DNA from: an uncultured Alphaproteobacteria bacterium
GTDB taxonomy: Bacteria > Pseudomonadota > Alphaproteobacteria > HIMB59 > GCA-002718135
Reading direction: 5' to 3'
DNA: 64,000 bases
NCBI GenBank assembly: GCA_902628835.1
Contig: CACOPD010000001.1
Span: forward strand, 1 to 64,000
The position numbers and the translations under genes were made by a program. Position 1 is the stretch's first letter; each line of letters begins with the position of its first letter. Of the stretch, positions 1 through 64,000 are shown piece by piece. Below the pieces are notes generated by a model, which was given only the letters and a program-made list of their open reading frames with translations, was not told the DNA's origin and ran no database searches.

Positions 1-294
1 TTTAAGACCTACTCCAATAGGAGCCATTGGTTTTACTGACCATAGTGCTAAAAATATTTGTTTGTGATCAAACTTATTATATTTCTCATAATTTATGTAA
101 CCCTGCAAACCTACTAATTCATTTTTAATGGTAGCTAAAAAAAAACTAAAATGATGATTATTATTTTTATATTGAAAGTTAAAAATATTATTTTTTTTTG
201 AAAATATATGGTTTTTAGACCAAAATTTATTTATGTATTTTTTTAGTTTTAAATTAAATGAGGTATTATAATTTTGTATTTTTATTTCTGACAT
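1..294 (-). CDS. GNAT-like acyltransferase, N-terminal fragment (runs off the window)
   Basis: The first 98 residues of a protein whose end lies beyond base 1. The start is the ATG at 294, ten bases before the end of the dioxygenase gene, so it is the last visible gene of the long minus-strand operon. The visible part has a polar, Asn/Lys-rich stretch, then a strand pattern (SFFLATIKNELVGLQGYI) followed by IFLALWSVKP and GVGLK. This resembles the start of acetyltransferase-like proteins often found in polysaccharide clusters. The family call rests on recall of that pattern; the acetyl-CoA binding region is not in the window, so the function is uncertain. Confidence 0.55.
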   Translation of the reverse strand, partial: MSEIKIQNYNTSFNLKLKKYINKFWSKNHIFSKKNNIFNFQYKNNNHHFSFFLATIKNELVGLQGYINYEKYNKFDHKQIFLALWSVKPMAPIGVGLK

Positions 295-303
295 GCAGAA
301 ATA

Positions 304-1200
304 TTAATTTCTAGTAGTAAAGCCATAACTAAAATTAGCTTTTAATGTTTGTATATTTACTATCTCTCTTTTTTCACCTTTAGAATATGCACGTCTTCCG
401 TGCATAAACCTCTTATTATCCAACATTATCAAATCATTTTTTTCCCATTCAATATCATATGTATATAAATCAGATATTTCTTTAACTTCTTGCATGATAT
501 CTTCTGGTATTTTATCGCCATTCATTAAAGTATGAGATTTAATTTGGGGCTCATTATCAAAAATAATTTGTAAATGATTTGAAAAACATAGTTGATTTTC
601 AATTCTTGATTCGCTAACTGCAAATCTAGTCTGCTTTACATTTAAAATACCTTTATCAAAATTAATTATACCATTACTTGAGCCAAGACTTGTCATTGGC
701 CAAGTTTTTTTTCCTTTTTTATTTTTATTTTTTATAACTTCAAACTCCAAATTATAAATAATAGGATTAGATAAGAAGAAATCTCTTGTACTATTTGATA
801 ACTTTTTCCAAAGCATAATACCATCACAGACAGTAGTCTTGCCTCCTTTTAAAGAGGGTGTTATGCAGTAAAACCATAATATTTCAGGCCAACTTGGAGA
901 GTAACTAGCTTCACTATGAAGTGGCATCTCATGAAAACCTAAATCAACAGTATTAATATTTTTATTGTCTGATACTTTTTTTCTTCTTGGTGCATCAGAA
1001 GCATAAGTTTTTGTAAATTGATCTGTAAATTTCATTAAATTACCAGTATCAAAATTAAAATTTCTGAAAATTATGATTCCTTTTTGTTCAAAAAGTTTGA
1101 TAACATCATTGATATCAAGTTCGTCGAATTTTTTTTTACTTTGATTTACAATTAATAGACCATTATTAAAAAATTTATCACTTATGGGAGAATTTTTCAT
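304..1200 (-). CDS. TauD/TfdA-family Fe(II)/2-oxoglutarate dioxygenase
   Basis: A 298-residue protein, a normal length for the family, which hydroxylates or oxidatively cleaves small molecules using Fe(II), O2 and 2-oxoglutarate. Visible metal ligands are the HSE triad start (His95, Glu97) in MPLHSEASYSP and the distal His267 in FMHGRRAYS; Arg278 is placed to bind the 2-oxoglutarate carboxylate. Using Glu rather than Asp in the HxD/E motif is known in clavaminate-synthase-like members. The gene abuts the ACP gene by a single shared base, which suggests the substrate may be carried on that ACP or be the final product of this operon. The exact substrate cannot be told. Confidence 0.85.
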   Translation of the reverse strand: MKNSPISDKFFNNGLLIVNQSKKKFDELDINDVIKLFEQKGIIIFRNFNFDTGNLMKFTDQFTKTYASDAPRRKKVSDNKNINTVDLGFHEMPLHSEASYSPSWPEILWFYCITPSLKGGKTTVCDGIMLWKKLSNSTRDFFLSNPIIYNLEFEVIKNKNKKGKKTWPMTSLGSSNGIINFDKGILNVKQTRFAVSESRIENQLCFSNHLQIIFDNEPQIKSHTLMNGDKIPEDIMQEVKEISDLYTYDIEWEKNDLIMLDNKRFMHGRRAYSKGEKREIVNIQTLKANFSYGFTTRN

Positions 1201-1448
1201 TAATCAAATTTTACAGAATATTTTTTTAAAATTTCAATGCCCTTGTTGAAAGAACTAAAATCAATAATATCATCAGTATCAATGGAAATATCAAATTTTT
1301 CTTCTAAAGCCGCTATTAATGTCATATGGCCAATTGAATCCCATTCTGGAATTCCATTATATTCAAGGGTTTCAGAAATTGTTTTTTTATCTACTTCAAA
1401 AGCTTCAGCAAAGCAATCTGTATAAATATTCAAATTATCTGAGCTCAT
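1200..1448 (-). CDS. Stand-alone acyl carrier protein
   Basis: An 82-residue acidic helical protein with the phosphopantetheine attachment motif WDSIGHM (Ser38) and the following helix LIAALEEKFDISID. Holo-ACP carries an acyl or aminoacyl group as a thioester. The motif differs from that of housekeeping fatty-acid ACP (usually ADSLDTVE), so this is a dedicated carrier. It overlaps the transketolase C-terminal gene by 14 nt upstream and touches the dioxygenase downstream. In context it probably carries the acid activated by the ligase encoded at 7748-9145, which the LuxE/LuxC pair could then reduce. The partner assignment is inference from the operon. Confidence 0.9.
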   Translation of the reverse strand: MSSDNLNIYTDCFAEAFEVDKKTISETLEYNGIPEWDSIGHMTLIAALEEKFDISIDTDDIIDFSSFNKGIEILKKYSVKFD

Positions 1449-2400
1449 TAATTATCCTTTCAGCTATTGAATTGCTATCTAATTTAAACATATTAATCAT
1501 ATAATCATAATTACCAGAATTTGAATAAGAATCAGGTATACTAAAAGGAATAATTTTTTTATTGATACCATTTTTTGCAATAGTTTCAGCAATTGTTGAA
1601 AATAATCCACCTATGATAGAATGTTCCTCTACGGTAAATATTAGTTTATAATTTTTGATTATATTTACTAAATTATTCTCGTTAATTGGTTTTAATGTGT
1701 GAAAGTTTAGTAATGACGGATAAATTTTTTTTTCTCTAAGAAAATTTACTGCTTCTTTTGCATTATGCACCATTTGTCCATTTGAAATTATAAGAATATC
1801 CTCACCTTGAATAATTGATACAGGCATACCTATTTGAAATTCGTAATCTTCTTCATAGATTTTAGGTCTATTTGCACCACCTGTTAATCGAATATAAGAA
1901 GATTGATTGTTTTTAAGGCAAGCTATTGTAGCCTTGGCTGTTTCCAAAGTATCTGATGGAGAAATAATATTTATATTAGGAATTGATCTAATTACTGACA
2001 AATCTTCAATACAACAATGTGTATATCCTAAAGGTCCTAAGACTAAACCACTTGCAAGACCCACCATTGTTACTTTATTTTTCATATATCCTAAGTTTAC
2101 TTTTATTTGCTCTAAACATCTCATAGTTTGAAAAGGTGCGAATGATGTAGTAACAACATTAAAATTTTCGCTAGCAAGTCCAGCAGCTATATTCATCATA
2201 TTTTGCTCTGCAATTCCACAATCAATATAATTGTTAGGAAAATTTTTTCTAAATCTATCTAATCCAGCAGAAGTTGAAACGTCTGCTGTCAGAACCATTA
2301 AATCATCAATTTCGGATACTAAATCATAAAGGACTAAACCAAAACTAGCCCTCTGACCAATCATAGCCAGTTTATTAATAGTTTTTTTATCAAAGATCAT
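1435..2400 (-). CDS. Transketolase, C-terminal subunit (pyrimidine-binding and C-terminal domains)
   Basis: A 321-residue protein matching the second half of transketolase. Glu65 in IDCGIAEQNMMNIAAGLA is the conserved glutamate that activates the aminopyrimidine of thiamine diphosphate. The rest follows the family order: a pyrimidine-binding domain (about 15-180) then the C-terminal domain (about 190-315). It overlaps the N-terminal subunit gene by 4 nt (ATGA), so the two are translationally coupled and form one enzyme. Split transketolases occur widely, both for sugar metabolism and inside secondary-metabolite or polysaccharide clusters. The position between an ACP and an SDR suggests a specialised ketol transfer rather than the pentose phosphate pathway. 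Confidence 0.88.
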   Translation of the reverse strand: MIFDKKTINKLAMIGQRASFGLVLYDLVSEIDDLMVLTADVSTSAGLDRFRKNFPNNYIDCGIAEQNMMNIAAGLASENFNVVTTSFAPFQTMRCLEQIKVNLGYMKNKVTMVGLASGLVLGPLGYTHCCIEDLSVIRSIPNINIISPSDTLETAKATIACLKNNQSSYIRLTGGANRPKIYEEDYEFQIGMPVSIIQGEDILIISNGQMVHNAKEAVNFLREKKIYPSLLNFHTLKPINENNLVNIIKNYKLIFTVEEHSIIGGLFSTIAETIAKNGINKKIIPFSIPDSYSNSGNYDYMINMFKLDSNSIAERIINELR

Positions 2401-3236
2401 TTATCTAATTCTTCAATTGCATCATCATAAGTTTTTTGTGTCAAAATTCTATGGTGCCATTCATTATTATCCTCAGAAAACGAAAAGCCTTTACCTTTTA
2501 CTGTATTTGCGATTATCAACTTAGGCTTGGTGTTTTCAAATTTTTTATTGAACGCATCTAATAATTCATTAATATCATGACCATTAACTTCAACAATATT
2601 CCATCCAAAAGATAACCATTTATTACTTAAATTTTTTAAATCCATTATTTCTTCATTTGAACCAGTTTGTTGAAATTTATTATGATCAATTATAGCTATT
2701 AAATTATAGAGTTCTCTATTTGGAGCAAACATAGCAGCTTCCCAAACTGAGCCTTCATTACATTCTCCATCTCCTAATAAAACAAATACTTTTTTATCAA
2801 ATTTTTTTTTTAATATAGATAGTGCCAAACCAATACCAAGGCCTAAACCCATTCCTAAACTCCCAGTAGAAAATTCAATACCATACTTTCTATTTATAAC
2901 TGGATGACCAAGTAAAAAACTATCATTTTGTTCAAATGTATCTAGAACATTTTTTTCAAAAAAACCAAGTTCACTCAAAGCAGCATAATAAGCCAAACAA
3001 CCATGCCCCTTACTCAAAATGAATCTGTGCCTATCTCCAATATTTTCATTATTTTTATAAAAATCTAAATATTCTGAAAAAATACAGGATATAATTTCAA
3101 CAGTAGAAAGGCTGCCTCCAAAATGAGAACTGTTTTCTTTAGCATTTAATGCAGTTCTTAAAATATCTTTCCTAATTTGTTTAGCAAAACTTTTAATTAA
3201 TGAATGTTTTGATATTTCTTTATTTATTTCATTCAC
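2397..3236 (-). CDS. Transketolase, N-terminal subunit (thiamine diphosphate binding)
   Basis: A 279-residue protein corresponding to the diphosphate-binding half of transketolase. It has the SKGHGCLAYYAAL motif (about 76-87) and the thiamine-diphosphate/Mg motif beginning GDGECN at 155 and ending near Asn186 in IIDHNKFQQTG. With the next gene it would transfer a two-carbon ketol unit from a donor ketose to an aldehyde. It shares one base with the preceding SDR gene. The operon also encodes a LuxC-type aldehyde-forming reductase, so the acceptor could be an aldehyde made in the same pathway; that link is inferred. Confidence 0.9.
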   Translation of the reverse strand: MNEINKEISKHSLIKSFAKQIRKDILRTALNAKENSSHFGGSLSTVEIISCIFSEYLDFYKNNENIGDRHRFILSKGHGCLAYYAALSELGFFEKNVLDTFEQNDSFLLGHPVINRKYGIEFSTGSLGMGLGLGIGLALSILKKKFDKKVFVLLGDGECNEGSVWEAAMFAPNRELYNLIAIIDHNKFQQTGSNEEIMDLKNLSNKWLSFGWNIVEVNGHDINELLDAFNKKFENTKPKLIIANTVKGKGFSFSEDNNEWHHRILTQKTYDDAIEELDK

Positions 3237-3961
3237 TATAAACCACCATCTACTCTTATTATTTGCCCAGAAATATGTTTTGACATTTTACTTGCAAGAA
3301 AAAGACATGTATTTGCTATATCATGAGTATCTGCAATTCTATTCAAGTATGAATTATTTTTTACCTCATTAATAATATCAGTCGAATGATTATTTTTCAT
3401 CATATCGGTATTTGTTAGTCCAGGAGCAATCCCATTAACTCTTATATTAATTTTTCCAAATTCTTTAGCTAGTATTTTTGTTGAATGCATTAATGCAGAT
3501 TTTGAAGCAGAGTATGCTAATCTACCTGGATGAACATCTATTGCAGAATTTGATAAAATATTAATTATAGAAGGATATTCAGACTTTATCATTTTTTTTA
3601 CTATAAGTTGAGTAATCAAAAGTTGAGAAAAAAAATTAATCTGAAATAAATTTTTTATATCATTTATTTTTGTCATTTGAAATATGCTAGTAGAAATATT
3701 AGCGGCATTGTTTACTAATATATCTATGACATTATTGGTGTTTGTAATAGTTTTGATAGCATCTGATATTTGGCCCTCATTATTAAGGTCAAATTCAATA
3801 AATTTTAACTTATCTGTGTTATCAAATGACAAGAAGTCATCTTTATTATATTTTCTGACACAAGCCCATACGTTTGCATCATTTTCTAGAAAAATTTTTG
3901 TGATTTCTCTTCCAATACCCTTGTTTGCTCCAGTTACAATAGCAGTCTTATTATGAAGCAT
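3236..3961 (-). CDS. Short-chain dehydrogenase/reductase
   Basis: A 241-residue classical SDR. It has the cofactor motif TGANKGIG (10-17), the NNAA motif (84-87), a catalytic serine near 137-139 and the YSASK pair (Tyr150, Lys154). It ends in the usual IRVDGGL. Family members reduce ketones or oxidise alcohols with NAD(P)H. The start lies 2 bases after the radical SAM stop and the stop overlaps the transketolase start by one base. It might act as a ketoacyl-ACP reductase with the FabZ-like dehydratase, or reduce the ketol made by the transketolase. The sequence does not decide between these. Confidence 0.88.
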   Translation of the reverse strand: MLHNKTAIVTGANKGIGREITKIFLENDANVWACVRKYNKDDFLSFDNTDKLKFIEFDLNNEGQISDAIKTITNTNNVIDILVNNAANISTSIFQMTKINDIKNLFQINFFSQLLITQLIVKKMIKSEYPSIINILSNSAIDVHPGRLAYSASKSALMHSTKILAKEFGKINIRVNGIAPGLTNTDMMKNNHSTDIINEVKNNSYLNRIADTHDIANTCLFLASKMSKHISGQIIRVDGGL

Positions 3962-3963
3962 GA

Positions 3964-5049
3964 TTAATAATGAATTTTTACATCACTTTTTTTCAAAAAA
4001 TCTTCTTCAGGGAATATATCTGAAGCTTTAGCTGGATGAAAGATAGTCTGGCCTGTGTTAGATAGATATTTAGACACAAATTCTTTATTTTCTCCTGCTA
4101 AACAAACTGGGCTATGCTCATTAAAATGTTTTATGGAAAAACCATATTCTACTATTTCTTTTAGATGTTGTTCTATAACGTTACCAATTTTTATGTGTAC
4201 ATAAGGACACGCTAACACATCTCCAATTGGTGTAATATAAAGTCTATTTACTGTAGTGCATCCTATTGATTTTTCATGAGATTTGTCAAAGGGATTCCAA
4301 ATATTTCTAATTAAATTTTTATAATCTTTTCTTAATTTATACAAATGTTCTCTATCTTTATCATCTAACATTATTTCTGACATTTGAGACCACATTCCTG
4401 CAGGTACTGCTACGTTTATTAGTGTTTTATAATTATTATCTTTTGAGTATTTAAGTAATTCCTCGAAAGCCGGGTCAAACGCATTATAGTGACCAACAGT
4501 TATATTTAAATAAGGGTCCATACCAGCATTTTGAACATGCTTTAGAGCCTCTATTGCTTTTCTCCATGAATCTTTTCTACCTCTAATTTCATCATGTGTA
4601 GCTTCATTCATACTATCTACACTCACAGATACTCTGCTAACGTGCGCATCAGCAAGTTGCTTTGCCATCTTTTCGTCAAGCTTAAATCCATTTGTGGTTA
4701 AGTATAGATAAAATCTCTCTGGTTTAATTGCCTTTAAAGATTCAAATAGTATATCAGGTCTTAATAGAAGCTCTCCTCCCTGTAAATCAAATTCAAAATA
4801 ACCAAGCTCATCAGCTTCATCAGCAACTCTTTCTAAAACATCTAATGGAAGTCTGTCTTTAACATGGTCACCCTTTGGTGAATTTGTAAAACAATACTTG
4901 CATCTTAGATTACACGCATTATTTAAGTTTAGATCTATCCCTCTTGTTTTTGTGCCAACTTGCCCGTTATTTTTATTGACGTAACTATAAAATCTTCTTA
5001 ACTTTTCAACAAGTCGTGGTTTTTTCAAAAGAGATGAATGTATTGGCAT
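3964..5049 (-). CDS. Radical SAM protein with SPASM-like C-terminal region
   Basis: A 361-residue radical SAM enzyme. Cys46, Cys50 and Cys53 in NACNLRCKYCF form the CxxxCxxC site for the 4Fe-4S cluster that cleaves S-adenosylmethionine. FDLQGGELLLRPD is the usual GGE motif. C-terminal cysteines (IGCTTVNRLYI, LACPYVH, SPVCLAG) suggest a second, auxiliary cluster of the SPASM/twitch type. The protein is clearly less rich in Lys/Asn/Ile than its neighbours and its DNA looks less AT-rich, hinting at stronger conservation or a different origin. It sits between the FabZ-like and SDR genes. Substrate unknown; epimerisation, dehydrogenation or C-C bond chemistry on the pathway intermediate are all possible. 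Confidence 0.88.
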   Translation of the reverse strand: MPIHSSLLKKPRLVEKLRRFYSYVNKNNGQVGTKTRGIDLNLNNACNLRCKYCFTNSPKGDHVKDRLPLDVLERVADEADELGYFEFDLQGGELLLRPDILFESLKAIKPERFYLYLTTNGFKLDEKMAKQLADAHVSRVSVSVDSMNEATHDEIRGRKDSWRKAIEALKHVQNAGMDPYLNITVGHYNAFDPAFEELLKYSKDNNYKTLINVAVPAGMWSQMSEIMLDDKDREHLYKLRKDYKNLIRNIWNPFDKSHEKSIGCTTVNRLYITPIGDVLACPYVHIKIGNVIEQHLKEIVEYGFSIKHFNEHSPVCLAGENKEFVSKYLSNTGQTIFHPAKASDIFPEEDFLKKSDVKIHY

Positions 5050-5052
5050 AAA

Positions 5053-5502
5053 TTATTTTTTAAATCTATTAATTTCTTCAGGTAATATCAAAGTAAAACT
5101 GGCTTTGCAAGCAAGTTCGTTGTTGACGAATCCTTCACCAGTAAAGTTCCCAACACCTCTTTTCCAATAGTTTAGTGTGCTTTTTAAAACTAATCTATCA
5201 CCTTTAATAATTTTTTTTAGAAATTTTAATTTATCTGCAGAAGTTAAATAAAGAATTTTGCCACTTAATCCAGGTAAAGTTAGAATCGCTAAGGATCCCA
5301 TTTGAACCAAAGCCTCAATTTGTAACATTCCAGGCATATTTGGATCATTAACCCAATGAACTTTAAAAAACCATTCATCATCTTTTAAATCTTTGTATCC
5401 TTCTGAATATTTTCCAGGAATTACATTTGTAGCATAATCCATCATTAAATATGGAGGTTTGTTTTGTTGAACTTTAAGTATTTGATTAAAATCTAAATGC
5501 AT
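5053..5502 (-). CDS. FabZ-like hot-dog 3-hydroxyacyl-ACP dehydratase
   Basis: A 149-residue protein of FabA/FabZ length. The motif HWVNDPNMPGMLQIEALVQ matches FabZ's HFPGxPxMPGVLxxEAxAQ, with catalytic His49 and Glu63 both present. Such enzymes remove water from 3-hydroxyacyl-ACP. The variant motif and the operon position show it is not the housekeeping fabZ of the lpx cluster. It lies 5 bases from the LuxC-like gene and 3 bases from the radical SAM gene. In context it would act on the acyl chain bound to the cluster's own ACP, or on a related dehydration step. Confidence 0.82.
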   Translation of the reverse strand: MHLDFNQILKVQQNKPPYLMMDYATNVIPGKYSEGYKDLKDDEWFFKVHWVNDPNMPGMLQIEALVQMGSLAILTLPGLSGKILYLTSADKLKFLKKIIKGDRLVLKSTLNYWKRGVGNFTGEGFVNNELACKASFTLILPEEINRFKK

Positions 5503-5507
5503 ATAAT

Positions 5508-6704
5508 TTAATAATGATCTATTTTTCTTGTCATCGACAAAATTAAATCATAACCATCCCAGTTTTGAGTAAATTGATGTGCATTTCCAATAGGAACTAT
5601 TCTGTCTACTGCATTATCTTTATGTAACCTCAATTGATTAAAAACTTTTTCATGATCGATTCCAAAATATATTAGTGTTTGTACTTTATCATCTAAAAAT
5701 TTATTTAGAAATTCAATTTTTTTCAAATTATATTCATAAAAATAACCCCATTTACCTCTAAGAGAATTAAAATATTTAGGATCAATTTTATTTAATAAAA
5801 TATTATATGTAAAAGAATTTAAGTTTAATTTGTTGTTTATTTTTTTCTCAATTATATCATCATAATAATTTGATAGTTTATCAATAGTAGCAATATCAGG
5901 CTGATTGTAATTATTTTTTGCGTAATCAGAAACATAATTCCAAAATTTAAATCTTGATTTTTTTAAGTTATTTCCAATCCAAAAAATAACATGGGGAGAT
6001 GAACAAGCGTTTTGATCAAGAAAATATGCATCGTTATAAAATTTTTGAGCAATCTTTTTCTTCTCCTTTTCAGGAAGACTATTATATTTAGAACTATTAA
6101 TGATTGCACATGAAATTCTATCTGCAAATGTTATTTCTCTTGAACGGGGTTTCAGTTTATAATTTCTAATTGAGTTAACAGTACTATCTCCACCCCAAAT
6201 TATTCTTAAATCAGCAATTTTAGATAATTTTTCTGTATAAATAGCATTTTTATCATAACTTATAAAATAAGAGTTATTCTTTATTTTAAAAAATTTTTTA
6301 TCTCTAAATATTTTAGAAATTTCATTTAATAATATTTCAATTGAAACATAATTTTTTGAAGGTAGACGCACTATATTAATATTTCCAGTAATTAATCCAA
6401 AAAAAAATGAATAAAAAAAGTTTAATGGTGTATTTGAAGGGCATAAATGAAATAGTATTCCAATTCTTGCTCTAGTTTTAATTAAACTTTCATATTCTAA
6501 GATTATTTTTTTTAAATTTGAAGGCCTTAACCAAAAGTTTAAATAAGCCAAATCTGGATGAATATTGATTTTTTTATTTTTTTTTAAATTCTGATTTAAT
6601 TTATAAAAGAATTCAAAAATTAAATTATTAAATGGAATAAGCGTATCAATGTTATTTATTTTTTTGAAAATTTTATCTATTTGTGAATTTTTATAAATCA
6701 GCAT
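5508..6704 (-). CDS. LuxC-like acyl-CoA/acyl-ACP reductase
   Basis: A 398-residue protein of the LuxC acyl-CoA reductase family, which turns an activated acyl group into an aldehyde with NADPH. The likely catalytic cysteine is Cys234 in DQNACSSPHVIFW, the family's characteristic motif. RIGILFHLCPSNTPLNFFYSF (about 80-100) and GLITGNINIVRLPS match the conserved N-terminal region. It is somewhat shorter than bioluminescence LuxC (about 480 residues). Its start overlaps the LuxE-like gene by 14 nt, as expected for a reductase/synthetase complex. No luxA/luxB is present, so the aldehyde is a biosynthetic intermediate, not a luciferase substrate. Confidence 0.85.
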   Translation of the reverse strand: MLIYKNSQIDKIFKKINNIDTLIPFNNLIFEFFYKLNQNLKKNKKINIHPDLAYLNFWLRPSNLKKIILEYESLIKTRARIGILFHLCPSNTPLNFFYSFFFGLITGNINIVRLPSKNYVSIEILLNEISKIFRDKKFFKIKNNSYFISYDKNAIYTEKLSKIADLRIIWGGDSTVNSIRNYKLKPRSREITFADRISCAIINSSKYNSLPEKEKKKIAQKFYNDAYFLDQNACSSPHVIFWIGNNLKKSRFKFWNYVSDYAKNNYNQPDIATIDKLSNYYDDIIEKKINNKLNLNSFTYNILLNKIDPKYFNSLRGKWGYFYEYNLKKIEFLNKFLDDKVQTLIYFGIDHEKVFNQLRLHKDNAVDRIVPIGNAHQFTQNWDGYDLILSMTRKIDHY

Positions 6705-7755
6705 TGCTACAACCTCTTAATTCTGCACTAGGTATTCGTCCATATACCTTAAAATATTTTCCTGCCCTTTTACACTTGCAGTTATCAACACCAAAAATTT
6801 CTCCTACATCTTCAGTTAATATACTGTTACCTGGATAACTAGTGGGAACATTTGATAATAATTGAATTATACCTCTGTTCTTATATTTTATATTTTCAAG
6901 TTTATTATTTCTAATAATTATATCAGAATAAATTGACGTATGGTAGTATCCATATTCACACTCAAAGAATATAGACCCAGTTTGCTCTATCATACCATAA
7001 TAATTTATTATTTTATTAATACCTGTTAATTTTTTTATTTCTTTTTTAAATAAAGAATTATCAACTGACAAATCTTCAAGCTTCTTCCAACCGCCTCCAT
7101 GTAGTAGAATAATGTTTTTATGATAGTCATTAAGTTTAATTTTTTTTATCTTTAAATAATTTATTAGTTTATCCCATACTAAAAATGTAAATCCAAAAAG
7201 AAGAATTTTTTGATGTTTATATTTTTCAAGTAATTCAATTAATAAATCTAAATTTAAATTTAATTTATCATCTAATAAAAAATAAGTTTTACTAGAGAAA
7301 ATAGAAAATCCTAAAATTGCAGCTTTTCTTGCTGAATAATCTAACTTATCTTTATATATTTTATTAGAATCTATTACCAACATAGGCATTCTTTGTTTTC
7401 CCAAATGATTTGAGCCAATGTTATGCAATACTTCAATTTGTTTTTTTGCATTTTGTTGATCTAAATAGATTTTTGAAACATTTCCAGATGTTCCTGATGA
7501 TGTAAGTATCTTATATATATTTTTTTTTTGAATACTAAAAAGATCATATTTTTTAAATAATCTAACTGGTATGAACGGTAAATTTTCAAATTTTGTATTA
7601 TTATTAAAATGAGATAAATTCTTGATGATGTTTTTATATTCATTACATTTATTTGAATGCTTTATAATTAAATCAACTATTTGCTTCTTGAGAACTTCAT
7701 CTTTTTCATAAGATAAAAAATTATAAACGTTGAAATTTTTATTTAATTTAACCAT
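6691..7755 (-). CDS. LuxE-like acyl-protein synthetase
   Basis: A 354-residue protein of the LuxE acyl-protein synthetase family, an ANL-type adenylating enzyme. It carries the phosphate-loop motif ILTSSGTSGNVSK (around residues 83-95) and the family's C-terminal ending PSAELRGCSN. That cysteine is the probable acyl acceptor by analogy with LuxE. In bioluminescence, LuxE adenylates a fatty acid and passes it to LuxC. Here it overlaps the preceding ligase gene by 8 nt and the LuxC-like gene by 14 nt. Having both this and a second adenylating enzyme in the operon suggests two separate acid-activation steps or division of labour between loading ACP and reduction. Confidence 0.82.
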   Translation of the reverse strand: MVKLNKNFNVYNFLSYEKDEVLKKQIVDLIIKHSNKCNEYKNIIKNLSHFNNNTKFENLPFIPVRLFKKYDLFSIQKKNIYKILTSSGTSGNVSKIYLDQQNAKKQIEVLHNIGSNHLGKQRMPMLVIDSNKIYKDKLDYSARKAAILGFSIFSSKTYFLLDDKLNLNLDLLIELLEKYKHQKILLFGFTFLVWDKLINYLKIKKIKLNDYHKNIILLHGGGWKKLEDLSVDNSLFKKEIKKLTGINKIINYYGMIEQTGSIFFECEYGYYHTSIYSDIIIRNNKLENIKYKNRGIIQLLSNVPTSYPGNSILTEDVGEIFGVDNCKCKRAGKYFKVYGRIPSAELRGCSNADL

Positions 7756-9145
7756 AACTTTTACTTAAAAGTTTATAATCGATTTTTCCTGATTCTAATT
7801 TGGGAAATTTTTTTATTGATACAATTTTAAAAAAAAAAGGATTAATTTTAACTTTATTTATCATATACTGTTTAATATTTAATTTTTGTGAAATTTTTCT
7901 TGTTAAGATTACGATATTATTGTCATTACCAATTAAAATAATATCATTAAATTCAAAGTTTAGTTTTTTTTCTAAATCGTCAAGGTTTATTCTTATGCCT
8001 GAACATTTTACTATTCTCTTTATTCTACCAATAATATAATAATTATTATTTTTCTTGTATGCAAGATCTCCTGTTTTGAGTTTTTTTATTTTACTGACTT
8101 TATTCAAATCATTTTTATTTTCACAATATCCAATAAATACATTATCTCCAGAATATACTAATTCACCTACATTATGATTTTTATTACTTGAATACATTCG
8201 TTGATTTATTAACTCAAATTTTCCGCCTGATATTGGTCTACCAATGCTACCATAATTATTTTTTAATTCTGATAGTCTAACATAAGATATTCTTGGTGAT
8301 GCTTCTGTTTGACCATACATAATGTAAAATCTAATTTTTTTTCTTAAAAATTGATTATGAAAATATTTTTGATTTTCCATTCCTAGATGGCCGCCTGCGA
8401 CTGTACAAAATTTCAAATTCTTAAAATTGAAGATATTAATTTTAAATTTTTTAATAAATTCAAAAACAAGAGGAACAGAAGAAAAATTTGTAATTTTTTT
8501 GTGTTTCTTAAAAGTATCCCAAAATTCTTTTTGAGTAGGTGATGAATGTTCCAAAATTAATGATGCGCCATTTGATATGTGAGTATTAAGAATTGACAAG
8601 CCATATGAGTAATTAAATGGTAAAGAAAAAATACTTTGATCTAATTTATTTAATTTAAGATAACTGGTTATTGAATTTGTATTACTATTTAAATTTTTGT
8701 AAGACAACATAACAAATTTAGAACTTCCTGTACTACCTGACGTTGGAATGATTAATGCTAAATCATCAGAAAGTTTTTTTGTTTGATATTTAGATTCATA
8801 CAGGTGATAATCTTCATAATTTTTAACTTTTCTAAATTTATTTTCATTTAACATTTGTACATTTCTTCCAAAAACATAATCAGGCTCATAGATTTTAATA
8901 AATTCTTGTAGAAATTGATCATCAATATTTTTATCAATTAATATAGGTACAATTTTATATTTAATTGATGTTAAATAAACTAAGATCGAATAATAAGAAT
9001 TATCACATATCATCAATAAAAGTGATCTAGGCTTTAAATAATCTTTTAATTTTTCAATATCTTGAAAAAGTTCTGAGTAATAAATTTTTTTATTTTTTTC
9101 TATGAATGCAATTCTTTTTTTATATTTATTAATATAATCAAACAT
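7748..9145 (-). CDS. AMP-dependent acyl/aryl ligase (ANL superfamily)
   Basis: A 465-residue adenylate-forming enzyme. Motifs in order are IIPTSGSTGSSKFV (A3 loop, about 133-146), YGQTEASPR (A5), TGDLAYKK (A7), GRIKRIVKCSGIRI (A8) and the C-terminal LESGKIDYK with the A10 lysine. It would adenylate a carboxylic acid and load it on coenzyme A or the cluster's ACP. It is the first gene of the biosynthetic operon: its ATG is only 10 nt from the 3 prime CCA end of the initiator tRNA gene, so its message probably begins at, or near, the processed tRNA end. It is a little shorter than typical acyl-CoA synthetases (about 500-550 residues). Confidence 0.87.
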   Translation of the reverse strand: MFDYINKYKKRIAFIEKNKKIYYSELFQDIEKLKDYLKPRSLLLMICDNSYYSILVYLTSIKYKIVPILIDKNIDDQFLQEFIKIYEPDYVFGRNVQMLNENKFRKVKNYEDYHLYESKYQTKKLSDDLALIIPTSGSTGSSKFVMLSYKNLNSNTNSITSYLKLNKLDQSIFSLPFNYSYGLSILNTHISNGASLILEHSSPTQKEFWDTFKKHKKITNFSSVPLVFEFIKKFKINIFNFKNLKFCTVAGGHLGMENQKYFHNQFLRKKIRFYIMYGQTEASPRISYVRLSELKNNYGSIGRPISGGKFELINQRMYSSNKNHNVGELVYSGDNVFIGYCENKNDLNKVSKIKKLKTGDLAYKKNNNYYIIGRIKRIVKCSGIRINLDDLEKKLNFEFNDIILIGNDNNIVILTRKISQKLNIKQYMINKVKINPFFFKIVSIKKFPKLESGKIDYKLLSKSYG

Positions 9146-9155
9146 TTCTAAGGGT

Positions 9156-9232
<77 letters not shown>

Positions 9233-9239
9233 GTATATT

Positions 9240-9611
9240 TTATTTTTTATCTTTATATATAAAATTAATGTCATTTAAACCTTTATTTCTTTTTACATTT
9301 ATAGAAACACTAGTTTTTAATCCATCTGGTTTTTTATCGTTTATAAGTATTCTTTCACCTACATTCAGGTCAAAAAGAATTTTATTATAACGTAAATTAT
9401 TTTCTTTTAAAAACTTAATTGTTTTAAGCTTATATTTACTTTCTCTAGCTGTAAGAATTATTATAATGTCTTCTTTATTAATTTTTTTCCAGAATTTTTT
9501 CACACCTGGTAGTAGTTTATTAATACCATTAATATGTGAATTATGCTCAATGATTGTGCCATCTAAATCAATTAACCATGTTTTTTTCAATCTAGAGAAT
9601 TTAACTTTCAT
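9240..9611 (-). CDS. Small HAD-superfamily phosphatase
   Basis: A 123-residue protein when started at the ATG at 9611, just after the ABC exporter stop at 9616; an upstream ATG at 9668 would overlap that gene by 53 nt. WLIDLDGTI holds the HAD nucleophile (first Asp of DxDGT), LTARE is motif II, and LINDKKPDG supplies the acidic motif IV. There is no large cap domain. Such proteins remove phosphate from small phosphorylated sugars or polyols, and similar ones occur in capsule and LPS clusters. Together with the adjacent exporter this suggests a role in the precursor supply of a surface polysaccharide. Substrate unknown. Confidence 0.78.
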   Translation of the reverse strand: MKVKFSRLKKTWLIDLDGTIIEHNSHINGINKLLPGVKKFWKKINKEDIIIILTARESKYKLKTIKFLKENNLRYNKILFDLNVGERILINDKKPDGLKTSVSINVKRNKGLNDINFIYKDKK

Positions 9612-9615
9612 ATAA

Positions 9616-11358
9616 TTAAGTATTAGTTTCAATAATTTTTTTATCATAAATCTTATATAGTCTATCACAGTGAATAAATGATTTTCTTTTATGTGAGATT
9701 AAAATTATTATCTTGTCTTGTTTTAATTTTTTTAAAGTATCTAAGATTATTTTTTCATTTTCTTCATCAAGTGCATTTGTCGATTCATCAAAAATAAGGA
9801 TTTTAGACTCAAAGTATAGCGCTCTTGCAATCGCTATTCTTTGAAGTTGCCCTCCAGATATCTTCGATCCAAGCTCTCCAACAACCGTATCTAAATTAAT
9901 ATTACTTTGTTCAAAACTTAAATTAGCATTATCAAGAGATTTCAATACTCTTTTTTTGTTAATAGAATTTTCATTTATTCCATAAGCAACATTTTTTAAA
10001 ATTGTATCATCTTTCAAATAAATATTTTGTGATACATAGCCGATTGCAGTTTGCCATTCATCAATATGATTTTTTATATTTTCTTTTCCTAATAAAATAT
10101 TACCTTTTTTTTGCTCAAGAAGTCCTAAAATTATATTGATAAGAGTTGTTTTACCAGATCCACTACTGCCCATAATACCTACAAAAGAGTTAGGCTCTAT
10201 GGATAAATTTAAATCTTTAAAAATTTCCTTATTTCCATAACTAAAAGATAAATTATTTATATTTATGTTCTTTGTGAAATCTAATTTTCTTTCCAAATTA
10301 TTAACACTAATAAAACTATTTTTAAATTTTTTATTCAAAGACTGATTTAATATATTTTCTAGGATTGGATAAAGTGCTTGTATATGTGTGATACAAACTA
10401 ATATTCTATTAATAGTTGGCAAAACTCTAAAAGCAGCTGCTCCGTATAGACCAAATAAAGGCACAAAAGATATAGGGTCATCGTTTACTATAAAAATTAA
10501 AATTATTAGAGCAGTAATAGTTAATAATTCTATTAAATATTTTGGAAGTGTGGCAGTAAAATTTTGCAAAAATCCAGCTTCAGAAAGTTTATCAGTATAA
10601 GTTTTATGTTTAGATAAAAAATAATATTGTAATCTTCTGAGAGATATAAAATTAAAATTATAAAAAGTATTTTTAAGATTATCAACTACTTTATAATCAT
10701 AAACTTTTCTATTGTTGCCTACTATAGACATTTTCTTTCTTATCGAAAAAAAATAAATTATAGAGAAAATAGAAAAAATAATTAATATAATTGAAGTGAA
10801 TTTAAAATTTATCAAAAATAATAGTATAAAAATTCCTGAGATTATAAAAAAATCACATAATAAAAATAGAACTGAATTTGAGTAAGTGGTTAATTGTATA
10901 AGTTGAACAGATAAATTTCTAATGATTTCGGAAGTATTTTTTTCAGTTATTGTTAAATAATCTCGAGAAACATAATTTAAAAATAAATTATTTGAAACTT
11001 TATTATAAACTCTCCATGTAAAAGTATATTGTAACCATGATAAAAAGATAATGAAAATGAACTTTAAAATATATAATAAGAAAAAAATAACAGAAAATAA
11101 TAATAATAAATTATTTTTGTCCAATTTTATATTTAAGAATTTTGCTAAAACTAAATTGAATATTTCTTGAAGTGTGAATAAAAAGGTTGAAGTTGTAATA
11201 TTCTCAGAAGAAATCATAGCATTTATTAATGGAATAATTGCACCTAAACTTAAGACTTCCAGTAAAACACTAATTAAAGTAAGTAAAAAAATTATTAAAA
11301 AAATGTTAAAGTCTTTTTTATCAAGAAATTTAAAATATATTGAAATAAATTTTATCAT
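9616..11358 (-). CDS. ABC exporter, fused membrane and ATPase domains (MsbA/PglK flippase type)
   Basis: Started at the ATG at 11358 this is a 580-residue half-transporter. The frame stays open upstream to 11412 but that extension (GVQIPPPLPL) is only tRNA-Met sequence read as codons. About six membrane helices occupy residues 1-310. The ATPase follows with Walker A GSSGSGKTT (about 396), signature SGGQLQR, Walker B ILIFDES and the switch histidine in ISHKRK. Dimers flip lipid-linked oligosaccharides or lipid A precursors across the inner membrane. With the HAD, sulfatase-fold and glycerophosphotransferase genes around it, this one probably flips a lipid-linked surface glycan. It begins 18 nt after the tRNA-Met end. 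Confidence 0.88.
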   Translation of the reverse strand: MIKFISIYFKFLDKKDFNIFLIIFLLTLISVLLEVLSLGAIIPLINAMISSENITTSTFLFTLQEIFNLVLAKFLNIKLDKNNLLLLFSVIFFLLYILKFIFIIFLSWLQYTFTWRVYNKVSNNLFLNYVSRDYLTITEKNTSEIIRNLSVQLIQLTTYSNSVLFLLCDFFIISGIFILLFLINFKFTSIILIIFSIFSIIYFFSIRKKMSIVGNNRKVYDYKVVDNLKNTFYNFNFISLRRLQYYFLSKHKTYTDKLSEAGFLQNFTATLPKYLIELLTITALIILIFIVNDDPISFVPLFGLYGAAAFRVLPTINRILVCITHIQALYPILENILNQSLNKKFKNSFISVNNLERKLDFTKNININNLSFSYGNKEIFKDLNLSIEPNSFVGIMGSSGSGKTTLINIILGLLEQKKGNILLGKENIKNHIDEWQTAIGYVSQNIYLKDDTILKNVAYGINENSINKKRVLKSLDNANLSFEQSNINLDTVVGELGSKISGGQLQRIAIARALYFESKILIFDESTNALDEENEKIILDTLKKLKQDKIIILISHKRKSFIHCDRLYKIYDKKIIETNT

Positions 11359-11376
11359 TAACTTAGTTGCTTTTAA

Positions 11377-11453
11377 TGGTAGCGGAGGAGGGATTTGAAC
11401 CCCCGACATCACGAATATGAGCCGTGCGCTCTGACCAACTGAGCTACTCCGCC
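11377..11453 (-). tRNA. tRNA-Met (CAU), probable elongator
   Basis: A 77-nt cloverleaf on the minus strand with anticodon CAU, T arm GGGGGTTCAAATCCC and encoded CCA. Acceptor strand GGCGGAG pairs with CTCCGCT (G1-U72), so it lacks the mismatched end of an initiator. CAU also occurs in tRNA-Ile whose C34 becomes lysidine; the overall sequence looks more like elongator Met. It lies 18 nt before the exporter start and 39 nt after the sulfatase-fold gene stop, on the same strand. Confidence 0.9.
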
Positions 11454-11492
11454 ATTATATTATAAAATTATTATCACAAATAAATTAAATAT

Positions 11493-13079
11493 TTAATTTA
11501 TATTTATAATATTTTCATGCTTATAACCTTCTACCAAACCATACTTAGGGCTGTTTTCATAAAAAGAATCATAAAATACATCTTCTTTGTAATTTATATT
11601 ATAATCATAAGCACAATTTAAACCAAAAATTACAGAATTAATATTTGATTTTGGTTTAGAATACTTTGCAAAACAATCTTCAGGTGCATAAATTAGATTA
11701 AAAATACTTGATTTTAAATTAATTAAATCTTTTTTTGATAAATTATAATTTGAAAAAATAGATTGAGGTAATTGTCCATGGTCGGCTTGAAAAATAATTA
11801 TTGGGTCCTTATCAATTGTATTAATATATTTCGTGAAATTTTCTATCTCTTTTAACACACAAAGATATGAATTCTTATAGCCTAGATAAACATCCGTATA
11901 TTTTTTTGAATTACAATTACTATCAACTTCATAAGGTTGATGTGGTGATAAATGATGAATAAAAACAAATTTATTTTTTTTATCAAGCCCAAAATTTTGA
12001 GTATAGTTTATAAAATTATATAAAGAACGCTGAGATGATTTTAGATATTCTCTTTTTTCAAATAAATAATTTTTGACTTTATAAAAAGGAGTTGATTGTA
12101 ATACTGTATTAGAGATATTTTCTAATATGGAAAAATAATATGAAGTATTTTTGTTTAGACAAATCCAAGGATACTTTTGTTCATCCAAACAACGCATCCA
12201 AATATTTCCAACCCAATAAAAATCGATATTTTCTTTTTGTAAAATATTTATTAACGGTATTTTTAGGGGATTTTTTAATAAAAAATTTGGAAAAAAATTA
12301 TCTCTATTATTATATTTTGTAGATTTTTCATCAATTGGAAAATCAATTAAAAAAATTGAAGATAGAGTTAAATAAGTTGTGGCGTAATTTGAATAAGATT
12401 TATTTATATAATTAAGATTTTGTTTTTCTAAGCGATCTATAAAAAGATTAGTTTCATAGTCAAAATATGTAGAGAAATTTTCTAAGCTTATCATCCCATC
12501 GAGAATTACGAAATAAATATTTTTTATATTTTTTTCTGAACTATTTGCTCTTTTGTTTTGGTAATTCAAATAATTATTAATTTCTATATTTTGAAAAAAA
12601 TTTATTTCATTTAAATATTTGAAATTAAAATATAAGTTTGAAATAACATTAATTAAGATATAAAATGTAAGAATTCTGAAAAAAATTTTATATTTTATCA
12701 GATGATAGTTAAATACATAAAGATTAATTATAATTAATATAAACACTAAAATTAAAGCAAACGAATCAATAGATGTTCCGCTAACAATTTTAAGATTTAC
12801 TAAAACTTTAATAAAAAAATTAAAAAAGAAAAAAGATAAAAATACAATTATAATATTTGTAAAAAAAAAATTTATATTTACTTTGAAAAGAAATTTTAAA
12901 AAAAAAATTACTACAAAATATACTAAGATTAAAAATAAAAATATGATTAAATATGTTAATAGATAAGTATATATTTCATTAATTGTAAACTGTCGAAGAT
13001 TTGTATCCTTAAAAAAAAATAAAAATGGTAATGTAAATAATCCTAGACCAACAATGATATCTTTTATTATTGATTTCAT
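11493..13079 (-). CDS. Membrane-anchored sulfatase/alkaline-phosphatase-fold transferase
   Basis: A 528-residue protein with about five N-terminal membrane helices (residues 1-150) and a C-terminal extracytoplasmic domain of the sulfatase fold. VILDGMIS (near 190) gives a metal-binding Asp, HHLSPHQPYE (near 376) supplies histidines, and FQADHGQLP (near 431) holds the Asp-His metal pair. The layout matches phosphoethanolamine transferases and lipoteichoic-acid synthases, which move a phosphoalcohol onto lipid or glycan. Next to a CDP-glycerol-type transferase and cytidylyltransferase, a phosphoalcohol transfer to the surface polymer is plausible. It could instead be a true sulfatase; the nucleophile (Thr or Ser/Cys) is not obvious. 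Confidence 0.75.
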   Translation of the reverse strand: MKSIIKDIIVGLGLFTLPFLFFFKDTNLRQFTINEIYTYLLTYLIIFLFLILVYFVVIFFLKFLFKVNINFFFTNIIIVFLSFFFFNFFIKVLVNLKIVSGTSIDSFALILVFILIIINLYVFNYHLIKYKIFFRILTFYILINVISNLYFNFKYLNEINFFQNIEINNYLNYQNKRANSSEKNIKNIYFVILDGMISLENFSTYFDYETNLFIDRLEKQNLNYINKSYSNYATTYLTLSSIFLIDFPIDEKSTKYNNRDNFFPNFLLKNPLKIPLINILQKENIDFYWVGNIWMRCLDEQKYPWICLNKNTSYYFSILENISNTVLQSTPFYKVKNYLFEKREYLKSSQRSLYNFINYTQNFGLDKKNKFVFIHHLSPHQPYEVDSNCNSKKYTDVYLGYKNSYLCVLKEIENFTKYINTIDKDPIIIFQADHGQLPQSIFSNYNLSKKDLINLKSSIFNLIYAPEDCFAKYSKPKSNINSVIFGLNCAYDYNINYKEDVFYDSFYENSPKYGLVEGYKHENIININ

Positions 13080-13100
13080 TATTTAATTAAATAAATTATT

Positions 13101-13119
13101 TTGTTTAACAATTAAACAA
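13101..13119. promoter_or_regulatory. Inverted repeat in a divergent promoter region
   Basis: TTGTTTAACAATTAAACAA has perfect 8-base arms (TTGTTTAA and TTAAACAA) around CAA. It is the only clear dyad in the 78-base gap between the minus-strand sulfatase-fold gene and the plus-strand small membrane protein gene, so it may be an operator controlling both directions. In AT-rich DNA such dyads also arise by chance. Confidence 0.35.
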
Positions 13120-13157
13120 ATTTATAGTGTAAATATTTTATTATAATTTATGATAAT

Positions 13158-13361
13158 TTGATGTTTAAGTTTATTTTTATTTTAATTTTGATTTATCCAA
13201 AGATTGCTTTTGCCTATATTGATCCAGGTATAGGTAGCTTAATTATACAATCAATTATAGCAGCTATAGCAATGGGCTTTGGTATCATTTCTATTTATTG
13301 GAATAAAACTAAAAATTTTTTAAAAAATTTAACCAATAATTTTAAACGCAAAAAAAAATGA
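13158..13361 (+). CDS. Small membrane protein with YIDPGxGS motif
   Basis: A 67-residue protein. It has a hydrophobic N-terminal segment (3-18), then YIDPGIGSLIIQ (20-31), a second hydrophobic segment (28-47) and a strongly basic tail ending RKKK. Small proteins with a YIDPGTGS motif are seen next to surface-polysaccharide and phosphoalcohol-transferase genes; their function is not established. The stop overlaps the following glycerophosphotransferase start (ATGA), so the two are translationally coupled. This suggests it works with that enzyme, possibly as a membrane partner. A second in-frame ATG three bases on could also be the start. Confidence 0.75.
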   Translation: MMFKFIFILILIYPKIAFAYIDPGIGSLIIQSIIAAIAMGFGIISIYWNKTKNFLKNLTNNFKRKKK

Positions 13362-14533
13362 ATAAATTATCTCAACTTTTGAGATCTATTTTAAATTTAA
13401 TTAAACTTAATAAAATTTACAAAAATCAGGATGTCATTACATTTTATGCTGAAACAGAGGGTGACTGGTCATTTTTAGATTCAATATTAGAAACTGTAAA
13501 AAAAAACTTTAAAAATAAAATTATTAGAGTTTGTTCAGACATAAATGATAAATATATAATTCATACTGATAGTTTTTTTATTGGATATGGCGTAGCCAGA
13601 ACTATTTTCTTTAGTAATTTAAAATCTAAGATTTTTATTTTAACTTTATCGGATTTAAACAATTATTTTTTAAAAAAATCTGTTCATAACGTTCATTATA
13701 TTTACGCTTTTCATTCACTAGCAAGTATCCATAGGGTGTACAATGAAAAAGCTTTTAATGCATATGATACTTTTTTATGTGCAGGTAAACATCATAATGT
13801 AGAACTAAACAAATTATGTAATATTTATAATCTTGATAAAAAAAACTTAATTAATTATGGATATCCAAAACTAGATAAAATTATTTCTGAAATATCTAAA
13901 GTGAAGGATAATATAAAAGCTAAAGATTTAAAAACAGTACTTATTGCGCCAACATGGGGTAATTCACAAATTAAATTCAAAGATATTCAACAAATTATAA
14001 ACAATCTAATATCGAAATATAAAATTATTTTAAGGTTTCACCCAATGACAATTAGAAATAATAAAAAAGATATTTATAAATTGATTAATTATTTTAAAAA
14101 TAATAAAAATTTTAAGTTTGATACTAATTTATCATCGATAAACTCGTTTGTTAAAAGTTCATATCTAATTACTGAATGGTCAGGGTCTGCGTTTGAATTT
14201 GCATTTTCTAAATTAAGACCAATAATTTTTATTGATACAGATAGCAAAATAAATAATAATAATTGGAAGTTGATGGGTAATGATTGTTTTGAGGATTATT
14301 CAAGAGAAAAGATTGGATATGTGTTAGATTTAAACAAAATAGATTTGATTGAAAATATTTTCTTAAAAATAGAAAAAAATTTAAATGATTGGAATCACCA
14401 AATACTTAAGTATAGGGATGAAAATATATATAATGTTTCAAAAAGTTATAAAAGTGGTGGTGAGTTATTAATCGAACATATAGATAAAATAAATTATGAA
14501 GAAAAATTTAATATATGCAGGAATGGCAGCTGA
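13358..14533 (+). CDS. CDP-glycerol glycerophosphotransferase-family protein
   Basis: A 391-residue protein matching the TagB/TagF glycerophosphotransferase family. Motifs are FHSLASIHRVY (119-129), LIAPTWG (195-201), RFHPM (226-230) and TEWSGSAFEFAF (272-283), which correspond to the phosphoalcohol-nucleotide binding site. In Gram-positives these enzymes polymerise teichoic acid from CDP-glycerol; Gram-negative relatives add phosphoalcohols to capsules or O-antigens. The cytidylyltransferase encoded directly downstream would supply the CDP-activated donor. No N-terminal glycosyltransferase domain is present, so it likely does a single transfer type. Confidence 0.82.
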   Translation: MNKLSQLLRSILNLIKLNKIYKNQDVITFYAETEGDWSFLDSILETVKKNFKNKIIRVCSDINDKYIIHTDSFFIGYGVARTIFFSNLKSKIFILTLSDLNNYFLKKSVHNVHYIYAFHSLASIHRVYNEKAFNAYDTFLCAGKHHNVELNKLCNIYNLDKKNLINYGYPKLDKIISEISKVKDNIKAKDLKTVLIAPTWGNSQIKFKDIQQIINNLISKYKIILRFHPMTIRNNKKDIYKLINYFKNNKNFKFDTNLSSINSFVKSSYLITEWSGSAFEFAFSKLRPIIFIDTDSKINNNNWKLMGNDCFEDYSREKIGYVLDLNKIDLIENIFLKIEKNLNDWNHQILKYRDENIYNVSKSYKSGGELLIEHIDKINYEEKFNICRNGS

Positions 14534-14915
14534 TATTGTTCATTATGGACATATTAAACTTATAAATAAAGCAGCAAAAAAAGGTGATCTAATTATTGGA
14601 CTGCTTTCCGATGATGCAATTAAAAGCTATAAAAGAAAACCAGTCTTTAATTATAAACATCGCAAATATTTAATACAAAATATAAAAGGAGTTAAAAGAG
14701 TTGTAAGACAAAACTCATTAAGTTACACAAAAAATTTGAAAAAATATAAACCTAATTTTGTAATTCATGGAGATGATTGGAAATCAGGAAAACAAATGCA
14801 AACAAGACTTGAAGTTTTAAAATGTATCAAACAATGGGGGGGTAAGTTAATTGAGGTTAAATACACAAAAGGTATCTCTACAACAAAAGTTATTCAAAGA
14901 TTAATTAGAGAATAA
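14496..14915 (+). CDS. CTP-dependent cytidylyltransferase (TagD / phosphonate type)
   Basis: A 139-residue nucleotidyltransferase with HYGH (16-19, the HxGH motif), the YKRKP segment (45-49), HGDDWKSG (91-98) and YTKGISTTKV (123-132). These last features are close to the cytidylyltransferase domain fused to some PEP mutases in phosphonate pathways, and less close to plain glycerol-3-phosphate cytidylyltransferase TagD. It starts 38 nt inside the glycerophosphotransferase gene, indicating coupling. It would make a CDP-activated phosphoalcohol or phosphonate for that transferase. No PEP mutase gene is in the window, so the substrate is open. Confidence 0.85.
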   Translation: MKKNLIYAGMAADIVHYGHIKLINKAAKKGDLIIGLLSDDAIKSYKRKPVFNYKHRKYLIQNIKGVKRVVRQNSLSYTKNLKKYKPNFVIHGDDWKSGKQMQTRLEVLKCIKQWGGKLIEVKYTKGISTTKVIQRLIRE

Positions 14916-14920
14916 ATTTT

Positions 14921-15256
14921 TTATACTGAAAAAGATTCACCACAACCGCATGTAGATTTTTCATTTGGGTTATTGAAAACGAATCTTGATGAAAGCTTTT
15001 CTTGAGAGTAGTCCATCTCTGTGCCTATTAAAAACATTGTAGCTTTAGGGTCAATAAATACCTTAACATTTTTTCGCTCAATGTAATCAAATTTTTTAAC
15101 ATCACTGTTTTTAGCAAAATCAAGCTTATAGGAATATCCACTACATCCAGATTTTTCAACACTTAGTAAAATTACATCTGACTCAAAAGGTGCGTTTTTA
15201 ATTATTTTCACTAATTGTTCTATAGCTCTATCAGTAATTGATAAAATTGATTTCAT
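14921..15256 (-). CDS. sufA: A-type iron-sulfur carrier SufA/ErpA
   Basis: A 111-residue HesB/IscA-family protein with the three cluster-binding cysteines: Cys38 in KSGCSGYSY and Cys103 and Cys105 in the C-terminal CGCGESF. It receives clusters from the SufBCD scaffold and passes them to apo-enzymes. It is the last gene of the minus-strand suf run, 20 nt after sufT. Its stop faces the cytidylyltransferase stop with 5 nt between. A-type carriers are hard to subdivide; sufA is chosen from the operon context. Confidence 0.88.
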   Translation of the reverse strand: MKSILSITDRAIEQLVKIIKNAPFESDVILLSVEKSGCSGYSYKLDFAKNSDVKKFDYIERKNVKVFIDPKATMFLIGTEMDYSQEKLSSRFVFNNPNEKSTCGCGESFSV

Positions 15257-15276
15257 ATATTGATTATATATTTTTT

Positions 15277-15693
15277 TTAAAAAAAATCTAAAGAAAGTTT
15301 TGCTTCTTCACTCATAAAATCTTTGTTCCATTGGGGTTCCCAGACGAGATTTAAATAACAAGATTTTACATTTGTTAGTTTGCAAATATTTTCAACTACT
15401 GATTTTGGCATAGTGTCAGCAACTGGACAGTTTGGATTAGTAAGTGTCATATCGATAGTTACCTTATTTAGATCATCAACATTGATTTTGTATATTAAAC
15501 CCAAATCATAAATATTTACAGGAATCTCTGGATCATGGATTTTTTTTAATTCATTTATAATTAATTCTTCTTTTATAGATGGTCCCTCAATATAGTTTTT
15601 ATTTTCTTCATAAAAATTGTTATTAATTTTTTTTTTAAAACTATCTAAGGTTTTAATTTTACTTATACTTTTAAATAAATCTTCTTCTTTCAT
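15277..15693 (-). CDS. sufT: SufT, MIP18/DUF59-family iron-sulfur maturation factor
   Basis: A 138-residue protein. The first 40 or so residues are a polar extension; then comes a MIP18/DUF59 domain with LKKIHDPEIPVNIYDLGLIYKI and LTNPNCPVADTMP, containing the family's conserved DPE and cysteine. SufT-type proteins help mature Fe-S proteins, especially under high cluster demand. The gene lies 3 nt after sufS and before sufA, an arrangement common in alphaproteobacteria. Confidence 0.87.
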   Translation of the reverse strand: MKEEDLFKSISKIKTLDSFKKKINNNFYEENKNYIEGPSIKEELIINELKKIHDPEIPVNIYDLGLIYKINVDDLNKVTIDMTLTNPNCPVADTMPKSVVENICKLTNVKSCYLNLVWEPQWNKDFMSEEAKLSLDFF

Positions 15694-15696
15694 TAC

Positions 15697-16893
15697 TTAT
15701 ATCAATATTTTAATTATATCTTCAATGCTATCTACGAAATAATCAACATCTTCTTTTGTATTATATACTCCAAATGAAATTCTAGAAGTACCATTAATAT
15801 TAAAATGTTTCATAAGAGGTTGACAACAATGATGTCCTGTTCTTATTGCAATATTTTTTTTATCTAACATGGCGCCTAAGTCTGAATTATGAATTCCATT
15901 TATGTTGAAAGAAATAATTGCCCCTTTGTTTTTATTTGATCCATATATCTTAATATTGTTAAATTTTGAAAGTTTTTCATAAGCATAATCATGAAGATAC
16001 ATTTCATAGTCATAAATAACATTTGGATTGACTTTATTAATAAAATTTAACGAAGATGAAAATCCAATAACTGGAGCAATAGGCGGAGTACCTGCTTCAA
16101 ATTTTTCATATCCATTCGCATATGTACTTTTGTCAATATCTACATCATGTATCATTTGCCCTCCTCCTTGGTAAGGTGAAAATTCATCTATCCACTTGTC
16201 TTTCATATACAGTACACCAAGACCAGAAGGTCCATACATTTTATGTGCAGAAAAAACATAAAAATCAGGATCTAAATCTTTTAGATCAACTTTTTTGTGA
16301 GGAGCAAATTGACAACCATCAAGAAGTAGAGGTATGTTATCTTTTTTTGCAATATCTTTAATTTTGTCAAAGTTTGTTATTGATCCTGTAACATTTGACA
16401 TATGTGTTAATGTTATTAATTTAGTATTAGAATTTATTCTATCATTTAATTCATCATAATTAATTTCACTATTTTCATTTAATCCGAGGGGGATAATTTT
16501 TATTTTTTTTTCAATTAAATGCCAAGGTATTAAGTTAGCATGGTGTTCAAGAAAACTTAAAATTATTTCGTCACCATCTTTTAAAAATCTTTTTGACATA
16601 CAAGATGCAACTAAATTTATACCCTCAGTTGCACTTTTAACAAAAATTATATTTTTTTCAGATGTATTTAAAAAATCTGCAACTTTTTTTCGAGCATCTT
16701 CAAATTTTTTTGTTAACTTTGAGCTTAATTCATAATTACCTCTATGAATATTAGCATATTCATTTGTGTAACAGTTTTTGGTAGCCTCAATCATTTCATC
16801 AACTTTTAATGCCGACGCTGCGGTATCTAAAAAAACTAGATTAGGATTTTTTTCGAATACAGGAAATTTTGATTTTAAGTTTGAAATATTCAT
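15697..16893 (-). CDS. sufS: Cysteine desulfurase SufS
   Basis: A 398-residue pyridoxal-phosphate enzyme that removes sulfur from cysteine for Fe-S cluster assembly. Lys218 in FSAHKMYGPSG binds the cofactor, and Cys356 in RTGHHCCQPLM carries the persulfide; the RTGHHC context is that of SufS (group II). Its ATG overlaps the sufD stop by 4 nt. No sufE or sufU activator gene lies next to it in this window; SufT and SufA follow directly. Confidence 0.95.
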   Translation of the reverse strand: MNISNLKSKFPVFEKNPNLVFLDTAASALKVDEMIEATKNCYTNEYANIHRGNYELSSKLTKKFEDARKKVADFLNTSEKNIIFVKSATEGINLVASCMSKRFLKDGDEIILSFLEHHANLIPWHLIEKKIKIIPLGLNENSEINYDELNDRINSNTKLITLTHMSNVTGSITNFDKIKDIAKKDNIPLLLDGCQFAPHKKVDLKDLDPDFYVFSAHKMYGPSGLGVLYMKDKWIDEFSPYQGGGQMIHDVDIDKSTYANGYEKFEAGTPPIAPVIGFSSSLNFINKVNPNVIYDYEMYLHDYAYEKLSKFNNIKIYGSNKNKGAIISFNINGIHNSDLGAMLDKKNIAIRTGHHCCQPLMKHFNINGTSRISFGVYNTKEDVDYFVDSIEDIIKILI

Positions 16894-18116
16894 TTTACTT
16901 TACTTAAGTATCTTACTAGTTTCTTTTGTATTATTTGAGACATTTGATCATCATCAATACTACTTAATTCTTCATTAATAAATGATGATATTAATATTTT
17001 AGTTGCTGCAATTTTACTCATACCTCTAGATCTAAGATAAAAAATAGCATTTTCATCTATAGGCCCAATGGTTGAGCCATGACTACATTTTACATCGTCA
17101 GCATATATTTTTAATTCAGGTTTAGAAAAATATGATGCATTATCAGATAAAAGTACTCCTTTACTAAGCTGATATCCCTCAGTTTTTTGTGCGACTTGGT
17201 CGACATAAGTGTTACTAAAATAAGTTGCTTTAGAACGATCGTTCAAAATACCTTTATAAACTTGATTACTTTTACAATCCTCGGCTAAATGCTTAACAAA
17301 TGTTTTGTTGTTTGATGTATTATTATCTTTTAAAAAAAATATTCCTTGTAAATCAGCTTCTGAATTGATTTCTATCAGTTCAGAATAATGGAAATTTCTT
17401 ACGTAGCCTTCTGAAAAATTATATACTTTTTGAATGTATGTAGAATCTTTTTTACACGTTGAATGACTTGTTGTTATTAAATTATGATTAGAAGAATTAT
17501 CTTGTATTAGAAAATGGTTTAACTGAGAATTTTTTTCTAATTTAATTACATTAAATATATTTGACGTAGAATTATTTTTATTTTCATACTCATCAACGAG
17601 ACTAAGAGATGATCCCTCTTCGCAAATAATACTATTTTTTTGGAAAATTGTTAAATCATCATCTGTTACAATATTTGATATTTTTATTTTAATGTTATTA
17701 TTTTTTTTTATAACAATTTTAAAACCGCTGTTTAAAAATAAAGAATTTAGATTAACAAAATGATCATTTTTTTCAATTGTATTATTTTTAGAAAAATCAT
17801 TGTAATCTTCTTTTAAAATTTTAGTAATTTCGATTTTTTCATCTTTGAAACTCGAACACTGACCATTTACAGAAAGTATTGAATAGATATTTTCCTGATT
17901 GTTATTTATTACTGATGTTTCTTCAGGGATTAGATATTTATAATTAAAATCAATAAAATTTTTTAAATTTATATTTTTTAGACTTTCATTATTTTTTCTA
18001 TCAAATTTATCATTTTTAAAAATATTTATTAATTTTTCTCTATGATTTTTAATGTCTTTGTTTTGAGAAAAAAAAATATTTTCTTTATTTTTTAGATAAT
18101 TGTCTTGGATATTCAT
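16890..18116 (-). CDS. sufD: Fe-S assembly scaffold subunit SufD
   Basis: A 408-residue protein whose N-terminal 150 residues are Asn/Lys-rich and poorly conserved, while the C-terminal half matches SufB/SufD: KGILNDRSKATYFSNTYV, LLSDNASYFSKPELKIYADDVKCSHGSTIGPID and YLRSRGMSKIAATKILI. SufD pairs with SufB in the SufBC2D complex and is needed for iron entry. It overlaps sufC by one base and sufS by 4. Confidence 0.93.
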   Translation of the reverse strand: MNIQDNYLKNKENIFFSQNKDIKNHREKLINIFKNDKFDRKNNESLKNINLKNFIDFNYKYLIPEETSVINNNQENIYSILSVNGQCSSFKDEKIEITKILKEDYNDFSKNNTIEKNDHFVNLNSLFLNSGFKIVIKKNNNIKIKISNIVTDDDLTIFQKNSIICEEGSSLSLVDEYENKNNSTSNIFNVIKLEKNSQLNHFLIQDNSSNHNLITTSHSTCKKDSTYIQKVYNFSEGYVRNFHYSELIEINSEADLQGIFFLKDNNTSNNKTFVKHLAEDCKSNQVYKGILNDRSKATYFSNTYVDQVAQKTEGYQLSKGVLLSDNASYFSKPELKIYADDVKCSHGSTIGPIDENAIFYLRSRGMSKIAATKILISSFINEELSSIDDDQMSQIIQKKLVRYLSKVK

Positions 18117-18856
18117 TACTGAAATTTTTGAAATCCATCTTTTTCTATTTCAGCAGCAATTTCGGAACCTCCTGATTTGACAATAGAACCATTTACCATA
18201 ACATGTACATGATCTGGTTTAATATAATCCAAAAGTTTTTGATAATGAGTAATAATTAAAAACGAATTATTTTTTGTTTTAAGCTTGTTAACCCCTTCAG
18301 TAACAATTTTAAGAGCATCAATGTCAAGTCCTGAGTCAGTTTCATCTAGGATAGCTAAATCTGGATTAAGAATGCTCATTTGTAAAATTTCGTAACGTTT
18401 TTTTTCTCCACCAGAAAATCCTGTATTAACTGATCGTTTAAGCATATCAATATTTATACCTAAATCACTAGCTTTAGATTTTAAAAGCTTAGCAAATGAT
18501 AAGTTATCAATTTCTTCTTCGTTCATACGTTTTCTTTTTGAATTTATTGCAGAGTGTAAAAATGGAGTGATATTTACTCCAGGTATTTCAACTGGATATT
18601 GAAAAGCCAAAAACATTCCTTCTTGTGCTCTTTCTTCAATATTTAAATCAAATAAATCATTGTCTTTGAAATTAATTTTGCCATTTAGTATTTCGTAATC
18701 CTCTTTACCTGCTAGAACGTTTGCTAATGTGCTTTTACCACATCCATTAGGACCCATAATTGCATGCACTTCACCTTTATTAATATTCAAGTTGAGCCCA
18801 TTAAGAATATTTTTATTTTCAATTTTTACAGATAGATCTTTGATTTCTAAAAACAT
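18116..18856 (-). CDS. sufC: Fe-S assembly ATPase SufC
   Basis: A 246-residue ABC-type ATPase without a membrane domain. It has Walker A GPNGCGKST (about 35-43), signature FSGGEKKRYEI, Walker B LAILDETDSGLD and the switch histidine in ITHYQ. The ETDSGLD ending is diagnostic for SufC. It powers structural changes of the SufBC2D scaffold in the cytosol. Only one base separates it from sufB. Confidence 0.96.
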   Translation of the reverse strand: MFLEIKDLSVKIENKNILNGLNLNINKGEVHAIMGPNGCGKSTLANVLAGKEDYEILNGKINFKDNDLFDLNIEERAQEGMFLAFQYPVEIPGVNITPFLHSAINSKRKRMNEEEIDNLSFAKLLKSKASDLGINIDMLKRSVNTGFSGGEKKRYEILQMSILNPDLAILDETDSGLDIDALKIVTEGVNKLKTKNNSFLIITHYQKLLDYIKPDHVHVMVNGSIVKSGGSEIAAEIEKDGFQKFQ

Positions 18857-18857
18857 T

Positions 18858-20309
18858 TTACCCTACACTTCCCTCAAGAGAAATAGATACAAGTTTTTGT
18901 GCTTCAACAGCAAATTCCATTGGAAGTTCTTGTAAAACTTGCTTGCAGAAACCATTAACTATTAATGAAACTGCTTCTTCATGGCTTAAACCTCTTTGTC
19001 TGCAATAATAAAGTTGGTCTTCATTTATTTTAGAAGTCGAAGCTTCGTGCTCAATAACTGCTGTATTATTTTTTGAATCAATGTAAGGAACTGTGTGCGC
19101 CCCACATTTATTTCCTACTAACAAAGAATCACATTGAGTATAATTTCTTGCCTTGTCTGCTTTTCTTAAAAAAGAAACCTCACCTCTGTAAGTATTTTGA
19201 GATTTACCAAGAGAAATGCCTTTTGAAATTATTTTACTTTTAGTATTTTTCCCAATATGAGTCATCTTTGTTCCTGTATCAGCTTGTTGAAAATTATTTG
19301 TTATTGCTACAGAGTAAAATTCACCAATTGAATTATCTCCTTTTAAAATACAACTAGGATATTTCCATGTAATAGCAGAACCAGTTTCTACCTGAGTCCA
19401 TGATATCTTACTATTTTTACCTGCACAAAGACCTCTTTTAGTTACAAAATTATAAATTCCACCTTTACCATCTTCATCTCCTGGATACCAATTTTGAACA
19501 GTTGAATATTTTATCTCTGCATCCTCTAAAGCAATTAATTCTACATTAGCAGCGTGTAATTGATTATCATCTCTTTTTGGAGCAGTACAACCTTCCAAGT
19601 AACTAACATAACTACCTTTATCTGCAATAATTAAAGTTCTCTCAAATTGGCCAGTGTTTTCTGCATTAATTCTAAAATACGTTGATAGCTCCATTGGACA
19701 TTTTACACCTTCTGGAATGTATACAAATGATCCATCAGTAAACACAGCTGAATTTAATGCAGAAAATGAATGGTCTCCAGCTGGTATAACTGATCCTAAA
19801 TATTTTTTTATTAAGTCAGGATGTTTTTGAATAGCTTCCCCGATAGAACAAAAAATTATTCCAAGCTTTTCTAATTCACCTTTATAAGTTGTTGCGACTG
19901 ATACACTATCAAACACAACATCAACAGCTACACCCGCTAATACTTTTTGCTCCTCTAGAGGAATGCCAAGTTTATTATAAGTTTCTATGAGCTTTGGATC
20001 TACTTCACTCAGATCTTTTGGTTTCTTTTCAAAACCTTTAGGAGCAGAATAATAATAAATATCTTGATAATCAATTTCAGGGAAATTAAGGTTTGCCCAT
20101 CTTGGCTCTTTCATTTTTTTCCATTTTGAAAATGCTTTTAGTCTCCACTCAAGCATCCAATTTGGTTCGTTCTTTTTTAATGAAATAAATTTGACAGTAT
20201 CTTCGTTTAAACCTTTTTTTGGCTTCTCGTTATCTATATCTGTTACAAAACCGTATTTGTATTTATTTTTACTATAAGAGTCTAACGTATCAAGTGTTTC
20301 TGAGTTCAC
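18858..20309 (-). CDS. sufB: Fe-S assembly scaffold SufB
   Basis: A 483-residue protein, the normal length for SufB, on which nascent clusters form. Conserved stretches include [42 protein letters not shown] and [16 protein letters not shown]. The frame opens with GTG at 20309; the nearby ATG codons are out of frame or run straight into stops, so GTG is the likely start, and no clear ribosome-binding site precedes it. It heads the suf operon, 79 nt after mnmA. No IscR/RirA-type regulator gene is seen nearby. Confidence 0.95.
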
Positions 20310-20388
20310 ATTACATAACTTAATTCATTAATTTAAAAAATCTAGTTAATTCAACAAAAATTAACCGAATTTAGAACTGATTTTAAAT

Positions 20389-21483
20389 TCAAGCGGTAAT
20401 CCAACCACCTCCAAGTAATTGGTCATTTTTGTAAAAAACACAAGCTTGCCCTGGAGAAGTTTTATCTAATTTAGTTTCAAATGTAAAAGTTCCATGATCT
20501 CTATTTATATCAAGGATTCCTGGTAAATCCTGTTGAGTTGATCGAATTTTTGCAGAACAATCAAGTCCTTTTGGAAGAATATTTCCTCCTAACCAATTGA
20601 TATTATTAAAACTAATAATATTTTTCTTCAATTTTAGTTTTGTACCTAAAGTAATTGAGTTTTGGTCTTTATTAATATCTACTACATATAAAGCCTCTTT
20701 TGAACCGCTAATTCCAATACCTTTTCTTTGACCTATTGTGTAATTTGTAATACCCTCATGAGTGCCAAGAATATTATTATCAATGTCATATATTATACCT
20801 TTTTTATTTACACTTGGATTTAAATTATTAACAAGATCTCTATAAGAATCAGATGTTACAAAACATATATCTTGGCTATCAGGCTTATCACTAACATCCA
20901 GGTCATATTTATATGCTAATTCCCTAATTTCTGATTTTTTGTAGTTTCCAAGTGGAAAACGAACATAATTTAATTGTTCTTGAAGTGTTGCAAAAAGAAA
21001 GAAGCTTTGATCTTTTGAAAAATCTTTTGCTTTATGTAAACTTGCGTTATTTAAGGATCCTTTTCTAACAGCATAATGTCCTGTTGCAAGAGCATCAGCT
21101 CCAATTTTTTTTGCTTCACTTAGTAAATCTGTAAATTTGACAGTTTGATTGCATTTAACGCAGGGTAAGGGCGTTTCTCCAATTGAATAAGAATCAACAA
21201 AGTTATTTATAACTCCATTAAAAAATTTATCCTGATAATCTAAAACTATGTGCTTGAAACCATTTTTAAGAGCCACATTTTTGGCATCTTCAATATCAGT
21301 TCCCGCACAACATGATTTGCTCTTAGATACATTTGAATTACTATATAATTTAAGAGTTATGCCAATAACATCATAACCCTGCTTCTGTAGCATTACAGCA
21401 GCAACTGAACTATCTACTCCGCCAGACATAGCTACAACCACTTTAGTATCTTTTTCAGACTTATCAAAACCAAGAGAATTCAT
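20389..21483 (-). CDS. mnmA: tRNA-specific 2-thiouridylase MnmA
   Basis: A 364-residue enzyme that thiolates uridine 34 in tRNA for Lys, Glu and Gln. The ATP loop is SGGVDSSVA (19-27); the two catalytic cysteines are in LPCVKCNQ and SQDICFV. GITNYTIGQRKGIGI and the C-terminal PGQACVFY are family signatures. It precedes the suf operon on the same strand, so sulfur from SufS could reach it through the same gene group. It is divergent from the hydrolase gene with a 56-base gap. Confidence 0.96.
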   Translation of the reverse strand: MNSLGFDKSEKDTKVVVAMSGGVDSSVAAVMLQKQGYDVIGITLKLYSNSNVSKSKSCCAGTDIEDAKNVALKNGFKHIVLDYQDKFFNGVINNFVDSYSIGETPLPCVKCNQTVKFTDLLSEAKKIGADALATGHYAVRKGSLNNASLHKAKDFSKDQSFFLFATLQEQLNYVRFPLGNYKKSEIRELAYKYDLDVSDKPDSQDICFVTSDSYRDLVNNLNPSVNKKGIIYDIDNNILGTHEGITNYTIGQRKGIGISGSKEALYVVDINKDQNSITLGTKLKLKKNIISFNNINWLGGNILPKGLDCSAKIRSTQQDLPGILDINRDHGTFTFETKLDKTSPGQACVFYKNDQLLGGGWITA

Positions 21484-21539
21484 ATATTTAAAACATCTAT
21501 ATTTACAAAATCATATAACTTCAATAATAGCTTTATCAA

Positions 21540-22184
21540 ATGGTTGACTTGTTAATTCCTGGACCAGAAGGTAAAATAGAAGCAAAATACTCTCATAATA
21601 ATAGAGATGATTCACCAACAATAATATTATTGCACCCAGATCCCTCTAAAGGTGGAACGATGCATACTAAAATTGTGTTTAAAATGTATAAAATTTTTAT
21701 CAAAGCAGGATTTTCTACAATAAGGTTTAATTTTAGAGGAGTAGGCAAAAGTGAGGGTATTTTTGATGATGGTGAAGGTGAATTAAGTGATGCAGCATGC
21801 GTATTAGATTGGTTGCAACAATATAATACTAATTCAAAAACATGCTGGGTAGCTGGTTTTTCTTTTGGAGCATGGATCGCAATGCAACTGTTAATGAGAA
21901 GACCTGAAATAAATGGTTTTGTAAGTATTTCACCTCCAGCAAATCTTAGAGATTTTAGTTTTTTAGCTCCATGCCCTTCATCTGGATTAATAATTCATGG
22001 TGATAAAGATAATATTGCCTCATTTGACTCAACAAAAATATTAGTTGAGAAACTTCAACAGCAAAAAAAAGTTGATATAAAATTTAAACCTATAAAAGGA
22101 GCTGATCACTTTTATGAAAGTTATGGAAGTGAATTCGAAGAATCAATTAATGAATACATTAAACAAACAATTGACACAAAGTAA
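21540..22184 (+). CDS. Alpha/beta hydrolase (CocE/NonD-like, small)
   Basis: A 214-residue serine hydrolase with the nucleophile elbow GFSFGAW, preceded by the strand FRGVGKSEGIFDDGEGE. The catalytic Asp is likely in HGDKDNIASFD and the His in GADHFYES. The PGPEGKIEAKY start and the overall layout match a widespread bacterial family of small hydrolases of unknown substrate, often next to tRNA-modification or Fe-S genes in alphaproteobacteria. It is 6 nt before tyrS and likely co-transcribed with it. Confidence 0.85.
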   Translation: MVDLLIPGPEGKIEAKYSHNNRDDSPTIILLHPDPSKGGTMHTKIVFKMYKIFIKAGFSTIRFNFRGVGKSEGIFDDGEGELSDAACVLDWLQQYNTNSKTCWVAGFSFGAWIAMQLLMRRPEINGFVSISPPANLRDFSFLAPCPSSGLIIHGDKDNIASFDSTKILVEKLQQQKKVDIKFKPIKGADHFYESYGSEFEESINEYIKQTIDTK

Positions 22185-22190
22185 TTACTA

Positions 22191-23429
22191 ATGAGATTGA
22201 AATCAGAATTTCTTAATGAAATTAATGAAAGAGGTTTTATCTATCAACATATAGAAATTGAAAATCTAGATAATATAATTTCTAAAAATAAAGTATCTGG
22301 ATATATAGGTTTTGATATAACCAGTGATAGTTTGCATGTTGGAAGTTTAATACAATTAATGTTACTTCACTGGCTTGATTATTATGGCCATCAATCAATT
22401 GCATTGATAGGTGGCGGAACTACACTAATTGGTGATCCCTCAGGAAAAGATCAAACGAGAAAAATATTAAGCAAAAATGAAATAGATAAAAATATAAAAA
22501 ATATTGAAATCACCTTCAGTAAATTTATTAATCTGAAAAAAAATTCTTTAATAATTAATAATTATGACTGGCTTTCAAATCTCAATTATATCGATTTTTT
22601 AAGAGAGTTTGGTTCGAGAATTACATTAAATAAAATGCTTACTTTTGAATCTGTCAAAAGTAGGCTGGATCGAGAACAGCCATTAACAATTCTTGAATTT
22701 AATTATATGCTACTTCAAGCTTACGATTTTTTTTATCTAAACAAAAATCATAATTGTATTTTGCAAATGGGTGGATCAGATCAATGGGGAAATATATTAA
22801 GTGGAGTAGATTTAATTAGAAAAATAAATAAAAAAGATGCTTATGGGATTACTTCTCCACTTATAACTAATAGCAATGGTTCAAAAATGGGAAAAACTGC
22901 TGATGGAGCAGTATGGCTAAATAAAACAAAAATATCTAATTTAGATTTTTTTCAATTTTGGAGAAATATAAATGATAAAGATGTTTCAAGATTCTTATAT
23001 TTATTTACGAAACTTCCTATTAATGAAATAAAAAAACTCTCATCTCTTCAAGATCAAGAAATAAATGAAGCTAAAAAAATTCTAGCCTATGAAGTTACTA
23101 AAATTGTTAGAGGTAAAGATGATGCAGATGAAGCTTTAGAAATTACTAATAATACATTTAATTCAAAAATAATTGATCAAAGATTACCAACTATTTCTCA
23201 AAAAGAATTAAATATAAGAAATAAAAGTTTTACAATTTTAGATGCCATTGAAAAACTTGAACTAGTTAAAAGTAGAAGTGAAATAAAAAGATTAATTAAG
23301 TCTGATGGAATTAAAGTAAATGATAAATTATATAAAAATAATGATTTATCTTTAAAAGATTATTCTGAACTTAATGAAATAAAAATAACTATTGGAAAAA
23401 AGAAAGTTGGAATTTTAAAAATAATTTAA
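22191..23429 (+). CDS. tyrS: Tyrosyl-tRNA synthetase
   Basis: A 412-residue class I synthetase that charges tRNA-Tyr. The HIGH-like motif is LHVGSL (about 48-53) and the KMSKS-like motif is GSKMGKT. Tyrosine-binding residues lie in YMLLQAYDF and QMGGSDQWGNI. An S4 RNA-binding domain closes the protein (about 345-410, SRSEIKRLIKSDGIKVN). Length and domains are those of the bacterial TyrS-1 type. It converges on prfB with only 5 nt between the stops. Confidence 0.97.
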   Translation: MRLKSEFLNEINERGFIYQHIEIENLDNIISKNKVSGYIGFDITSDSLHVGSLIQLMLLHWLDYYGHQSIALIGGGTTLIGDPSGKDQTRKILSKNEIDKNIKNIEITFSKFINLKKNSLIINNYDWLSNLNYIDFLREFGSRITLNKMLTFESVKSRLDREQPLTILEFNYMLLQAYDFFYLNKNHNCILQMGGSDQWGNILSGVDLIRKINKKDAYGITSPLITNSNGSKMGKTADGAVWLNKTKISNLDFFQFWRNINDKDVSRFLYLFTKLPINEIKKLSSLQDQEINEAKKILAYEVTKIVRGKDDADEALEITNNTFNSKIIDQRLPTISQKELNIRNKSFTILDAIEKLELVKSRSEIKRLIKSDGIKVNDKLYKNNDLSLKDYSELNEIKITIGKKKVGILKII

Positions 23430-23434
23430 TTTAC

Positions 23435-24530
23435 TTACAAGGTTAGAGAATTTTCTAAAAACTTATCGATTTTTCCGTCCAAAACATCATTTACATTTGA
23501 AGTTTCATAACCACTTCTTAAGTCTTTAATAAGTTTGTAAGGATGCAAAACATATGATCTTATCTGATTCCCCCATCCAATATCTTTTTTTTCTTTGTTT
23601 TTTAAATTTTCACTTTCTTTTCTTTTTTGAAGTTCAGTTTCGTAAATTCTTGATTTAATCATTTTCATTGCATTAGATTTATTTTTATGTTGCGATCTAT
23701 CACTTTGACATTGAACAACTGTATTTGTAGGTAAATGCGTAATTCTAACTGCACTATCAGTTTTGTTTACATGTTGACCACCTGCCCCCGATGCTCTGTA
23801 AGTATCAATTCTTAGATCACTATCTTTTATATCAATCTCAATTTTATCATCAATTTCTGGATAAACCCAAACACTAGCAAAACTTGTGTGCCTTCTTTTG
23901 TTACTATCAAAAGGTGAGATTCTTACCAGTCTATGAATACCACTTTCTGCTTTAAGCCATCCATATGAGTAATTCATATTTACTTTTAATGTACATGATT
24001 TAATACCTGCCTCATCACCACGCATTTCCTGCAAGAGTGAAGCTTGGCAATTTTCTTGAGTGTCAGACCATCTTAAATACATTCTTTGTAAAATTTCTGC
24101 CCAATCTTGGCTTTCTGTACCTCCAGCTCCAGCATGAATTTCAATAAAAGCATTAAGGTGGTCAGCTTCATCATTTAATAAACTAAAATATCGAATTTTT
24201 TCTGATAATTTTAAGGTTAGTTTAACTTCTTGATTAAGTTCATTTAATAATGATATTTCATTATTTTCTTGAATGTAGTTATAAATCTCTTGATTTTCAT
24301 TTATTAATTTATCTAATTTATCAAAGTCTGCAATTTTATTTTCAATATTTTTGATTTCTTGAAAAATATTTTTAGCATCATCTTTTTTCCAAATATTAGG
24401 ATCTGAGCTTTTTAATTTTAAATCTTCTAATTTTTTTTTTAGAGATTTATGGTCAAACCCCCCTCCTTATAAGGTCATAATTTGATCTTATTTTTTTAAG
24501 ATTTAATTCAATACTTTCTAGATCTTCCAT
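23435..24530 (-). CDS. prfB: Peptide chain release factor 2 (programmed +1 frameshift)
   Basis: RF2 reads UGA and UAA stop codons. The gene is not one continuous frame: 25 codons from ATG 24530 reach an in-frame TGA at 24455-24453. A +1 shift there (GTT then GAC, skipping T) continues through 339 codons to 23435, giving 364 residues, the normal RF2 length. The join is confirmed by continuous homology, [20 protein letters not shown] running on into [11 protein letters not shown]. The RF2 stop-reading motif SPF (in [15 protein letters not shown]) and the GGQ of SGAGGQHVN are present. It starts 9 nt after the mrcA stop. An automatic caller would see only the part from the ATG at 24082. Confidence 0.95.
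24452..24467 (-). promoter_or_regulatory. prfB programmed +1 frameshift site
   Basis: The minus strand reads AGGAGGGGGGTTTGAC. An internal Shine-Dalgarno-like AGGAGG precedes the slippery GTT codon and an in-frame TGA followed by C, a weak termination context. This is the well-known RF2 autoregulation: low RF2 lets the ribosome slip and make more. The stop is codon 26, as in Escherichia coli, but the slip codon is GTT here and CTT there. Confidence 0.9.
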
Positions 24531-24539
24531 AGCTTATTA

Positions 24540-26891
24540 TTATAATAAACCACCTGTCCCAGAAATGGAATTATTATTGAAATTTTCTAATCCATCTATG
24601 ATGTTAATATTATCAGAATATGGCTCAGAACCAAATATGAAAGGTTCAACTATACTATCATTTTTTGTTGAGATCATTCCACTATTCGGATCAATTCTTA
24701 CAAAACTTATACCTGAAGGAATTCTAAATGGTTTTTTATTTTCATTTATTTTGATTTTTTCAGCAAATTTTTTAAATATTGGAACTGCAACACTTGAACC
24801 AGTTTGCTTATACCCAAGAGATTTTGGTTGATCAAAACCTACATAAATACCAATTACTAAATCCGGTGTATAGCCTATGAACCAAGCATCTTTATTTTGA
24901 TTTGTTGTACCTGTTTTTCCTGCTAATGGAATATTTAAATCCTTCAAGCTTTTTGCTGTGCCTCTTTCAATAACTCCTTCCATCATCGATGTTATTTGAT
25001 AAGCTAATCTTGGATCAATAACAATATTTTTGGTTTCATTTAATTGAGGTATAGTATAATCTGATGTTATTACATCAATTTTACATACGAAACATTTTTT
25101 TAATCTTGTATCATAAATTTTTTTTCCATCTTTAGAATAAATACTTGTGATTAATTTAGGTGAAATTTTTTTTCCACCATTTGCAATTATAGCGTACGCA
25201 TTAGTTAAATCTTTTAGAGTAACCACTCCTGATCCTAAAGACATTGATAAATTACTATCTAAACCTTCAATGATATCAAAATTATTTGCCATATTTAAAA
25301 TTTTTTCCATCCCTATTCTGTTTGCTAGTCTAACTGTCATTAAATTTCTTGACTTTTCAATCCCAGTTCTCATTGTGGTTAGTCCATAAAATTCATCTGA
25401 ATAATTTGATGGTTTCCATTTAGGTAAACCTGGACCCTGATCAACTACATATGGCGCATCTAAAATTAAAGTTGAAGGAGAATAACCTTCATTCAAGGCA
25501 GCTAAATAAACAATTGGTTTAAATGCTGATCCTGGTTGTCTTTTTGCCTGAGTTGCTCTGTTAAATTCACTTTTTTTAAAGCTATATCCTCCAGAAAGAG
25601 CTAAAATATCACCTGTGTATGGATCTAAAACTATTATTGCTCCATTAACTTTTGGTTCTTGATTAATGAAATAATTGTTTTTATTTTTCTCAACATAAAT
25701 TACATCACCTTTTTTAAAATTTATTTTTGAAAGCCATTTATTTGATTCACTTTCTAAATTAACTGTAATTTTTTTTTCATCGTGATTAATTACTTCAATA
25801 TTTTCTTGATAGACTTTATCGACTATCACAACCTCCCATTTTGGAAAAAAAGGATTATTTTCATTATAGAATTTTTTTTTATTAAAAAAATTTTCCAAAG
25901 AAGTATTTTCTATAGTACCATTCCATCCTTGTTTTTTTTCATATTCAATCAATCCTTCAATAAGACTTAAATTAGCACTTTTCTGGATTTTTGAGTCAAG
26001 TGCTGTTTTAATAATTAGTCCCTCTGAATAAAGTTTATTTTTTCCAAATTTTTTAAATAATTCTTTTCTAATTTCTTCATAAAAGTAATCAGCTTCTGAG
26101 AATTCAACGTCAATTCTATTAAATACTTTTAAAGGTTTGTTTTTATATTCTAAATTTTTAATTTTTATAAATCCATTTGCATACATTCTATCTATTACCC
26201 AATTTCTTCTATCGATTGCTTTAGAATAGTTATTTTTTGGATTATAATTATTAGGAGCTTTTGGTAATGCGGCAAGAAATGCTATCTCATGAAGTTCTAA
26301 ATCATAAATAGATTTATTAAAATAATTTAAACTTGCTGATCCAATTCCATAAGAACCATAACCTAAATAAATATCGTTTAAATATAGTTCTAAAATATCT
26401 TCTTTATCTAAAATGTTTTCAATTCTAATAGCTAAAATTATCTCTTTAATTTTTCTAGAATAACTTAATTCGTTAGTGAGTAATAGATTCTTAACAACTT
26501 GTTGTGTTATTGTTGATGCACCAACTACTCTTTTATTTGAATTGATGTTTAAAATATTTGTTAAAAATGCTCTTATAATTGCAATTATATCTATTCCATA
26601 ATGATTGTAAAAATTTTTATCTTCAGATGAAAGAAAAGCATTTTTTATATTTTTAGGAATTCTATTTACAGGAATAAAAATTCTTTCTTCCGTATAAAAG
26701 CTTTTTAAAAGAAAACCATCGGAACTGTATATTCTAGATGATAAATTAGGTTTATATTTTAAAATACTTTCATACGACGGTAATTCAGAAGAATATGACC
26801 AGAGAGTATAAAATATTGTAAAAATTGAAATAAATCCAAATAATATTAGTAAAATTAATAATAATTTAATATAGTTAACAATTCTTAACAT
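24540..26891 (-). CDS. mrcA: Penicillin-binding protein 1A (bifunctional)
   Basis: A 783-residue class A PBP. One N-terminal membrane helix (about 7-30) is followed by a GT51 glycosyltransferase domain (FLSSEDKNFYNHYGID, GASTITQQVVKNLLL) and a transpeptidase domain with PGSAFKP (SxxK), SRN in EKSRNLMTV and KTGTTNQ. It polymerises and cross-links peptidoglycan in the periplasm. An OB-like insert around 330-420 is typical of PBP1A. It lies directly upstream of prfB, a conserved alphaproteobacterial order, and is divergent from rne across 108 bases. Confidence 0.95.
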   Translation of the reverse strand: MLRIVNYIKLLLILLILFGFISIFTIFYTLWSYSSELPSYESILKYKPNLSSRIYSSDGFLLKSFYTEERIFIPVNRIPKNIKNAFLSSEDKNFYNHYGIDIIAIIRAFLTNILNINSNKRVVGASTITQQVVKNLLLTNELSYSRKIKEIILAIRIENILDKEDILELYLNDIYLGYGSYGIGSASLNYFNKSIYDLELHEIAFLAALPKAPNNYNPKNNYSKAIDRRNWVIDRMYANGFIKIKNLEYKNKPLKVFNRIDVEFSEADYFYEEIRKELFKKFGKNKLYSEGLIIKTALDSKIQKSANLSLIEGLIEYEKKQGWNGTIENTSLENFFNKKKFYNENNPFFPKWEVVIVDKVYQENIEVINHDEKKITVNLESESNKWLSKINFKKGDVIYVEKNKNNYFINQEPKVNGAIIVLDPYTGDILALSGGYSFKKSEFNRATQAKRQPGSAFKPIVYLAALNEGYSPSTLILDAPYVVDQGPGLPKWKPSNYSDEFYGLTTMRTGIEKSRNLMTVRLANRIGMEKILNMANNFDIIEGLDSNLSMSLGSGVVTLKDLTNAYAIIANGGKKISPKLITSIYSKDGKKIYDTRLKKCFVCKIDVITSDYTIPQLNETKNIVIDPRLAYQITSMMEGVIERGTAKSLKDLNIPLAGKTGTTNQNKDAWFIGYTPDLVIGIYVGFDQPKSLGYKQTGSSVAVPIFKKFAEKIKINENKKPFRIPSGISFVRIDPNSGMISTKNDSIVEPFIFGSEPYSDNINIIDGLENFNNNSISGTGGLL

Positions 26892-26999
26892 ATTGATAAT
26901 CTAGATTGTGAAATAGATAAAAATATGACATTAGGCAAATATAATACAAATATTCAAAATGATTTTAAATTATAAAAATTTTTACGGAGTTTCGGCATT

Positions 27000-28922
27000 A
27001 TGTCAAAAAATATACTTATTGATACAACTAATAACATTGAAACAAGAATCGCAGTTACTGAAGAAGGCAAACTTGATGATTTTGAGATTGAGCCAAGTAA
27101 GAAAAATGCAGTAAAAGGTGATATTTATTTAGCTAAAATAACAAGAATAGAACCTTCTTTACAGGCAGCTTTTGTTGATTTTGGTACAAACAGAAATGGG
27201 TTTCTCCCCTTAACGGAAATACATCCTGATTATTTTAAAATTCCTGCAGCAGATGAGGCGAAAATAAAGCAACTTAATGAAAAGATATATAATATAAATG
27301 ATGAGGAAGATACAAATAATACTGATAATGAAAATGGATTAGAGGATCTGGAAGAAGAAAATATTGATATTAAATCAGAAGAAAATGAAAATGACGATGA
27401 AGAAAAAGTAATTTCAATTAAGAGAAGAAAAAATAAAAATATAAGCCCTAGAAAAGAATATTTTAATTTTTTTAAGAAATACAAAATTCAAGATGTTATT
27501 AGACCAAAACAAGTTTTACTTGTTCAAATAAATAAGGAGGAAAGAGGTTTAAAAGGAGCAGCGCTTACAACATATTTATCATTTGCTGGAAGATATTGTG
27601 TTTTAATGCCTAATAGTGTGAATAGTGATGGTATATCTAGGAAAATTGGAGATATTGAAGAAAGAAAAAAATTAAAAAAAATATTATCATCAGTTGAAAT
27701 ACCAGAAAAGATGTCAGTAATAGTAAGAACAGCAGGTATTGGAAGATCAAAAAAAGAAATTTCTAAAGACTTATCTTTTTTAGTTAGTCAATGGAATAAA
27801 ATTAGAGAGCTTACTTTAAAATCAGAAGCTCCAGAAATGATACACGAAGAAGGCAATGTTCTAAAACGAGCTATAAGAGATATGTTAAGTGAAGATGTAG
27901 ATAAAATATTAGTTGAAGGCAAAGAGGGTTTCGACAAGGTAAAAAAAATTACTAAAAATCTAGCTCCGACATTTGTTAAAAAAGTTAAACAATACAAATC
28001 TGATGATAACTCACTATTTGCTTCAAATAATATTGAAACCCAAATTAATGATCTTTTTAGTTTAAACGTTAAATTAAAATCTGGCGGTTCAATTGTTATA
28101 AATACAACTGAAGCATTAGTTGCCGTTGATGTAAATTCTGGCAAAAATACATCTGAGAGAAATATAGAAAATACAGCTTTAAAAACAAATTTAGAAGCAT
28201 CTGTAGAAATAGCTAGACAATTGAGATTAAGAGATCTTGGAGGTTTGATAGTTATAGATTTTATAGATATGGATGATTATCGAAATAATTTTAAGGTTGA
28301 AAAAAGTTTAAAAACAGCTCTTATAAGAGATAGAGCAAGAGTGCAAATTGGAAGAATAAGTATGTTTGGATTGATGGAACTATCAAGACAAAGGTTAAGA
28401 TCTAGTTTAATAGACAAATCATTTGAGAGGTGTAATTATTGTAAAGGATCAGGATTAATTTTAAATTCTTCATCAATAGTAGAACAAATAATTAAAGTTA
28501 TTAAAGAAAAAATTTCTGATAATAAAAATTCTATTGTAAATGTTAAGTGTAATAGTGATTTGGCTGAAAATTTATTAAATAATAAAAAGAATGAAATCTT
28601 TTCTTTAGAAAATAAATTTGAATCTAAAATTAAATTTTATTTCAATCCACAATATTCATTACATGATCCTTTAATTGAAATTGATGAAAATAATCAATCT
28701 AAACCTGTAGAAAAAATAAATATAAAGAAAAAAAATAAAACTACAAAAGTAAGTAAAAAAAAGAAAGTGATCAAAACTAAATCAACTAAAAAAAGTATTA
28801 AAGAAAATAATTTAGATAATAATGAAATAATTAAAGAGGACAAAATTGAAATAAAAAAAGAAGCTAGTTTAACAGAGAGTGAAATTAATGATGATGAAGA
28901 AAAAACAGGTTGGTGGTCTTAA
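27000..28922 (+). CDS. rne: Ribonuclease E/G
   Basis: A 640-residue endoribonuclease, central to mRNA decay and rRNA/tRNA processing. The S1 domain (about 35-180, GDIYLAKITRIEPSLQAAFVDFG) contains a long acidic/Asn-rich insertion (about 100-140), common in alphaproteobacterial RNase E. Catalytic Mg ligands are Asp in VAVDVNSG and in VIDFIDMD. The zinc-link CNYCKGSG follows. The C-terminal tail (about 575-640) is Lys-rich and short compared with the E. coli scaffold region, so it may lack a full degradosome platform. GGAG lies upstream of the ATG. Confidence 0.95.
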   Translation: MSKNILIDTTNNIETRIAVTEEGKLDDFEIEPSKKNAVKGDIYLAKITRIEPSLQAAFVDFGTNRNGFLPLTEIHPDYFKIPAADEAKIKQLNEKIYNINDEEDTNNTDNENGLEDLEEENIDIKSEENENDDEEKVISIKRRKNKNISPRKEYFNFFKKYKIQDVIRPKQVLLVQINKEERGLKGAALTTYLSFAGRYCVLMPNSVNSDGISRKIGDIEERKKLKKILSSVEIPEKMSVIVRTAGIGRSKKEISKDLSFLVSQWNKIRELTLKSEAPEMIHEEGNVLKRAIRDMLSEDVDKILVEGKEGFDKVKKITKNLAPTFVKKVKQYKSDDNSLFASNNIETQINDLFSLNVKLKSGGSIVINTTEALVAVDVNSGKNTSERNIENTALKTNLEASVEIARQLRLRDLGGLIVIDFIDMDDYRNNFKVEKSLKTALIRDRARVQIGRISMFGLMELSRQRLRSSLIDKSFERCNYCKGSGLILNSSSIVEQIIKVIKEKISDNKNSIVNVKCNSDLAENLLNNKKNEIFSLENKFESKIKFYFNPQYSLHDPLIEIDENNQSKPVEKINIKKKNKTTKVSKKKKVIKTKSTKKSIKENNLDNNEIIKEDKIEIKKEASLTESEINDDEEKTGWWS

Positions 28923-30189
28923 AAGAATATTAATTTTTTTTTTATTTTTTATTTTTTCATCGCAAAGTAGCTATAGTTCACAAATACTAGATTATGAGAC
29001 TGAAGCATTTATAAATCAAATCCTCAAAGATATTTTTGAAGTAAATAAAGTTAACAAAAAAATAAAGTTTAGAATAAATAATAGTAATGAAATAAACGCT
29101 TTTGTAGATATTGATAATATAATACATATTAATTCAGAACTAATTATGCATTGTACTGATTATGTAGCTTTATTATCTGTATTAGCTCATGAAGTTGGTC
29201 ACATAGATCTCAATCACATTACACTTAGAAAAAAAACGATAGAAGAAAGTAAAAAATATAATACCCTAGGTTTGTTGTCTGTTATTGCTGGTTCAACAGT
29301 AACCCAAAATTCTCAATTACTTCAAGGTGCTATTCTTACCTCAGCTACTTTATCAAATCAATATATTGTATTTAGCAAAGAACAAGAAATGGAGGCAGAT
29401 TTATATTCTTTGAAAACATTAAATTTACTAAATACTAATTCCAATTCTATTCAAACATTATTAAAAACTATAGAAGAAAAATTACTAGATAAAGGTTTCT
29501 CAAAAGATAAACAAAGAATTAGCACTCATCCATATTTTGAGGATAGAATTTCATTAATAAATAATTTCCAAAATAACAAAGGAAATAATTTCGATAGTAA
29601 ATATAATGAAAGATTTAATTACATTAAAGCAAAATTCATAGGTTATAGTGATAATGAAGAGCTTTTAAAAAAATTAAATGAGCCTTTCAAAACTTATGCA
29701 GAATCAATTAAAATATCTAGAAATGGAAATTTAAAAATGTCATTACAGAATTTAAATAAAATATTAAAAAATAATAATAATAGTTTTTTGTTAGAAACTA
29801 AAGCAGATATATTATTATCTCACGGATATACAAAACAAGCTATAAAATTCTATAAAAAAAATCTAGAAGAATATCCATTAAATTATTATGCACAGATTAG
29901 AATATTTGAAAATACAGAAATTAAAAATTTATCTAACAGCGATATAGAGATAATATTTCAAAACAACAAAGATCTTTTATTTAAATATTTTAACAATAAA
30001 AATGTCTTATTCAAATATATTGAGTTATCGAAAAAATTAAATAAAAAAGATTGGTTAGAATTTTTTAAGTTTGTATTATCAATTAACAACATTGAAAAAG
30101 AGGTTTTTGAAACTAAAATAGAAAATTTTAAAAAGACTAAAAATCAAGATTTATTAAAATTAGTAAATTTAATTCAGAAAATCAATTAA
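28888..30189 (+). CDS. M48-family metalloprotease with C-terminal repeats (BepA-like)
   Basis: A secreted zinc protease of about 430 residues. A hydrophobic signal segment (RILIFFLFFIFSS) is followed by the HEVGH zinc motif in VLAHEVGHIDLNH and the third ligand in EQEMEADLYSL. Helical TPR-like repeats fill the second half. Relatives (BepA/YfgC) act in the periplasm on outer-membrane protein assembly. The 5 prime end lies inside rne. I chose the ATG at 28888, 8 nt after GAGAG; GTG at 28879 and ATGs at 28891 and 28894 are alternatives. It overlaps dcd by one base. Confidence 0.87.
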   Translation: MMMKKKQVGGLKRILIFFLFFIFSSQSSYSSQILDYETEAFINQILKDIFEVNKVNKKIKFRINNSNEINAFVDIDNIIHINSELIMHCTDYVALLSVLAHEVGHIDLNHITLRKKTIEESKKYNTLGLLSVIAGSTVTQNSQLLQGAILTSATLSNQYIVFSKEQEMEADLYSLKTLNLLNTNSNSIQTLLKTIEEKLLDKGFSKDKQRISTHPYFEDRISLINNFQNNKGNNFDSKYNERFNYIKAKFIGYSDNEELLKKLNEPFKTYAESIKISRNGNLKMSLQNLNKILKNNNNSFLLETKADILLSHGYTKQAIKFYKKNLEEYPLNYYAQIRIFENTEIKNLSNSDIEIIFQNNKDLLFKYFNNKNVLFKYIELSKKLNKKDWLEFFKFVLSINNIEKEVFETKIENFKKTKNQDLLKLVNLIQKIN

Positions 30190-31247
30190 TGAACGGATCA
30201 CTAGTATATCAAGATTACATAGATTTAATAAATAAAAATTTCATAACTGCTGAAAATATTAAAATAGATCAAATACAACCATCAAGTATAGATTTGTCAC
30301 TAAGTGATGAATGTTATGAAGTTAGACATAGTTTTTTATCGTACAATTCAAAAGTTAGAGATAAATTAAGAGATTTAACTATTAAAAAAATAAATTTAAA
30401 TAAAGAATTTATTTTTAAAAAAAATAAAACTTATATTGTTAGGCTTAATGAAAATCTTAATTTACAAAAAAATATATTTGGTCACTGCAATCCTAAAAGC
30501 AGTACAGGAAGATTAGATATTTTTTGTAGATCAATTGTTGATTATGCTGAAGAATATGAAAAAATTCCTAAAAATTATAAAGGTGAAATTTTTTTAGAAA
30601 TAACTTCAAGATCTTTTGATGTAGCTTTTAAAAAAAGTGATTGTTTAAATCAATTAAGACTTGTTAATAAAAAACATAATTATTTGAGCGATAAACAATT
30701 AATTACTCTTAATAAAAAACAAAAAATTTCAAATCAAACTAAAAATAATATTAATATTGATAATGGATTAAAGTTATCAGTTGATTTATCTAGATCAAAA
30801 ATAATTGCTTATGTAGCTAAAAAAAATACTCCTATACTAAATTTTTCTAAAATTAAATCTCATAAAATTAACGATTTTTGGAATACTATTCAAAACAAAA
30901 ATAAAAAATTACTTATAGAAAAAAATAAGTTTTATATATTAAGGTCAAAAGAAAAAGTTATAATACCTCAAAATTTGGCAGGTGAGATGATACCATATGA
31001 TACAGGTATTGGAGATTTCAGAGCGCATTATGCTGGTTTTTTTGATCCAGGTTTTGGTCTTAATAATGGTTCATTTGCTGTTTTAGAAGTAAAAACAAAT
31101 GAAGTACCTTTTTTATTAGAAGATGGTCAAACTATAGCTAGAATTAAATATGAAAAGTTGAACAAAAATAGTAATATTGTATACGGAAAAGATATTAAAT
31201 CAAATTATCAAAATCAAGGTTTAAAATTAAGTAAACATTTTAAATAA
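30189..31247 (+). CDS. dcd: dCTP deaminase, long alphaproteobacterial form
   Basis: A 352-residue protein, about twice the length of ordinary Dcd (near 190). It matches the family in which a dCTP-deaminase-like N-terminal half (QPSSIDLSLSDECYEVRH) is joined to a second half with AGEMIPYDTGIGDFRAHYAGFFDPGFG. It deaminates dCTP to dUTP for thymidylate synthesis. The KSSTGR segment in NPKSSTGRLDIF is the nucleotide-binding motif. It shares one base with the protease gene and lies 1 nt before aroQ. Confidence 0.9.
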   Translation: MNGSLVYQDYIDLINKNFITAENIKIDQIQPSSIDLSLSDECYEVRHSFLSYNSKVRDKLRDLTIKKINLNKEFIFKKNKTYIVRLNENLNLQKNIFGHCNPKSSTGRLDIFCRSIVDYAEEYEKIPKNYKGEIFLEITSRSFDVAFKKSDCLNQLRLVNKKHNYLSDKQLITLNKKQKISNQTKNNINIDNGLKLSVDLSRSKIIAYVAKKNTPILNFSKIKSHKINDFWNTIQNKNKKLLIEKNKFYILRSKEKVIIPQNLAGEMIPYDTGIGDFRAHYAGFFDPGFGLNNGSFAVLEVKTNEVPFLLEDGQTIARIKYEKLNKNSNIVYGKDIKSNYQNQGLKLSKHFK

Positions 31248-31248
31248 A

Positions 31249-31686
31249 ATGAAAAAAATATTGATTATTAATGGCCCTAACCTAAACTTGCTAGGTAATA
31301 GAGAAGATGATATTTATGGCGAAGAAAGTTTAGACAAGATTAAATCTGATTGTGAAAAAAAAGGGTTAGAGAAGAAATTGGAAATCATTTTTTTCCAATC
31401 TAATAATGAAGGAGAAATAATTGATAAGATTCATGAAGTAAATGATAAATTTGATGGGTTGATTATCAATCCAGCGGCATTTACTCATTCATCAATTGCC
31501 ATTCTAGATTCATTAAGAGCAACAAATAAGCCTAAGATAGAAATTCATCTTTCAAATATTTATGCGAGAGAAGAATATAGAAAAAAAAGTATTACTTCTG
31601 AGGGAGTACATGGATTAATTTGTGGATTTGGTGGAAATAGTTATCTTCTAGGAATTGAAGCAATATACAAATTAATTTATAAATAA
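31249..31686 (+). CDS. aroQ: 3-dehydroquinate dehydratase, type II
   Basis: A 145-residue dodecameric-type dehydratase of the shikimate pathway. NGPNLNLLG (9-17) and the conserved Asn/His in INPAAFTHSSIAILD, EIHLSNIYAREEYR and GVHGLICGFG are all in place. Residue 24 in the usual catalytic-tyrosine loop is in EDDIYGEESL. It precedes accB by 2 nt, the usual aroQ-accB-accC order in Proteobacteria. Confidence 0.96.
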   Translation: MKKILIINGPNLNLLGNREDDIYGEESLDKIKSDCEKKGLEKKLEIIFFQSNNEGEIIDKIHEVNDKFDGLIINPAAFTHSSIAILDSLRATNKPKIEIHLSNIYAREEYRKKSITSEGVHGLICGFGGNSYLLGIEAIYKLIYK

Positions 31687-31688
31687 CT

Positions 31689-32135
31689 ATGACTAAAATT
31701 GATAAAACAGATTTAGAAAATATTAAGTTAATCATTAAAGAATCAAAAATTAATGGTGTTGCTAAAATTAAAATTAAAAAAAATGATTATGAAATTGAGA
31801 TTACCTCAAATGAATTCACTGAAAATAATGTTTCCGTTCAAAAGTTTGAAAAAAATACTGAAGTGAAAGAAGTTGAAAATACAAATGAAGTTGTAAATGA
31901 AGATAATATTGTTAGATCACCAATGGTAGGTGTTGCTTATCTTTCTGCTGATCCAAACTCACAACCCTATGTTAAAGTTGGTCAACATGTAAAAGCTGGT
32001 GATACTTTGTTGTTAATTGAAGCAATGAAGACTTTTAATGAAATTAAAGCTCCTAGATCTGGTATTATCAAAAAAATAGTTACTTTGAATAGTCAGCCCG
32101 TTGAATATGGTGATACTCTTATAATTTTTGAATAA
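31689..32135 (+). CDS. accB: Biotin carboxyl carrier protein of acetyl-CoA carboxylase
   Basis: A 148-residue protein with a variable, charged N-terminal half and a C-terminal biotinyl domain. Lys114 in IEAMKTFNEIKAP is the biotinylation site; EAMKT rather than EAMKM is usual in alphaproteobacteria. It carries the carboxyl group between AccC and the carboxyltransferase in fatty acid synthesis. Its stop overlaps the accC start (TAATG). Confidence 0.96.
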   Translation: MTKIDKTDLENIKLIIKESKINGVAKIKIKKNDYEIEITSNEFTENNVSVQKFEKNTEVKEVENTNEVVNEDNIVRSPMVGVAYLSADPNSQPYVKVGQHVKAGDTLLLIEAMKTFNEIKAPRSGIIKKIVTLNSQPVEYGDTLIIFE

Positions 32136-33466
32136 TGTTCAAAAAAATACTTATTGCTAACAGAGGTGAAATTGCTTTACGTGTACTTAGAGCCTGCAGA
32201 GAAATAGGAATAAAAACTGTAGCCATTCACTCTGATGTTGATGAAAATGCAATGCATGTAAGAATGGCTGATGAAAGTATTTGTGTAGGACCTGCTTCTG
32301 CACAATCAAGTTATTTAAATATTCCTGCAATTATAACTGCTGCTACGTTAACTGATGCAGACGCAATACATCCTGGATATGGTTTTTTAAGTGAAAATCA
32401 ACGTTTTGCGGAAATTATTGAAGAACACAATATTAAATTTATAGGACCAAAATCAGAACATATCAAAATGATGGGTAACAAGATTGATGCAAAAAAAATA
32501 ATGGATGAAACTGGAGTGCCAACAGTAAAAGGCATAAATGACTTAAGTGATAAAATTAAGATTGAAGAGTTTATAAAAAAAGTAAAATATCCAATTATAG
32601 TTAAAGCAGCAAGTGGTGGTGGTGGCAAAGGAATGAGAATTGTAACAGAAGAAGATGATTTGAACAAAGCAATAAATGAAGCAAAAATTGAAGCAAAAAA
32701 ATCATTTAATGATGAAAATGTTTATTTAGAAAAATTTTTGACATCTCCCAAACATATAGAAATTCAAGTTCTTTGTGACTCATTTGGAAATGTTGTAACT
32801 CTTGGAGAAAGAGATTGCTCAATTCAACGGAAACATCAAAAACTTATTGAAGAAAGTCCAAGTTCAGTTCTAACTAATGAAAATAGAGAAAAAATTTCTG
32901 AACTTTGTAGAAAAGCTATGAAAGAAATTGGTTATGAGGGAGTTGGAACATTAGAATTTTTATACGAAAATGATGAGTTTTATTTTATGGAAATGAATAC
33001 ACGATTACAAGTTGAACACCCGGTAACAGAAATGGTTACTGGAATAGATCTTGTTAAGGAGCAAATTCTCGTTGCTAACGGTGAAAAACTTACAATAAAA
33101 CAAGAAGATATAAAACTTAAAGGTAGTTCAATTGAATGTCGAATTAATGCCGAACATCCAGAAAGCTTTATACCATCACCTGGTAAGATAACACAATATC
33201 ATCAACCTGGAGGCCTAGGTATTCGAGTAGACTCAGCTGTTTACGATGGATACTCAATTCCATCCCACTATGATAGTATGATTGGTAAGCTAATTACCTA
33301 CGGTGCAACAAGATCAGAAGCACTAAAAAAAATGAATAGAGCACTAGAAGAATATGTAATTATGGGAATAAATACTAATATTCAACTGCATCAAAAAATT
33401 ATTCAAACTGATGAGTTTAAAAGAGGAAGTTACAACATTAATTTTATGTCAAATTTAATTGAGTAA
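32135..33466 (+). CDS. accC: Biotin carboxylase subunit of acetyl-CoA carboxylase
   Basis: A 443-residue ATP-grasp enzyme that carboxylates biotin on AccB. It shows FKKILIANRGEIALRVLRAC at the start, the glycine-rich ATP loop KAASGGGGKGMRIV, the RDCSIQRKHQKLIEE segment and the active-site MEMNTRLQVEHPVTE. Length is normal. It is co-transcribed with accB and overlaps the aat start by 8 nt. Confidence 0.97.
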   Translation: MFKKILIANRGEIALRVLRACREIGIKTVAIHSDVDENAMHVRMADESICVGPASAQSSYLNIPAIITAATLTDADAIHPGYGFLSENQRFAEIIEEHNIKFIGPKSEHIKMMGNKIDAKKIMDETGVPTVKGINDLSDKIKIEEFIKKVKYPIIVKAASGGGGKGMRIVTEEDDLNKAINEAKIEAKKSFNDENVYLEKFLTSPKHIEIQVLCDSFGNVVTLGERDCSIQRKHQKLIEESPSSVLTNENREKISELCRKAMKEIGYEGVGTLEFLYENDEFYFMEMNTRLQVEHPVTEMVTGIDLVKEQILVANGEKLTIKQEDIKLKGSSIECRINAEHPESFIPSPGKITQYHQPGGLGIRVDSAVYDGYSIPSHYDSMIGKLITYGATRSEALKKMNRALEEYVIMGINTNIQLHQKIIQTDEFKRGSYNINFMSNLIE

Positions 33467-34112
33467 AATAATTGATTTAAACAGCTTAATAGAATTTTAT
33501 AAAAAAGCTTACTTTCCGATGGCTGATAGTAAGTATTCTGAAGAAATAAAATTTTATAAACCCAAATTAAGATTTATTATTCCAATTTCAAATTTTCATT
33601 ATCCAAAAAAACTTTTTAGTGAGTTTAAAAAAACAAAATATAATTTTAAAATTGATCAAAATTTTTCAAAAGTTATAGAGTTTTGCAAAGAGATTAAAAG
33701 AAAAGATCAAGATACTTGGATTAATGAAATTATTTTGGATACATATATTGAATTACATAAAATAGGTAAATGTCACAGTGTAGAATGTTATGAAGAGGAT
33801 AATCTAATTGGTGGTTTATACGGTTTACATATAGGATCATGTTTTTTTGGTGAAAGCATGTTTAGTTTAAAGACCAATACAAGTAAGTTTTGTTTACTTT
33901 ATTTATTAGCAATATTAAAAAAAAATAATTTTTCCATTTTAGATTCACAGTTTTTCAATCCTCATTTAGTTCAGTTTGGAGCGTATGAGATAGAAACTGA
34001 AATTTATGAAAATAAATTAAAAGAAAATTTAGAAATTGAAAGTATTTTTAAAGAAATTAATAATTTTCAAGAAGTCTTATCATTACTACAATCAACTAAC
34101 CAAAGATCATAA
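33459..34112 (+). CDS. aat: Leucyl/phenylalanyl-tRNA-protein transferase
   Basis: A 217-residue enzyme that adds Leu or Phe to N-terminal Lys/Arg of proteins for N-end-rule degradation. The start is TTG at 33459, inside accC; it aligns with the family start (DLNSLIEFYKKAYFPMAD matching LLLxAYxxGxFPMAE). HSVECYEEDNLIGGLYGLHIGSCFFGESMFS and DSQFFNPHLVQFGA are diagnostic. The N-terminal pocket motif normally RGIIPL reads LRFIIPI. Its 3 prime end overlaps the convergent DUF2155 gene by 46 nt. Confidence 0.92.
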   Translation: MSKIIDLNSLIEFYKKAYFPMADSKYSEEIKFYKPKLRFIIPISNFHYPKKLFSEFKKTKYNFKIDQNFSKVIEFCKEIKRKDQDTWINEIILDTYIELHKIGKCHSVECYEEDNLIGGLYGLHIGSCFFGESMFSLKTNTSKFCLLYLLAILKKNNFSILDSQFFNPHLVQFGAYEIETEIYENKLKENLEIESIFKEINNFQEVLSLLQSTNQRS

Positions 34113-34471
34113 ATAGGATTTTCTAAAGGAGTAACATCGGGAGAAGAAGAAATCATCCAGCCTTTATAAATATTAGTATTTTCATTATTGATAGTATCAT
34201 ATACATCTATCAAAACATAATTTTCAGGAATTTCAGTTGGAGGAGTGCTACCGCAATACAAAACTTCAATATTTAAAGTTTCCCATGATATTTTCGAGCT
34301 TACCAAAATATCCTTAGTAGAAACTTTATTAGTAGTCTTGTTTAATAACTTAAAAGAGGCATACTTTTTTTCAATAGTCTCAGCAGAAACAATTAACGGT
34401 AGGAGAAAAAAAAATGTTACTCTAGTTAGGAGTCCAAGATTTATATTCTTCTTCTTTTTTTTCTGGGTCAT
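34067..34471 (-). CDS. DUF2155 secreted protein
   Basis: A 134-residue protein when started at ATG 34471. It begins with a Lys-rich n-region and a hydrophobic signal segment (TRVTFFFLLPLIVSA), so it is exported. The rest matches DUF2155: SWETLNIEVLYCGSTPPTEIPE, VLIDVYD and YKGWMISSSPDVTPLENPIYDLWLVDC, with two conserved cysteines that may form a disulfide. Its function is unknown; in alphaproteobacteria it regularly lies between aat and the NDUFA12-like gene, as here. It overlaps the NDUFA12-like gene by 50 nt and aat by 46 nt at the other end. An ATG at 34513 would lengthen it further into its neighbour. Confidence 0.85.
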   Translation of the reverse strand: MTQKKKKKNINLGLLTRVTFFFLLPLIVSAETIEKKYASFKLLNKTTNKVSTKDILVSSKISWETLNIEVLYCGSTPPTEIPENYVLIDVYDTINNENTNIYKGWMISSSPDVTPLENPIYDLWLVDCSNDKTS

Positions 34472-34778
34472 AATTTTTTGAAAGAGGATGAGATGATGGG
34501 AAATATGCATCACTAGTACCAGTCATATTTGGTTTATGATTTTTTTGCCATTTGTATTTATGTGAATAGTCAATTGGGGGATTATCAATAGATTTGTGCA
34601 GCCAAGCATGCCAGTGCGGTGGTATATTTGATGCCTCTATTTCACCTTTAAAAATTACCCATCTTTTTGCTTTTAAATCTTTAAAATCTTTGGAGCTAGA
34701 GTAATATTTATTCCCTAAATCATCACTACCAACTAAGTTTCCCTTAAGCCAAGTATAGATTTTTGTTCCTAATGACAT
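34422..34778 (-). CDS. NDUFA12-family subunit of NADH:ubiquinone oxidoreductase
   Basis: A 118-residue protein (ATG 34778, which avoids overlap with pyrC; the frame is open to 34814). It matches the complex I 17.2 kDa accessory subunit: GSDDLGNKYYSSS, RWVIFKGEIEASNIPPHWHAWLH and the C-terminal SHPLSK. This supernumerary subunit is shared by mitochondria and alphaproteobacteria and supports the taxonomic call. It is encoded apart from the nuo operon. Confidence 0.9.
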   Translation of the reverse strand: MSLGTKIYTWLKGNLVGSDDLGNKYYSSSKDFKDLKAKRWVIFKGEIEASNIPPHWHAWLHKSIDNPPIDYSHKYKWQKNHKPNMTGTSDAYFPSSHPLSKNYDPEKKEEEYKSWTPN

Positions 34779-34795
34779 TAATATTTCTATAAAGA

Positions 34796-35830
34796 TTAAT
34801 GGACTACTTTCCAATTAATTTTTTTGTTAGCATAAAAATTCTTAACCTGAATATCATTATAACTAGATAATTCTGACATAATCCATTCTTTTTTTTCTAA
34901 TTTAATTTTTTTATCATTGATTGGAAAACTATAATGTTTTGCACCATTAATTGAACAAAATATCTCTAACTTATCAATTGCATTTTCTTGGTCAAATATT
35001 TCTGCATATAATTCTATTGAACAAGGAGATGAAAATATTCCTGGCTTAGATGACATATCTGGTTTTTTTTCTTGAATTGGATGTGGTGCTGAGTCCGTAC
35101 CTAAAAAAAATTTGGAATTATTGTGACATGCAGCTTTTCTTAATTCTATTAAATCTGTTTCGTTTTTAACAACTGGCATACAAAAATGGTGAGGATTAAT
35201 AGAATCATCATGAAATACATCTTTTTTTGTTAAAAGCATGTGATGAGGTGTAATTGTTCCTGCAATATTTTCATTTTCTTTCACATAACTAACTCCATAT
35301 GAAGTTGATACATGTTCAAGTGTGATTTTTAAAAGGGGGAATTTTTTTCTAATAATGCTTAATTCATCATCTATAAAATATTTTTCTCTATCAAAAATAT
35401 CTATATCTTCAGCTACTTTTTCACCGTGTATTAGTAATGGACTTTTTTCTTCTTCTAAAATCTCTAAAAATTTAAAGATTTTTGAAATGTCACTCACCCC
35501 ATGACTTGAGTTTGTAGTTGCATTTGAGGGATAAAGTTTAGACCCAAAGAAAATTTTATTTTGCATACCTTTTCTAAAATCTTCTAAATCTAAATTTTCA
35601 TTTAAATAACAAGGTATAAGTGGTTCAAAATTATTACTAGATGCTTTATTTAAAAGCTTTCTATAAGCAGAGGCTTTATTAGTATCTGTTATGGGAATTT
35701 CTGTATTTGGCATTGCCACACATCTATTATTTATTCTTGAGGAGAAATTAGTAACCATTTCTAACATGTCGCCTTCTCTAAAATGTACATGCCAATCATC
35801 AGGCTGAATTATTTCAATATTTTTATTCAC
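34796..35830 (-). CDS. pyrC: Dihydroorotase, class II
   Basis: A 344-residue zinc amidohydrolase that closes carbamoyl-aspartate to dihydroorotate in pyrimidine synthesis. DDWHVHFREGDML (11-23) supplies the first two His ligands and the substrate Arg; further ligands are in ITLEHVST, HHMLL and LGTDSAPHP. Length and motifs match the E. coli PyrC type. It overlaps the GT9 gene by 8 nt. Confidence 0.94.
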   Translation of the reverse strand: MNKNIEIIQPDDWHVHFREGDMLEMVTNFSSRINNRCVAMPNTEIPITDTNKASAYRKLLNKASSNNFEPLIPCYLNENLDLEDFRKGMQNKIFFGSKLYPSNATTNSSHGVSDISKIFKFLEILEEEKSPLLIHGEKVAEDIDIFDREKYFIDDELSIIRKKFPLLKITLEHVSTSYGVSYVKENENIAGTITPHHMLLTKKDVFHDDSINPHHFCMPVVKNETDLIELRKAACHNNSKFFLGTDSAPHPIQEKKPDMSSKPGIFSSPCSIELYAEIFDQENAIDKLEIFCSINGAKHYSFPINDKKIKLEKKEWIMSELSSYNDIQVKNFYANKKINWKVVH

Positions 35831-36746
35831 AATAATTATTTTTTTTTAATGTAAAATAAATCTTTTCTACGCTTATAGAGTCCATATAGGACTTTGTTTT
35901 ATCAATATTTATATTTTTAAAATAGTCATAGCTTTCATTTGTTCTTATAACTTGTGAATCTTGCGTAAATGGACCGTAAACCAGATCATTTGTTGGGCCA
36001 AATAATACTATAGACTTTAATTTTGTGGCTGAAGCCATATGTGATAATCCTGAATCATTTCCAATAAATAATTTTGATTTCTTCATATAAGCAGCAGTTT
36101 GAGTCAATGATGCGCCAAATAAATTAATTATCATATTACTATCAATATTTTTTGTTATTTCATTTAAATAATTTTCTTCTTCTGACTTTGAGCCAACTAA
36201 AATAAATTTAATATTTTTATTTTGAGATAAAATTTTGATTAATAGTGAATTATAATTTTTAATACTCCAAATTTTTGGTTTCCAATTTCCACCTGGAAAT
36301 ATAACAAAATATTTAAAATCATCGGACAAATGTTTTGTAACTATTTCTTCTTCTTCTGTATTTGTCTCAATAAACAAATCTGAACAATCAAATTTAAAGC
36401 AATTAGATAATTGCTGAACATGGTTAAGATTAGATTTTTTTTTAAAAATAAATTTTTGCTTATATTTTAAAAAATATGATAACAACGAACTTCTAAAATC
36501 AATAATTATATCCCACTTCTTTCCATAACAATTAGAAATTATATCTAACCAATGCATATTGTATCTTTTTTTTGAAATAGTGATTATGGTTTCTACAGAT
36601 TTAAAGTTTTTGAAAATTGATTTAGCAGATGGACCAATTACAAATGTAAATTTAGTTCCTGGATATTTTTTACTAAAATAATTTATTACTCCAGTAGATA
36701 GAATTGTATCTCCAATAAGATTTGACGAAATAACAAGAATTTTCAC
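35823..36746 (-). CDS. Glycosyltransferase family 9 (heptosyltransferase-like)
   Basis: A 307-residue cytosolic GT-B enzyme. SNLIGDTILSTGVINYFSKKYPG is the family's N-terminal acceptor loop and FIGNDSGLSHMASATKLKSIVLFGPT its sugar-nucleotide site. IFPGGNWKPKIWSIKNYNSLL is also typical. GT9 enzymes add heptose or related sugars to the LPS core. It is the first gene of a minus-strand group with pyrC, the NDUFA12-like gene and the DUF2155 gene. The exact sugar is not clear. Confidence 0.88.
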   Translation of the reverse strand: MKILVISSNLIGDTILSTGVINYFSKKYPGTKFTFVIGPSAKSIFKNFKSVETIITISKKRYNMHWLDIISNCYGKKWDIIIDFRSSLLSYFLKYKQKFIFKKKSNLNHVQQLSNCFKFDCSDLFIETNTEEEEIVTKHLSDDFKYFVIFPGGNWKPKIWSIKNYNSLLIKILSQNKNIKFILVGSKSEEENYLNEITKNIDSNMIINLFGASLTQTAAYMKKSKLFIGNDSGLSHMASATKLKSIVLFGPTNDLVYGPFTQDSQVIRTNESYDYFKNINIDKTKSYMDSISVEKIYFTLKKNNYCE

Positions 36747-36791
36747 AGAAATATTACACTTTTAATATATTCAATATATATTTAGATAATT

Positions 36792-37622
36792 ATGAAAGAT
36801 AAATACTTTTTTCATCATCTGAATTCAAGATTTTTTGAGATTTCTGGAAAAGATAGTAAATCATTTATTCAAAATTTAATTACTAATGACATTGAAAAAT
36901 GTAACGATGGATCAATTATTTATTCATGTCTATTAACACCTCAGGGTAAATTTTTAGCAGATTTTTTTATATTCAATATAAATGAAAACTATATTTTTGA
37001 AACTAATGATAAATTTTATAGTAATTTATTAGGACGATTAAAAATTTACAAACTTCGCTCTGATATAGAAATTAAAGAAATTAATAGTCTAAATTCTTAT
37101 TCATTATTTAATATAGATTATGAAGGTGATTATAGTGTTTATTTAAATGATCCTAGAAATATAAACTTGGGTAAAAAACTTATAACGGATAAAAAAATTT
37201 TAATTGAAAAAGAGAGATTGAAAGAAATTAATGAAACAGAATATCATGAAATTTTAATTAATCATACAACACCCTATTCACCATTTGATATTTTAGAAAA
37301 TAAATCTTTATTATTAGAAAATAATTTTGATAATTTAAATGCTATTGATTGGGATAAGGGATGCTATGTGGGTCAAGAAATTACTGCAAGAATGAAATAC
37401 CGTGGATTACTCAAGAAAAAACTTTATGCTTTAAAGATAAAAAGTGGTGATGTGCAAAAGGGAGATGAGTTGATAATAGATAATAAAAAAATAGGTACAA
37501 TTGTATCAAAAGCAAATTCAAATATTTTTGCAGCATTAAATATTAATTTTGTTAATGAAATAAAAAATAAAAATCAAAATTTAGTAATTAATGATTCATT
37601 ATCTTTTGATTTTTTAAACTGA
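36792..37622 (+). CDS. ygfZ: YgfZ-family folate-binding protein
   Basis: A 276-residue protein related to the aminomethyltransferase GcvT. The signature KGCYVGQEITARMKYRG contains the conserved cysteine of YgfZ. The family supports maturation or repair of certain 4Fe-4S enzymes in a folate-dependent way. It starts 45 bases from the divergent GT9 gene, and its 3 prime end overlaps the MFS gene by 9 nt tail to tail. Confidence 0.92.
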   Translation: MKDKYFFHHLNSRFFEISGKDSKSFIQNLITNDIEKCNDGSIIYSCLLTPQGKFLADFFIFNINENYIFETNDKFYSNLLGRLKIYKLRSDIEIKEINSLNSYSLFNIDYEGDYSVYLNDPRNINLGKKLITDKKILIEKERLKEINETEYHEILINHTTPYSPFDILENKSLLLENNFDNLNAIDWDKGCYVGQEITARMKYRGLLKKKLYALKIKSGDVQKGDELIIDNKKIGTIVSKANSNIFAALNINFVNEIKNKNQNLVINDSLSFDFLN

Positions 37623-38762
37623 AAATTTTTTTCTATAAAAACTTACTGGAATTATTAAAATTATGAAAATTATTAGCATTGGAATAAATATATTATTAAT
37701 TCCATAGTTGTTTGCAATAAATCCTAATGAAGCTGGAGCCCCTATAAATGTTCCGTAAACTGCAATTGAAATGATTGTTATCCCTACTCCACTGTCAATG
37801 CCCTCAATTTTTCCAGCTAAACTATATGCGATAGGAACAATTGAGGATGCTCCGATACCTAATAATGAAAAACCAATAATAGCTGCATAAATACTGCTGA
37901 AATTAGATAAAATTATTAAACTTATAATCGTCGATAAAAATAAAAAGAAAATCAAAAGAAAAACTCCGATTTTATCTCTTACCCAATCACCACTAAATCT
38001 TCCGATAACCATAAAAATATTAAAACTTAGAGTTGCTAAGCCGATATAGAAACCATCAACTTGAATAAAATCTCTCATATAGAGAGCTCCCCATGCATCA
38101 ACACTTCCTTCTGTTAGAGCGTTTGCCATTGCAATTAAAGCTAATAAAAAAATAAGTAAGGGCCAAATAAAAAATATATTTTTTTTACTGGAGTCTTCTG
38201 ATTTTGTTTCAACTTGTGACTCTAAACAAAGTACAAAATACAAACTTAAAGGAAGAAGAATGATGACATACAAAAGTATATTAAAAATAAAAGAATAATT
38301 CCACTCTAGTAAAAAGCTTGTGATTAGAGATCCAAATAAAACTCCAAGACTCCAAAATGCATGAAACCCTGACATCATTGATTTTTTTTCTCTAACTTCT
38401 AAATTTGATGCATAAACATTGCATGCTATTTCGAATGCCCCATAGCTCATACCAAAAATAAATGAGAAAACCATAAAAAGCCATAACTCTTGAATGAAAG
38501 GTACTGGCAACCACAAACAACCTTCGGCAATTAAAGTACATGTTAAAATAGATTTTGTAGATGTTTTCAGAATAAGAGCATTTGCAAAAATCATTGCAAC
38601 AATTGAACCAATTGCAAATGATAACATAATATATCCAACACCAACATAATCAGTTTGAAGTTGATCCTTTATGGTGGGTATCCTAATAGCCCATAAACCT
38701 ACATAACAAGCAGTTATAAAAAAAATAATTTTTATTGCATGAATATCACTAACTTTTTTCAT
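37614..38762 (-). CDS. Major facilitator superfamily transporter
   Basis: A 382-residue membrane protein with about 12 helices. Most loops are short, and a longer hydrophilic loop around 180-195 (SQVETKSEDSSKKN) separates the halves. The first residues (KVSDIHAIKIIFFITACYVGLWAIRIPTIKDQL) and GMSYGAFEIACNVYAS resemble fucose-permease-like or YbjJ-type members. No substrate can be named. It lies 9 nt after the glycyl-tRNA synthetase gene on the same strand. Confidence 0.87.
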   Translation of the reverse strand: MKKVSDIHAIKIIFFITACYVGLWAIRIPTIKDQLQTDYVGVGYIMLSFAIGSIVAMIFANALILKTSTKSILTCTLIAEGCLWLPVPFIQELWLFMVFSFIFGMSYGAFEIACNVYASNLEVREKKSMMSGFHAFWSLGVLFGSLITSFLLEWNYSFIFNILLYVIILLPLSLYFVLCLESQVETKSEDSSKKNIFFIWPLLIFLLALIAMANALTEGSVDAWGALYMRDFIQVDGFYIGLATLSFNIFMVIGRFSGDWVRDKIGVFLLIFFLFLSTIISLIILSNFSSIYAAIIGFSLLGIGASSIVPIAYSLAGKIEGIDSGVGITIISIAVYGTFIGAPASLGFIANNYGINNIFIPMLIIFIILIIPVSFYRKKFSV

Positions 38763-38771
38763 ACAATTTAA

Positions 38772-40133
38772 TTAATTAAAATATTTTTTGTAATATTCAG
38801 ATAAATTTTCGATAGAAACTCTTTCCTGTTTCATAGTATCTCTATCCCTAACAGTAACACTTTTATCTTCTAGAGTTTCAAAATCTACAGTTAAACAAAT
38901 TGGCGTACCTATTTCATCATGTCTTCTATAATTCTTACCAATGTTTCCTGAATTTTCTAAAACAACTCTACCCAATCCCAATTTCTGTAGATTAGATTTT
39001 ATTTCTTTAGATAAATTAACTAATTCCTCATTATTCTTTTTGAGAGGAATAACTGCAGCTTTAATAGGTGAAAGATGAGGTTTTAGAGATAAAATAATTC
39101 TTTTATTATCTTTATCTACATTTTCTTCACGATAAGCTTCATTTAACAAAGCAAGAACTCCTCTATCAACTCCAGCTGATGGCTCGATAACGTATGGAAT
39201 ATACCATTTTTTTTCTTCTAAATCTTGAACAGCTAGTTTTGTGGTTGAAGAAGAATTTTTCATAACTTCTGATGAAATTTTAAAATCATTTTGATTTTTA
39301 GTGTGAGAACCTAAATCAAAATCAGTTCTGTTAGCTACTCCTTCAAGTTCCTCTTCCCCATGAGGAAACACATAATTGATATCAACAGTTCTTTTTGAGT
39401 AGTGAGCTAGTTCATTTTTTTCTACTTCAATTTTTTTTAAATTTTCTTTTTTTATACCTTGATTAACCCACCATTCTATTCTCTTATTTATCCAGTATTC
39501 ATGCCATTTATCATCAGTACCTGGTTTAACAAAAAACTCTAATTCCATCTGTTCAAACTCTCTAACTCTAAAGATAAAATTTCGAGGTGTTATTTCATTT
39601 CTAAATGCTTTTCCAATTTGTGCGATACCAAAAGGAACAGTTCTAGACGTTGAGTCTAATATATTTTTAAAATTGGTAAAAATTTGCTGACACGTTTCTG
39701 GTCTTAAATATGCGAATGACGAACCATCATCTACAGGACCAATTGCAGTTTTAAACATTAAATTAAAAGGTCTTGGCTCAGTAAGATCTTCCGATTTACA
39801 ATTTGGGCATTTATTATCTTCTAATAATTGATCTGCCCTCCACCTTGACTTACATGAGCGACAATCGACTAGAGGATCAGTGAAAGTATCTTCATGACCT
39901 GAATGTTTTAGAACTACTGGAGAACTTAAAATTGAAGCATCCAAACCTTCGGTATCATCTCGTTCATATACCATTGATTTCCACCATGCTTGTTTAAGAT
40001 TATTTTTGAACTCAACTCCCATTGGCCCATAATCATATAAACCTTTTATACCGCCATAAATATCATTTGATTGAAATAAAAAACCTCTTCTTTTACAGAG
40101 AGAAACTAACTCTTCCATTGTTTGTGCAGTCAT
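38772..40133 (-). CDS. glyQS: Glycyl-tRNA synthetase, homodimeric type
   Basis: A 453-residue class II synthetase of the alpha2 type, as in eukaryotes and some bacteria, instead of the alpha2beta2 GlyQ/GlyS form common in many Proteobacteria. It has a zinc-like CRSC...CPNC pair (about 92-117), motif 2 [21 protein letters not shown] and motif 3 [14 protein letters not shown], with an anticodon-binding C-terminal domain. The 53-residue membrane protein gene lies 7 nt upstream. Confidence 0.95.
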
Positions 40134-40140
40134 ATAACTC

Positions 40141-40302
40141 TTAATCTTTTGGTTTATATTCTTTCGTTCTTGGATCTTTCTCTAAATCGATTATTGAGTC
40201 ATTATTTACTTTATTATTAGTGAATTTGTCTTGTTTTTTTTTCTTAAACCTTAAAAATAATATAATAGAAGCTAAAATTATAACTAAAACTAGAAATTTC
40301 AT
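40141..40302 (-). CDS. Small membrane protein (53 residues)
   Basis: An ATG at 40302 shares one base with the peptidase stop (TGATG), and the frame ends in TAA at 40141. Residues 1-17 ([15 protein letters not shown]) form a membrane helix, then a basic RFKKKK turn and a polar tail ending [15 protein letters not shown]. The tail pattern (D-P-T-x-E-Y) and the position between an S49 peptidase and glyS recur in alphaproteobacterial genomes as far as I recall. Function unknown. Overlapping start and stop codons support that it is translated. Confidence 0.75.
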
Positions 40303-41117
40303 CACAAACCAAACCTAGAAAACATAATTCGTTCTTCAATTTTATTTAAAATTTCATCAGAATTAAATATTGATGAAGAGAACCTACGTTGTAAAAAAGA
40401 TTTTTTTTGACTGATCATTTTAATTTTGATTTTTTTTCCAAACTTTTCTTCTAAAATTGTTTTTAATGTACCAATACCATCTGCTAAACCTAAATCGATA
40501 GCTTTATTACCAACCCAAAATAAACCAGAAAAGATGTCTTCTAATTTATTTTGATCAAGTTTTGAACCTCTTCTCTCTTTCACATAATTAATGAAGTTAT
40601 CATGAATTTGTTCCTGAATATTTTTTAATCTATCAATGTCTTCCTTTTTTTCTTCTTTGAAAGGATCAAGAAAACTCTTACTTTTTCCAGATGTATAAAC
40701 TCTTCTTTCAATTCCAATTTTTTTTAAAAGATCAACAAAACCAAAACCTGGCGATATAACACCAATTGATCCAATAACAGAGTTTTGATCAATATATATT
40801 TCATCAGCAGCACAAGCTAACCAGTAACCACCTGAGGCTGCAACATCTTCAACAAATGCTAAAACTTTTTTATTTTTTTCCTTTGCTAAATTAATAATCC
40901 TTTTTGCTATTAAAGAGGACTGTGTAGGAGAGCCTCCAGGTGAATTAATTACTAAGCATACAACAGGAGATTTTTTGTCAGTAAATAATTTATCAATTAA
41001 TTTTTCAAGATTATTTATTGCTAAACCAGAGCCGGTTAAGCCAGACTGCGATGATATAATGCCAGATAATCTTAGAACTGGTATCGTAGTATTCTTTGAA
41101 AATAACTTTTTAAACAT
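40302..41117 (-). CDS. S49-family peptidase (SppA/SohB-like)
   Basis: A peptidase of 271 residues from ATG 41117 (276 from ATG 41132). Its probable nucleophile is the serine in DVAASGGYWLACAADEIY, with the general-base lysine about 50 residues on in SGKSKSFLDPFKEEKKED, the SppA-type Ser/Lys dyad. VIGSIGVISPG is also typical. S49 enzymes degrade leftover signal peptides at the inner membrane. No convincing transmembrane helix is seen at the start, so it may be a soluble or peripheral type. Confidence 0.88.
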   Translation of the reverse strand: MFKKLFSKNTTIPVLRLSGIISSQSGLTGSGLAINNLEKLIDKLFTDKKSPVVCLVINSPGGSPTQSSLIAKRIINLAKEKNKKVLAFVEDVAASGGYWLACAADEIYIDQNSVIGSIGVISPGFGFVDLLKKIGIERRVYTSGKSKSFLDPFKEEKKEDIDRLKNIQEQIHDNFINYVKERRGSKLDQNKLEDIFSGLFWVGNKAIDLGLADGIGTLKTILEEKFGKKIKIKMISQKKSFLQRRFSSSIFNSDEILNKIEERIMFSRFGL

Positions 41118-41246
41118 AATATCTAATAACAAATGTTAATCTTTTCATAAAGCCTTATGTAGCAATTGTTTGTAATTTTAGTAAATTGAGTTTAAGTGCG
41201 TCAATTAAGTTAATGAATAAGCATAATATTCAAATAATTAGTCATA

Positions 41247-42284
41247 ATGGATAATGTACTTCCACTTAGAAAAAAAGTTTCCTCATTTGAAAATGAAATT
41301 AAAGAATTAACTGATCTATGCAAAGAAGATTTAGTATCCGTTAATACTATAATTCTTGATAAACTTGATAGTAATGTACCTTTAGTTCAAGAAGTTGGTA
41401 AATATCTTATCTTATCAGGTGGAAAAAGATTGAGACCTTTATTAACGGTTTCAAGTTATCATATGACTGCTAATGGAAGTAGACAAATTGAAAATAAAAT
41501 GAACCATATTGGTTTATCTGCTGCAGTAGAATTTATTCACACAGCAACACTATTGCATGATGACGTAATTGATGAAAGTAAACACCGAAGAGGTAAACCT
41601 ACAGCAAATGAAAAATGGAAAAATAAAACAAGTGTATTAGTTGGTGATTTTTTATTTAGTAGAGCTTTTCAATTAATGACAAAATATGGCAACACAGAAA
41701 CATTAAAAATATTAGCCGATACTAGTGTTGTAATATCTGAAGGAGAAGTTTTAGAACTTGCTAATGACAAAAATTTAGAAATAAATGAAAACATTTATTT
41801 TGAAGTTGTAAATGCAAAAACAGCTTCTTTATTTAGTGCAGCTTGCCAGGTTGGTTCAATTAGTGGTCTTGGAACAGAGGCTGAAGTTAATGCATTAAAA
41901 TCATTTGGAACAAATTTTGGTATGACTTTTCAATTAATCGATGATGCTATTGATTACTCTTCAAGCAAAAAAATATTGGGTAAAAATACTGGAGATGATT
42001 TTAAAGAAGGAAAAATTACTCTTCCAATAATCTTAGCTTACGGCAGATCAAACGATAAAGAGAAAAAATTTTGGGAAAGAACAATATCTAAACTTATCCA
42101 AAATGATGGAGACTTTGAAATGGCTTTAGAAATAATAAATAAATACCAATGTATTGAAGATACCCTAACAAGAGCAAATCACTTTTCAAATGTAGCTGTG
42201 GACTCAGTAGGTATATTTAAAGATAACATTTATAAAGAAAAATTGATTTCACTTGTTACTAAAAGTGTTTCAAGAATTTATTAA
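41247..42284 (+). CDS. ispB: Polyprenyl diphosphate synthase (quinone side chain)
   Basis: A 345-residue trans-prenyltransferase. It has the first aspartate-rich motif in LLHDDVIDESKHRRGKPT and the second in LIDDAIDYSS, plus GGKRLRPLL (substrate-binding Lys/Arg). The length fits octaprenyl- or decaprenyl-diphosphate synthases that make the ubiquinone tail. It is divergent from the S49 peptidase gene across about 130 bases and abuts the convergent DUF6165 gene. Confidence 0.92.
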   Translation: MDNVLPLRKKVSSFENEIKELTDLCKEDLVSVNTIILDKLDSNVPLVQEVGKYLILSGGKRLRPLLTVSSYHMTANGSRQIENKMNHIGLSAAVEFIHTATLLHDDVIDESKHRRGKPTANEKWKNKTSVLVGDFLFSRAFQLMTKYGNTETLKILADTSVVISEGEVLELANDKNLEINENIYFEVVNAKTASLFSAACQVGSISGLGTEAEVNALKSFGTNFGMTFQLIDDAIDYSSSKKILGKNTGDDFKEGKITLPIILAYGRSNDKEKKFWERTISKLIQNDGDFEMALEIINKYQCIEDTLTRANHFSNVAVDSVGIFKDNIYKEKLISLVTKSVSRIY

Positions 42285-42668
42285 TTAATATTCCTCATAA
42301 GACTTTACTTCTACTAGCTCAGAACCAAATTTTTTATTAATGTCATTTTTTACTTTTGCTCTCTCATCATTTGTAAAATATACACTTCTAGCAAGATCAA
42401 TAAATTTTTGATCAAATAATTTATTTCTTTCACACTCTCTAATATCATCTTCTATATTCCAAAGTTTAGAATTAATATTGATCAAATTTTCTAAAAAATC
42501 ATTTATTTCTTGTTTCTGAATATAATTCATTAGTGTTTTTTGAAGAAAATCTAATTCTTTTTTAACATGATCAAGTTTACTTTTATTTGTAATATTTTTT
42601 TGTTTTATAATCAGTATAGATATTTTATCTACAAGCTCACCAAGTGATATAGGAGTATTAATTAGCAT
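42285..42668 (-). CDS. DUF6165 family protein
   Basis: A 127-residue helical protein recognisable by PISLGELVDKISILIIK at the start, NSKLWNIEDDIRECE in the middle and LARSVYFTNDERAKVKNDINKKFGSELVEVKSYEEY at the end. The family has no established function and is often found near surface-polysaccharide genes. It follows the cupin gene with a one-base overlap, so the pair is translationally coupled. Confidence 0.8.
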   Translation of the reverse strand: MLINTPISLGELVDKISILIIKQKNITNKSKLDHVKKELDFLQKTLMNYIQKQEINDFLENLININSKLWNIEDDIRECERNKLFDQKFIDLARSVYFTNDERAKVKNDINKKFGSELVEVKSYEEY

Positions 42669-43012
42669 TAAATTCTTTCATAAATATCTTCGTATCTTTT
42701 AATATCATTTTCATCTAAATTATTCCCATACCACATTTCAATAATAACCAAATCATGCTCTTTTCTATTAGCCATTCTATGAATTGCCCCTTTAGGAATA
42801 AAAATGTTCTCATTTTCTTTTAAATTAATTACTTTATTGTCAATTGTGACTTCAGCTTCTCCTTCTGCCACGATCCAATGCTCAGATCTATGTATATGAC
42901 TTTGTAAGGATAAAATACCTCCCGGTTTTACAAATATTTTTTTAACTAGGAATTTTTTACCCGACTGAAGTATCTTAAACGATCCCCAAGGTTTTTCTGT
43001 AACAGAATTCAT
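42668..43012 (-). CDS. Cupin, mannose-6-phosphate isomerase type II-like
   Basis: A 114-residue single cupin similar to the C-terminal isomerase domain of bifunctional mannose-1-phosphate guanylyltransferase/isomerase: EKPWGSFKIL, VKPGGILSLQSHIHRSEHWIVAEGEAEVTI and ENIFIPKGAIHRMAN. The metal ligands (QSHxHRxE and IPxGxxHR) are present. It may isomerise fructose-6-phosphate and mannose-6-phosphate for GDP-mannose-derived sugars. No guanylyltransferase partner is in the window. Confidence 0.82.
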   Translation of the reverse strand: MNSVTEKPWGSFKILQSGKKFLVKKIFVKPGGILSLQSHIHRSEHWIVAEGEAEVTIDNKVINLKENENIFIPKGAIHRMANRKEHDLVIIEMWYGNNLDENDIKRYEDIYERI

Positions 43013-43050
43013 TATGAATGTTTATTTATATATATTATATCTATTTATAA

Positions 43051-43698
43051 ATGATAAAAATATCTCCATCAATATTATCAGCGGATATTCTTAAATTAGA
43101 AGAAGAAGTAAGATCTTTAGATATAAATGGTGCTGACTATATTCATATAGATATTATGGACGGCCACTATGTTCCCAATATTACTTTTGGACCAAATATT
43201 GTTAAATCAATAAGAAAGGTTACATCTAAAATATTAGATGTACATCTAATGATCAAACCAGTTAAGCAATATATTGAAGAATTTATAGATGCTGGTTCAG
43301 ATATCATTACTTTTCATCCTGAGGCCGATGATAACGCTGAGGAAATTATAAAAATAATAAATAATGCTAAAGTTAAAGCAGGAATTGCTATTCACCCTAA
43401 AGTAAATATTTCAGATATTGATCATTTATTTAATCTAGTACAACAAATAATAGTTATGACAGTAACTCCAGGTTTTGGAGGTCAAAAGTTTATGCATGAT
43501 CAGGTCCGAAAAATTAAAGATTTAGATGATATTAGAAAAAATAATAATTATAATTATGAAATAGCTGTTGATGGAGGAGTAAATAATGAAAATGCAAAAA
43601 TATGTAAAGAAAATGGAGCAAATGTTTTAGCAGTAGGATCTTATTTATTATCTCAAAATCAAGATAACTATAGTGAAATTATAAATTCCTTAAGATAA
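43051..43698 (+). CDS. rpe: Ribulose-phosphate 3-epimerase
   Basis: A 215-residue TIM-barrel epimerase interconverting ribulose-5-phosphate and xylulose-5-phosphate. It has ISPSILSAD at the start, DIMDGHYVPNITFGP, DVHLMIKP, MTVTPGFGGQKFM and EIAVDGGVN with the conserved metal His/Asp ligands. Length is standard. It overlaps the LysR gene by one base (TAATG). Confidence 0.96.
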   Translation: MIKISPSILSADILKLEEEVRSLDINGADYIHIDIMDGHYVPNITFGPNIVKSIRKVTSKILDVHLMIKPVKQYIEEFIDAGSDIITFHPEADDNAEEIIKIINNAKVKAGIAIHPKVNISDIDHLFNLVQQIIVMTVTPGFGGQKFMHDQVRKIKDLDDIRKNNNYNYEIAVDGGVNNENAKICKENGANVLAVGSYLLSQNQDNYSEIINSLR

Positions 43699-44585
43699 TG
43701 GATTGGGATAAATTAAAATCATTTTACGAAATTGCAATTTCAAGAAGTATTTCTAAAGCAAGTGCAAAACTTAACATAAGTCAGTCTGCTCTCAGTAGAC
43801 AAATACAAGATCTTGAATACGATTTAAAGACACCTTTATTTATTAGACATCAAAAAGGTGTGAGGTTAACAGAGCAAGGCGAAAATTTATTTAATACTGT
43901 AAGTCAAATTAATCTTTCTATTTCTGATTTTGAAAAGAAATTATTAGATAAAAAAACAAAACCTGATGGAAAATTGACAGTTAGCACAACAGTTGGATTT
44001 GGTTCAACCTGGTTAACACCAAGAATAAATAAATTTGCAAATCAATATCCAGAAATCGATGTAAATTTAATTATGAGTGATGAAGAGGTTGATTTAGGCG
44101 CAAGAGTTGCTGATGTTGCAGTTAGAGTAAAAAAGCCGACACAAGCTAATTTAATATTTAAGAAATTTGTTAACTTTCATAATCATATTTATGGATCATC
44201 AGATTATCTTCAAAAAAATGGAATTCCAAGAAATGTTAATGATTTAGATAAGCATGATCTAATTTGTTTTGGAGCGGGTTTGCCTTCTCCTATTTCTAAT
44301 ATTGATTGGATATTAAAAATTGGAAAAGAAGGTACAAAAAGAAGACCAAAATTTAGAGTAAACAGTATTTATGCGATGTCACTTGCAATTGAAAAAGGTG
44401 GTGGATTAGCATCTTTACCTGATTATATGGTTGCTGATAAACCTCAACTTGTACAAGTGCTTCCAAATTTAGAAGGTCCTTCTTATCAAACATATTTTGT
44501 TTACTCTGAGTCTTTTAAAAATGATAGGAGACTTGAAGTTTTTAGGGATTTTTTATTTAATGAAGCTAAAGATTGGCATTATTAG
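43698..44585 (+). CDS. LysR-family transcriptional regulator
   Basis: A 295-residue regulator with an N-terminal winged helix-turn-helix (about 5-62: SRSISKASAKLNISQSALSRQIQDLE) and a substrate-binding effector domain (about 90-290). The layout is close to GcvA-like or other LysR proteins. It is unusual for LysR to be coupled to rpe rather than facing its target divergently, so its target cannot be guessed from position. Confidence 0.9.
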   Translation: MDWDKLKSFYEIAISRSISKASAKLNISQSALSRQIQDLEYDLKTPLFIRHQKGVRLTEQGENLFNTVSQINLSISDFEKKLLDKKTKPDGKLTVSTTVGFGSTWLTPRINKFANQYPEIDVNLIMSDEEVDLGARVADVAVRVKKPTQANLIFKKFVNFHNHIYGSSDYLQKNGIPRNVNDLDKHDLICFGAGLPSPISNIDWILKIGKEGTKRRPKFRVNSIYAMSLAIEKGGGLASLPDYMVADKPQLVQVLPNLEGPSYQTYFVYSESFKNDRRLEVFRDFLFNEAKDWHY

Positions 44586-44588
44586 TCT

Positions 44589-44616
44589 TTGACTTAATTT
44601 TTTATTTTTGTATACC
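44589..44616 (+). promoter_or_regulatory. Candidate sigma-70 promoter for the mini-protein gene
   Basis: TTGACT (44589-44594) and TATACC (44611-44616) are separated by 16 bases, a good match in spacing and -35 sequence. Transcription would start within a few bases of the ATG at 44628, giving an almost leaderless message. It begins right after the LysR stop codon. Confidence 0.4.
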
Positions 44617-44627
44617 GTATCTACAAT

Positions 44628-44711
44628 ATGGGATATCCAAAAAAACATAGAGGTAGACGTAAAAGAGGCTCTAAATATAGAAGAAATAAAAAGCGTCAAA
44701 AGAAGAAATAA
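44628..44711 (+). CDS. 27-residue very basic mini-protein
   Basis: ATG at 44628 to TAA at 44711 gives 27 residues, 17 of them Lys or Arg (starting MGYPKKHRGRRKRG and ending KKRQKKK). Composition and length resemble the ribosomal mini-protein bTHX (26-27 residues, same basic ending), but the internal sequence is not the same, so it is not identified. It has its own promoter-like sequence and a weak terminator-like stem just after the stop, as expected of an independent small gene. It could bind RNA or the ribosome. I cannot exclude a chance frame, though the codon use (AGA, CGT, AAA) is gene-like. Confidence 0.55.
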   Translation: MGYPKKHRGRRKRGSKYRRNKKRQKKK

Positions 44712-44732
44712 TTAACACTCAGCTTCTTTTTT
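44698..44732 (+). terminator. Weak intrinsic terminator-like stem
   Basis: AAAAGAAG (44698-44705) can pair with CTTCTTTT (44723-44730) around a 17-base loop, followed by more T. It overlaps the mini-protein stop. The stem is AT-rich with few G-C pairs, so it is weak. Confidence 0.3.
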
Positions 44733-44760
44733 AAATACTAATCAAACTTATATATAGATA

Positions 44761-45762
44761 ATGTTTAAATTCTTCACTGAACCAAAATGGTATGTATGGG
44801 CTTATGTAGGCTCAGTGGTTATTCTTACATCTATATGGGTTCAGGTTCAGATTGATGTACAAATAAATGAATGGTTTGGTGAATTTTATGACATGATTCA
44901 AAAAGCACTTGGAACACCAAATGCTATAACCATGCAAGAATACATGGGAGCTCTTTTTAGCTTTGCTCAATTAGCTGCTATTTCAATTGCATTAGGACTA
45001 GCGATCTCTTTTCTTACATCACATTTTCTGTTTAGATGGAGAACTGCGATGGTTGAGTGGTACCATAGCGTATATGATCAAGCAAGAACCATAGAAGGTG
45101 CAAGTCAAAGGGTTCAAGAAGATACAATTAAATTTAGTAGAATTATGGAAGGTCTTGGAACAAGCCTAATTGAATCTGTTCTTGTACTAGTCGAATTCTT
45201 CCCTCTCTTAATGACTCTTTCAGTTGGTATTCCAATTTTATGGTTTGGTGATTGGCAGTATGGTTTAGTTTCTGGAGCATTTATATGGGCAGTAGGAGGT
45301 ACAATTTTAATGATTGTACTTGCATGGATACTAAGATTAGTTGGTATTGAATATGATCTTCAAAAAAAAGAAGCAGCTTATAGGAAAATTTTAGTTATTG
45401 CTGAAGATGATGGAAGCATTAGACCTAAATCATTAGAAGAACTTTTCCAAGGTGTTAGACAAATTCATTTTAAAAGTTATCTTTATTATCTTTATTTTAG
45501 TATTGGTAGACTTGCTTATTTACAGGCTAATGTACTTGCAGCTTACATATTTTTGGCTCCAGCCATAGTTGCAGGTGTCATGACACTTGGAGTTATGCAA
45601 CAAATTATAAGAGCTTTTGGAAGAGTTGAAGGATCTCTACAATATTTATTTAGAGCATGGCCTACTATTATTGAATTAGCTAGTGTATATAAAAGATTAA
45701 GAGAATTTGAGAATAAAATAGAAAAAAACATTGAGGATGAAAAAACTGGTATAGTACGCTAG
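44761..45762 (+). CDS. SbmA/BacA-like peptide transporter, short form
   Basis: A 333-residue inner-membrane protein of the SbmA/BacA family, which imports antimicrobial peptides and modified peptides using the proton gradient. Matching segments include VQIDVQINEWFGEFYDMIQKAL, FRWRTAMVEWYHSVYDQARTIEGASQRVQEDTIKFSRI and QIIRAFGRVEGSLQYLFRAWPTIIELASVYKRL. E. coli SbmA has 406 residues; here the first two membrane helices and linker (about 70 residues) are missing and the protein begins at the helix before NEWFGEFY. BacA matters for very-long-chain fatty acid lipid A and symbiosis in rhizobia. It overlaps fxsA by one base. Confidence 0.9.
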   Translation: MFKFFTEPKWYVWAYVGSVVILTSIWVQVQIDVQINEWFGEFYDMIQKALGTPNAITMQEYMGALFSFAQLAAISIALGLAISFLTSHFLFRWRTAMVEWYHSVYDQARTIEGASQRVQEDTIKFSRIMEGLGTSLIESVLVLVEFFPLLMTLSVGIPILWFGDWQYGLVSGAFIWAVGGTILMIVLAWILRLVGIEYDLQKKEAAYRKILVIAEDDGSIRPKSLEELFQGVRQIHFKSYLYYLYFSIGRLAYLQANVLAAYIFLAPAIVAGVMTLGVMQQIIRAFGRVEGSLQYLFRAWPTIIELASVYKRLREFENKIEKNIEDEKTGIVR

Positions 45763-46121
45763 TGATTTTCCTAGCCTTTATTATAATCCCAATAATCGAA
45801 ATAAGTATTTTTATAACAATTGGTTCAAATATTGGCATTTTAAATACTATCGCAATTATACTAACCACTGCCTTGGTTGGAATATTTCTTGTTCGCAGAC
45901 AAGGAATTAAATTATTGTTTGATGCACAAAGAAATTTATCACAAGGTGTAATGCCCACGGAAGAAATAAAGGGAGGTATTTTCCTATTAGTATCAGGATT
46001 ACTTTTAATTACTCCTGGTTTCTTTACTGATTGTATTGGTTTTGCTGTTTTCTTGAAACCTGTTCAAAATTTAATTGCTACTCAAGCTAAAAAATATTTT
46101 AACTCACGTATTCGCTATTAA
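45762..46121 (+). CDS. fxsA: FxsA family membrane protein
   Basis: A 119-residue inner-membrane protein with helices at about 2-22, 23-42 and 71-95. FIIIPIIEISIFITIGSNIG, ILTTALVGIFLVRRQG and the GGIFLLVSGLLLITPGFFTD segment are characteristic. In E. coli FxsA overproduction suppresses phage T7 exclusion by F; its normal role is unclear. The start is GTG at 45762, overlapping the transporter stop (TAGTG). Its end overlaps the convergent lyase gene by 18 nt. Confidence 0.9.
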   Translation: MIFLAFIIIPIIEISIFITIGSNIGILNTIAIILTTALVGIFLVRRQGIKLLFDAQRNLSQGVMPTEEIKGGIFLLVSGLLLITPGFFTDCIGFAVFLKPVQNLIATQAKKYFNSRIRY

Positions 46122-47033
46122 CGGATCTATTTTTTTTATTAATTCTTTTAAAATTAAAACTAACTTTTCATTAGCAGGATCTTCTATTTTTTTAAGCGGG
46201 GGTAAAACAATATTCCAATCAGAAATATTATCAACAATTGAAAAATATGCTTTCATTAAACTTATTGGCTCGTGTGAAGTAATTACTTGACGAATTTGTT
46301 GCAGTAGATTTTGTAAATCAGCAAAATTTTTTATGCTGCTCTCATTTTTATGATTTTTTAAGATAAAGCTTAGTAATTTACCACATACATTAGTGCCAGC
46401 TGTAATTGCTCCAGCACCTCCTCGCTTACAAATATTTAATGCTAAACTGTCATGACCACAAAATACGGCAAAATCATTAAAATATTTTATCACTTTCATC
46501 ATTCTATCGCTGTCCCCGCTTGAGTCCTTTAATCCCACGACGTTATTCGGATAAAGTTTTAATAAAATTTCAATCATCTTAAAATCAATTGATACGTATG
46601 AATTTTGCGGGATATGATACAAAACATATTGTAAATCACTCTCACCTACTCTTTCAATAATATGGCGATAATAATTTATTACACCGTCATTCGTAACATT
46701 CTTATAATAAAAGGGAGGGAGTAAAAGAACAGCTCTTACTTTGTGACTAGCAGCATGTTTGGTCATATCAATTGCATCATTCAAAGAGGAAGATCCTGTT
46801 CCAGGCATAAGGATATTAGGATCGATACGATTGGATACTAAAAAATCTAGATGATCTTTTTTTTCTTGAACCGAAAAACTATTTGCTTCTCCAGTAGTAC
46901 CAAATATTGCAAGACCGTCATGACCTTGTCTCATTAAATATTGGCAATGACGAAGATATAAATCTTTGTTAATTGATAAATCATTTTTTACGGGTGTTAG
47001 CGCAGCGCTAAAAACCCCAGATATTTTATGCAT
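46104..47033 (-). CDS. Dihydrodipicolinate synthase/N-acetylneuraminate lyase family protein
   Basis: A 309-residue TIM-barrel class I aldolase. It has FGTTGEANSF near the start, tyrosine in LYHIPQNSY, and the Schiff-base lysine in VVGLKDSSGD. The family covers lysine-pathway DapA, sialic acid lyase and several sugar-acid aldolases. The YHIP and KDSSGD variants and the position in an operon with uppP and an exonuclease differ from a usual dapA, so a sugar-acid or keto-acid lyase is also possible. Overlaps uppP by 8 nt. Confidence 0.83.
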   Translation of the reverse strand: MHKISGVFSAALTPVKNDLSINKDLYLRHCQYLMRQGHDGLAIFGTTGEANSFSVQEKKDHLDFLVSNRIDPNILMPGTGSSSLNDAIDMTKHAASHKVRAVLLLPPFYYKNVTNDGVINYYRHIIERVGESDLQYVLYHIPQNSYVSIDFKMIEILLKLYPNNVVGLKDSSGDSDRMMKVIKYFNDFAVFCGHDSLALNICKRGGAGAITAGTNVCGKLLSFILKNHKNESSIKNFADLQNLLQQIRQVITSHEPISLMKAYFSIVDNISDWNIVLPPLKKIEDPANEKLVLILKELIKKIDPLIANT

Positions 47034-47811
47034 AAAAATACAATAAGATAAATCCTAGTAAAACTCTATAAATAATAAAAATATTAAAGGTTGAACTTTG
47101 TATTATTCGCATCATGATGTTAATTGATAATAGTGCAGTAATACATGCAACAAATGCTGCAAATAATGATTGGTATAAATTTATATTTACCTCAGCACTA
47201 CTCATAAAATCTAAACTTGTTAAAACTAAGGATGCTAAAATAATGGGAATAGATAAAAGCATAGAAAATATTGCTGCAGAAGATCTATCAAATCCTAGGA
47301 AACGTGCTCCAGTAATTGTAACACCTGCTCTGCTTGCCCCAGGTATAAAAGCTAAAACTTGAAATACACCAATGATAAAGGCCTGCACATAACTCATATT
47401 CTCCCAGGAAGATATTTTCATCTTAAAATGATCTGCTACAAATAATAGTGCAGCAAATACAACACTTGTCACTGCAACAACTTTGATATCTCGGAAATAT
47501 AATTGAACAAAATCAAAAATAAAAAATCCCACTATCACTGCAGGTATTGTTGCAATAATAATTTTTATTAAATTATTATTTTGGCTAATTTGAAAAGAAA
47601 AAAAATTCTTGGCTAATACTGTAATATGTGATCTTAGATAAATTATAACTGCCAATAATGTTCCAACATGAACAGCAACATCCGTAAAAAGACCTTGATC
47701 TTGCCAAGTCGTCAATTCTGATACAAGAACCAAATGCCCAGAAGAACTAATTGGTAAAAATTCAGTGAAGCCTTGGACAATGCCTATAATAAAATATTGA
47801 AGTTCAAACAT
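47026..47811 (-). CDS. uppP: Undecaprenyl-diphosphate phosphatase (UppP/BacA bacitracin-resistance type)
   Basis: A 261-residue, eight-helix membrane enzyme that recycles undecaprenyl diphosphate to the monophosphate used as carrier lipid for peptidoglycan and O-antigen. GIVQGFTEFLPISSSGHLVL (the first active-site block) and FIPGASRAGVTITGARFLG (the second) are both intact. The start overlaps the exonuclease stop by one base. It is unrelated to the SbmA/BacA peptide transporter, despite the shared name. Confidence 0.95.
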   Translation of the reverse strand: MFELQYFIIGIVQGFTEFLPISSSGHLVLVSELTTWQDQGLFTDVAVHVGTLLAVIIYLRSHITVLAKNFFSFQISQNNNLIKIIIATIPAVIVGFFIFDFVQLYFRDIKVVAVTSVVFAALLFVADHFKMKISSWENMSYVQAFIIGVFQVLAFIPGASRAGVTITGARFLGFDRSSAAIFSMLLSIPIILASLVLTSLDFMSSAEVNINLYQSLFAAFVACITALLSINIMMRIIQSSTFNIFIIYRVLLGFILLYFYA

Positions 47812-49322
47812 TAACCAAAGATTATTTTGCTCAGTTCTTTACCACTTGGAAGAGGTTCAGCATTTTTATTAGAAAAATATTTCTCCATAAAATTCAAATA
47901 AACATTGTAATCTTTTAAAATTTGCATTTTTTGGTCTTTATGTTCATCATCACTTTCTTCCATTTTAACTAATTCTGTATCAGTTTGAGACATTGCTTCA
48001 GGTATTGTTGTAAATGGTCTTTCTTGGTTAATAACTAACCTTTCATGTAACTCTCGGTGAACCATTTTAAAATCTTCTTTTGATAAAGTTTTTGGACTTT
48101 CATCAAATATAAGCCTTTTTAAAATAAAGTTTGCTCTTGGCTCTTTAATTGAAAGGGCAATTTTATATTTTTCATTCCAGTCATTCTGTTCATGAAATTT
48201 AGCTATTTCTGTTGATTGTTTAAAATCAAGAAAAGCATTTGCTGCACTTTCAGGAAATACATTATCTTGAGATTTTTCATCCTCTTTTTCAATACGTCTA
48301 TCAATTTCCATAAGCTTAAATTTGTCTGCTAAATCTTTATTTTTAAAAACGATTTTTGCTCTTTCATTGAGAACATCAGAACCAATTTCATCGTAAGGCT
48401 CGTAATTAGCAGCAATCTTACCTGGTAGAATAATAGGATGCTGATTAGTAATGACGTATCTATTTTTTCTTTTAATCAGTTTTTTAAATTCCTCAGAATT
48501 AGCTTCTAGTAATGGTGTCGGATCATGAGCTAAATCAATTGTATGAAACCAACCATTATACTGAGATTCACATACCATCGACAATGCTTGAAGTTTAATT
48601 CTTCCCCCAAAACTCGTCATAAAACAAAAGCCTTTATTTTTATTAATATATTCAATGGCATCTTCTTTACTCATTGTCATTTGAAGCTGATTCCAATTAG
48701 TAGTGTCTGCTTCGTTAATATATTTTGTCAGAGCAATTGATGTCTTAACATCTGAAAATGCATCGTGAGCGAATTCAACAGGCAAGTTGTTCATCTCTGC
48801 AATTTTTTCTAATTTAAAACTAGGATTACCTCTTTCTGTTAAAGGTGTTTTTATACTTGATGGGTTGATGGCATATAAACCTCTTGCTAAATTTAATGTA
48901 TCGCCCCTACTCTTTCTTGTTACATAAGGATAAAACATATGACTAAACAAATTGTATTCGAGAACTGATTCATCAAACTCTATTATGTTGTGTCCTATAA
49001 AAGTAGAACTTGGATCATCTTTTTTCCATTCATCAAAAGTTTCATTAATTTTTTTCATTAATTCGTAAGATGATTGTGGGGCATCAAGTGCCTCTCTCAT
49101 ACCTTTAAGTGTTGTTATTAATGCACCAGGTTGAGAAATTACTGATGTTCGAGGTCTGCAGAACTCATTCATATTTTGATTTGTTTGATTAAACTTAGAA
49201 TCAGTAACTATTGCAGCAATTTGCATTATCTGCTCCCATTTTGGAGTGGTACCAAAAGCAGTTGGATATTCTTTCTTACCTCTTCCTGATGTTTCTAAAT
49301 CATAAAATATATATTTTGACAC
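47811..49322 (-). CDS. sbcB: Exodeoxyribonuclease I
   Basis: A 503-residue single-strand 3 prime to 5 prime exonuclease. The DnaQ-like core has FYDLETSG (Asp8, Glu10), GHNIIEFDESVL and the HDAFSDVKTSIAL segment with the third/fourth metal ligands. QPGALITTLKG and the C-terminal helical domain (about 350-500) match ExoI. The enzyme works in recombination and mismatch repair. Exonuclease I is typical of Gammaproteobacteria and more patchy in Alphaproteobacteria, so a transfer origin is possible. Confidence 0.9.
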   Translation of the reverse strand: MSKYIFYDLETSGRGKKEYPTAFGTTPKWEQIMQIAAIVTDSKFNQTNQNMNEFCRPRTSVISQPGALITTLKGMREALDAPQSSYELMKKINETFDEWKKDDPSSTFIGHNIIEFDESVLEYNLFSHMFYPYVTRKSRGDTLNLARGLYAINPSSIKTPLTERGNPSFKLEKIAEMNNLPVEFAHDAFSDVKTSIALTKYINEADTTNWNQLQMTMSKEDAIEYINKNKGFCFMTSFGGRIKLQALSMVCESQYNGWFHTIDLAHDPTPLLEANSEEFKKLIKRKNRYVITNQHPIILPGKIAANYEPYDEIGSDVLNERAKIVFKNKDLADKFKLMEIDRRIEKEDEKSQDNVFPESAANAFLDFKQSTEIAKFHEQNDWNEKYKIALSIKEPRANFILKRLIFDESPKTLSKEDFKMVHRELHERLVINQERPFTTIPEAMSQTDTELVKMEESDDEHKDQKMQILKDYNVYLNFMEKYFSNKNAEPLPSGKELSKIIFG

Positions 49323-49354
49323 TGATAAATAACCTTATTGGTATTTATAGACTA

Positions 49355-49534
49355 TTAATTATCTCTTTTGGACCAATAAAAATGGTAGAAAAGAGTAGCT
49401 GCTATTGCGACAAAAAGAGAGATAAAAGCTACATAAATTATAGTTGCGATTGCCCAGTAAGCTACAGCAATTAAAAGACCAATTGCTGTAATCCCAGCCC
49501 AAAAATACATCAGTCTTTCTAAAAATAATTGCAT
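49355..49534 (-). CDS. Small two-helix membrane protein
   Basis: From ATG 49534 this is a 59-residue protein (65 from ATG 49552, which would overlap the ribokinase-like stop by nothing but leaves a 3-base gap). Two hydrophobic segments (about 9-26 and 29-51) are followed by a polar YWSKRDN end. I do not recognise the family. It lies 21 nt after the kinase gene and 32 nt before the exonuclease gene on the same strand. Confidence 0.6.
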   Translation of the reverse strand: MQLFLERLMYFWAGITAIGLLIAVAYWAIATIIYVAFISLFVAIAATLFYHFYWSKRDN

Positions 49535-49555
49535 AATAATTCTATTATACAATAA

Positions 49556-50470
49556 TTATAGAAGATTATCAATTTCCTCTCGAGAAGGCATGGAATTTGC
49601 CGTACCTATTTTTGTTGTTGATAAGCCAGCTGTGGCGCTAGCAAATTTTAGCGCATCTTTAATATTTTGGCCTTCGGTAAGTGCTGCAGCAAAACCTGCA
49701 TTAAAAGCGTCTCCTGCACCAGTAGTATCCACTACTGGATTTGAAAGATTAGCTATAGGTAAAGAAAATTTTTCATCACTATTAGCAAAGAAAGCTCCCT
49801 TTTCTCCAAGAGTAATAACGACATTTTTAATTCCTTTTTCTAATAATTGCATTGCAGCTTTTTCAGCATCTTCATGTGTCTCAACATTATGATCTACATA
49901 AAAACTTGCTTCCGTTTCATTTGGTGTAAAATAATCAATAATTGAAAATAAAGATTCATCTATTTCAGCTGCTGGCGCAGGATTTAAAATTGTTTTTACA
50001 TTTAAACTATGTGCTTTTTTTAATGCATAGGTAACAACATCCTTTGGAGCCTCTAATTGAGTTAGAAATATACTTGAGTTTTTAATTGCCTCTTCTGATT
50101 TATCTATATCTTCAATAGTAATTGCACCTGCTGCCCCAGGAAAAACATTAATAGCATTAGCTCCTGTTCCTTCATTTACAAGTATACCTGCAGCTCCAGT
50201 TGAATGATCTTTTGAAATAATTACATTACTATAATCAACACCAGAATTTTTATAAATTTCTGTTGCCATTGATCCAAATTGATCATCACCAATTTTTGAA
50301 ATAAAAAAAGTTTTTGCACCAGCTTTGGCAGCAGCTACAGCTTGATTTGATCCTTTACCACCAGGGCCAATAACAAAATTTTTACCAAGAATAGTCTCTC
50401 CCTCAACAGGAATTTTTTCTCCAAAAAAAACAAGGTCAGCAACAAAAATACCAAGAATACTAATCGACAT
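49556..50470 (-). CDS. rbsK: Ribokinase-family sugar kinase (PfkB)
   Basis: A 304-residue kinase with GPGGKGSNQAVAAAKAGA (32-49), the PfkB first signature, and DTTGAGDAFNAGF near 243-255, the second, with catalytic Asp. It phosphorylates ribose or deoxyribose at the 5-hydroxyl. Because deoC lies upstream in the same run, deoxyribokinase activity is plausible; the sequence alone does not separate the two. It is 2 nt after the mutarotase gene. Confidence 0.9.
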   Translation of the reverse strand: MSISILGIFVADLVFFGEKIPVEGETILGKNFVIGPGGKGSNQAVAAAKAGAKTFFISKIGDDQFGSMATEIYKNSGVDYSNVIISKDHSTGAAGILVNEGTGANAINVFPGAAGAITIEDIDKSEEAIKNSSIFLTQLEAPKDVVTYALKKAHSLNVKTILNPAPAAEIDESLFSIIDYFTPNETEASFYVDHNVETHEDAEKAAMQLLEKGIKNVVITLGEKGAFFANSDEKFSLPIANLSNPVVDTTGAGDAFNAGFAAALTEGQNIKDALKFASATAGLSTTKIGTANSMPSREEIDNLL

Positions 50471-50472
50471 AA

Positions 50473-50931
50473 TTATTTATCGATTATCCAAACAGTACCA
50501 TCTGGTTTAATAACACCTTTTGTTAAAATAAAATTACAGTAAGGTCGTCTTTCACTTGTTGTAATATAGGCATAGGTTGATCTTGATTGCTTATAAAATT
50601 CTTGTCTTTCGTATGAACCTATTTTCCAATGATCTCCTGACACTTCCTTAATTGCATCAATTACTTCTTTATTAGCATCATTAATTTCATCTGGTTGGTT
50701 ATCAACTTCCATTCGGTGAACAGCTGAGTCTATGAAACTATCTAATGGAAAAACAGATAAAACAGCTCTCATGACAGTTGTCATATCAAGGCCGTCTAAT
50801 CGGTGAACCCTATTGTGATTCGAATGAGCAGGATAATTAATATCAGATATAACGAGTCTATCACCATGACCCATTTCACGTAATGTTTTTAATATATCAG
50901 GGCTTAAAATAGGATCGACGTTAATTAACAT
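50473..50931 (-). CDS. RbsD/FucU-family sugar mutarotase
   Basis: A 152-residue protein with the family features: SPDILKTLREMGHGDRLVISDINYPAHSN (Asp and His in the active site), DGLDMTTVMRAVLSVFPLDSF and the C-terminal RPYCNFILTKGVI. It interconverts alpha and beta anomers, here most likely of ribose or deoxyribose, supplying the form used by the kinase. It looks closer to FucU (152 residues) than RbsD (139). Confidence 0.88.
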   Translation of the reverse strand: MLINVDPILSPDILKTLREMGHGDRLVISDINYPAHSNHNRVHRLDGLDMTTVMRAVLSVFPLDSFIDSAVHRMEVDNQPDEINDANKEVIDAIKEVSGDHWKIGSYERQEFYKQSRSTYAYITTSERRPYCNFILTKGVIKPDGTVWIIDK

Positions 50932-50943
50932 ATTTTTAGTATA

Positions 50944-53304
50944 TCACTCTCCGTATGGGATCCAAATATTTTTTACTTGTGTACTTTGATATAAAAACTC
51001 CTTTAAGAAATCTTCTTCTTTCGAAGACCAATCAAGATTTTTTGATTGTGGACACCAACTCCTTTTTAAATTTGATGTTGTACTTTGAATAACTTTTAAA
51101 CGCTCATTATTATTTTCACTGAAATACCAAATACCATCGATATTTTCATGTTCTGCTAAGATTTTATTCAAACTATTTTGTTTAGTTGTAAGGATATTAA
51201 TATAACCAGCTGGTACATCAGAAGTTTCAAGTAGTTGATACAATTCTGTTGCTAAAAGAGATGTGTTTTGACCTGGAACAATAATACAAGCATTACCTGC
51301 TGCAAAATTTGCTCCTAAAGTTGTTATTAAACTTAATAATGGAAAATCATCGTTTAAAATATTTGCTACAACACCTATCGGTTCTTTAACGGCTAGTGTT
51401 AAACCTCTTATAGGAGGATTATGTATAGAGCCTTCAAACTTATCGGCCATAGCACCATAATAAAATAATCTTTCTATTGATTGATCAAATTCTTTTTCAG
51501 CATCTTTTTGTGAAATACCAATTAAAGAAGAAAGCAAACTAGAAAAGGTATTTTTTCGATCTTGTAAATTTTCAGCTAAATAATAAAGAATTTGAGCTCT
51601 ATTAAAATTAGTGGAAGATTTGCTAACTGCTTTAGATGCAACCTCAACGGTGTCTCTTACATCTTTACGATTTGCATTTGGAACATCACAAATAAAATTA
51701 TTTTGAACGTCATATGAAGAAAAAGAATAACCACTATCAGGTCTTTTTTGTTTTCCTCCAATGTATAATTTTGGTGTTCTATCGATAGAGTTAGATGATG
51801 TACCTTTAGATAATTTCTTACCTCTTTTTGACTTAGAAAGGGGTAGTGGTAATTTTGAATATGCCCTAATCCCTTCTGAACCACCTTCTCTTCCAAAACC
51901 ACTTTCTTTGTAACCACCAAAACCACAAGCAGCATCAAATAAGTTTGTAGAATTTATCCAAATGACTCCAGCTTTTACTTTTGGAGCAATATCTAAAGCT
52001 AAATTAATATTTTCAGACCAAATACTTGCTGCAAGACCGTAGGGCGTATTATTAGCTATTGATACAGCTTCACTAGGTGTTCTAAATGTCATTGTTGTTA
52101 AAACTGGTCCAAATATTTCTACTTGAGCAATAAAAGACGACGGCGTTACGTTTGTAAACAAAGATGGAGGATAAAATAAACCATTTGTTGGACATGACCA
52201 TGAAGGTTGCCATAATTTATTTCCATCTTTTTGGGCTTTATTTACTAAAGAATTAATTTTTTTAAGTTGAACAGGTGCAACAATAGCTCCAATATCAATA
52301 GACTTATCTAATGGATCGCCGACGCGAAGTTTTTCCATTCTTTTCTTAAGTTTTTGAATAAATTTTTTTTCAATACTTTCTTGTACTAAAAGTCTTGATC
52401 CTGCACAGCATACTTGGCCTTGGTTAAACCAAATCGCATCAACAACACCTTCTACAGCACTATCTAAATCAGCATCTTCAAAAACAATAAAAGGAGATTT
52501 ACCTCCAAGTTCCATTGTCATTTTTTTATCTGGGTTAGTATTTGTTTGAATTATTTTTTTGCCAACTTCAGTTGACCCAGTAAAGGCAATTTTTTTAACA
52601 TCTTTATGTGATGTTATATGTTCACCAGTAGAGCCATCCCCAGTAATAATATTAATTACACCTTGAGGAATTTTAGCTTTTTGACAAAGTTCTGCAAAAT
52701 AGAGTGCGCTGAGAGAAGTATATTCTGCAGGTTTTAACACCACTGTATTTCCAAGAGCAATTGCGGGGGCAATTTTCCAAGCTAACATTAATAAGGGAAA
52801 GTTCCATGGTATAATTTGTCCAACAACACCTATAGAATTATCAGAATTATTTGTATTCCTAGCTGACCATCCCGCATGATAATAAAAATGTCTTGCAACA
52901 AGTGGGATATCTATATCTCTTGTTTCTCGTATTGGTTTACCGTTATCAATAGTCTCTAAAACAGAAATAAATCTTGAATTTTTTTGTATGAGACGTGCAA
53001 GCGCATATAAAAATTTTGATCGATCAAAAGATGATAATTTAGACCATTTAATGTGAGCTTTCTTTGCAGCACTTACTGCAGCATTTACATCTTTTTTTGA
53101 AGCAACAGATAATGTTGCAATTTTTTTATTTGTTGAAGGATTAATTATATTTAATTTTTTTGAGCTAGACGATTTTACAAATTTACCATTAATAAAATGA
53201 TTATTTGGATTTTTTAAATTCTTTATCCAACTATTAACTTCTTTGCTGTCTTCTGGTGCAGGACCATAAGATATATTTTGAAAATTTTTAATAATCTTAT
53301 CCAT
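50944..53304 (-). CDS. Two-domain aldehyde dehydrogenase (second domain catalytically incomplete)
   Basis: A 786-residue protein. Residues 1-500 are a complete aldehyde dehydrogenase with GVVGQIIPWNFPLLM, FTGSTEVGKK, MELGGKSPFIVFEDADLD and the catalytic cysteine in FNQGQVCCAGSRLL. Residues 515-786 repeat the N-terminal, cofactor-binding half (LYIGGKQKRP, GVVANILNDDFPLL) but stop before the catalytic cysteine region and end IWIPYGE. This fused form is found beside deoC in other bacteria. It would oxidise the acetaldehyde released by DeoC. It lies 1-2 nt from the deoC stop. Confidence 0.88.
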   Translation of the reverse strand: MDKIIKNFQNISYGPAPEDSKEVNSWIKNLKNPNNHFINGKFVKSSSSKKLNIINPSTNKKIATLSVASKKDVNAAVSAAKKAHIKWSKLSSFDRSKFLYALARLIQKNSRFISVLETIDNGKPIRETRDIDIPLVARHFYYHAGWSARNTNNSDNSIGVVGQIIPWNFPLLMLAWKIAPAIALGNTVVLKPAEYTSLSALYFAELCQKAKIPQGVINIITGDGSTGEHITSHKDVKKIAFTGSTEVGKKIIQTNTNPDKKMTMELGGKSPFIVFEDADLDSAVEGVVDAIWFNQGQVCCAGSRLLVQESIEKKFIQKLKKRMEKLRVGDPLDKSIDIGAIVAPVQLKKINSLVNKAQKDGNKLWQPSWSCPTNGLFYPPSLFTNVTPSSFIAQVEIFGPVLTTMTFRTPSEAVSIANNTPYGLAASIWSENINLALDIAPKVKAGVIWINSTNLFDAACGFGGYKESGFGREGGSEGIRAYSKLPLPLSKSKRGKKLSKGTSSNSIDRTPKLYIGGKQKRPDSGYSFSSYDVQNNFICDVPNANRKDVRDTVEVASKAVSKSSTNFNRAQILYYLAENLQDRKNTFSSLLSSLIGISQKDAEKEFDQSIERLFYYGAMADKFEGSIHNPPIRGLTLAVKEPIGVVANILNDDFPLLSLITTLGANFAAGNACIIVPGQNTSLLATELYQLLETSDVPAGYINILTTKQNSLNKILAEHENIDGIWYFSENNNERLKVIQSTTSNLKRSWCPQSKNLDWSSKEEDFLKEFLYQSTQVKNIWIPYGE

Positions 53305-53305
53305 A

Positions 53306-54250
53306 TTAGCCTATTGCAAGTTTCTCTTTGTTTGCATACCTGCCACTAGTGTAGTGATAGAGTTGTCTTTCTATATCAATTAATAAACTAGACGCTCCAA
53401 TTCGCAATAACTTAGGATTAACCCATTCAAATCCTAACTCTTCAGCAACCAATATTAAAAATTCTAAGACAGATTTTGCCGTTGATATTCCTCCTGCAGG
53501 TTTAAAACCAATTTTTTTTCCAGTTTTTGTATGAAACTCTCTAATCATTCTCAACATAACGAGACTATTATTGAGATTAGCATTAATACTTTCTTTGCCA
53601 GTTGATGTTTTAATAAAATCTGCACCAGCCATCATGCAAACTAAAGAGGCTTTTGCTACATTTCGAAGAGTTTCTAGATCACCTACGCCAAGAATTGCTT
53701 TAATTTTTGTTTTACCTGCTGTTTCTTTAAAGCTGCGAACCTCATCATATAATTTTTTCCAATTATTTTGGAGTACGTATCCTCTATTAATAACAATATC
53801 GATTTCATCAGCACCATCTTTGATAGAATCAGAAATTTCTTTTTTTCTAGTAGTGTATGATGATAAACCTGCTGGAAATCCTGTAGAAACTGCAGCAATT
53901 GGTAGTTTGTTTTGAATAAGTTTTGTACAATCTTTTATTAGATGGTGATAGACGCATACAGCACCTACTTTTACTTCATTTTTTTCTAAACCTAAGTCCT
54001 CAAGAATATAATCATCGATAGGATTAAGAGCCTTATTGCATAGTCTTTCTACTTTTCCAAAAGTATCATCTCCACTTAGTGTAGTAAGATCAATTAAAGT
54101 AATAGCTTTTAATAACCAAGCAACTTGAAATTCTTTTTTGACAGTTCTTCTTTTAGTTAAGGTTGATGTTCGACGTTCAACAGCACTTAAATTAATTTGT
54201 GTATTATTAACCCAACTTGTATCTAAATTATAAAAGGTCTTCATTGTCAT
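53306..54250 (-). CDS. deoC: Deoxyribose-phosphate aldolase
   Basis: About 314 residues from ATG 54250 (TTG 54253 or ATG 54244 are also possible). It splits deoxyribose-5-phosphate into glyceraldehyde-3-phosphate and acetaldehyde. The Schiff-base lysine is in ADFIKTSTGKES, with a second catalytic lysine in GFKPAGGIST; VAVSTGFPAG, a variant of the usual VVGFPLG, and EIDIVINRGY are also typical. At over 310 residues it belongs to the longer, eukaryote-like type rather than E. coli DeoC (259). Confidence 0.92.
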   Translation of the reverse strand: MTMKTFYNLDTSWVNNTQINLSAVERRTSTLTKRRTVKKEFQVAWLLKAITLIDLTTLSGDDTFGKVERLCNKALNPIDDYILEDLGLEKNEVKVGAVCVYHHLIKDCTKLIQNKLPIAAVSTGFPAGLSSYTTRKKEISDSIKDGADEIDIVINRGYVLQNNWKKLYDEVRSFKETAGKTKIKAILGVGDLETLRNVAKASLVCMMAGADFIKTSTGKESINANLNNSLVMLRMIREFHTKTGKKIGFKPAGGISTAKSVLEFLILVAEELGFEWVNPKLLRIGASSLLIDIERQLYHYTSGRYANKEKLAIG

Positions 54251-54254
54251 CAAA

Positions 54255-55235
54255 TTAAATTTTTTCGTCTGTTAATGGTCTATTCAGCAATTCAGTTAAT
54301 TGATCTCTTAAATCATGTTGCTTATAGAGTATATTGTATACAGACTCCATAATTGGCATATCAATTTTATGCTTTTGTGAAATATTATAAACTGCTTTAA
54401 CAGTATAATAACCTTCAGTTACTTCTTGCGATTGTAAAAGATCTAAAAAATTATCATATTTTGATGAAGCTAATTTAATGCCAAACTGAGTATTTCGTGA
54501 ATTTGTTGAACCACAGGTTAAAATCAGATCACCAAGTCCAGATAAACCAAATAATGTATTTTTATCCGCTTTGAATTTTTTTGCGTATCTTGTCATTTCA
54601 GCGAAAGATCTTGAGATTAATGCACTTTTTGCATTTTCACCTAAATTTAATCCTTCTGCAATACCGGCAGCAATTGCATATATATTTTTTAAAGCACCTC
54701 CAACTTGAGTTCCTATCAAATCATCAGAATAATAGATTCTAAATTCTTTATTTGGAATAAGCTTAGAAATATTATCAAAGTCTTTTTTATTTTTGGTTGC
54801 AAGTGTTACAGCAGTTGGCAAACTTTGAGATACTTCATTTGAAAAAGATGGTCCAGATAAAATACTAATTGATTTAAACGGCATCATTTCCTGAAATACT
54901 TCTGTTAAAAATTTTGAAGAAGATATTTCAATTCCTTTAGAACATATAATAATATGATGATTTTTATTATGTAGCGAAGATTCTTTAATTACTTCCCTAA
55001 TTTTTTGTGCTGGTAAAGTTATAAATAAATATTTTACGTTTTTGATTTCTTTTAAGAAAGTAGTTGCAGTAACATTTTCGTTAAATGGGCTGTATTTTAG
55101 TTTTGGATTAATCTTGTGTTCATTAATTGATTTAACAATTTTTTCATCTCTAGCGTAAATGACGACTTTATTTTTACTTAATACTCGAGCAAGCGCACTG
55201 CCCCAAACACCTCCACCTAGAATTCCAATTGTCAT
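54255..55235 (-). CDS. gpsA: Glycerol-3-phosphate dehydrogenase [NAD(P)+]
   Basis: From ATG 55235 (MTIGILGGGVWGSALARVL) the protein has 326 residues; an ATG at 55262 would add 9. It reduces dihydroxyacetone phosphate to glycerol-3-phosphate for phospholipid synthesis. GGGVWGSALA binds NAD(P)H, SGPSFSNEV is the family's SGPS motif, and the catalytic lysine lies in VGGALKNIYAIAAG. The C-terminal domain is intact. It heads the nine-gene minus-strand run and is divergent from the binding-protein gene. Confidence 0.95.
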   Translation of the reverse strand: MTIGILGGGVWGSALARVLSKNKVVIYARDEKIVKSINEHKINPKLKYSPFNENVTATTFLKEIKNVKYLFITLPAQKIREVIKESSLHNKNHHIIICSKGIEISSSKFLTEVFQEMMPFKSISILSGPSFSNEVSQSLPTAVTLATKNKKDFDNISKLIPNKEFRIYYSDDLIGTQVGGALKNIYAIAAGIAEGLNLGENAKSALISRSFAEMTRYAKKFKADKNTLFGLSGLGDLILTCGSTNSRNTQFGIKLASSKYDNFLDLLQSQEVTEGYYTVKAVYNISQKHKIDMPIMESVYNILYKQHDLRDQLTELLNRPLTDEKI

Positions 55236-55359
55236 AATTTTGCTGTTTATCTGGTGAGACAAATGAAGTCAATTTATGGTTTTTGGCTAAAATCTTGAGT
55301 ATTTTTATAAAAAAACTGCATGATTGATTTTTGGAACTAGTATATGACGTACGATATAT

Positions 55360-55375
55360 AAAAAGTATACTTTTT
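55360..55375 (+). promoter_or_regulatory. Perfect palindrome in the binding-protein leader
   Basis: AAAAAGTATACTTTTT is a perfect 16-base palindrome ending two bases before the GGAGG ribosome-binding site of the binding-protein gene. A candidate promoter (TTGGAA at 55331, TATATA at 55355, 18-base spacing) runs into it. Its position suits an operator or a hairpin that masks or protects the leader. Confidence 0.45.
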
Positions 55376-55385
55376 TGGAGGAAAT

Positions 55386-56567
55386 ATGAAAAAATTACTT
55401 CTAGCTGTTATTGTAAGTTTGTCGACTGTAACGACTGCTGCATTAGCAGAAATTAAAGTAGGAATTATCCTTGGTTTTACAGGACCAATTGAATCTTTAA
55501 CTCCTGCTATGAGAGATGGTGCGAGAATGGCATTTGATGAAGCATCAAACTCTGGAAACCTATTAGGCGGTGAATCAATTACTATTCTTGAAGCTGACTC
55601 AACTTGTGTTGACTCTGCTGCTGCAACTGCAGCTGCTGAAGGATTAGTAGCAAGTGGTGTAACTGCAATAATGGGTGCTGACTGTTCAGGTGTAACAGGT
55701 GCAATTAATGCTAACGTTGCAGTACCAAATGGTATCTTAATGGTATCTCCATCTGCAACTTCACCAGGTCTAAGTAGTGTTCCTGATAATGGAACTTTTT
55801 GGCGTACAGCTCCATCTGATGCAAAAGGTGGTCAAGTATTAGCTAAACTAGCTTTAAGCAGAGGAATTGAAAGTATTGCTGTAACATATACTAACAATGA
55901 CTATGGAAAAGGTCTAGCTGAAGTGTTTGAAAAAGCATTTGCTTCAGGTGGCGGAACAATTACTGCTTCTGCATCTCACGAAGATGGAAAAGCTGATTAT
56001 TCTTCAGAAGTTGGTGTTCTTGCATCAGCTGGTGGAGATGCTCTGCTAGTTATTGGTTATATCGATGATGGTGGAAAAGGAATGATTGAAGCATCTTTAG
56101 ATTCAGGTGCGTTTGATTTATTCGTTCTATCAGATGGTATGATTGGTCAGTCAATCGTTGATAACATTGGTGCAGATTTAGAAGGTTCATTTGGTTCAAT
56201 GCCAGGTGCAATTTCTAAAGGTTCAGCAAAGTTTGGTGAATTAGCAGCTGCTAATGGCATGGATGGAAGTGCTCCATATGTTGGAGAGTCTTATGATGCT
56301 GCAGCTATTATTGCACTTGCAATTCAAGCTGGTGGATCTGCTGATAAACAATCAATTTTAAATAATATTAGTAAAGTATCTAATGCTCCAGGTATTGTAA
56401 TTAATCCTGGTCAATTATCATACGGCTTACAAATGTTAGCTGCAGGTAAAGATATTGATTACCAAGGTGCAACCGACGTAGAATTTAATGCGTTTGGTGA
56501 TGCAGCTGGTGCATTTAAAGAGTTAGAAGTTAGTGGCGGTGAATTCGTTACTGTTGGTGCTCTTTAA
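55386..56567 (+). CDS. Branched-chain amino-acid ABC transporter substrate-binding protein
   Basis: A 393-residue periplasmic binding protein. The signal peptide (KKLLLAVIVSLSTVTTAALA, cleaved about residue 21) is followed by the type I binding fold (IKVGIILGFTGPIESLTPAMRDGARMAFDEA). It matches the LivJ/LivK-like family, which takes up Leu/Ile/Val and related small amides or amino acids. A strong GGAGG site, and codons and base composition noticeably less AT-rich than its neighbours, suggest very high expression, as is usual for binding proteins in marine oligotrophs. Its transporter partners are the convergent livGFHM genes. Confidence 0.93.
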   Translation: MKKLLLAVIVSLSTVTTAALAEIKVGIILGFTGPIESLTPAMRDGARMAFDEASNSGNLLGGESITILEADSTCVDSAAATAAAEGLVASGVTAIMGADCSGVTGAINANVAVPNGILMVSPSATSPGLSSVPDNGTFWRTAPSDAKGGQVLAKLALSRGIESIAVTYTNNDYGKGLAEVFEKAFASGGGTITASASHEDGKADYSSEVGVLASAGGDALLVIGYIDDGGKGMIEASLDSGAFDLFVLSDGMIGQSIVDNIGADLEGSFGSMPGAISKGSAKFGELAAANGMDGSAPYVGESYDAAAIIALAIQAGGSADKQSILNNISKVSNAPGIVINPGQLSYGLQMLAAGKDIDYQGATDVEFNAFGDAAGAFKELEVSGGEFVTVGAL

Positions 56568-56587
56568 TAAATATTAAATAATTTTAT

Positions 56588-56617
56588 AAAAAACCCCGGT
56601 TAAACCGGGGTTTTTTT
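56588..56617. terminator. Bidirectional intrinsic terminator
   Basis: A run of six A, then CCCCGG, TTAAA, CCGGGG and a run of seven T: a GC-rich six-base-pair stem (extendable by A-T pairs) flanked by A and T tracts, so it works in both directions. It lies between the binding-protein stop (56567) and the convergent livM stop (56616). Confidence 0.93.
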
Positions 56618-57989
56618 ATGAGTGTCTCACTCTCTCAGGAATTATACCTTTAGGGCGGTAACGTAAAATTAATAATAAAATCAAACCCATAAATAAATAT
56701 CTAAAGTAAGGAACGCTATCAAGTAAGTGAACTTTAAGAGCATTAGTTGGTTCTAAACCTAATGTAAGTTGATTAATAATAAATGTCGTAAGTGGTGCAG
56801 CTTCAATCCAAGCAAACCAAATTACAAAACCACCAAAAATAGCTCCTAAATTATTTCCACTGCCTCCAACAATAACCATTATCCAAATTATAAATGTAAA
56901 TCGAAGTGGTCTGTATCCAGATGGAGTAAATAAGCCATCTAATGTGACAAGCATTGCTCCAGCCACACCTACAATTGCCGCTCCAATTACGAATATAATT
57001 AGATGTTGTTTTACTACATCTTTACCCATCGCATTGGCAGCGGTTTCATTATCTCTAATAGCTCTCATCATTCTTCCCCATGGCGAAAGCTGAGCTTTAT
57101 TCGCAAAATAAAAAATAATAAGCATCACTATTAAAAATAATATTGCGTAAGATAGTTTTACAAATATTCCTGAACCATCAATAATAAGATTATTCAAAAG
57201 CTGTTGTCTGTCGTTAATATCAATAACATTATTTAATTTAGAAGAATTTAGGTATGTAACAAGATTTATAAACCAATCAGCATTTTGTAGATCAATCTCA
57301 TAAGGAACTGGTCTTTTTAAACCAATTACGTTTTTGACTCCTCTTGATAACCATTCTTCATGTTTTAGTACACTAACAACAATTTCAGATATTCCTAATG
57401 TTACAATTGCAAGATAATCTGATCTTAGACCAAGTGCTACTTTGCCAATAACAAATGCTACTCCAGCAGCAAATAAACCACCGACAAACCATGAAAATAT
57501 TATTGGCAATCCTAGACCGCCTAAAAAACCTGCTAGTGCTGGGTTTACATCTTCTATATTTGCAGTGGCATTTAAATAAAAATGTCTAATTATAATAATA
57601 CCTAAAATTATAATGATACTATTTATCCAATATTTTGATGATTTTTTTGTAACTACTTTATTTATGTACATGACGGCAAACACTAACATTGCCAATAAAA
57701 TTAGACTGATTCCTAGACCTGTTCCACCAACTTGCCACGCTTCTCTTATGGGGGGATACGAAACAATTACTGCTGCAAGACCGCCCATTGCTAAAAAACC
57801 CATGACACCAAAATTAATTACTCCTGCATAACCCCAAGATATATTAACCCCCATTGTCATAATAGCTGAGATAATACACATATTCAGAATAACTAAACTA
57901 ACTGACCAACCTTGAATGAAACCAACAAATATGAAAAGTGAAATCATAATTGCGATCGCAATCCATTCATATCTTTCAAATTTCATCAT
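56616..57989 (-). CDS. livM: Branched-chain amino-acid ABC transporter permease LivM
   Basis: A 457-residue permease with about 10-11 helices. MTMGVNISWGYAGVINFGVMGFLAMGG and LRSDYLAIVTLGISEIV are LivM hallmarks, and the EAA-like loop ARAIRDNETAANAMG (about 310-325, reading MRAIRDNETAANAMGKDV) contacts the ATPases. It is at the longer end for LivM because of a periplasmic loop around 220-265. It overlaps livH by 4 nt. Confidence 0.93.
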   Translation of the reverse strand: MMKFERYEWIAIAIMISLFIFVGFIQGWSVSLVILNMCIISAIMTMGVNISWGYAGVINFGVMGFLAMGGLAAVIVSYPPIREAWQVGGTGLGISLILLAMLVFAVMYINKVVTKKSSKYWINSIIIILGIIIIRHFYLNATANIEDVNPALAGFLGGLGLPIIFSWFVGGLFAAGVAFVIGKVALGLRSDYLAIVTLGISEIVVSVLKHEEWLSRGVKNVIGLKRPVPYEIDLQNADWFINLVTYLNSSKLNNVIDINDRQQLLNNLIIDGSGIFVKLSYAILFLIVMLIIFYFANKAQLSPWGRMMRAIRDNETAANAMGKDVVKQHLIIFVIGAAIVGVAGAMLVTLDGLFTPSGYRPLRFTFIIWIMVIVGGSGNNLGAIFGGFVIWFAWIEAAPLTTFIINQLTLGLEPTNALKVHLLDSVPYFRYLFMGLILLLILRYRPKGIIPERVRHS

Positions 57990-58999
57990 AAAACCCTTCC
58001 TTTAAATATTCCTGATGGTCGTATGAGTAAAACAATTACAAGAATTGTAAATGATACAGCAAATTTATAATCTGTAGAAAGTAGCTGTACTAAACCAGAA
58101 GGCTCTAATGGTCCAGGTAGAATATAAACAAAGAATTTTTTGTAAGCATAAGTTATCATGATTTCTGAAAAGGCAATTACATATCCTCCCACTACAGCAC
58201 CAAAAGGATTACCTATTCCTCCTACAATTGCTGATGCAAATACTGGTAAAACCAAATTCAAATAAATAATAGGTTTATAACTTTTATCTAAACCATATAA
58301 AGTTCCAGCGACACAAGCTAAAACACCCACAATCATCCAAGTTATAAAAACAACACGATCAGGATTAATGCCTGATAATAATGCTAAATCCTCATTATCT
58401 GAAAAGGCTCTCATAGATTTTCCAGTTTTAGTTTTTTGTAAAAACCAAAAAGTAAAAGATAAAAGAATAATCGTTAAGAAAATTGTTATTACTTGTGATG
58501 ATTTTAAAGCTAATCCTTCGTTTAAGCCCGTCATTAATTTAAATTGTTTAGCTTTCATAATAAATTTCTGACCATCAGAAAATTTTATAGTTTCTGTTCC
58601 AATTATGATTCTTATAATTGCATTCACTACAAACATAACACCAATAGACACCATAGCTAAAACAACAGGTACACTTTTTTGATGTCTATAATATTGAAAG
58701 ACAAATTTATCAGAAATAATACATAAAATAATTGTTGCTATTATCCCTATTGGTAAGGCTAACAAAGCAGTTGGGAAAATTCCTAAGCCAATATTTTGAG
58801 ATTGAAAAAACCAAGTAAATAATATTGTGATCATTGCTCCAAATGACATAATCTCACCATGTGCAAAATTTGCAAAACGTAATATTGCGTAAACAAAAGT
58901 TACACCCAATGCACCAAGTGCTAATTGAGATCCATACGACAAGCCTGGAATAATGATAAAGTTTAACAGAACTACTAAGGAGTTTAAAAAATCTATCAT
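57986..58999 (-). CDS. livH: Branched-chain amino-acid ABC transporter permease LivH
   Basis: A 337-residue permease with about 8 helices. GALGVTFVYAILRFANFAHGEIMSFGA is the typical start of LivH, and MRAFSDNEDLALLSGINPDRV is the ATPase-contact loop. It pairs with LivM in the membrane. It starts 4 nt after livF. Confidence 0.93.
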   Translation of the reverse strand: MIDFLNSLVVLLNFIIIPGLSYGSQLALGALGVTFVYAILRFANFAHGEIMSFGAMITILFTWFFQSQNIGLGIFPTALLALPIGIIATIILCIISDKFVFQYYRHQKSVPVVLAMVSIGVMFVVNAIIRIIIGTETIKFSDGQKFIMKAKQFKLMTGLNEGLALKSSQVITIFLTIILLSFTFWFLQKTKTGKSMRAFSDNEDLALLSGINPDRVVFITWMIVGVLACVAGTLYGLDKSYKPIIYLNLVLPVFASAIVGGIGNPFGAVVGGYVIAFSEIMITYAYKKFFVYILPGPLEPSGLVQLLSTDYKFAVSFTILVIVLLIRPSGIFKGRVL

Positions 59000-59003
59000 C
59001 TAA

Positions 59004-59708
59004 CTAACCTCCTAAAAAAGATTTACGAACAGCAGGATTGTTTAATAATTCTTCGCCAGAACCATCTCTACTATTTTTTCCATTTACTAATACATAGCCT
59101 CTATCAGCAATGCTAAGTGCTTGTTTTGCATTTTGTTCAACCATTAATATTCCAACACCTGTTTTACGAACTTCTATGATTCTTGAAAATAGCTCATCCA
59201 TTACTATTGGTGATACTCCTGCCGTTGGTTCATCGAGCATTAGAATTTTAGGTTTGGTCATAAGAGCTCTTCCAAAAGCAACTTGTTGTCTTTGACCGCC
59301 TGATAATTCTCCAGCACTTTGATTTCTTTTTTGTTTTAAAATAGGAAACAGATCGTAAACATCATTAATGGTATGAATAATATCATCCTCTCTTAAAAAT
59401 CCTCCCATTTCTAAATTTTCTTCTACTGTCATACCGGTAAATACATTGTTTGTTTGAGGTACAAATGCTAATCCCAAATTGATTCTATTTTGAGGTAACA
59501 TTGAAGAAATTTCTTTATTGGAATATTCAACAGAACCCGAAGTTAAACTTAACATACCAAGTAATGCCTTCATTGCTGTTGATTTCCCTGCTCCATTTGG
59601 ACCAACTATGACAACAATCTCACCTTCATTTACTTCTAGATTAATATCTTTAATAATATCAACTCCTCCGTATCCAGCTGTTAAATTTTTACCAATTAAA
59701 TTATTCAT
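59004..59708 (-). CDS. livF: Branched-chain amino-acid ABC transporter ATPase LivF
   Basis: A 234-residue ATPase with Walker A GPNGAGKST (38-46), signature LSGGQRQQVAFGRAL, Walker B ILMLDEPTAGVSP and a C-terminal GSGEELLNNPAVRKSFLGG, which is the LivF ending. It partners LivG as the ATPase pair of the importer. It lies 6 nt after livG. Confidence 0.95.
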   Translation of the reverse strand: MNNLIGKNLTAGYGGVDIIKDINLEVNEGEIVVIVGPNGAGKSTAMKALLGMLSLTSGSVEYSNKEISSMLPQNRINLGLAFVPQTNNVFTGMTVEENLEMGGFLREDDIIHTINDVYDLFPILKQKRNQSAGELSGGQRQQVAFGRALMTKPKILMLDEPTAGVSPIVMDELFSRIIEVRKTGVGILMVEQNAKQALSIADRGYVLVNGKNSRDGSGEELLNNPAVRKSFLGG

Positions 59709-59714
59709 ATAATG

Positions 59715-60482
59715 CTAATTTTTATTAATACCTTTACCTAAATAAGCTTCTATAACTGTATCGTTATTTTTCACTTCATTAAAGTTTCCTTTAAATAAAA
59801 CTGAACCTTCAGCCATCACTATGACAGGATCACAGATTTTTTCTATAAGGTCCATATCATGTTCAATTACAAAAAAAGTATAATTCTTCTCTTTATTTAA
59901 TCTTAATATTGCATCCGTAATTTCATTAAGAAGTGTTCTGTTCACACCAGCTCCTACCTCATCAAGTAAAACTATTTTAGGATCGACCATCATAGTTCTC
60001 CCTAACTCAAGTAATTTTTTTTGACCACCAGATAAATTGCCTGCGAGTTCTTGTGTGAGATGATTTAGATTTAAAAAATTTATAACTTCAATTGCTTTTG
60101 CTCTTATTTCTTCTTCTTGCTTTTTTACTTTAGCATTACTTAGTAGAGCATATGATAATTTTTCACCAAATTGATTTGGTGGGACCATCATTAAATTTTC
60201 CAAAACTGTTAATGTAGAAAATTCATGTGCAATTTGAAAAGTTCTTAAAACTCCTTTTGCAAACAATTCGTGAGGTTTTAAAAAAGATATATCTTCATCA
60301 TTAAGAATTATATTGCCTCCATCAGGATCATATAACCCAGCAATAGTATTGAATAATGTTGTTTTTCCTGCACCGTTCGGCCCTATTAAGCCTGTGATTG
60401 AACCCATTTCCACTTTCATTGATGCATTATGGACTGCTTTTAAGCCGCCAAAAAATTTGTTAACATTATTTATTTCAAGCAT
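59715..60482 (-). CDS. livG: Branched-chain amino-acid ABC transporter ATPase LivG
   Basis: A 255-residue ATPase with NNVNKFFGGLKAVHNASM at the start, Walker A GPNGAGKTT (35-43), LRTFQIAHEFSTLTVLENLM, signature LSGGQKKLLELGR and Walker B IVLLDEVGAGVN, as expected for LivG. GAGVN replaces the commoner AGxNP. Its ATG lies 8 nt inside the end of rodA, so it is translationally coupled to a cell-wall gene rather than to its own transporter's binding protein. Confidence 0.95.
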   Translation of the reverse strand: MLEINNVNKFFGGLKAVHNASMKVEMGSITGLIGPNGAGKTTLFNTIAGLYDPDGGNIILNDEDISFLKPHELFAKGVLRTFQIAHEFSTLTVLENLMMVPPNQFGEKLSYALLSNAKVKKQEEEIRAKAIEVINFLNLNHLTQELAGNLSGGQKKLLELGRTMMVDPKIVLLDEVGAGVNRTLLNEITDAILRLNKEKNYTFFVIEHDMDLIEKICDPVIVMAEGSVLFKGNFNEVKNNDTVIEAYLGKGINKN

Positions 60483-61572
60483 TATGTAATTTTTTTAAAT
60501 TTCCATTTAGTTCTGCATTAAGGACTAAACCTAAAGAAATAATTATAGCAAGCATTGCCGATCCTCCATAAGAAACTAAAGGTAATGGAATTCCAACAAC
60601 GGGCATTAATCCAGATACCATAGATAGATTCATTATCACATATATAAATAAATTACTGCCAACACCTATAGAGAGAATTCTTCCAAATATATGATTTGAT
60701 TTAATACTTATGTAAAAACAAACTGATATTAATAGAAGAAAAAGTAATATTATAAACATTGTACCAATAAAACCAAATTCTTCTCCAATTAAGGTAAATA
60801 TAAAATCAGTTTGTTTTTCTGGTAAATACTGTAAATAAGATTGTGAGCCTTCTAAAAATCCTTTTCCAGTTAAACCACCAGATCCTAAGGCAATTTTCGA
60901 TTGTATAAGTTGATATCCTCTTCCAAGAGCATCTGCTTCAGGATTTAAAAAAGAGAAAATTCTATCTTTTTGATATGGTTGTAAGTAGTTTAACGACAAA
61001 GGAATTGATAAAATTAAAACAAAAAACCCTAATACAAACTTCCAAATTCTTATTCCACTTGCAAATAGGATAAGAATTCCAAGCATTGATATACTTAAAG
61101 CAGTTCCTAGGTCTGGTTGTATAACGACTAATACAAAAGGTAAAAATAAAATTAAAATTGGAAAAAATAAATTTTTTATTCGCTTAATTTCATCAAATTT
61201 TAAATCATGGTAAAATCTTGCTAGTGCTAGTATTATAGTTATTTTTATCAACTCTGAGGGTTGGATACTAAAACCAAATATATTTATCCATCTAGTTGCG
61301 CCTTTACCAAAAACACCTACTAATTCAACTGATAGTAAAAGCAATAATGATAAAGTGAAGAAGATATAAGCATATTGATAAATAAATTTAATATTAATTA
61401 AAGCTAAAATAATCGCTAAAAATATAAAAACAACCAATCTAATTAAATGTCTTGAAGCCCAAGGATTATATGATCCTCCTGCAGCAGAATACAAACCTGC
61501 TGCACCAATAAAAGAAATTAAAATTATTAAGAAAATCAACAAGTAATTTAAGTTTTGAATTTTGTTTAACAT
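60475..61572 (-). CDS. mrdB: Rod-shape glycosyltransferase RodA
   Basis: A 365-residue SEDS-family membrane protein with about 10 helices that polymerises lateral-wall peptidoglycan with PBP2. Signature segments are ATRWINIFGFSIQPSELIKI, RGYQLIQSKIALGSGGLTGKGFLEGSQ and GEEFGFIG. The catalytic Asp region, which in RodA follows WxRD/QPDLGTAL, is seen as VVIQPDLGTAL. It overlaps mrdA by one base and livG by 8. Confidence 0.95.
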   Translation of the reverse strand: MLNKIQNLNYLLIFLIILISFIGAAGLYSAAGGSYNPWASRHLIRLVVFIFLAIILALINIKFIYQYAYIFFTLSLLLLLSVELVGVFGKGATRWINIFGFSIQPSELIKITIILALARFYHDLKFDEIKRIKNLFFPILILFLPFVLVVIQPDLGTALSISMLGILILFASGIRIWKFVLGFFVLILSIPLSLNYLQPYQKDRIFSFLNPEADALGRGYQLIQSKIALGSGGLTGKGFLEGSQSYLQYLPEKQTDFIFTLIGEEFGFIGTMFIILLFLLLISVCFYISIKSNHIFGRILSIGVGSNLFIYVIMNLSMVSGLMPVVGIPLPLVSYGGSAMLAIIISLGLVLNAELNGNLKKLHNA

Positions 61573-63374
61573 TAAGTTTCTAAATTTTTTGTAAATTGAA
61601 AAATTTCTTTTGCTATAGGTGCTGCAGTTGATGCGCCTGAACCACCATGCTCAATAACAACGGAAACGGCATATTTAGGCTTTTCAACTGGCATATATCC
61701 AACAAATAAAGCGTGATCTCTTTTTTTCCATTCTACTTCTTTTTTCCTAAAATCTTCACTTTCTCTCTCGGCCACAGTTATTCTTCTCACTTGTGAAGTT
61801 CCTGTTTTACCTGCAAAAGGTGCAAACTCGGATCTGGAGTTATATGCTGTGCCTTTATTTTCATTAACTACTTTAAACATTGAGCTTTTAATAATTTTGA
61901 TTGCATTTTGATATTTTTCTAATTTTTCAAATTTAATGTTATTATTTTGTTTAATTATATTTGGTTTTATATTTTTTCCATCAGAAGCAATTATTGAAGT
62001 CATTACTGCAAGTTGTAGTGGATTAGTTAAAACAAAACCTTGGCCAATTGCTGAAATTAAAGTCTCTCCAGGATACCAACTTTCATCATATTTTTTCTTT
62101 TTCCAATCACGTGAAGGAATAATTCCTTTTTTTTGATTTGGTAAAGGAACATCATAGATTTTGCCTAAACCAAAATCTTCTGCAACTTCAGCAATTTTAT
62201 CTATCCCAATTTTTTTTGAGATTTCATAAAAAAATACATCACATGATTCTTTAATTGCATCACTTACATTCATTGATCCATGACCATTATTTTTCCAACA
62301 ATGATAAAGTCTATCGCCTAAACCAATTTTTCCACTGCAAAAATGTTTTGTATCTGTGCCTATTACACCATGGACTATGCCTGCTATCGCAACAACCATT
62401 TTAAAAGTTGAGCCTGGAGCATATAAACCTTGAATACATCTGTAAGTTAGTGGTGAGAGTTCATTATCTAAAATTGTATCCCAATATTCCTTATTCGGTT
62501 TTTGTATAATTTTATTAGGATTATAAGATGGAGTGGAGGCCATACACAAGATGTTACCATTGTTAACATCAATGAGTACCGCAGACCCTGCTTTATGTTC
62601 TTTTAGTAAATTTAAAGCATATTGTTGAATTCTCAGATCAATAGTAATATGAACATCATTCCCTTTTTGACTATCTTTACGAGATATTTCACGAATTACT
62701 CTTCCATAAGAGTTTACTTCAATCTCTCTTTGTCCTGATTTACCAATTAAATTAGGATTGAAACTTTTTTCAATACCAACTTTTCCTATTTCTAGATTGG
62801 GCATATTGGCAATAAAAGGTAATTCAACTTCTTCTCGATTAGGCTTATTAGTATAACCAATTAAATGTGAAACAGTATTATTATGCTGGTAAGTTCTCAT
62901 ATAATCTTGAGAGATAAATATTCCTTCAATATTTAGTTTATTTGATTCAATTTTTTCGAGCTCTGACCAATTAATGTTTTCTAACACTTTTATTTTTTCA
63001 AATTTTTTAACTATTTTTGACAATTCTATTATTTTTCTTCTATCACTAAAATCTATTTTTATAATTTGATTTAATTCGTTGAGAGATTTGTTTATATTTT
63101 TTGTATTTTCAGGAATTATGTATACATCGAATACTTTAATATTAGATGCTAGAACCTTGTTATTAGTATCATAAATCTTTCCTCTAAGAGGGTATATAAT
63201 TTCTACATCGATTTGATTATTTTTTGAAAGAGTTTTATATTTTTTTGAATCTTTTATTTGAATATCGTATAATCTCCATCCTACAATGCTAAAGAAAGAT
63301 ATTTTTAGTAAATATAAGAAAAAAGTTCTTCTATTAAGAACTGAATATTGTTTTTTATCATCTGAATAAAACAT
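61572..63374 (-). CDS. mrdA: Penicillin-binding protein 2
   Basis: A 600-residue class B PBP, the transpeptidase partner of RodA. It has one N-terminal membrane helix (about 18-35), a pedestal domain with YPLRGKIYDTN, and a transpeptidase domain with APGSTFKMV (SxxK), SCDVF, the SxN-type site, and KTGTSQ. The length is standard. Two nt after mreD. Confidence 0.96.
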   Translation of the reverse strand: MFYSDDKKQYSVLNRRTFFLYLLKISFFSIVGWRLYDIQIKDSKKYKTLSKNNQIDVEIIYPLRGKIYDTNNKVLASNIKVFDVYIIPENTKNINKSLNELNQIIKIDFSDRRKIIELSKIVKKFEKIKVLENINWSELEKIESNKLNIEGIFISQDYMRTYQHNNTVSHLIGYTNKPNREEVELPFIANMPNLEIGKVGIEKSFNPNLIGKSGQREIEVNSYGRVIREISRKDSQKGNDVHITIDLRIQQYALNLLKEHKAGSAVLIDVNNGNILCMASTPSYNPNKIIQKPNKEYWDTILDNELSPLTYRCIQGLYAPGSTFKMVVAIAGIVHGVIGTDTKHFCSGKIGLGDRLYHCWKNNGHGSMNVSDAIKESCDVFFYEISKKIGIDKIAEVAEDFGLGKIYDVPLPNQKKGIIPSRDWKKKKYDESWYPGETLISAIGQGFVLTNPLQLAVMTSIIASDGKNIKPNIIKQNNNIKFEKLEKYQNAIKIIKSSMFKVVNENKGTAYNSRSEFAPFAGKTGTSQVRRITVAERESEDFRKKEVEWKKRDHALFVGYMPVEKPKYAVSVVIEHGGSGASTAAPIAKEIFQFTKNLET

Positions 63375-63375
63375 T

Positions 63376-63861
63376 TTACTTATCTAATTTGGTAAATAAA
63401 AATACAGTAGGAATAAAAATAATTAAAGAAATTAAAAAAAAATTTAACAAAGAATATATATTAAATTTAAAGTTATTTAAAAGATTTGCTAAAAAATGCT
63501 CAAATATAAATAAAATTATTAAAGTTAGAAAATAAAAAGAAATTATTTGGTAAGAAGATAGTCTAATTAGAAATTTTCTTAGTAAAAAATACAATATTAA
63601 AAGAGATAAAAAAGAAATTAAATGTGTTCCTATATTGTTGAACAATATTATATCAAATAAAATACCATAAACAAAAGCAACAACATAAAGATAATAATGA
63701 TAGTGGTAAAAAATTAAATAAATAAAAGTTAAATGAAAAAGTACATAGAATGCATTATTAATGTTAGGAAATAAAATAAAAGAATTCACTGAAATTGAGA
63801 AACTTATAATTAAAATAATATTCAGTTTAATGGAGGAGTTAAGAAATTTGGAAAACTCCAT
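63376..63861 (-). CDS. mreD: Rod-shape protein MreD
   Basis: A 161-residue very hydrophobic protein with about five membrane helices, the expected size and place of MreD (between mreC and mrdA). Sequence conservation in MreD is weak, so the call rests largely on order and membrane layout; FVYGILFDIILFNNIGTHLISF matches the family's central YGxxxDxxxxxxxGxxxL pattern. It overlaps the mreC stop (TAATG). Confidence 0.88.
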   Translation of the reverse strand: MEFSKFLNSSIKLNIILIISFSISVNSFILFPNINNAFYVLFHLTFIYLIFYHYHYYLYVVAFVYGILFDIILFNNIGTHLISFLSLLILYFLLRKFLIRLSSYQIISFYFLTLIILFIFEHFLANLLNNFKFNIYSLLNFFLISLIIFIPTVFLFTKLDK

Positions 63862-64000
63862 TATTTTGCAGTAACTATTTGCAAATAATCAATATTTTTA
63901 AAATCAACAAAAGGTAAAACAAAAAATCTATTTTTATCAACTTTAGCTACTTTACCAACTAATAAATCTACAGGAAATATTTGAGCAGTGCCACTTGTAA
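63861..64000 (-). CDS. mreC: Rod-shape protein MreC, C-terminal fragment (continues beyond the window)
   Basis: Only about the last 44 residues are inside the window, reading SGTAQIFPVDLLVGKVAKVD, then RFFVLPFVDF and ending QIVTAK. The pattern, with G-x-V then a P-x-V-D-F strand, and the position directly before mreD, match the C-terminal end of MreC, the periplasmic scaffold of the elongasome. The start lies off the window. Confidence 0.85.
   Translation of the reverse strand, partial: TSGTAQIFPVDLLVGKVAKVDKNRFFVLPFVDFKNIDYLQIVTAK

Follow-up and report, generated by a model that had tools for sequence, protein, structure and literature searches.

A conserved operon joining LuxE/LuxC-like, split transketolase, and radical SAM genes, with a possible role in acylation of a surface glycan

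A tightly packed operon at the start of a contig

What might a bacterium make with an operon that joins LuxE/LuxC-type acid reduction and an acyl carrier protein (ACP) to a two-chain transketolase, a radical SAM enzyme, and a dioxygenase? Such an operon opens the stretch of DNA analyzed here (the window; 64,000 nucleotides of contig CACOPD010000001.1, from an uncultured alphaproteobacterium). The open reading frame (ORF) list confirmed the eleven tightly packed minus-strand ORFs described in the first-pass annotation, of which ten are complete and one is cut at the contig start, with intergenic spacing of −14 to +9 nucleotides (nt) (overlaps of ≤14 nt, gaps of ≤9 nt). Because base 1 of the window is the first base of the contig, the last gene is truncated, to 98 amino acids, and further genes beyond these eleven may belong to the operon. 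In another genome, G056, the eleventh gene is likewise cut, there by the contig end. The promoter-side border is a tRNA-Met gene (9156 to 9232, minus strand), the second of a tandem pair whose first member lies at 11377 to 11453 (minus strand), the two being separated in the window by inserted genes. This pair is followed by an rRNA operon at loci L217 and L221 and, as in the window, by the eleven-gene operon at L007.

Protein families and catalytic residues

Pfam and NCBIfam matches bore out the family labels assigned earlier (TauD, ACP, transketolase N and C, SDR, radical SAM, FabZ-like, LuxC, LuxE, and ligase); all coordinates that follow are on the minus strand. The AMP-dependent acid ligase (7748 to 9145) has ligase_PEP_1 as its best NCBIfam match (E = 9.9e-39, below that model's cut-off). 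A LuxE-like acyl-protein synthetase (6691 to 7755; PF04443, E = 1.3e-49; PDB 7xc6 LuxE) has a C-terminal RGC cysteine that is invariant in a 15-row alignment, and a LuxC-like acyl reductase (5508 to 6704; PF05893, E = 8.3e-24) has a candidate active-site cysteine conserved across the alignment rows displayed. Neither reached its NCBIfam long-chain equivalog cut-off (LuxE, 72.9 versus 550 bits; LuxC, 36.3 versus 750 bits). Catalytic His and Glu positions are conserved in the displayed rows of the FabZ-like hot-dog dehydratase (5053 to 5502; PF07977), and the carrier serine of the ACP (1200 to 1448; PF00550) is present in all 22 rows displayed.

The radical SAM protein (3964 to 5049; PF04055, PF13186) has a SPASM/twitch-type C terminus, and it fits the radical SAM SPASM/twitch superfamily, with the CX3CX2C motif and auxiliary-cluster cysteines present; C46, C50, and C53 of the motif, together with C264, C281, and C316, are invariant in 30 rows. 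It is the most conserved protein of the operon, with 53 to 90% identity to the window protein in eight loci, the top value among the genes compared. Its family comprises 731 clustered homologues at E ≤ 1e-30, for which no assigned substrate was found in the Pfam and NCBIfam libraries searched. In a structure model, the predicted fold resembles those of SkfB, viperin, BlsE, and MoaA. This model would be compatible with more than one reaction.

The FabG-like SDR-family oxidoreductase (3236 to 3961; PF13561, E = 1e-48) has a conserved YxxxK motif. The transketolase is of the split type, with an N chain that contains the ThDP-binding domain (2397 to 3236; PF00456, best PDB match 6yak) and a C chain that contains the Pyr and C-terminal domains (1435 to 2400; PF02779/PF02780 [Transket_pyr and Transketolase_C], best PDB match 6yaj); the main motifs are present, and the GDGE and His motifs of the N chain are conserved. 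The C chain carries P-L-G where the Carboxydothermus chain has E-D-G. The acceptor-site Leu (Escherichia coli position 469) is no marker of the operon set: of 27 other split transketolases examined within the order, 26 have it too, among them L103, which is part of the GMC-type locus L129.

The TauD/TfdA-family Fe(II)/2-oxoglutarate dioxygenase (304 to 1200; PF02668, E = 3.1e-32) retains HxE and the distal His in all five rows displayed. The cut gene (1 to 294) encodes a putative acyl- or acetyltransferase that is GNAT-like by motif inspection; neither truncated copy (window or G056) has a Pfam or NCBIfam match. Among the ORFs searched, its homologue was found only in L007 (89 bits; L009 and L007 are one record). 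No gene of the window can be named as the transferase with certainty.

The gene set recurs in other genomes

The first-pass annotation had proposed co-occurrence elsewhere as a check, and the genes passed it: the set recurs across phyla, and G056 carries all eleven genes in identical order, an arrangement far beyond chance, with 49 to 90% identity to the window over the ten genes compared (the truncated one left out). Synteny with the window covers all eleven genes at L007, the ligase to the transketolase C chain at L011, and the ligase to the ACP at L008. The ligase-LuxE-LuxC-FabZ-SDR-transketolase set is present in Pelagibacteraceae, Myxococcota, Gammaproteobacteria, Rhizobium, and cyanobacteria. 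Within the order, LuxE and the operon's radical SAM protein (E ≤ 1e-60) match the identical 3 of 162 genomes. Nearly all loci were chosen by a LuxE match, and the presence of LuxE in them therefore carries no weight; at L129, which was retrieved via transketolase rather than LuxE, ACP, FabZ, GMC, SDR, and ligase genes adjoin. No ACP was seen at L013.

Exchangeable cassettes behind a common front end

Among the 20 transketolase-bearing loci, nine have the radical SAM gene and ten a GMC oxidoreductase gene; none has both, and one has neither. L167 has the transketolase and two SDRs without FabZ, radical SAM, or GMC. The alternation of radical SAM and GMC predicts an oxidizing role for the operon's radical SAM family. 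Trees of the transketolase C chain, the N chain, and the SDR (16, 17, and 17 rows) divide into radical SAM and GMC sides, with supports of 99, 99, and 97, respectively; the LuxE, ligase, and LuxC trees have no clean split of this kind. In four further LuxE loci, an acetolactate synthase (ALS)-like ThDP enzyme and NeuB stand in place of the transketolase. NeuB likewise uses an aldehyde acceptor. The exchange can be followed between L056 and L071, in which the ACP (77% identity), FabZ (87%), ligase (68%), LuxE (66%), and LuxC (66%) correspond and the cassettes are swapped, ALS-like ThDP enzyme and NeuB in one and GMC-SDR-TktN-TktC in the other. A LuxE/LuxC front end with exchangeable carbon-carbon bond-forming cassettes leads to a specific prediction, namely that the aldehyde formed by LuxC serves as the electrophile. 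FabZ was found in 24 of the 25 loci with transketolase, operon-type radical SAM, or ALS (absent from L167) and in 1 of the 80 remaining LuxE loci (L086, 41 bits); 73 of these 80 hold all five of ACP, SDR, ligase, LuxE, and LuxC.

Neighboring genes and a proposed pathway

Neighboring genes in relatives point to acylation of a surface glycan. They include genes for a PseI (pseudaminate synthase) above cut-off beside the operon at L008, a flippase (L010), an MBOAT acyltransferase (L011), and an AAC(3)-like acyltransferase (L015), with exopolysaccharide (EPS) genes nearby at L135 and, below cut-off, an LpxD-like N-acyltransferase near the operon at L078 and a PseG-like match. The window's own genome carries a NeuB gene on a separate contig (C21). 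Synteny, co-occurrence, and these neighbors support a dedicated, conserved pathway linked to the surface, in partial agreement with the earlier suggestion.

We propose that the operon supplies a surface glycan with an unusual acyl group, short and probably polyhydroxylated, or with a small acid resembling a sugar, by way of the LuxC aldehyde and the transketolase, and we judge the chances of this reading to be about even. The ligase would activate a small carboxylic acid and load it onto the dedicated ACP; the acyl group would pass via the LuxE cysteine, and LuxE and LuxC would reduce it to an aldehyde. With a sugar phosphate as donor, the two-chain transketolase would then extend this aldehyde by a C2 ketol. 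The SDR and the radical SAM enzyme, the latter replaced by the GMC oxidoreductase in sister loci, would tune the oxidation state, FabZ would dehydrate a hydroxyacyl intermediate, TauD would hydroxylate, and a transferase would pass the finished ACP-bound group to an amino sugar of the envelope. We infer the order of steps, the LuxC aldehyde as transketolase acceptor, the redox role of the radical SAM enzyme, and the final acceptor. Since the trees of the front half (ligase, LuxE, and LuxC) and the back half (SDR, transketolase, and radical SAM/GMC) differ, the steps may not be directly consecutive.

The cassettes also allow a more tentative reading, which we consider possible but rather doubtful: a ketosynthase-free lengthening of a carrier-bound acid, from acid to acyl-ACP to aldehyde, through an exchangeable carbon-carbon cassette, and back to the ACP with dehydration by FabZ. 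The transketolase cassette would add a C2 ketol, followed by redox tuning by SDR and radical SAM or GMC, and the NeuB and ALS-like ThDP cassette would add C3 and then possibly lose CO2. If true, this would be an acyl assembly that draws its carbon from sugar metabolism instead of malonyl-ACP and that has spread by exchange of cassettes between phyla.

Alternatively, and somewhat improbably in our view, the operon could hold two parallel routes, in which ligase, ACP, LuxE, and LuxC make an aldehyde or alcohol and transketolase, SDR, and radical SAM enzyme produce a sugar or keto acid of their own, to be taken up later by the ACP part; the LuxC aldehyde would then at no point be a substrate of the transketolase. 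Acid reduction to an aldehyde or alcohol by such enzymes has been proposed for the Vibrio cholerae O1 tetronate. The differing trees of the two halves favor this alternative, as do the 73 of 80 LuxE loci in which the five-gene unit is complete and the front end thus functions without a transketolase, the publication of the simple unit in Aeromonas (PMC7874193), and an Actinoplanes exopolysaccharide cluster with a split transketolase, for which the main text names no LuxE or carrier gene (PMC13390465). However, aldehydes or keto acids are also the substrates of the enzymes in the ALS/NeuB cassette, which shares the front end, and FabZ goes with the carbon-carbon cassettes, not with the simple unit.

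We give little credence to a diffusible product (a signal, siderophore-like molecule, or antibiotic) in place of a surface ornament. Sets of ACP, radical SAM, and dioxygenase genes are frequent in small-molecule clusters, and a TonB siderophore receptor gene adjoins the GMC-type set of Rhizobium anhuiense T24, but the eleven products match no exporter or peptide-synthesis family in Pfam or NCBIfam, and the pseudaminate, flippase, EPS, LpxD-like, MBOAT, and AAC(3)-like neighbors at several loci argue for the envelope. Equally improbable to us is a supply of long-chain fatty aldehyde or alcohol for a lipid-bearing sugar: the named LuxE/LuxC and FabZ/FabG-like family members do use long chains, and the authors of the Aeromonas study suggest such a component (PMC7874193), but the eleven genes include no ketosynthase, the LuxE and LuxC scores lie far under the long-chain cut-offs, and a transketolase is foreign to fatty acid chemistry.

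Comparison with known systems

The simpler core of the operon is already known. In Aeromonas, the group II flagellar glycosylation island has ACP, 3-oxoacyl-ACP reductase, AMP synthetase, LuxE, and LuxC genes beside pse genes, a unit for which a liposugar component is proposed in the text on this island (PMC7874193). The window operon has the same five families, possibly with a similar tie to nonulosonic acid or surface-glycan genes, and in addition encodes FabZ, split transketolase, radical SAM, TauD, and a transferase; compared with the order ACP-SDR-ligase-LuxE-LuxC, it keeps ligase-LuxE-LuxC and has SDR and ACP downstream, after FabZ and radical SAM. Enterobacterial flagellin glycosylation islands share Acp, LuxE, LuxC, CaiC, and FabG, with FabZ in one strain, and the passages describing them mention no transketolase (PMC4875605). 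LuxE/LuxC genes are present in many surface-glycan loci, and in both accounts they are described as fatty acid genes. The Actinoplanes missouriensis wps-2 exopolysaccharide cluster carries split transketolase genes, but LuxE, an acyl carrier, and acyl-CoA reductase do not occur in its main text (PMC13390465). Targeted literature searches returned no paper that, in the text available, combines the LuxE/LuxC unit with FabZ, split transketolase, SDR, and either radical SAM or GMC. The first-pass statement that no described pathway has this set accordingly held for the extended version, of which we found no description, but not for its pieces, published in Aeromonas, enterobacteria, V. cholerae, and Actinoplanes.

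By family match, the operon has the families of the V. cholerae O1 tetronate pathway (ligase, carrier, LuxE-like, and LuxC-like). That pathway includes LuxE/LuxC-like genes and an iron-containing alcohol dehydrogenase and yields 3-deoxy-L-glycero-tetronate; we know of no transketolase, FabZ, or radical SAM enzyme in it. An iron alcohol dehydrogenase is absent from the eleven products (Pfam and NCBIfam) of the operon, which is cut at the contig start. The likeness lies in the use of a ligase (RfbL/WbeL) and a carrier (RfbK) for an acyl group borne by an O-antigen amino sugar, as far as the sources describe it (PMC12208996, PMC3441752); a further reference on this pathway is a 1995 paper by Morona.

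The LuxE of the operon is homologous to that of the bioluminescence LuxC-LuxE reductase (PDB 7xc6), including the C-terminal cysteine, and its LuxC belongs to the same family, but both remain far under the long-chain equivalog cut-offs, and the eleven genes include neither LuxD nor a luciferase. The best solved relative of both transketolase chains is the split transketolase of Carboxydothermus (PDB 6yaj/6yak), which is the sole transketolase of that organism and retains E-D-G in place of P-L-G; as described in the source, it is a two-chain enzyme active on several aldehydes (PMC7661550).

Gene content of the operon

The first-pass annotation described an eleven-gene run on the minus strand, and 11 open reading frames (ORFs) were indeed found, extending from position 9145 to position 1 of the window with overlaps of ≤14 nucleotides (nt) and gaps of ≤9 nt. 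Pfam and NCBIfam assigned ten of them to an AMP ligase, LuxE, LuxC, a FabZ-like protein, a radical SAM/SPASM protein, an SDR, transketolase N (TktN), transketolase C (TktC), an ACP, and TauD. Because base 1 of the window is base 1 of the 407-kb contig, the eleventh ORF is incomplete, and its label as GNAT-like reflects a motif only. Alignment rows showed that the C-terminal cysteine of LuxE, the LuxC cysteine, the FabZ His and Glu, the ACP serine, the SDR YxxxK motif, the transketolase motifs, and the TauD ligands are kept, and that the radical SAM CX3CX2C motif and three more cysteines are invariant. The operon genes look free of decay.

Variant types among related loci

To the best 80 of 94 LuxE loci from a scan of species genomes we added L007 and L008, and left out L009 as a duplicate of L007, giving a first classified batch of 81 loci. 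A second batch comprised 24 loci, 20 of them from further genomes of the same phylum and class (drawn from 30 with a match). With L182 recognized as a repeat of L025, the total including the window was 105 distinct loci, all LuxE selected except L129 and many closely related to one another; gene absence was scored solely inside the fetched stretch, at most ∼10 kb on each side.

Transketolase occurs in 20 loci, of which 9 have the radical SAM gene (the window, L007, L008, L011, L013, L014, L016, L078, and L088), 10 a GMC oxidoreductase (L015, L018, L020, L048, L071, L087, L129, L134, L166, and L169), none both, and 1 neither (L167, with two SDRs and no FabZ). The sequence of L087 ends before TktC. 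ACP is present in all of these loci except L013 (19/20). TauD accompanies radical SAM in five of nine cases and GMC in no case. The 8.7-kb contig of L180 carries the radical SAM gene and lacks transketolase. Four loci (L010, L012, L056, and L181) instead carry an acetolactate synthase-like (ALS-like) ThDP enzyme with NeuB and lack transketolase, GMC oxidoreductase, and radical SAM; no description of this cassette's chemistry was found in the portions of the literature available. The remaining 80 loci have no transketolase, GMC, ALS, or operon-type radical SAM gene (a single 27-bit radical SAM match in L176 was left uncounted); ACP, SDR, ligase, LuxE, and LuxC are all present in 73 of them, and NeuB is close by in 8. 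Of the 25 loci that carry transketolase, radical SAM, or ALS, 24 also have FabZ, which appears just once among the 80 others (L086, 41 bits). On a Ponticoccus alexandrii plasmid (L133), an ACP-SDR-ligase-LuxE set has LuxC inverted behind two hypothetical genes.

Apparent exchange of the back-end cassette

Trees were built by a quick method with SH-aLRT supports from 16 or 17 transketolase loci. Those of TktC, TktN, and SDR split radical SAM-type from GMC-type loci (supports of 99, 99, and 97, respectively), whereas those of LuxE, ligase, and LuxC show no split by type, yet the type labels are non-random. In the FabZ tree, the radical SAM type is grouped with a support of 88, and GMC requires three changes. 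Together, the split and unsplit trees suggest that a back-end cassette was passed on as one block across phyla, joined to differing front ends. L056 and L071 display such recombining directly: their middle parts differ, whereas on either side ACP, FabZ, ligase, LuxE, and LuxC are 66 to 87% identical between the two loci and the AAC(3)-like gene is 44% identical.

Proposed mechanism

Activation and reduction of an acid by the front end is a well-supported prediction from protein families and residues. The LuxC aldehyde would then be the transketolase acceptor, since transketolase and NeuB both use an aldehyde and both cassettes share the front end. The radical SAM protein may have a redox role, as it alternates with the GMC oxidoreductase, and neighboring genes in relatives suggest that the group would finally be transferred onto an amino sugar.

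Neighboring genes

In L008, a pseudaminic acid synthase (over the cutoff) and a PseG-like protein (below the cutoff) adjoin the operon, and in L078 an LpxD-like acyl-ACP N-acyltransferase (below the cutoff) adjoins TauD. Other neighbors are an MBOAT protein (L011), an AAC(3)-like acyltransferase (L015), a flippase and a nucleotide sugar dehydrogenase (L010), and glycosyltransferases and a sugar transferase (L135, a simple-type locus on a Deinococcus plasmid). A counterexample to a surface-glycan context is the Rhizobium set L134, beside a TonB siderophore receptor. Beyond the operon, the window encodes ABC transporter, CDP-glycerol phosphotransferase-like, and cytidylyltransferase-like proteins. 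A 528-amino-acid protein (11493 to 13079) had no Pfam hit up to an E value of 0.1; by eye, it appears to have membrane segments followed by a sulfatase/phosphoglycerol transferase-like C-terminal half.

A separate 5.8-kb contig of the window's genome (C21 of G000; L232) encodes a NeuB-family nonulosonic acid synthase, whose product could possibly be the acceptor sugar for the operon's product. By eye, the other ORFs of this contig resemble NeuC-, NeuD-, and dehydratase-type genes.

Distribution and genomic location

In the host's order, LuxE matches (protein query and also PF04443) occur in 3 of 162 genomes, and these are also the three genomes with matches to the operon's radical SAM protein. 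In one more genome, G111, a GMC-type version lies on a contig that ends before LuxE. TktN by itself is far more common (69/162 genomes, E ≤ 1e-40). Looking for the same gene order elsewhere, as the annotation had suggested, we found all eleven genes in identical order in L007 (genome G056). Radical SAM was the best-conserved gene in 8 of 8 comparisons of the window with other loci (53 to 90% identity).

Split transketolases were also seen in other settings: L132 (G051:C37) is a different cluster, in which small unknown genes and a protein weakly matching 2OG-Fe(II) oxygenases were noted and no LuxE was seen on the 6-kb contig, and L130 and L131, from the sister family in the host's order, are apparent sugar uptake operons with kinase-like and ABC genes by eye.

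Ten relatives were inspected behind IscA (L216 to L225; the L223 stretch is short). L217 and L221 have the order IscA, tRNA-Met, tRNA-Met, 16S, tRNA-Ile, tRNA-Ala, 23S, and 5S rRNA; tRNA-Ile/Ala lie farther along in L220 and L224 and are absent from the stretch inspected in L216, L218, L219, L222, and L225. In L007 the operon directly follows two tRNA-Met genes, and in the window additional genes lie between two tRNA-Met genes (9156 to 11453). These arrangements place the operon in a variable region past the tandem tRNA-Met genes, bounded presumably by the rRNA operon; the window and L007 contigs both end inside this region. The tandem tRNA-Met genes lie between the suf and rRNA operons, and L217 and L221 have no large insert before the rRNA genes. 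Surface-glycan genes appear to have used this site as an insertion hot spot.

Comparison with known systems

The statement that no described pathway has this gene set held in part: the full combination was not found in targeted literature searches, but the simple unit ACP-SDR-ligase-LuxE-LuxC is published. As far as the accessible parts of these sources go, it is described in Aeromonas flagellar glycosylation islands (PMC7874193), related genes occur in enterobacterial flagellin islands (PMC4875605) and in Vibrio cholerae O1 (PMC12208996), and a split transketolase is reported from an Actinoplanes exopolysaccharide cluster (PMC13390465).
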